Assembly: GCA_022842065.1 (NCBI GenBank)
Contig: JALHQH010000090.1
Span: 1 to 18,673, forward strand
Length of the DNA stretch: 18,673 nucleotides
Direction of reading: 5' to 3'
Source: Caldilineaceae bacterium
GTDB taxonomy: Bacteria; Chloroflexota; Anaerolineae; Caldilineales; Caldilineaceae
Made by a program: the position numbers and the translations under genes. Below the pieces are notes generated by a model. That model was not told where the DNA came from and did not search any database. It worked only from the letters and a program-made list of their open reading frames with translations. The first letter of the stretch is position 1. Each line of letters begins with the position of its first letter. Of this stretch, positions 1-18,673 are shown piece after piece.

Positions 1-3000
1 GTCACATTGTCGAGCTTGATCGCCACCTCCTTGAGCGTTGCGCCTGCCTCAGCGGCGACGGTGACACTCACCGCGTTATTCGCCGCCACAAAGCTGCCGG
101 CGGTCGGGTTGACGATGACGGCGAGGGGTGCGCCGGGGGCTGCGGCGGCTGCTACGCCACGGTTCATGGTCTGACTGTCCACTGCTGCCGCGACTGTCGC
201 TGTCGCAGCTTGCGCACAGCGGCCAAAGGCATCACACGCACTGGCATTGGCGGCTGGGTTGGGACTCGTCGTCCAGAGGGTGTAGGAGATGGCCAGCCCG
301 GTGCGCAAGGTCAGATCCGGGAAGAGCGCTTGCAGCGCGGGGATGCTTTCAAACGAACGGACGGGTTCGGCCAGGCCGAGGCCAGGGCAGGTAAAGCTGC
401 TTTCGTCCAGATTCCGGTCCTGCACCCCACAGACGAATTGCACCGCATGACGCAGCGTATCATCCGCGGTATCGGTGTAGGTCGCCCCGGTCGCGGTCGC
501 CGTCATGACCACGCGCGGGTCACGGGTGTCGATCATGCCGCGCCAGAGGCCGGAGGTAATGCTCACGTTGCCGAGCAGGTCCGTGCCACGTAGGTCAATC
601 TGGTAAACATTCTCCAACCCGGCTGGAATGGCAACACGCCACGTGGTTTGCGCCACACCCGCGCCGCGTTGGGCCAGCGTGACTGGCGTCCAGGTCCGGT
701 TGAGTTGCGCTTCGGCCTCGGTGCTGGTAATGTTGCTGGGCAGCGCCGCAATCTGCTCAATCGGCGTAAAGGCGATCTCTGCTTTGTCGAGGCCGATAGT
801 GCTGTTGGTGTCACTGATGACGCCGCCGATAGTGATGGTCTGCGTGATCGTCTCGCGTGTACTGTCGCTGAGGCTGAGATTGGCGACCGGGCCGGTGGCA
901 TCCAGATGCACAAGGATTGGCGTGGCGATCCCACGGTTGCCCGCGTTGTCGTCGGCCTGCACCGTCACCGTGTAGCTGCCGGTCGGGTCATAGAGGCTGG
1001 GATCGAGCAGGTAGTTGATGGACCAACTGCCGCTAGTGGCGGGGATCACCTGTTCGCTCTGGGCGATGCCTACCTTGCTCTGTTGGTGCAAGCGCATTCG
1101 CACCGACCCCGGCTTGACACCAGCAGGGTTGTCGTCGATGGTGCCGCGCATGGTTACTTGCCATTGACCATTGGCCGCTCTGGTCGGCTTAATGGACTCC
1201 GGCTGTGCATCAATCCGCAGCACCGGGCCGGTGGTGTCGATGCGCAGTCGTCGAATGCTACCCGAAGTGACATCGCCGACATTGCCTACGCCATCCGTTG
1301 CACGCACGCGCACATTGACATCGCCGCTGAGACCGGCCAGCGAGAAGCTCCAACTCTCCAGACCAGTGGCCGGCTGCCACGGGCCATTGTTGATACTCAC
1401 CTCAACCAGGCCAACACCGGCGCCGTTGTCGATGGCGGTGCCACCGATTACCTGATCAGGGCCGATGACTGCGTTATCGGCAACGGTCGTGATGCTCGCC
1501 AGCGGACGTTCGTTATCGAGAATCAGCTTCAGCTCATTGCCGGCTGTGAGCCGCCCGCCGCGTGGGTCTTGTTGGCGTACCGTGAGCTTGCCCCACTGTA
1601 GATTGGCACCATCGGTGCCGGCGGCGCTTGCCACACAGTAGGATTGCGTGGTGCGATTCATCAATGCTTGCACACTGTTCTGGTTCAGGGTTGCCGGAAA
1701 GATCTGGAGCTGATCAATCACCCCGGTCAGCAGCGCCAGGGTATTGTTGCGGCTCTTGCCCACAAACAGATCCGGTGCGCCGGTCAGGCTGAGATTCGCC
1801 GTACCGTTGACACCGAACACCGTCGCGCCGTCGACATAGCCTTCGACACGGCCGGTGATGTGGTTGCGGCTAACGGCAATAAAGTGCCACTGGTCGTCAT
1901 CGACGCGCACCCCGCCCAGGCTATTGACTCCCGGTGCCGTAAGCGCCAACTGGCCGTTGTTGAGCCAGATGTGGAAGCCGGCGTTCTGCCCAATGCCGCC
2001 GTCGATCAGCATCAGTTGCGCATTGCGGCGCGGCATTTTCAGCCAGAAAGCAATCGTGAAGTCATTCTGCACCGGGCGGTTGAAGCGTAAGCCGTCGTTG
2101 CTGCCGTCGAAGCGCACTGCATAGTCGGAGAGCGGTGCATTCGGCGCGCCGGCCAGCCCTGCCGCCGGACAGGTGGTTGCCCCCCCCTCACAGGTGGCGT
2201 TGAAATCCCGGCCTGAAGCATCGGCGAAGCTCGTCGCGCCTGGCAGTTCTTCAAAACGCAGTTCCGTCACGGCCACCGATTGGGGGGCGGGACAGGCCAG
2301 TGCGCCGCTGGCATAAGTGCTGCCGGCGGCCAACACAAAGGGCGCCGCCCCTGCCGTTAGCGGTGTCAGGTCGCTCAGATCGGATTGCAGTGGATAGCTG
2401 CTCAGATTTGGCACATCATACCAGCCGACCAGCCAGCCACGCGTGACCGGATGATAGACGGCGAAGCCCTGTTCCAACCCGCTGCCAAAGTCGCGGGTGC
2501 CAAGTGGGGTGAGGTTGGTGAGACTTGGATAGAGGACCACCCGGCCGGTTGCATTGGTGCTGCGGATGTAGCTCATGAGCCAGCGTCTATTCGTCGGGTC
2601 ATAGGCCAACTTTGGGCCATAGTCCGGCAGCAGGCTGGTGGTCGCCGTGGCGTCGTTGACGAGCAGCGTCCAGTCGCCGAGCGCGCTCCCGTCGGGATTG
2701 AAGTCGCCATAATAGACATCGGCGGTCGTCAGTTGCTTCCAAAGCAGCCGGTAGCGGTTGCCCACCCAGGCGAGATCAAGCGAAAGGCGGGCACCGGCGA
2801 CGGGTATGGCCACGGTCGCCGCCGTCCGGGCGCTGTTGCCGATCGCGTTGCCGGCGCGGTCAAAGGCTTGGGTCACGATCCAGGTTGCGGTATCGAGGGT
2901 TGCACCCTGGCGGGGGACGACTTCGTAGGCGACCAGGAAGCCGTCGCCGTTGCTCGCCACCACAGGATGACGCATTTCCAGCTTAAAGATCGTCGACACT

Positions 3001-6000
3001 GGCGGGCGGGGGAAGGTGACATTGCTTTGCCGCACGCCATCGGCGTTGAGCAACGCGCCGGCAACAAGAATGTCGTCCTTGACCGGCACGGTGACGTTGA
3101 CCTCGATCGTGTGGCCGGCACCGCTAAAGCTGAGGGTTTCATTGGTGCGGGCCTGGAGCGGGGAAAGGGCAAGATTGCCGACGGCCTCATCGACGCCGCC
3201 GCCGTCCGATTCCCAAACATAGAGCGGAAAGTTATCGCAGAAAGTAAAGGTCAGGGGGAAGCCAAAGGCATTGGGGCCGCGCTGATCACCGGCGCGCATA
3301 TCATTCGTGCCGCCGGCTGTGTCCCAGCGCCAGATCTGGTTCTGGCTGCTGGTGCTACCACGGGTGAGGAATGGCTCAATGCCATTGTTCACATCAGCTG
3401 CGGCGGCAACCACTTTGAGCGAGTGAATGGTGAGGGTGTTGCAGAGATCCTCGCGCTCCCAGGCCGCCAGTATCGTGCCGTTGGTGTTACTAGCCAGCGC
3501 AGGGGCTGATTGGCCGCGCAGAGAGTAGCTGCTGCCCGTATTGTTGCTGTTCTCCAAGATCGTCGCCGCGCCACTACTGAGGTTGTAGCTGCGCACGTCG
3601 CCATTGGTCGGCTGCGTGGCATTAGCAACCAAGGAGCCAAGTAGATAACTATCCTGACGGTCGGCGCCGGCGGCAGTCAGGCTGCTGTTGCGGGCGCTGA
3701 AGGGGGCCGTAAAGCCGCCCAGTGCTGCGCCCGTCGCAACCGGATCGCTTACCCAGCCGGAAGCGCCGCTACGCTGCAGCCGCGTGCGCGCACTGCTCAA
3801 CAGGTCAAGTGGCTGGAGGTTGGGGCCACCGCGCACGATGAAGTTGATGCTCTGCGTCACAGTTTGGCTGGTGCTAAACGTCAAGGGGTTGAAGCCCAAC
3901 GCCAGCGGTAGCAGGGTGAAGCCTTGATCGGAGAGCGTCGTTACATCCAGCACACCAGGTTCAACCGGCACACTGGCGACAACCGTGCTGGTGTAGTAGA
4001 GGCGGGTATCCGGGCGCACATAGCCGTTGAGGGCGTTGCTCTCCACAAAGACGGCCAGCGGCGGTGTGTTGACCACCTGCGGATGGTAAGGCACGCCCAG
4101 CCGGTCGCGCTGCAACGCCGGGTCGGGGTTGGCGGCCAGCTCCTTTTCCGCCTGGTCGCTGACGCCGTCGTCGTCGCTATCGGCGCGCAAGGGATTGGAT
4201 GCAACCCAGATCGTCTGCACCGGCCCACTGTCGATTGTCACCTGCCAGCCGCCGTCCCAGGTGCTGGTGGGATTGCCAGTGGCGTCGGCCTGCTGTCGGC
4301 GCACCTCCACACCATCGGCCAACCCGTCATTGTCACTGTCAGCGATGGCGGGGTTGGTGTTGTATTGCGCCTCTTGTTTGTCGGTGAGGCCGTCGTTGTC
4401 GGTGTCGCGCTGGATGGGGGAGTAGGGAATGCCGGCCACCCGCTGTTCTAACTCGAAGCGGTCACTCAAGCCGTCGCCGTCGCTATCCCACAGGGTGTCG
4501 TTGGGGTCGGCGCCGTTGTAGACGGGGCCGCGCAGACCATCGCCGTCGGCATCGCGCAGCGACGGGAAGCGCGCGTCCCACGTTTGGCCGATGCCGCTGT
4601 CGCTTTTGTTGCCCAATGCCACAAAGCCAGCCAGGGTAGGCGGGAAGACATCGTACTTGATGACGGTGAGCGGCGTGGTATTCGTACTCTCAAATTCACG
4701 GGTACGGCAGATCGGCGTAGGAATGATGATCGGACCATACGGAATCGGCATGAGCCAACATTCATAGGCGGGTACGGCAAAGTTCATGGTGATGCTGAAA
4801 GGGACTGTGCTGTTGATACCCTGCATCAATGGCAGTCCCGTCAATGGGGGTGGGGTGATGCCGGCGACGCCGCGATACATGGGGGTCGCCACATATTTGT
4901 GATCTTCGCGCACATCCTGCCAGGCGCCCGCCATCTGGTTGAGATCGACAGGAACAGGGGCGGCCGCGCCTCTGCTCAAGCCATACTGGAAGGTGCTGGC
5001 GCGCAGGTTATCGGGTGAGAAGAAATAGAGATAGCCGTTAATATAGAGACCGGCGCTGGGGTCGGGGTCTTTGTGGACGACCGTGGTCGTGATCGGCAGG
5101 CTAAGGCTCAAGGTGTTGGCCGGCACATAGCCTTTGCTGGGATCAGCCAGGGCAATGGCAGGCGCGCCGGTCACCATCAGGTCCGAACGACTGGTGTCGA
5201 TCATCGGTTCGTAGTTGTAGAGGAAGTAGGCGATCACCTTGGTGGCGGCGGTCGTGACCGTGAAACAGGCACCGCCCAGGAGGGGCGCGTTGCGCAGTTC
5301 CTTTACCCCTAACTCGCAAGTCAGGGTGAGGATAAAGTCGATCAAGGTGAGAATACCCACGATGATTGCGCCAGCGATCGACGAACTGAGTGCGACCAAG
5401 AGGACGGCAATCACGGTAGCCGCGACCGCCTCGGCAAACGCTTTATTGAGTTCAGGGCTGCCGGCACCATAACCGGCCGTGGCAGCGCCGTAGATAAAGA
5501 AGCCCCAAATCACGGCCACTGAGACAGCGAGACCGACTGCCCCGGCAATCTTTCCGATTCGGCTAGTTAAGTTGAACGTTGTCACCAATTTGGTGAATGA
5601 CGCCGTTTTATTTCCGGCATTGTAGAACGACACGATGGTCATAGCAGGCAGCACGACCGAGACCCCGGTCATGATCGTTGCCGACATGACACCTAGTACA
5701 GTGCGCGCGGTCGGATCAACTGGACTTAAGGCGACCGCCTGCGCAATCACTTGGATGATGCCGCCCACGATTCCAGCTAAACCATAGATTGCCATTTTTT
5801 TAGGCAGCTTAAAAACCGGGTCTAATTTACTGTTTGTTGGGACGCTATCACCAGCCTTTGCGCCTAGCGCGTCAATTTTCGCATTGAGCTTCTTTAAATC
5901 CTTGCCTGCTTCAGCAATCGAGGCTTTGATGAGTGCCGCCCATGATGTGTCGCCTCGATTGGGCCGAGACGTAGCGCCGATCAACAACCGCTCGTAGGAT

Positions 6001-9000
6001 TGCCTTGCCAATAGTGGCACCGTCGCAAGACTATTGATCACTGCACGCACGGCGGTGGCCGTCGTTGATTCACCCTCTTGCGAATAGCGGCTGGAAACGA
6101 TAGTGGCGCCCTCTTGGACCTGCGCAGCGTAACCTGCACTTAGGCTGGCGAAGAAGAGTATGGCAAAGGCCATGCGTCCCAGCACAAGGTCTGGATCATC
6201 GTCGTCAGGTTCAGCCGGCAGGGTGGCATAACGCTTGGCAAATTCACTCGCATATTCGTCGCTGGTGCAAGGACGCCAGGTGACGCTGCCGGCGCTTGCC
6301 CCACAATAGGCTGCCCATTTGATGGTGGCTGTCACGCCCACCGCGACTGTGCGATCTGGGCCGGGGGCCATGTCTAGCGTCAGGTTGGCACCGTTCTGGG
6401 CAGCGTGGCCTTGGCCTGCGGTTAGATGATCGAGGCCCACGGCACGCGCTGCGCTCTCTTGCGCAAAGAAGAGCAGTGGCTTAATCGCATTGTCGGCCAA
6501 CACCGGCGTCTTAAAGGCGCTGTCGAGGGTTTTGACCGTTTCGGTCATGGTGGTGGCTGCCACGGCTTCATCAAGTGTGGTGTAGTTGTGGGTCACCACT
6601 TGTAGGATGTTGGGGAGGTCAAAGCGTTGGGCAGTGCTGGGGTTGTTATCACGATCAAAACGCGTAGCCAGGTCAGCTACTTTCAGATCGCGCTGACCGT
6701 CATTGTTCAGGTCGCGTGGGCGAGTGAGGTGCTCTTCGAGTACATAGGCCAGCCCCCAGAGCGCTTCATCGTCCTTCTTGTTGGGATCGACCGCTGGGTC
6801 TTCATAGACGATGGCCATGCTGGTGCCGTGGTCTTCATTGACGGTCAGGCCAGTCAGCGTCCAGGTGTCATAGTAGCTGTGGATCGCGGTCGGCTGGTTG
6901 TAGCGATAGCCATTGCCGTCGCCGGCCCGTTGACAGCCCTGCGCGGCGGCATCGGGCGCGTCTAGATCGCAGGGTAGATCGACCAACGCCTGCACCACCC
7001 AGGCCAGGCGGACGCTGTGCGGTGTCGTCCAACTGCCCGTCGGTTTGTAGCGCATCTGACCGCTAAAGGCCACCCGTTCGCCGGTTTGGGCGTCAGTGAC
7101 GATAGCAAGCGGGACGTAAGCCACTTTGGTGGCACCATCGGCGGTAAAATCGTTGACTGAAATGTTAAAGGGGGTCAACTCGGCTTGGCTGGGCAGATTG
7201 GCGCTGCTGTTGGGAATGCGGATCTCCAACATCGGGACGAGCTTCATGTCGCCGTTCGTTTCGCTGGCGTCGGCGGCGCGGCCCTGGCTAGTGGCGACAT
7301 CGGCATAGGTTTTGCCGTCCACATCGCGCACCTGGGCTTCGCTGTCCTGGGGCCAATCGAGTACATTGTAGGCAAACCAAAGATTTTTCGGGTCACTAGG
7401 GCGGAGCTGAAACTCGACAAAGGTCGGTTTGTCGGCAGTCAAGTTGCGCAACGTTAGTTGCAGCGGTGCCGCTTCACTGTAGGTCGCGCCACCTTTGGCA
7501 TAAGGTGCCAGATCCACGCGATCAGGTACATTGTCGTTATCATTGTCGGGGTCAAAGAGATCGGGCAGCGTGTCGCCGTCGGTGTTAAGCGGGCTGGGAC
7601 GCAGATTGCCTGCCGCATCAAGCCCCCACTCCAACAGGTCGGGCTGACCGTCGCCATTGCTGTCAGTCACGGTCGGATCGGTGTACCAGGTCTGCCCGCC
7701 AAACGGGAAGCCACGCACCTCAATCTCATCAGTAAGCGCATCGTTGTCCGTGTCAGAGATGATTTCGCTGGTGCCGATGCGGAGTTCGGTAAAGTCGGTC
7801 AGGCGGTCGCCATCGGTGTCTGTCCCGGGGTCGGTGAGTTGGGCTAAAGGCGCGATCTGGCGACTAGTTTCCAGCGTCGGCGCTTTCATCGCCACTCGCT
7901 GGTCGCCAGTCTCGAGTCTCTGCTCTCCGATCGCCAACGGGTTCTGATGCGGGTCAAATTCACGCGGCGGGAGCATGGCGGTGCGCAGGTCGCGCACGTC
8001 GTCGGCCGCGCGCGCTTCTGCTGCCTGGGCGGCGGCTTTGGCGGTGTGCGCATCAAAGAAGCGCACCTGGGTTGTCGTCGTTAGAAGGGGGCCGACAATC
8101 TGGCTAATAATGACCGCTGTCACCAGGGCAATCTGCACCGTGCGGCTGCGCCGTTGCCTGATGACGGCAAAGGCGGCCACGCTCAAGCTCAAGACCAACC
8201 AGAGGGGTGTGAGATCGGGGAGGCGCGTGGGTAGCACAAGCCAGGCACCCTGCCAGTCGCCGGCGCGCAGCAGCGTCAACAGCGACTGCTGCACGGCACC
8301 ATAGTGGCTAAACGTAACCGTAAGCGCAAGCTGCACCCGCTCTTCCTGCTGCGCGGGAAAGTGCAAGTCCAGCACTTGGCGCACGGGCAGACCATCGGTG
8401 CCGACCCAGAGTTCGCCCGTGCCGGTCATCTCGCGGTAGTAGGCCGGCGCTTCTAAGGCAACGCCGGGTGGCAATTCCCCCTTGGCCCGCAGCGCGGTGA
8501 CCAGTTGCTCGTGTAAATACGCCGCATAGGCGGGGCCGTCGATTGTAAAGCGGTAGCGCGTAAAGCTGACGCCATTGCGCGTCTCGTGTTCGCCTGTCGT
8601 CACCTGGCGAATCGCCGCCAGATAGCCCAGGAAATCACCTTGTGGGGCAAAGCTCTCCGTGATGCTGTCGATCACTTCCCACGGTTGGCTGCCCCGACGG
8701 GCAAAGGTTTTACCCTCCGCCGTGCGGATGCTGACGCCTTGTTCGGCATTGAGGACGCTGCCGCCCTCTGACCAAAGGGTCAGTGCTATGGTCTGGTCGC
8801 GTAGATTATTCTGCCCTTCCAGATAGAATGCTTCGGCGCGGCTGGTGCGTCCCACATTGCCGAGGCTGGCGACCGGGATCGTTTTCTGCGTTACATCGCT
8901 GGTGAAGTGATATGACCCGGCCGCCTGGGCCTTTTCCCACGCGGCGGTCACCGGGTTGGGAGCGCGGAACGGATTAACGACATCGCTGGCTTGCGGGGCG

Positions 9001-9107
9001 AATCGGCCAAGGGCAGCCAACAAGCCAATCGCCACCAGGACGATTGCGATCCGCCAGCCCAGCCGGCGGTGTGTGTGGGGGGGGAGCGGTGATGCTGATA
9101 TTGTCAT
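1..9107 (-). CDS. Giant multi-domain surface protein (TSP3, LamG, Ig-like), 3'-truncated by window edge
   Basis: One open frame runs from ATG at 9107 to base 1 without a stop (3035 full codons visible; the C-terminus lies outside). I checked the frame at about 9107, 7619, 6710, 5795, 4493, 3215, 2108 and 5. Domains by residue: hydrophobic anchor 18-34; LppX/LolA-like extracytoplasmic domain about 50-290 (LWVGTDGLPVRQ near 236); membrane helices about 299-316 and 322-341; thrombospondin type-3 calcium repeats about 427-533 (TDGDRLTD, DSNGDGQPD); central membrane block about 1105-1260; second TSP3 cluster about 1521-1661 (DSDGDGLSD, DSDNDGLAD, DSDDDGVSD); propeller-like repeats about 1860-2240; LamG/ConA-like 2281-2486 (VRFDGSNDGL, FTIAFWLKM); then Ig-like modules. 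An in-frame TAA at 9126-9128 makes ATG 9107 the first start; the ribosome site is weak (AGAAAG). A calcium-dependent adhesin or envelope scaffold is an inference. Long plus-strand frames here are antisense shadows. Confidence 0.93.
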   Translation of the reverse strand, partial: MTISASPLPPHTHRRLGWRIAIVLVAIGLLAALGRFAPQASDVVNPFRAPNPVTAAWEKAQAAGSYHFTSDVTQKTIPVASLGNVGRTSRAEAFYLEGQNNLRDQTIALTLWSEGGSVLNAEQGVSIRTAEGKTFARRGSQPWEVIDSITESFAPQGDFLGYLAAIRQVTTGEHETRNGVSFTRYRFTIDGPAYAAYLHEQLVTALRAKGELPPGVALEAPAYYREMTGTGELWVGTDGLPVRQVLDLHFPAQQEERVQLALTVTFSHYGAVQQSLLTLLRAGDWQGAWLVLPTRLPDLTPLWLVLSLSVAAFAVIRQRRSRTVQIALVTAVIISQIVGPLLTTTTQVRFFDAHTAKAAAQAAEARAADDVRDLRTAMLPPREFDPHQNPLAIGEQRLETGDQRVAMKAPTLETSRQIAPLAQLTDPGTDTDGDRLTDFTELRIGTSEIISDTDNDALTDEIEVRGFPFGGQTWYTDPTVTDSNGDGQPDLLEWGLDAAGNLRPSPLNTDGDTLPDLFDPDNDNDNVPDRVDLAPYAKGGATYSEAAPLQLTLRNLTADKPTFVEFQLRPSDPKNLWFAYNVLDWPQDSEAQVRDVDGKTYADVATSQGRAADASETNGDMKLVPMLEIRIPNSSANLPSQAELTPFNISVNDFTADGATKVAYVPLAIVTDAQTGERVAFSGQMRYKPTGSWTTPHSVRLAWVVQALVDLPCDLDAPDAAAQGCQRAGDGNGYRYNQPTAIHSYYDTWTLTGLTVNEDHGTSMAIVYEDPAVDPNKKDDEALWGLAYVLEEHLTRPRDLNNDGQRDLKVADLATRFDRDNNPSTAQRFDLPNILQVVTHNYTTLDEAVAATTMTETVKTLDSAFKTPVLADNAIKPLLFFAQESAARAVGLDHLTAGQGHAAQNGANLTLDMAPGPDRTVAVGVTATIKWAAYCGASAGSVTWRPCTSDEYASEFAKRYATLPAEPDDDDPDLVLGRMAFAILFFASLSAGYAAQVQEGATIVSSRYSQEGESTTATAVRAVINSLATVPLLARQSYERLLIGATSRPNRGDTSWAALIKASIAEAGKDLKKLNAKIDALGAKAGDSVPTNSKLDPVFKLPKKMAIYGLAGIVGGIIQVIAQAVALSPVDPTARTVLGVMSATIMTGVSVVLPAMTIVSFYNAGNKTASFTKLVTTFNLTSRIGKIAGAVGLAVSVAVIWGFFIYGAATAGYGAGSPELNKAFAEAVAATVIAVLLVALSSSIAGAIIVGILTLIDFILTLTCELGVKELRNAPLLGGACFTVTTAATKVIAYFLYNYEPMIDTSRSDLMVTGAPAIALADPSKGYVPANTLSLSLPITTTVVHKDPDPSAGLYINGYLYFFSPDNLRASTFQYGLSRGAAAPVPVDLNQMAGAWQDVREDHKYVATPMYRGVAGITPPPLTGLPLMQGINSTVPFSITMNFAVPAYECWLMPIPYGPIIIPTPICRTREFESTNTTPLTVIKYDVFPPTLAGFVALGNKSDSGIGQTWDARFPSLRDADGDGLRGPVYNGADPNDTLWDSDGDGLSDRFELEQRVAGIPYSPIQRDTDNDGLTDKQEAQYNTNPAIADSDNDGLADGVEVRRQQADATGNPTSTWDGGWQVTIDSGPVQTIWVASNPLRADSDDDGVSDQAEKELAANPDPALQRDRLGVPYHPQVVNTPPLAVFVESNALNGYVRPDTRLYYTSTVVASVPVEPGVLDVTTLSDQGFTLLPLALGFNPLTFSTSQTVTQSINFIVRGGPNLQPLDLLSSARTRLQRSGASGWVSDPVATGAALGGFTAPFSARNSSLTAAGADRQDSYLLGSLVANATQPTNGDVRSYNLSSGAATILENSNNTGSSYSLRGQSAPALASNTNGTILAAWEREDLCNTLTIHSLKVVAAAADVNNGIEPFLTRGSTSSQNQIWRWDTAGGTNDMRAGDQRGPNAFGFPLTFTFCDNFPLYVWESDGGGVDEAVGNLALSPLQARTNETLSFSGAGHTIEVNVTVPVKDDILVAGALLNADGVRQSNVTFPRPPVSTIFKLEMRHPVVASNGDGFLVAYEVVPRQGATLDTATWIVTQAFDRAGNAIGNSARTAATVAIPVAGARLSLDLAWVGNRYRLLWKQLTTADVYYGDFNPDGSALGDWTLLVNDATATTSLLPDYGPKLAYDPTNRRWLMSYIRSTNATGRVVLYPSLTNLTPLGTRDFGSGLEQGFAVYHPVTRGWLVGWYDVPNLSSYPLQSDLSDLTPLTAGAAPFVLAAGSTYASGALACPAPQSVAVTELRFEELPGATSFADASGRDFNATCEGGATTCPAAGLAGAPNAPLSDYAVRFDGSNDGLRFNRPVQNDFTIAFWLKMPRRNAQLMLIDGGIGQNAGFHIWLNNGQLALTAPGVNSLGGVRVDDDQWHFIAVSRNHITGRVEGYVDGATVFGVNGTANLSLTGAPDLFVGKSRNNTLALLTGVIDQLQIFPATLNQNSVQALMNRTTQSYCVASAAGTDGANLQWGKLTVRQQDPRGGRLTAGNELKLILDNERPLASITTVADNAVIGPDQVIGGTAIDNGAGVGLVEVSINNGPWQPATGLESWSFSLAGLSGDVNVRVRATDGVGNVGDVTSGSIRRLRIDTTGPVLRIDAQPESIKPTRAANGQWQVTMRGTIDDNPAGVKPGSVRMRLHQQSKVGIAQSEQVIPATSGSWSINYLLDPSLYDPTGSYTVTVQADDNAGNRGIATPILVHLDATGPVANLSLSDSTRETITQTITIGGVISDTNSTIGLDKAEIAFTPIEQIAALPSNITSTEAEAQLNRTWTPVTLAQRGAGVAQTTWRVAIPAGLENVYQIDLRGTDLLGNVSITSGLWRGMIDTRDPRVVMTATATGATYTDTADDTLRHAVQFVCGVQDRNLDESSFTCPGLGLAEPVRSFESIPALQALFPDLTLRTGLAISYTLWTTSPNPAANASACDAFGRCAQAATATVAAAVDSQTMNRGVAAAAAPGAPLAVIVNPTAGSFVAANNAVSVTVAAEAGATLKEVAIKLDNV

Positions 9108-9223
9108 AGGTGTTTCTTTCTGTGGTTACAATCGATCACGGTGCGGGCGCATCAACTAGGCTACCCAGTCCTGCGATGGCCCCTGGCATCCAAGCCGGGC
9201 AACCACTTGCCTTGGCTTGTTTT
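9108..9223 (-). other. 5' leader of the giant gene
   Basis: About 110 nt separate the inferred transcription start (near 9217) from ATG 9107. No additional gene is visible here. The leader begins with the strong hairpin at 9191-9219, and a stop in the frame of the giant gene lies at 9126-9128. Confidence 0.5.
9191..9219 (-). promoter_or_regulatory. Stem-loop at the 5' end of the giant-gene leader
   Basis: CAAGCC (9191-9196) pairs with GGCTTG (9214-9219), and inside it GGCAA (9198-9202) pairs with TTGCC (9207-9211) around a 4-nt loop. That gives 11 base pairs with one small internal loop. If transcription starts about 7 nt after the TATACT at 9224-9229, the hairpin sits at the very 5' end of the mRNA, where such structures are known to slow decay. 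The stabilising role is an inference. Confidence 0.5.
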
Positions 9224-9290
9224 AGTATAACGTGCGCGCGTCATAAAAAAGGGCAAACATCGTCATAAAACGAGCCACTGATCGTCATAA
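9224..9290 (-). promoter_or_regulatory. SARP-type promoter/operator of the giant gene
   Basis: Read on the minus strand, three TTATGAC heptamers occur at 9290-9284, 9268-9262 and 9246-9240, exactly 22 bp apart. Each is followed by G. Nine nt after the last TTATGACG comes TATACT (9229-9224), a good -10 box. There is no separate -35 box; the repeats occupy that position. Direct heptamers at 11- or 22-bp spacing placed just upstream of a -10 are the known binding pattern of SARP/BTAD activators. The regulator starting at 9913 is the obvious candidate ligand. Confidence 0.75.
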
Positions 9291-9375
9291 CGTCGCGCCG
9301 CGTGCCCTTGATAAAAAACGAAGCGCGAGTCGTGTCATCCGTTATTCGTCCCAGCAAAATTTCGGTAACGCTGCA

Positions 9376-9624
9376 CTAGCGACCAGGCGTGGGCACGGTC
9401 AGATCGTCTGTGGGCGTGCCCTGGGTTTCGTATTGCAGAAACGCCAATAAACTCGCGACATCGCCAAAGATAACGGTGCTGCCCGTCTGCACACAGTGGG
9501 CGGATGCACGCCAGCAGCCGGCTTCATTGCTTTGCCAAAAACGTACCAGATAGGAGCGGTACTGGCCGGCCGGTAGTGTGGCCCGTGGTGCGCTCGGCAG
9601 TGCCTCTGTGGGTAACATCATCAT
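9376..9624 (-). CDS. Small conserved-type protein, 82 aa, function unknown
   Basis: I choose ATG 9624 because AAAGGAA lies about 9 nt upstream of it; the frame is also open to a TTG at 9666, which has no such site. The product begins MMML and has a compact core of about 50 residues (YRSYLVRFWQS, then WRASAHCVQTG, then FGDVASLLAFLQ). This layout, a short beta-rich stretch followed by an amphipathic helix, matches small proteins I associate with large BTAD regulators in Chloroflexota, but I know no function for them. There is no signal peptide, so it is probably cytoplasmic. It has its own promoter with the same operator as the giant gene, which argues that it is a real, co-regulated gene. Confidence 0.75.
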   Translation of the reverse strand: MMMLPTEALPSAPRATLPAGQYRSYLVRFWQSNEAGCWRASAHCVQTGSTVIFGDVASLLAFLQYETQGTPTDDLTVPTPGR

Positions 9625-9704
9625 TGCAGTTTTCCTTTCGGCAGATCGTGGTCGGTGCCTGGTCAAATGGTCAGTCGGCTGATGCCTTGCGCGCTGCTCT
9701 GTTC

Positions 9705-9771
9705 AGTATAGGCCAACCAGCGTCATAGAAAGAGGAACGGCGCATCATAAAAATGCCGTTTATTGTCATAA
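9705..9771 (-). promoter_or_regulatory. SARP-type promoter/operator of the 82-aa gene
   Basis: On the minus strand the heptamers are TTATGAC (9771-9765), TTATGAT (9750-9744) and CTATGAC (9728-9722), spaced 21 and 22 bp. The last is followed by G at 9721, then 10 nt, then TATACT (9710-9705). The architecture and the -10 hexamer are the same as at 9224-9290. The expected transcription start near 9698 leaves a leader of about 73 nt. The array lies between divergent genes, so it could also affect the regulator at 9913, although that promoter is 92 bp away. Confidence 0.75.
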
Positions 9772-9859
9772 AAATTATGATTATCGTCGGTGGTCAGTCG
9801 TCACTCGTCGATCATTCCTAATCATGGTAATCAGCGTAGCGAACATTGTTCGATCGGTG

Positions 9860-9912
9860 TGCTATAATCGTGCGCATCAATTTATCGGTGCAACCATTCA
9901 CAGGACGGGTTC
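9860..9912 (+). promoter_or_regulatory. Extended -10 promoter and ribosome site of the BTAD regulator
   Basis: TG-C-TATAAT at 9860-9868 is a consensus extended -10 element. No convincing -35 box is seen 16-18 bp upstream, which is normal for this promoter class. AGGA at 9902-9905 lies 7 nt before ATG 9913. Transcription would start near 9875. The array at 9722-9771 is not positioned to act as the -35 region of this promoter. Confidence 0.6.
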
Positions 9913-12900
9913 ATGTCCCACTTGCAGCTCACGTGTTTAGGCGATTTTGCGATTACACTGGCCGGTGAACCACTGGTTGCCTTTCAAACGGACAAGATGC
10001 GGGCGCTGCTGCTCTATCTGGTGTTGGAACGACAGCCTCATCAGCGCAGTCTACTGGCCCAACTGCTCTGGCCCGGCTACAGTGACGAAAGCGCACGCCA
10101 CAGCTTGCGTCAATCGCTGCATCGCCTGCGGCTGCTCTTGCCTGATGGTGATGGCGAGCATCTACCCTGGCTGCTGGTGACGCGGCAGACGGTGCAATTC
10201 AACCCGGCTGCCGCGGTGGCCGTGGATGTGACGCACTTTACCCAACTGCTGGCTGAAACCCGCGCTCATCCCCATTCGCACCTCCACACTTGCCAGCCCT
10301 GTTTGGCACGGCTGCGCGCCGCCGTTGCGCTCTACCAGGGTGATTTCCTGGCCGGCTTCACCGTCGCCGACAGCGATCCATTTGAAGAGTGGCGCCGGGT
10401 GATCCAAGAGCAGTTGCACCTCCAGATCCTCCATACCCTCACCCAACTAGCCGATGCGGCAGCCGCCGAGGGCGACGCGGAAGCGGCGCTCCAGGCGGCG
10501 CGTCACCAGTTGGCGTTGGAGCCATGGTTGGAAACTGCCCACCGGCGGATCATGCGCACTTTTGCCGGGCGCGGCCAGCGCGCCGCTGCCCTGGCCCAAT
10601 ATCAACGTTGTCGCCAGGTGCTGCGCGAGGAGTTAGGGGCCGAGCCGGAAGCGGAGACCGCGGCGCTGGCTGAAGAAATTCAACGCGGTGCCTTTGACAA
10701 GGTGACAAGATGGCAAGATGACAAGATGAAGAAAGCAGCGCATCCAGTCATCCAGTCATCTAGTCATCCTGTCATTCTGTCACCTTGTCACAACCTGCCG
10801 GCTGCTCTGACCCCCTTCGTGGGGCGCACACGGGAGCTGGCGGAGATTGTCAGTCGTTTGCAGGCGGTGCGCCTGCTCACCTTGGTGGGGCCGGGGGGGA
10901 TGGGCAAAACCCGGCTGGCACTGGAGGTGGGCCACCAGCAACTGTCCACCTATCCCGATGGCGTCTGGTTTGTCTCCTTGGCCGCGCTCACCAGCCCGGA
11001 CGCGCTGGCCGGTGCGCTGGCCGGCGCGCTGGGCGTGACGGCCATGGGGGACGAGCCGCGTACGACTCTGCTTCACTTCCTGCGGTCAAAACGGCTGCTC
11101 CTGATTTTGGACAACTTTGAACATCTGCTGGTTGCATCAAAGGTCGGGGTCACGTTAGTCAGCGACCTGTTACAGGCTGCCGCGGGTCTGCAAATCCTTG
11201 CCACTTCGCGCACTCGCCTACAGGTGCGGGGCGAGCAGATCTACCAAGTACAACCACTTACCTTTTCACCCAACGCCACCCTGGCCGAAGCGACCGTCTC
11301 CCCGGCGGCGCGGCTCTTTGTGCAAAGCGCCCAGTTGGCCGACGCTGATTTCCAGCTCACGGCGGCCAATCTGGCCCCGGTGCTGCGCATTTGTCAATTG
11401 GTGCAGGGGATGCCGTTGGGGTTGGAGTTGGCGGCCGCGCATGTGGGTGTGCTGCCGCTGACCACGATTGCCGACGAGATTGCACAGAGTGCCGAGTTTC
11501 TAACCGTGGATTGGGCTGATGCCCCCGAACGGCAACGCAGCATGCGCGCCGTCTTTGCCTGGTCCTGGCATTTGTTGGATCAGCCAGAACGCCAGGTTTT
11601 TCGTCAACTGGCGCTCTTTCCAGGTGGGTTTACCCGCGATGCCGCCGAAATCGTCGCCGGCGCAACCCTGCCTGTGTTAACCCGCCTCGTCCACAAATCA
11701 CTTTTACAATGGAGTGAAACGCCTACCGCGCAGGGTCGCTATCTGATCCATGAGTTGTTGCGCCAATTTGGCGCGGCAGAATTAGCCACCGCCCCTGAAA
11801 TAGACGCTGAAACAGACTCTGAAGCAGCTGCTACCGCGCACCGGCACAGTGAATATTATCTAACGTTGCTTGCGAAGCACCAGCATGGGATTCGCCATCA
11901 GGCCCCGCGCGAAAGCGTGCAAGCGCTGCAACTGGAGATTGACAATTGCCGGCTGGCCTGGCGCTGGGGTGCCGGCCGTCTGCCAACCGCGCTGGTCGAA
12001 AAAGCGGCCTTGACGCTGCGCGAATTTTACTGGCTCACTGGGCTGACCGCCGAAGGCATCGACATGTTCACGGTGGCGGTGGCAGCGCGCTACCCGCACC
12101 CGCCGGCACAATTGGCCTTGCCCGCTGCTGAGCAGCAGGCGGAATGCCGTCTCTACACCATCCTGCTTGGCTTGTCGGCGAATCTCCTGATTACCAGTGG
12201 CCGGCATGAAGAGGCGCTCCAGCAAGCTGTACTTATTTTGCAACTGAGCCAGGAGGAGGTCAATCCGGAAGGCGCCGCGCTTGGTTATCTCGCGCAAGGT
12301 CAAGCCCTCCGGCGTCAGGGCAAATCCGCCGAGGCGCACGGTTTACTGCAGCGGGTTGTGTCAATTGCACAGCGGGCGCGCCCTGCTGTACATAATGGGG
12401 GACTGTTGCTGGATCTCGAACAGCGCGCCCAGAGCTGGCTTTGCTCGATCGCGTTGAGCAATGATGATTATGGTTTAGCCAGGGGCTATGCGGCTCGCTA
12501 TCTGGAGATTTGCCAGGGCGCGCAAAAAGCGGTCGGGGAAGCGCTGGCGTTGACCGATCTGGTTGATATTGATAAAGCGCTCGGTAATTATGCAATTGCA
12601 CAAGACCATGCCGAACAAGCATTGACCCACATGCACAAAATCGGGCTACGTTGGGGGGAAGCCGTTTGTTTAGAGCAATTGGCCGAGCTAGCTTGGGTAC
12701 AAGGTGACTATCAGCGCGCCAAAACGTTCTATGAACAGGCCTTGCACTTTTATAACGAAACGAATCACCCGTTGGGCGCAGCTTCGGTTGCGCACTCACT
12801 TGGCCGGCTCCACCTGCGGCTTGGTGATGCCGCCGGTTCCCACCGCTGGATCGACCAGGCCTTTCACCAGCTTCACACCCTCCATCTGCCGGCCCGCGAA

Positions 12901-13488
12901 ACCTTTTGGGCGACTTTATCGCGCGTCTGGTTAAGCCTGCTAACCGCTGATCTGACCCAGGCACTGGTCGATGCCGAAGCCGGCTGCCGAATGGCGCAAC
13001 AAATAGGCGGCAGTGCCGGCCAGGCTTATGCACTGGTCCTGCTCGGCCTGGTCTATGAACGACTGCACCAAGCGGCAGCGGCAACCACCGCCTATCAGGA
13101 TGCCCTGGCGATGTACCTGGCGTTAGGGCATCTTCATCGCACCGTCGAACCACGAGCCGGGCTGGCGCGGCTGGCGTTAGCCGGTGGTGCCTTATCCGAC
13201 GCGCTGGCGGCAGTGGAAGAAATGTTGACCATCCTGCAAAGCCAGCCCCTGGCCGGCTTTGATGAACCCTTCCAAGTCTACTTGACCTGCCATACGGTAC
13301 TGGCTGCCAACCACGACCCACGTGCCGCGTCCCTCATCACCACCGCCCATCAACTCCTAGTGACTTATGCTGCGCGGTTGCCTGACCCAGCAGTGCGCCG
13401 CACCTTTTTGGCGGATGTCGTCGCCCATCGCGCCGTGCAAGCGGCGTTTGCCAGCGTACAGGAGCATGATGATAAGGTGAAGGGGTGA
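9913..13488 (+). CDS. Large SARP-family transcriptional regulator (BTAD, NB-ARC ATPase, TPR)
   Basis: A 1191-residue activator, cytoplasmic and DNA-binding. Order: winged-helix DNA-binding domain about 1-100; bacterial transcriptional activation domain about 100-255 (YQGDFLAGF at 141-149); repeat-encoded linker 262-294; NB-ARC ATPase from about 300 with Walker A GPGGMGKT at 326-333, Walker B LILDN at 397-401 and a GMPLGL motif at 499-504; then TPR-type helical repeats from about 640 to the end. In this family nucleotide binding gates oligomerisation and the TPR part senses a signal or partner. Odd features: a His/Cys cluster H121, H123, H125, C127, C130, and a linker and C-terminal tail written by palindromic repeats. 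Its neighbours carry matching SARP-type operators, so it probably activates the minus-strand genes at 9624 and 9107. The long antisense frame at 12260-13321 is a shadow. Confidence 0.95.
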   Translation: MSHLQLTCLGDFAITLAGEPLVAFQTDKMRALLLYLVLERQPHQRSLLAQLLWPGYSDESARHSLRQSLHRLRLLLPDGDGEHLPWLLVTRQTVQFNPAAAVAVDVTHFTQLLAETRAHPHSHLHTCQPCLARLRAAVALYQGDFLAGFTVADSDPFEEWRRVIQEQLHLQILHTLTQLADAAAAEGDAEAALQAARHQLALEPWLETAHRRIMRTFAGRGQRAAALAQYQRCRQVLREELGAEPEAETAALAEEIQRGAFDKVTRWQDDKMKKAAHPVIQSSSHPVILSPCHNLPAALTPFVGRTRELAEIVSRLQAVRLLTLVGPGGMGKTRLALEVGHQQLSTYPDGVWFVSLAALTSPDALAGALAGALGVTAMGDEPRTTLLHFLRSKRLLLILDNFEHLLVASKVGVTLVSDLLQAAAGLQILATSRTRLQVRGEQIYQVQPLTFSPNATLAEATVSPAARLFVQSAQLADADFQLTAANLAPVLRICQLVQGMPLGLELAAAHVGVLPLTTIADEIAQSAEFLTVDWADAPERQRSMRAVFAWSWHLLDQPERQVFRQLALFPGGFTRDAAEIVAGATLPVLTRLVHKSLLQWSETPTAQGRYLIHELLRQFGAAELATAPEIDAETDSEAAATAHRHSEYYLTLLAKHQHGIRHQAPRESVQALQLEIDNCRLAWRWGAGRLPTALVEKAALTLREFYWLTGLTAEGIDMFTVAVAARYPHPPAQLALPAAEQQAECRLYTILLGLSANLLITSGRHEEALQQAVLILQLSQEEVNPEGAALGYLAQGQALRRQGKSAEAHGLLQRVVSIAQRARPAVHNGGLLLDLEQRAQSWLCSIALSNDDYGLARGYAARYLEICQGAQKAVGEALALTDLVDIDKALGNYAIAQDHAEQALTHMHKIGLRWGEAVCLEQLAELAWVQGDYQRAKTFYEQALHFYNETNHPLGAASVAHSLGRLHLRLGDAAGSHRWIDQAFHQLHTLHLPARETFWATLSRVWLSLLTADLTQALVDAEAGCRMAQQIGGSAGQAYALVLLGLVYERLHQAAAATTAYQDALAMYLALGHLHRTVEPRAGLARLALAGGALSDALAAVEEMLTILQSQPLAGFDEPFQVYLTCHTVLAANHDPRAASLITTAHQLLVTYAARLPDPAVRRTFLADVVAHRAVQAAFASVQEHDDKVKG
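10695..10790. repeat. Palindromic repeat inserted in frame in the regulator
   Basis: The left arm (10695-10728) opens with TGACAAGGTGAC and continues as degenerate ATGACAAG units. The right arm (10741-10790) is its imperfect inverse and closes with GTCACCTTGTCA. The middle is only about 12 nt. The element adds roughly 32 residues between the BTAD and NB-ARC domains (from D262 to N294), of low-complexity polar sequence, without breaking the frame. It belongs to the same family as the element at 13474-13549. Confidence 0.8.
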
Positions 13489-13549
13489 CAAGATGAAGGG
13501 GTGAAGGGGTGACAAGGTGACTGAGCTTGTCGAAGTCACCTTGTCACCC
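13474..13549. repeat. Palindromic repeat at the 3' end of the regulator
   Basis: A run of AAGGGGTGA/TGACAAGATG units from about 13474 ends in a perfect 16-bp inverted repeat: GGGTGACAAGGTGACT (13507-13522) and its exact complement (13534-13549), around an 11-nt loop GAGCTTGTCGA. The loop with its flanks gives CTGAGCTTGTCGAAG, a sequence I recognise from dispersed bacterial repeats. The last codons of the regulator (DDKVKG) and its TGA stop lie in the element. The hairpin sits between convergent genes and could block read-through from both sides, but it has no U-tract. Confidence 0.85.
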
Positions 13550-13693
13550 TTGCGCGACTGGGGCGAGATGCTGGCTGCGTTTTTGCACCGGGCCGGTGGG
13601 CAGGGTGTGCCTGACGATGCCGGCTGTGAGCAACCCCTGCAATGCAGTGGCCGCCGCGAACATCAACGCTGCTTACTGCTGACCAGCCGGGCG

Positions 13694-14521
13694 CTAGATG
13701 ACTTGGGTTGAAAAAGTGACATGGGTAAAGAGTTCGGGGATGTGCGAATCCCAAACGCCATGGGGACTCCACGCCCAGCCGCCTGAATCTTGGGCCGGCG
13801 GCGCGGCTTTGTACTGGTTAAAGCGCGAAAAATCCATCCGCCAGAGATCGTCCTGCCGCGGGGGCAAGGCCCGCCCATCCGTCGCGGCCAGGGCGCGAAA
13901 GCCAGACCAGGGCAGGGCTAACTCCACGGTCCAGCCGCGGTCACGGTCTTGGTTGTTGTTGAGCGTGCCATCAATGTGGACGGCGCTCCGCAGACCGGGA
14001 AAATCCCAGTTCCAATAGCCAATCCGTTGGCCGCGTGGGTGGGGTTGAAAACCGACGCCGGGGAAGGGGCGTACCCCTGCCTGGTTGCGGTCAAATTCGG
14101 GCATCTGCGCATAACCGGCCCGCGCATAGGCTTCCTCCCAAATGAAGAAGACCTCGTAGATCGTGCCCAAGGCGTTGATCTCCAATTCGTAATAGGCATC
14201 CTGCCCCGCGACAAACAATTCAACATCATTGTTCTCATAGATCAGCGCATCCCGTTGGGTCAAGGTTGCCTCGACAAAGGGTTCTTCGATCCAGTACCCC
14301 ACGTAAAGACAATCGTCATCCCACAAGACCGCGGCGCGGGTGTCATGAATCCCCGGTTGCCCATGAATGAGATCGGCAAAGCGGGGCGAACGGGGCGCGC
14401 GTTGCCAACACGCTTCGTCCAAGCGGCCATCAATCTGCGGCGGTGTGTTCGTGCGATAGGCGGTGTAGTGGGCAATGGCTGTTTGCGGCCATGGAAAAGG
14501 CCAGGTGGTTAGCGTAGACAT
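13694..14521 (-). CDS. Family-9-like carbohydrate-binding domain protein, 275 aa
   Basis: A single CBM9-like/DOMON-type beta-sandwich fills the protein. Recognisable blocks: IDGRLDEACWQ (30-40), WDDDCLYVGYWIEEP (67-81), YENNDVELFV (95-104), YYELEINALGT (110-120), DRGWTVELALPW (194-205) and WRMDFSRFN (227-235). These are the standard landmarks of the family, which binds sugars or acts as an accessory domain of sugar-active enzymes. Start ATG 14521 is chosen because family similarity begins near its N-terminus and GGGAG lies upstream; the frame is open to 14701, but that extension looks random. No signal peptide is seen, unusual for a carbohydrate binder, so a cytoplasmic role is suggested. No enzyme domain is fused. 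It is convergent with the regulator gene. Its physiological ligand is not predictable. Confidence 0.88.
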   Translation of the reverse strand: MSTLTTWPFPWPQTAIAHYTAYRTNTPPQIDGRLDEACWQRAPRSPRFADLIHGQPGIHDTRAAVLWDDDCLYVGYWIEEPFVEATLTQRDALIYENNDVELFVAGQDAYYELEINALGTIYEVFFIWEEAYARAGYAQMPEFDRNQAGVRPFPGVGFQPHPRGQRIGYWNWDFPGLRSAVHIDGTLNNNQDRDRGWTVELALPWSGFRALAATDGRALPPRQDDLWRMDFSRFNQYKAAPPAQDSGGWAWSPHGVWDSHIPELFTHVTFSTQVI

Positions 14522-14759
14522 GACAAGGTTATCTCCCAAAATACTGTTTGACGATAGCGTGCCACAGTGTAACGCATGCAGATCGATCCGGCAAACATCA
14601 TGCAAACACCACTTGGCTTCTCGCTTGGGGCGCAGGTAAGCCAGGGCTACCAATGTGTTTGGTGAGCAAAAAGCCATGTTCCTTGAGATCGCTGAGGCCA
14701 AATTTGCGCACCATGTTATGTTCGGGGCGCATTCGGCGATTATCTATCGTTAAAGGTTT
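14522..14759. other. Intergenic region between divergent genes
   Basis: About 240 bp without a gene I can support. It contains the inferred promoter of the carbohydrate-binding gene near the left end. A minus-strand frame crosses it (stop at 14598), but it overlaps the start of the restriction gene and resembles no family I know. Confidence 0.4.
14566..14594 (-). promoter_or_regulatory. Putative sigma70-type promoter of the carbohydrate-binding gene
   Basis: On the minus strand TTGCCG (14594-14589) and TACACT (14571-14566) are separated by 17 nt. Transcription would begin near 14559, giving a leader of about 38 nt that contains the GGGAG ribosome site. Confidence 0.45.
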
Positions 14760-14788
14760 TTGACAAGTCGCTGCGCTGCTCCTACAAT
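14760..14788 (+). promoter_or_regulatory. Strong sigma70-type promoter of the restriction-modification gene
   Basis: A consensus TTGACA (14760-14765), a 17-nt spacer and TACAAT (14783-14788). Transcription would start near 14795, about 47 nt before ATG 14842. No clear Shine-Dalgarno precedes that ATG. Confidence 0.7.
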
Positions 14789-14841
14789 GGGGCCAGCCGA
14801 TCCGTCCGTAATTTACTTGTAAATAAAGCCGTGTTGCCCCT

Positions 14842-16587
14842 ATGCCGAGTCTAAAACTCAAGAGTAACCACAAAGCCGTCACCACCTACTACGCCGAGAT
14901 CAACAATCTAACCCAGTTGCGCATGTTTGGGGAAGGCGCGGTCTCCCCCGCCTTTGCCGGGCTGTTGCGCGCCTGTGCCACCCAGTTCCATTGGACACTG
15001 GTCGAGCAATATGCGCTGAAACGCGATGGGCGTAATCTGCGTGTGGATGGCGCGCTGGTCGATGCCTTTAACCTGGTGCATGGCTACTGGGAGGCCAAAG
15101 ATAGCGGCGATGACCTGGCCAAAGAGGTGCAGAAGAAGCTGCAAATTGGCTACCCGCGCGACAATATCCTCTTTCAAGCACCAGAGCAGATTATCCTCTG
15201 GCAGAATGGCCGCGAGGTGCTACGTAGCGACATTCGCCAACCCGCAGCGCTGATCGAGGTCTTGCGCACGTTCTTTGAATATCAGCCGCCGGCCTATGAA
15301 CAGTGGGAAGCTGCGGTCGGTGAATTTAAGGGGCGCGTGACCGAGATTGCGCGCGGCTTGCTCGATATTATTGAACGCGAGCGACGGGAGAATCGGCGCT
15401 TTATCGACGCCTTCACCGCCTTTACCGAACTCTGTCGTAAGGCAATCAATCCCAATTTGTCACCGCAAGCAGTCGAAGAGATGTTGATCCAGCATATGCT
15501 CACCGAGCGTATCTTTCGCACTGTCTTTGCCAACCCCGATTTTGTTGAACGCAATGTGATCGCCCACGAGATCGAAAAAGTGGTGCAGGCGTTGACCGCG
15601 CGCCAATTTAGCCGCAGCGAATTTCTCAAGCCGCTCGACCGTTTCTACCTGGCAATTGAACGCACCGCGGCCACGATTGATGACTTCAGCCAGAAACAGG
15701 CCTTTCTCAACACCGTTTACGAGAACTTTTTCCAGGGCTTTTCGGTGAAGGTGGCGGACACCCACGGCATTGTCTACACGCCGCAGCCGATTGTGGAATT
15801 TATGGTGCGCTCGGTGGAGGAGATCTTGCAGCGCGAATTTGGCCGTTCGCTCTCGGATCGTGGCGTCCACATTCTCGACCCCTTTGTGGGGACCGGCAAC
15901 TTTATGCTGCGCGTGATGCGCCAGATCAAACGCACGCGGCTGGAAGAGAAGTATCGCGACGAATTACATTGCAACGAAGTGATGCTGCTGCCCTACTACA
16001 TCGCGGCCATGAACATTGAGCACAGCTACTACGAGTTGACCGGCCACTACGCGCCCTTTGATGGCATCTGTCTGGTCGATACCTTTGAACTGGCCGAGGA
16101 GCCGCAAGCGGGCTTTGACTTCTTTAGCGCCGAAAACAGCGAACGGGTGCAACGCCAACAGGCCGCCGACATCTTTGTTGTCATCGGCAACCCGCCCTAT
16201 AACGCCTGGCAGCTCAACGAGAATGATAACAATAAGAACCGCAAATATCCGCGGCTCGACCGGCGCGTCAGCGAGACTTATGCCAAGGATTCGGCGGCGA
16301 CCAACAAAAATGCGCTTTCCGACCCCTACGTCAAAGCCTTTCGCTGGGCGTCGGATCGAATCGGCGACGAGGGGATTGTCGCCTTTGTCACCAACAACAG
16401 CTTTATCAACGACATCGCTTTTGACGGCATGCGCAAAGGGTTGGCCCAGGATTTTGACCAGATCTATGTGCTGGATCTCGGCGGCAATGTGCGCAAAAAC
16501 CCGAAATTATCGGGGACGACGCACAACGTTTTTGGTATTCAGGTGGGGGTTAGTATTACGATATTGGTACGCAAGCGGGATAAGTAA
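14842..16587 (+). pseudogene. Single-chain restriction-modification enzyme, nuclease plus methyltransferase part (target-recognition part cut off)
   Basis: A 581-residue frame covering the first part of a type ISP/IIG-like restriction-modification protein. The N-terminal nuclease-like domain shows D69, then GYWEAKD with E84-x-K86, the PD-(D/E)XK pattern. A helical spacer follows (about 130-310), then an N6-adenine methyltransferase with motif I LDPFVGTGNF (345-354) and motif IV GNPPYN (449-454). The frame ends at TAA 16585-16587, right after GVSITILVRKRDK, where relatives continue into the target-recognition domain. That continuation reappears at 17898 beyond a 1.3-kb insert. Without target recognition the enzyme should be inactive, so I call it a disrupted gene. 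Alternatively the two parts could be expressed as separate subunits, but the second part is also truncated. The start is set by position relative to the promoter and by family similarity from NHKAVTTYYAE onwards. Confidence 0.85.
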
Positions 16588-16645
16588 CAACCCCCATGCC
16601 CAACTGCGGTATGATTGAGAAATATACAACTGTGAAAAAATAGGC

Positions 16646-16651
16646 TATACT
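16646..16651 (+). promoter_or_regulatory. -10 box placed for leaderless transcription of the nuclease gene
   Basis: TATACT ends 5 nt before ATG 16657, so transcription would start at or within a base or two of the start codon. There is no Shine-Dalgarno before this ATG, which fits a leaderless mRNA. A TTGAGA at 16615-16620 is 25 nt upstream, too far for a normal -35 box. Confidence 0.45.
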
Positions 16652-16656
16652 TTATC

Positions 16657-17658
16657 ATGGATGAACACGATGCAACAGCAGCTAATGCAAGCCCAGACAA
16701 CGTCGCGCAAACCACACCGTTACCCCCAAAGCGCACAGACGGGCATGTCTTATTGGGTGGAGTGCAGCAGCCATTGTTGACACCCGTGGATATTACAGTC
16801 GAGACTGAGCCATTGGCGACGCAGAAGCCGCCCAGAATTGACATCTTGTTGCTGCGCCGTAAAGGCAGTTTTTGGACGCCGGAACAGCAAGCGCGTCTGC
16901 CCGATGGTATCCGGCAGAGCCACGCCAGCCATATTTTGTGTGAGTTTAAGTATACAGAGTCAGTTAATGAGTCAGCGCTGTTGCAAGCGCGGCTTTATGA
17001 CCACTTGTATCTCACCTCACGACGGCTCAAGCGCCGCACAGTACAAACCTTTATGCTCAGCTCACATACGCCACAGCGCGATATGTTGGCATATTTCGAG
17101 TATCAGCCGACTGCCTTACGCGGTGTCTATCATAGTCAAGATAAGTGGCTAAAAGCGATCGATCTACTGGTCTTGAACGAGTTGAGTGACGAGCCGCACA
17201 ACGCCTTTTTCAAATGTTTTGCCAGTCGCAAGAAGGCGCGCGAGGCTGCCTTCGCGACAATCGAACAGATGGCGATTTGGACTTGGTCAGAAGAGTTATG
17301 GGCAACGGTTAGTGGGTTGCATACGGTCTTTCAACGGTTAGAAGGAGGAGCGATGAGTGACTATAATTTGACACCAGAATACTTGCGGAAACTAGGGGAA
17401 GGGATGCGCGATCAGATCGTGGCTACGCTTTCGCCGGAAGAACGATTGGCGGGGCTACCGCCCGAGGCGATTTTGTCGCATGTCTCACCCGAGGTGATTT
17501 TGTCACACTTTTCGCCAGAACAATTGTTGGCCGGATTGGCTCCGGAAGTGATTGAGGCCTATTTGCAGAAGCGGAAGCAGCGCGAAACCGCCGAACCACT
17601 GGATAAATCGGCAACCCCGCGCCGCAAAACGAAGAAAACCACAGCACCCTCTAGTTGA
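16657..17658 (+). CDS. PD-(D/E)XK nuclease-like protein with C-terminal nonapeptide repeats (Rpn-like architecture)
   Basis: 333 residues. The nuclease signature is PRIDILLL with D62, CEFKYTES with E96-x-K98, and ALLQARLYDHLY with Q110-xxx-Y114, the full PD-(D/E)XK set. A helical region follows (about 140-230). From 258 come five nine-residue repeats with SPE/PPE/APE at 259, 268, 277, 286 and 295, then a basic tail (KRKQR, RRKTKK). SPEE-type repeats are a habit of Rpn/transposase_31-like proteins, which nick DNA and promote recombination. Family membership here is inferred, not certain. There is no ribosome site at ATG 16657, but AAGGAGGAG stands before an in-frame ATG at 17353, suggesting a second, shorter product. 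The gene sits inside a broken restriction gene in the same orientation, with a decayed antitoxin-like gene behind it. Confidence 0.85.
   Translation: MDEHDATAANASPDNVAQTTPLPPKRTDGHVLLGGVQQPLLTPVDITVETEPLATQKPPRIDILLLRRKGSFWTPEQQARLPDGIRQSHASHILCEFKYTESVNESALLQARLYDHLYLTSRRLKRRTVQTFMLSSHTPQRDMLAYFEYQPTALRGVYHSQDKWLKAIDLLVLNELSDEPHNAFFKCFASRKKAREAAFATIEQMAIWTWSEELWATVSGLHTVFQRLEGGAMSDYNLTPEYLRKLGEGMRDQIVATLSPEERLAGLPPEAILSHVSPEVILSHFSPEQLLAGLAPEVIEAYLQKRKQRETAEPLDKSATPRRKTKKTTAPSS
17342..17355 (+). promoter_or_regulatory. Strong internal ribosome site and in-frame ATG inside the nuclease gene
   Basis: AAGGAGGAG (17342-17350) is close to the perfect anti-16S match and lies 4-5 nt before ATG 17353, which is codon 233 of the nuclease. 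Initiation here would give a protein starting MSDYNLTPEYLRKLGEGM. It is the best Shine-Dalgarno I noticed in the whole window. Confidence 0.65.
17353..17658 (+). CDS. Possible internally initiated C-terminal repeat protein, 101 aa (candidate intragenic antitoxin)
   Basis: Same frame as the nuclease, from Met233 to the shared stop. The product lacks the catalytic domain and holds the helical MSDYNLTPEYL segment, the nonapeptide repeats and the basic tail. In E. coli Rpn nucleases a short C-terminal protein made from an internal start binds and restrains the full-length toxin. The arrangement here fits that model, but the function is inferred only from gene layout. Confidence 0.45.
   Translation: MSDYNLTPEYLRKLGEGMRDQIVATLSPEERLAGLPPEAILSHVSPEVILSHFSPEQLLAGLAPEVIEAYLQKRKQRETAEPLDKSATPRRKTKKTTAPSS
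17428..17562 (+). repeat. 27-bp tandem coding repeat, five degenerate units
   Basis: Encodes residues 258-302 of the nuclease, with proline at 260, 269, 278, 287 and 296 and glutamate after each. The unit is approximately L-S-P-E-x-x-L-x-x. Such repeats probably fold as a short solenoid or a binding arm, and their copy number may vary between strains. Confidence 0.75.
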
Positions 17659-17704
17659 TAACAAGCAGGGCTGGGGCAGGTGATTTGCCAGGGATTGGGC
17701 AACA

Positions 17705-17929
17705 CGGGTTACTGTTGATCCAGAAATCCTCATGGGTAAACCTGTGCTCCAGTGGACAAGGTTAGCGGTTGCGTTTGTTCTGGATCTGTTGACCCAAGGC
17801 TGGCGCTACAACGAAATGCTGCGTAATTACCCCAGCCTTGAGTTGGCGGATCTTTGCGCTTGCCTGGCTTATTCGCACTTGTCAAGGGACAAACCTGATG
17901 GCGACCATCCACTACGCCCGCTTAGATGA
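17705..17929 (+). pseudogene. Decayed DUF433 antitoxin-like gene
   Basis: From 17705 the frame reads RVTVDPEILMGKPVL, then AFVLDLLTQGWRYNEML, RNYPSLELADLCACLAYS, the DUF433 pattern. DUF433 proteins are small winged-helix-type partners, often beside PIN-like DUF5615 toxins. Here the normal start is missing: a TGA lies at 17681-17683 and the first ATG (17732) is inside the domain. The usual G in the GTR motif is W (QWTR). Similarity stops at about 17875, where the restriction-gene sequence begins, and the frame ends in unrelated residues at 17929. No toxin partner is visible. I regard it as a remnant. Confidence 0.65.
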
Positions 17930-18605
17930 ATTCTGGCGCAAAACCGAGAAATACGCCTTTTTAGAAGAACAGGGCCACGTCGGCAACATCGACTGGCAAC
18001 TTATTGCGCCCGACAAACGCCATAATTGGCTGACTGAAGGGATGCAGGACGAATTCGAGCGGTTTTTGCCTATTGGTACCAAAGAAACCAAAAGCGGTGT
18101 AGCATCAACTGCAATCTTTGAATTGTTTAGCAATGGTGTGAAAACTAATCGTGATGTTTGGGCTTATAACTTTAGCTCGAAGAAAGTTGCTACCTACCTC
18201 AGGCAACTGATTGAAGTTTATAATGAACACGTAAATCGGTTATCAAATATTCTCCCTAAACCCAACCTTGACGACTTTGTTTCAAATGACACTACTCATA
18301 TTAGCTGGTCAGAAGGATTAAAAAATTACCTAGGTCGACAAATTATATTACATTTTTCTGAAAGCGGTATACGTACAGCGCTTTATAGACCGTTTAACCG
18401 AACATACCTCTATTTCGACCCGATTTTGACGGAACGCCGTTATCAGTTTCCAAGTATTTTGCCTAAGAGCGATATCGAATCAGAAAATAGAATCATCTGT
18501 ATAACTGACAAAGGTTCAGAGAAACCTTTCATGGTTTTAATAACCTCCTTAATCCCAATCCCTTCGCCAAGTCAGGGAATGGTGTTGAAAGCTGGTTCAG
18601 AGTGA
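17898..18605 (+). pseudogene. Target-recognition part of the restriction-modification enzyme, truncated at its 3' end
   Basis: The frame from ATG 17898 continues the protein interrupted at 16587: MATIHYARLDEFWRKTEKY, HVGNIDWQLIAPDKRHNWL, then a target-recognition-type region and NRIICITDKGSEKPFMV. An AAGGGA 8 nt upstream of ATG 17898 might allow translation; the frame is also open to ATG 17838. Family similarity stops near SLIP at about 18557. The remaining residues up to the TGA at 18603-18605 look foreign, so the true C-terminus is missing. Base composition changes from GC-rich before about 18070 to AT-rich after it, suggesting that the recognition domain was acquired separately. Confidence 0.75.
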
Positions 18606-18673
18606 ATGGCACCGAGCGGGGGCATGGCGTCAAGCAGCTGAGTAATTAAAAGCGGGTCAACGAAATCGGGAAG
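18572..18673 (-). CDS. Possible C-terminal end of a minus-strand gene at the right edge
   Basis: From base 18673 the minus strand is open for 33 codons to TGA at 18574-18572, ending HSEPAFNTIP. It starts just where the restriction gene loses similarity, so it could be the end of an inserted element's gene, for instance a transposase. I do not recognise the residues. An open frame of this length can occur by chance. Confidence 0.25.
   Translation of the reverse strand, partial: LPDFVDPLLITQLLDAMPPLGAIHSEPAFNTIP

Follow-up and report, generated by a model that had tools for sequence, protein, structure and literature searches.

The window analysed here, a stretch of 18,673 nucleotides from a Caldilineaceae bacterium, carries a nuclease gene in which a second, in-frame start codon behind a strong Shine-Dalgarno (SD) sequence lies at the junction between the nuclease and its tail. 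What the sequences show is a conserved capacity to translate the tail separately, along with an SD-poor full-length start and a characteristic pattern of losses among homologues. We consider it likely that the gene carries toxin and antitoxin one within the other, as Rpn does, with a nuclease from another PD-(D/E)XK-like family.

A nuclease frame with an internal start

The full-length frame (16657..17658, + strand) encodes 333 amino acids, the putative toxin or L form. Residues 29-228 (16741..17340, +) make up a PD-(D/E)XK-like nuclease domain in which D62, E96, K98, Q110 and Y114 are conserved, and the window family as a whole has a nuclease core of the PD-(D/E)XK type. In alignment A2 a second invariant aspartate, D83, lies within an LPDGIR motif (118/121, with 3 gaps).

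The preliminary description placed an in-frame ATG at codon 233 behind an SD, and both are present. The ATG (17353..17355, +), at the nuclease/tail junction, follows by 2 nt the sequence AAGGAGGAG (17342..17350, +), an SD that is conserved family-wide and whose AGGAGG core (17343-17348) lies 4 nt upstream of the start. The predicted short product of 101 amino acids, the putative antitoxin or S form, spans 17353..17658 (+); AF2 models it as helical (mean pLDDT 84.0, pTM 0.38). Within it, five nonapeptide repeats of the SPEERLAGL type were read off the sequence at residues 259-303 (17431..17565, +).

The same description held that the full-length frame has no ribosome site, and the anti-SD duplex is indeed weak at the annotated start (-2.4) compared with the internal one (-11.1). 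When the full-length start of each locus was represented by whichever candidate had the strongest SD (3 of 71 loci had no candidate), mean values over 68 loci were -2.9 for the full-length and -8.6 for the internal start, with the internal start stronger in 64 of them. A further suggestion, that the full-length start may be leaderless, is plausible in part. The promoter-like site TATACA-17-TATACT (16623..16651, +) ends 5 nt before the full-length ATG and could mark a leaderless start, but it was the one such site in a scan of 16400-17900 where shuffles give 1.4 +/- 1.2, and so does not rise above them. That scan revealed no promoter-like site within the nuclease gene, a point against the antidote reading. 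Across loci, on the other hand, a -10-like hexamer peaks at -12 (fraction 0.09, elsewhere at most 0.04), and by our reading of the hexamer listing the loci concerned are mostly non-Caldilineaceae Chloroflexota, making a leaderless or nearly leaderless full-length start plausible for a subset of loci. Because the internal SD is the stronger and the full-length start is SD-poor, production of the long form is probably low, in some cases from leaderless mRNA, with the short form in excess.

The internal start and its SD are conserved across the family

A search with the window protein returned 618 homologues at E<=0.001, of which the 120 listed were aligned to give 121 rows. The codon-233 column is Met in 112 of these, and a Met lies within 4 columns in 116, despite a surrounding linker that is gappy and variable; the 5 proteins with no Met within 4 columns count against an antidote. 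At the DNA level we scanned one genome per species and kept the best 80 of 115 related stretches. Nine of the 80 loci had too short an ORF and were dropped, leaving 71 loci and the window, or 72 ORFs. Of any Mets up to 13 columns away from the window's own, the closest was taken as the junction Met, and actual offsets ran from -1 to +3. All 72 ORFs have a start codon at the junction, ATG in 71 and GTG in one (L065), where the junction residue is a valine preceded by AAAGGAGA; this locus was excluded from the SD means.

The mean SD duplex energy was -8.7 kcal/mol at the junction Met compared with -2.1 at 322 other in-frame ATGs, and values of -6 or stronger occurred at 63 of 71 junction Mets compared with 24 of the 322; the 8 loci with a weaker SD speak against the antidote reading. 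An SD core was detected in 68 of 71 loci, ending 4-9 nt upstream of the start in 62 of the 68, and its first base falls in all three codon phases (45, 16 and 7; n=68). The residues upstream of the junction are widely different (KGELN, PKEEL, TGEEF, LEGGA, VFGGV), and the nucleotide signal is therefore what is kept. In a second batch of loci, from which 31 repeat ORFs were removed to leave 22 distinct ones (5 fell short of the junction and L098 ends before it), Met was found in 16 of 16 scored ORFs and an SD of -6 or stronger in 15.

By record title the loci come from Caldilineaceae and other Chloroflexota, Desulfobacterota, Magnetococcales, SAR324, Thiomargarita/Beggiatoa relatives and Methylococcaceae, the phyla being our own presumed assignments from the organisms in those titles. 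Whether the internal ribosome site is conserved in homologues had been raised as a check on the original idea; it is, at codon level and across the groups named. The internal start with its strong SD is a family trait of this nuclease and not a peculiarity of the window.

The SD exceeds what the protein sequence accounts for

We recoded the eight codons upstream of the start synonymously in 300 trials, weighted by each gene's own usage. The amino-acid sequence by itself already yields a fair SD (null mean -6.6, sd 0.27), a result that counts against the antidote reading and lends some credit to another: that constraints on the protein maintain the Met and a G/E-rich linker, with the SD arising incidentally. 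We judge this very improbable. None of the 300 recodings attained the observed mean of -8.7, and the excess persisted after thinning to 62, 47, 35 and 23 ORFs (the last at under 50% identity). Glycine is written GGA in 62 of 79 SD-zone codons compared with 298 of 1,143 elsewhere (p 1e-20, unthinned set), linker residues vary widely while SD and start persist, and L065 keeps its SD in front of a valine written GTG.

As a control we scored, for every ORF, the best in-frame SD-ATG located 50% to 95% of the way along it, with flanking frames of at least 220 codons for comparison. Sites of -6 or stronger were found in 64 of 72 family ORFs compared with 55 of 197 unrelated flanking frames; at -8 or stronger the counts were 50 of 72 family ORFs, 20 of 197 unrelated frames and 8 of 19 canonical Rpn ORFs. 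That unrelated frames also hold strong internal SD-ATGs weighs against the antidote reading.

The short frame outlasts the nuclease

We scored 114 distinct copies clear of contig edges, 13 contig-edge copies having been left out. To count as a start, an ATG or GTG had to lie no more than 10 residues from the junction and have 45 or more open codons after it. The nuclease was intact in 77, a count that includes L054 although its frame shifts after the nuclease; 74 of them had an SD of -5 or stronger, and three (L009, L057, L022) a weaker one. The other 37 divide into 22 that retain the short frame and SD and 15 scored as retaining neither, with L162 wrongly scored as lacking the short frame (it has a Met with an SD of -8.3). 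The 22 comprise 13 copies whose nuclease is split by stops or frameshifts, 8 that are tail-only or partial, and L164, a mis-scored sister-family copy with an intact nuclease. The short frame was thus lost in none of the 77 copies with an intact nuclease, compared with 13 breaks on the other side, an asymmetry that involves few copies, was obtained with the nuclease or the entire protein as search query, and may include some assembly errors among the breaks. The tail accounts for between one quarter and one third of the gene's length, and a pure length effect should therefore break some tails in genes that are otherwise intact; none was seen.

Four loci from Thiomargarita/Thiotrichaceae (L063, L069, L070, L074) have a similar extra stretch at the same nuclease position and a broken frame, and in all four the short frame stays open.

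Separate tail frames adjoin full genes in L016, L018, L025, L026 and L164. An SD of -6 or stronger precedes the Met in L016, L018 and L164; its absence from the separate frames of L025 and L026 counts against the antidote reading. The second copy in L164 runs from apparent first codons of the nuclease gene directly into the tail region, SD and ATG included, and resembles the stand-alone rpnS copies that PMC10327210 describes in E. coli.

The short product might instead be a positive subunit, extra tail copies helping to assemble an active nuclease complex. Cas11d, for example, is a positive subunit of a CRISPR complex, in proteins unrelated to the window family. Like the tail predicted here, it is a C-terminal protein from an internal start, and PMC10327210 cites Cas10d/Cas11d as such a case. 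A conserved internal start and an SD excess fit this explanation equally well. The persistence of tail frames beside a split nuclease (the 13 copies) and as separate frames speaks against it, because a helper should decay with its nuclease, and some members have a tail in common with Rpn, as detailed below; we regard a positive subunit as unlikely.

A sister family and two types of tail

Genome searches turned up tails behind other N-terminal halves, and one such arrangement led to a sister family. With L164:854-1663 as query, it gave 2,503 matches at E<=0.001, of which 120 were listed; some of the 2,503 may also be among the 618. The junction Met is nearly invariant among 82 aligned proteins. 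In DNA it is present in 27 of 27 ORFs, with a mean SD of -9.3 and values of -6 or stronger in 23, and none of 300 synonymous recodings attained the observed mean (unthinned set); L172 and L213 are doubtful members of this set (25-27% identity), L197_3099 ends at the Met, and several ORFs come from one contig. By hhalign the sister and window families match at 99.8% over the full length and 97.4% over the nuclease part, compared with 0.2-0.3% for either against canonical Rpn (19 sequences). In the sister family (alignment A4, P0121 residues 37-81) D37 and K68 are invariant, the consensus has Thr at the position of the window family's ExK Glu, and the invariant E81 might be a shifted acid.

Both families have two types of tail, with nonapeptide runs or tetrapeptide (REEG-like) runs. 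A period test found nonapeptide runs of 1-9 in the first family and period-4 Gly runs of up to 17 in tetrapeptide members; by chance it also assigns a few nonapeptide members (L040, L045, L058) to the tetrapeptide type, and the L075 tail was partly masked. Among the 8 members scanned, DUF4351 (PF14261) was found in the tail of L072 at 25.6 bits, above the cut-off of 25. It fell below the cut-off in L043 (E 3e-4), L078 (0.004) and L077 (0.013), the value for L065 (0.12) being no evidence, and was absent from the Pfam results for the window protein, L060, L075 and L080. A profile of seven hand-chosen tetrapeptide-member tails matched 5 of 19 canonical Rpn proteins at E 5e-11 to 7e-5 (nominal database of 100,000), with reversed Rpn controls no better than 620. 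Since some tetrapeptide tails match Rpn or DUF4351, Rpn and the window family appear to have tail modules in common, with nuclease halves that are not detectably related.

Genomic surroundings and distribution

The nuclease gene sits inside a broken type ISP restriction-modification gene (halves at about 14842-16587 and 17838-18605). The upstream piece (14842-16584) matches residues 25-578 of the 1029-residue enzyme 7lo5, and the downstream piece (17838-18602) about residues 586-800, stopping at 800 of 1029, with the first residues of this match overlapping and apparently spurious. Because both pieces match the same enzyme, the halves are parted by a stretch of about 1.3 kb that includes the nuclease gene and a DUF433 fragment. 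That fragment (17732-17929, 51.4 bits) follows the nuclease gene and precedes the second ISP piece; it looks like a remnant, as its upstream frame shows no ATG start. Elsewhere, an open frame of 3,035 codons on the - strand (3-9107) runs off the window; the many + strand TTG ORFs over the same interval are probably antisense to it.

These neighbours bear on a third alternative, in which the internal start is real and the tail is not an antitoxin but mainly titrates assembly in a graded manner, as in McrBS/McrBC. The precedent is McrBS, an internally started protein that, when overexpressed, draws McrC away from the active complex (PMC12707154). The window offers no obvious partner, its neighbours being ISP gene pieces and a DUF433 fragment, and the tail homology found is to Rpn. 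Graded titration accordingly strikes us as quite improbable.

The family is patchily distributed. In the order to which a Caldilineaceae carrier belongs, 18 of 46 genomes had it; an evenly drawn sample of 301 genomes from that carrier's phylum contained it once, in the carrier itself. For the order of a Desulfonema carrier the count was 24 of 146 genomes, with matches to the sister family or to the tail alone counted in. Across seven carriers the number of matches per genome ranged from 1 to 36, counting fragments.

A proposed mechanism and its implications

We propose the Rpn-like scheme because the position, strength and conservation of the internal start, the weak long form, the variable repeats, the orphan tails and the partly shared tails all fit it. 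One frame would give two proteins, the full-length nuclease and the tail alone. The former, weakly initiated and possibly leaderless, would consist of a PD-(D/E)XK-like DNA nuclease followed by a helical tail of repeats; the codon-233 start with its strong SD would yield the 101-residue tail alone in larger amount. This tail protein would bind its own counterpart, the same tail within the full-length protein, and keep the nuclease from acting. Phage infection or stress could disturb the balance and release the nuclease, as for RpnS/RpnL, and repeat number may set partner specificity. By analogy with Rpn, we infer translation of the short form in the cell, the relative amounts of the two proteins, complex formation, inhibition and an anti-phage role.

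A broader proposition, which we find evenly balanced, is that antidote tails with an internal start form a transferable module, attached to different PD-(D/E)XK families (Rpn, the window's and the sister family) with start and SD kept at the junction. Nonapeptide, tetrapeptide and DUF4351 tails would be swapped behind the constant start, and repeat number would act as a code for cognate specificity. A large family whose nuclease is not recognisably Rpn, with this design conserved at codon level in several phyla, would mark the intragenic-antidote principle as general and modular; repeat-number specificity could be tested with natural paralogue series (up to 36 matches in one genome, fragments included); and many candidate defence genes are added, mostly unnamed or hypothetical among the matches listed for both families.

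Comparison with known systems

No Pfam, NCBIfam or PADLOC model named the window family in the scans made. Against PADLOC-DB 2.0.0, 44 members gave no match naming the family (best E 0.028; two families, one member each). Viral contigs searched with the window protein alone gave three pattern matches, none a relative, and plasmids gave no match to the family. A sequence search of the PDB gave 6 matches, all to proteasome alpha 7 and all at chance level (E of at least 0.28). A PDB fold search with the short product found no match, which counts against the antidote reading, and no Rpn structure is among the VIA-align matches listed for the full-length model.

Strict membership of Rpn (YhgA-like, COG5464/PF04754/TIGR01784) fails on the nuclease domain. 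None of 44 members matched TIGR01784 at E<=1; L072 gave a match at E 0.24, confined to its tail. PF04754 was found neither for the window protein nor among the 25 listed of 38 Pfam families for the 44 members. The nuclease part scored 0.3% against 19 canonical Rpn sequences by hhalign. The window family reads ExK where 19 aligned Rpn loci read IE(M/V/I)Q or similar, positions that we take to be catalytic residues. Tails differ as well, the window having nonapeptides and Rpn tetrapeptides, and hhalign gave 0.1% for the window-family nonapeptide tail against RpnS, with no detectable similarity, which again counts against the antidote reading.

Another system with an internal start offers a partial parallel. 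In McrBL/McrBS, as in the scheme proposed here, the internally started product lowers nuclease activity (PMC12707154), but McrBS is an AAA+ GTPase domain acting via a separate McrC, whereas in the window nuclease and tail form one chain.

The closest likeness is to Rpn. In the titles and abstract openings searched, an intragenic antitoxin was described only for Rpn, in PMC10327210. That report describes E. coli RpnS as translated from within rpn, binding RpnL, blocking DNA cleavage and relieving toxicity; repeat number influences which protein is inhibited by which, one Rpn system protects against phages, and separate RpnS genes are labelled DUF4351 in some species. It also states that rpn genes are commonly grouped with genes for defence and have no identifiable terminal repeats. 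Like Rpn, the window family joins a PD-(D/E)XK-type nuclease to a C-terminal tail with its own in-frame internal start, varies in repeat number between copies and has separate tail copies; some members also have tetrapeptide repeats, DUF4351 or the terminal tail segment. With a nuclease that is not detectably Rpn, related members bearing Rpn-like tails and separate tail frames, the family fits the suggestion first made from the window, that this is a divergent version of the Rpn principle.
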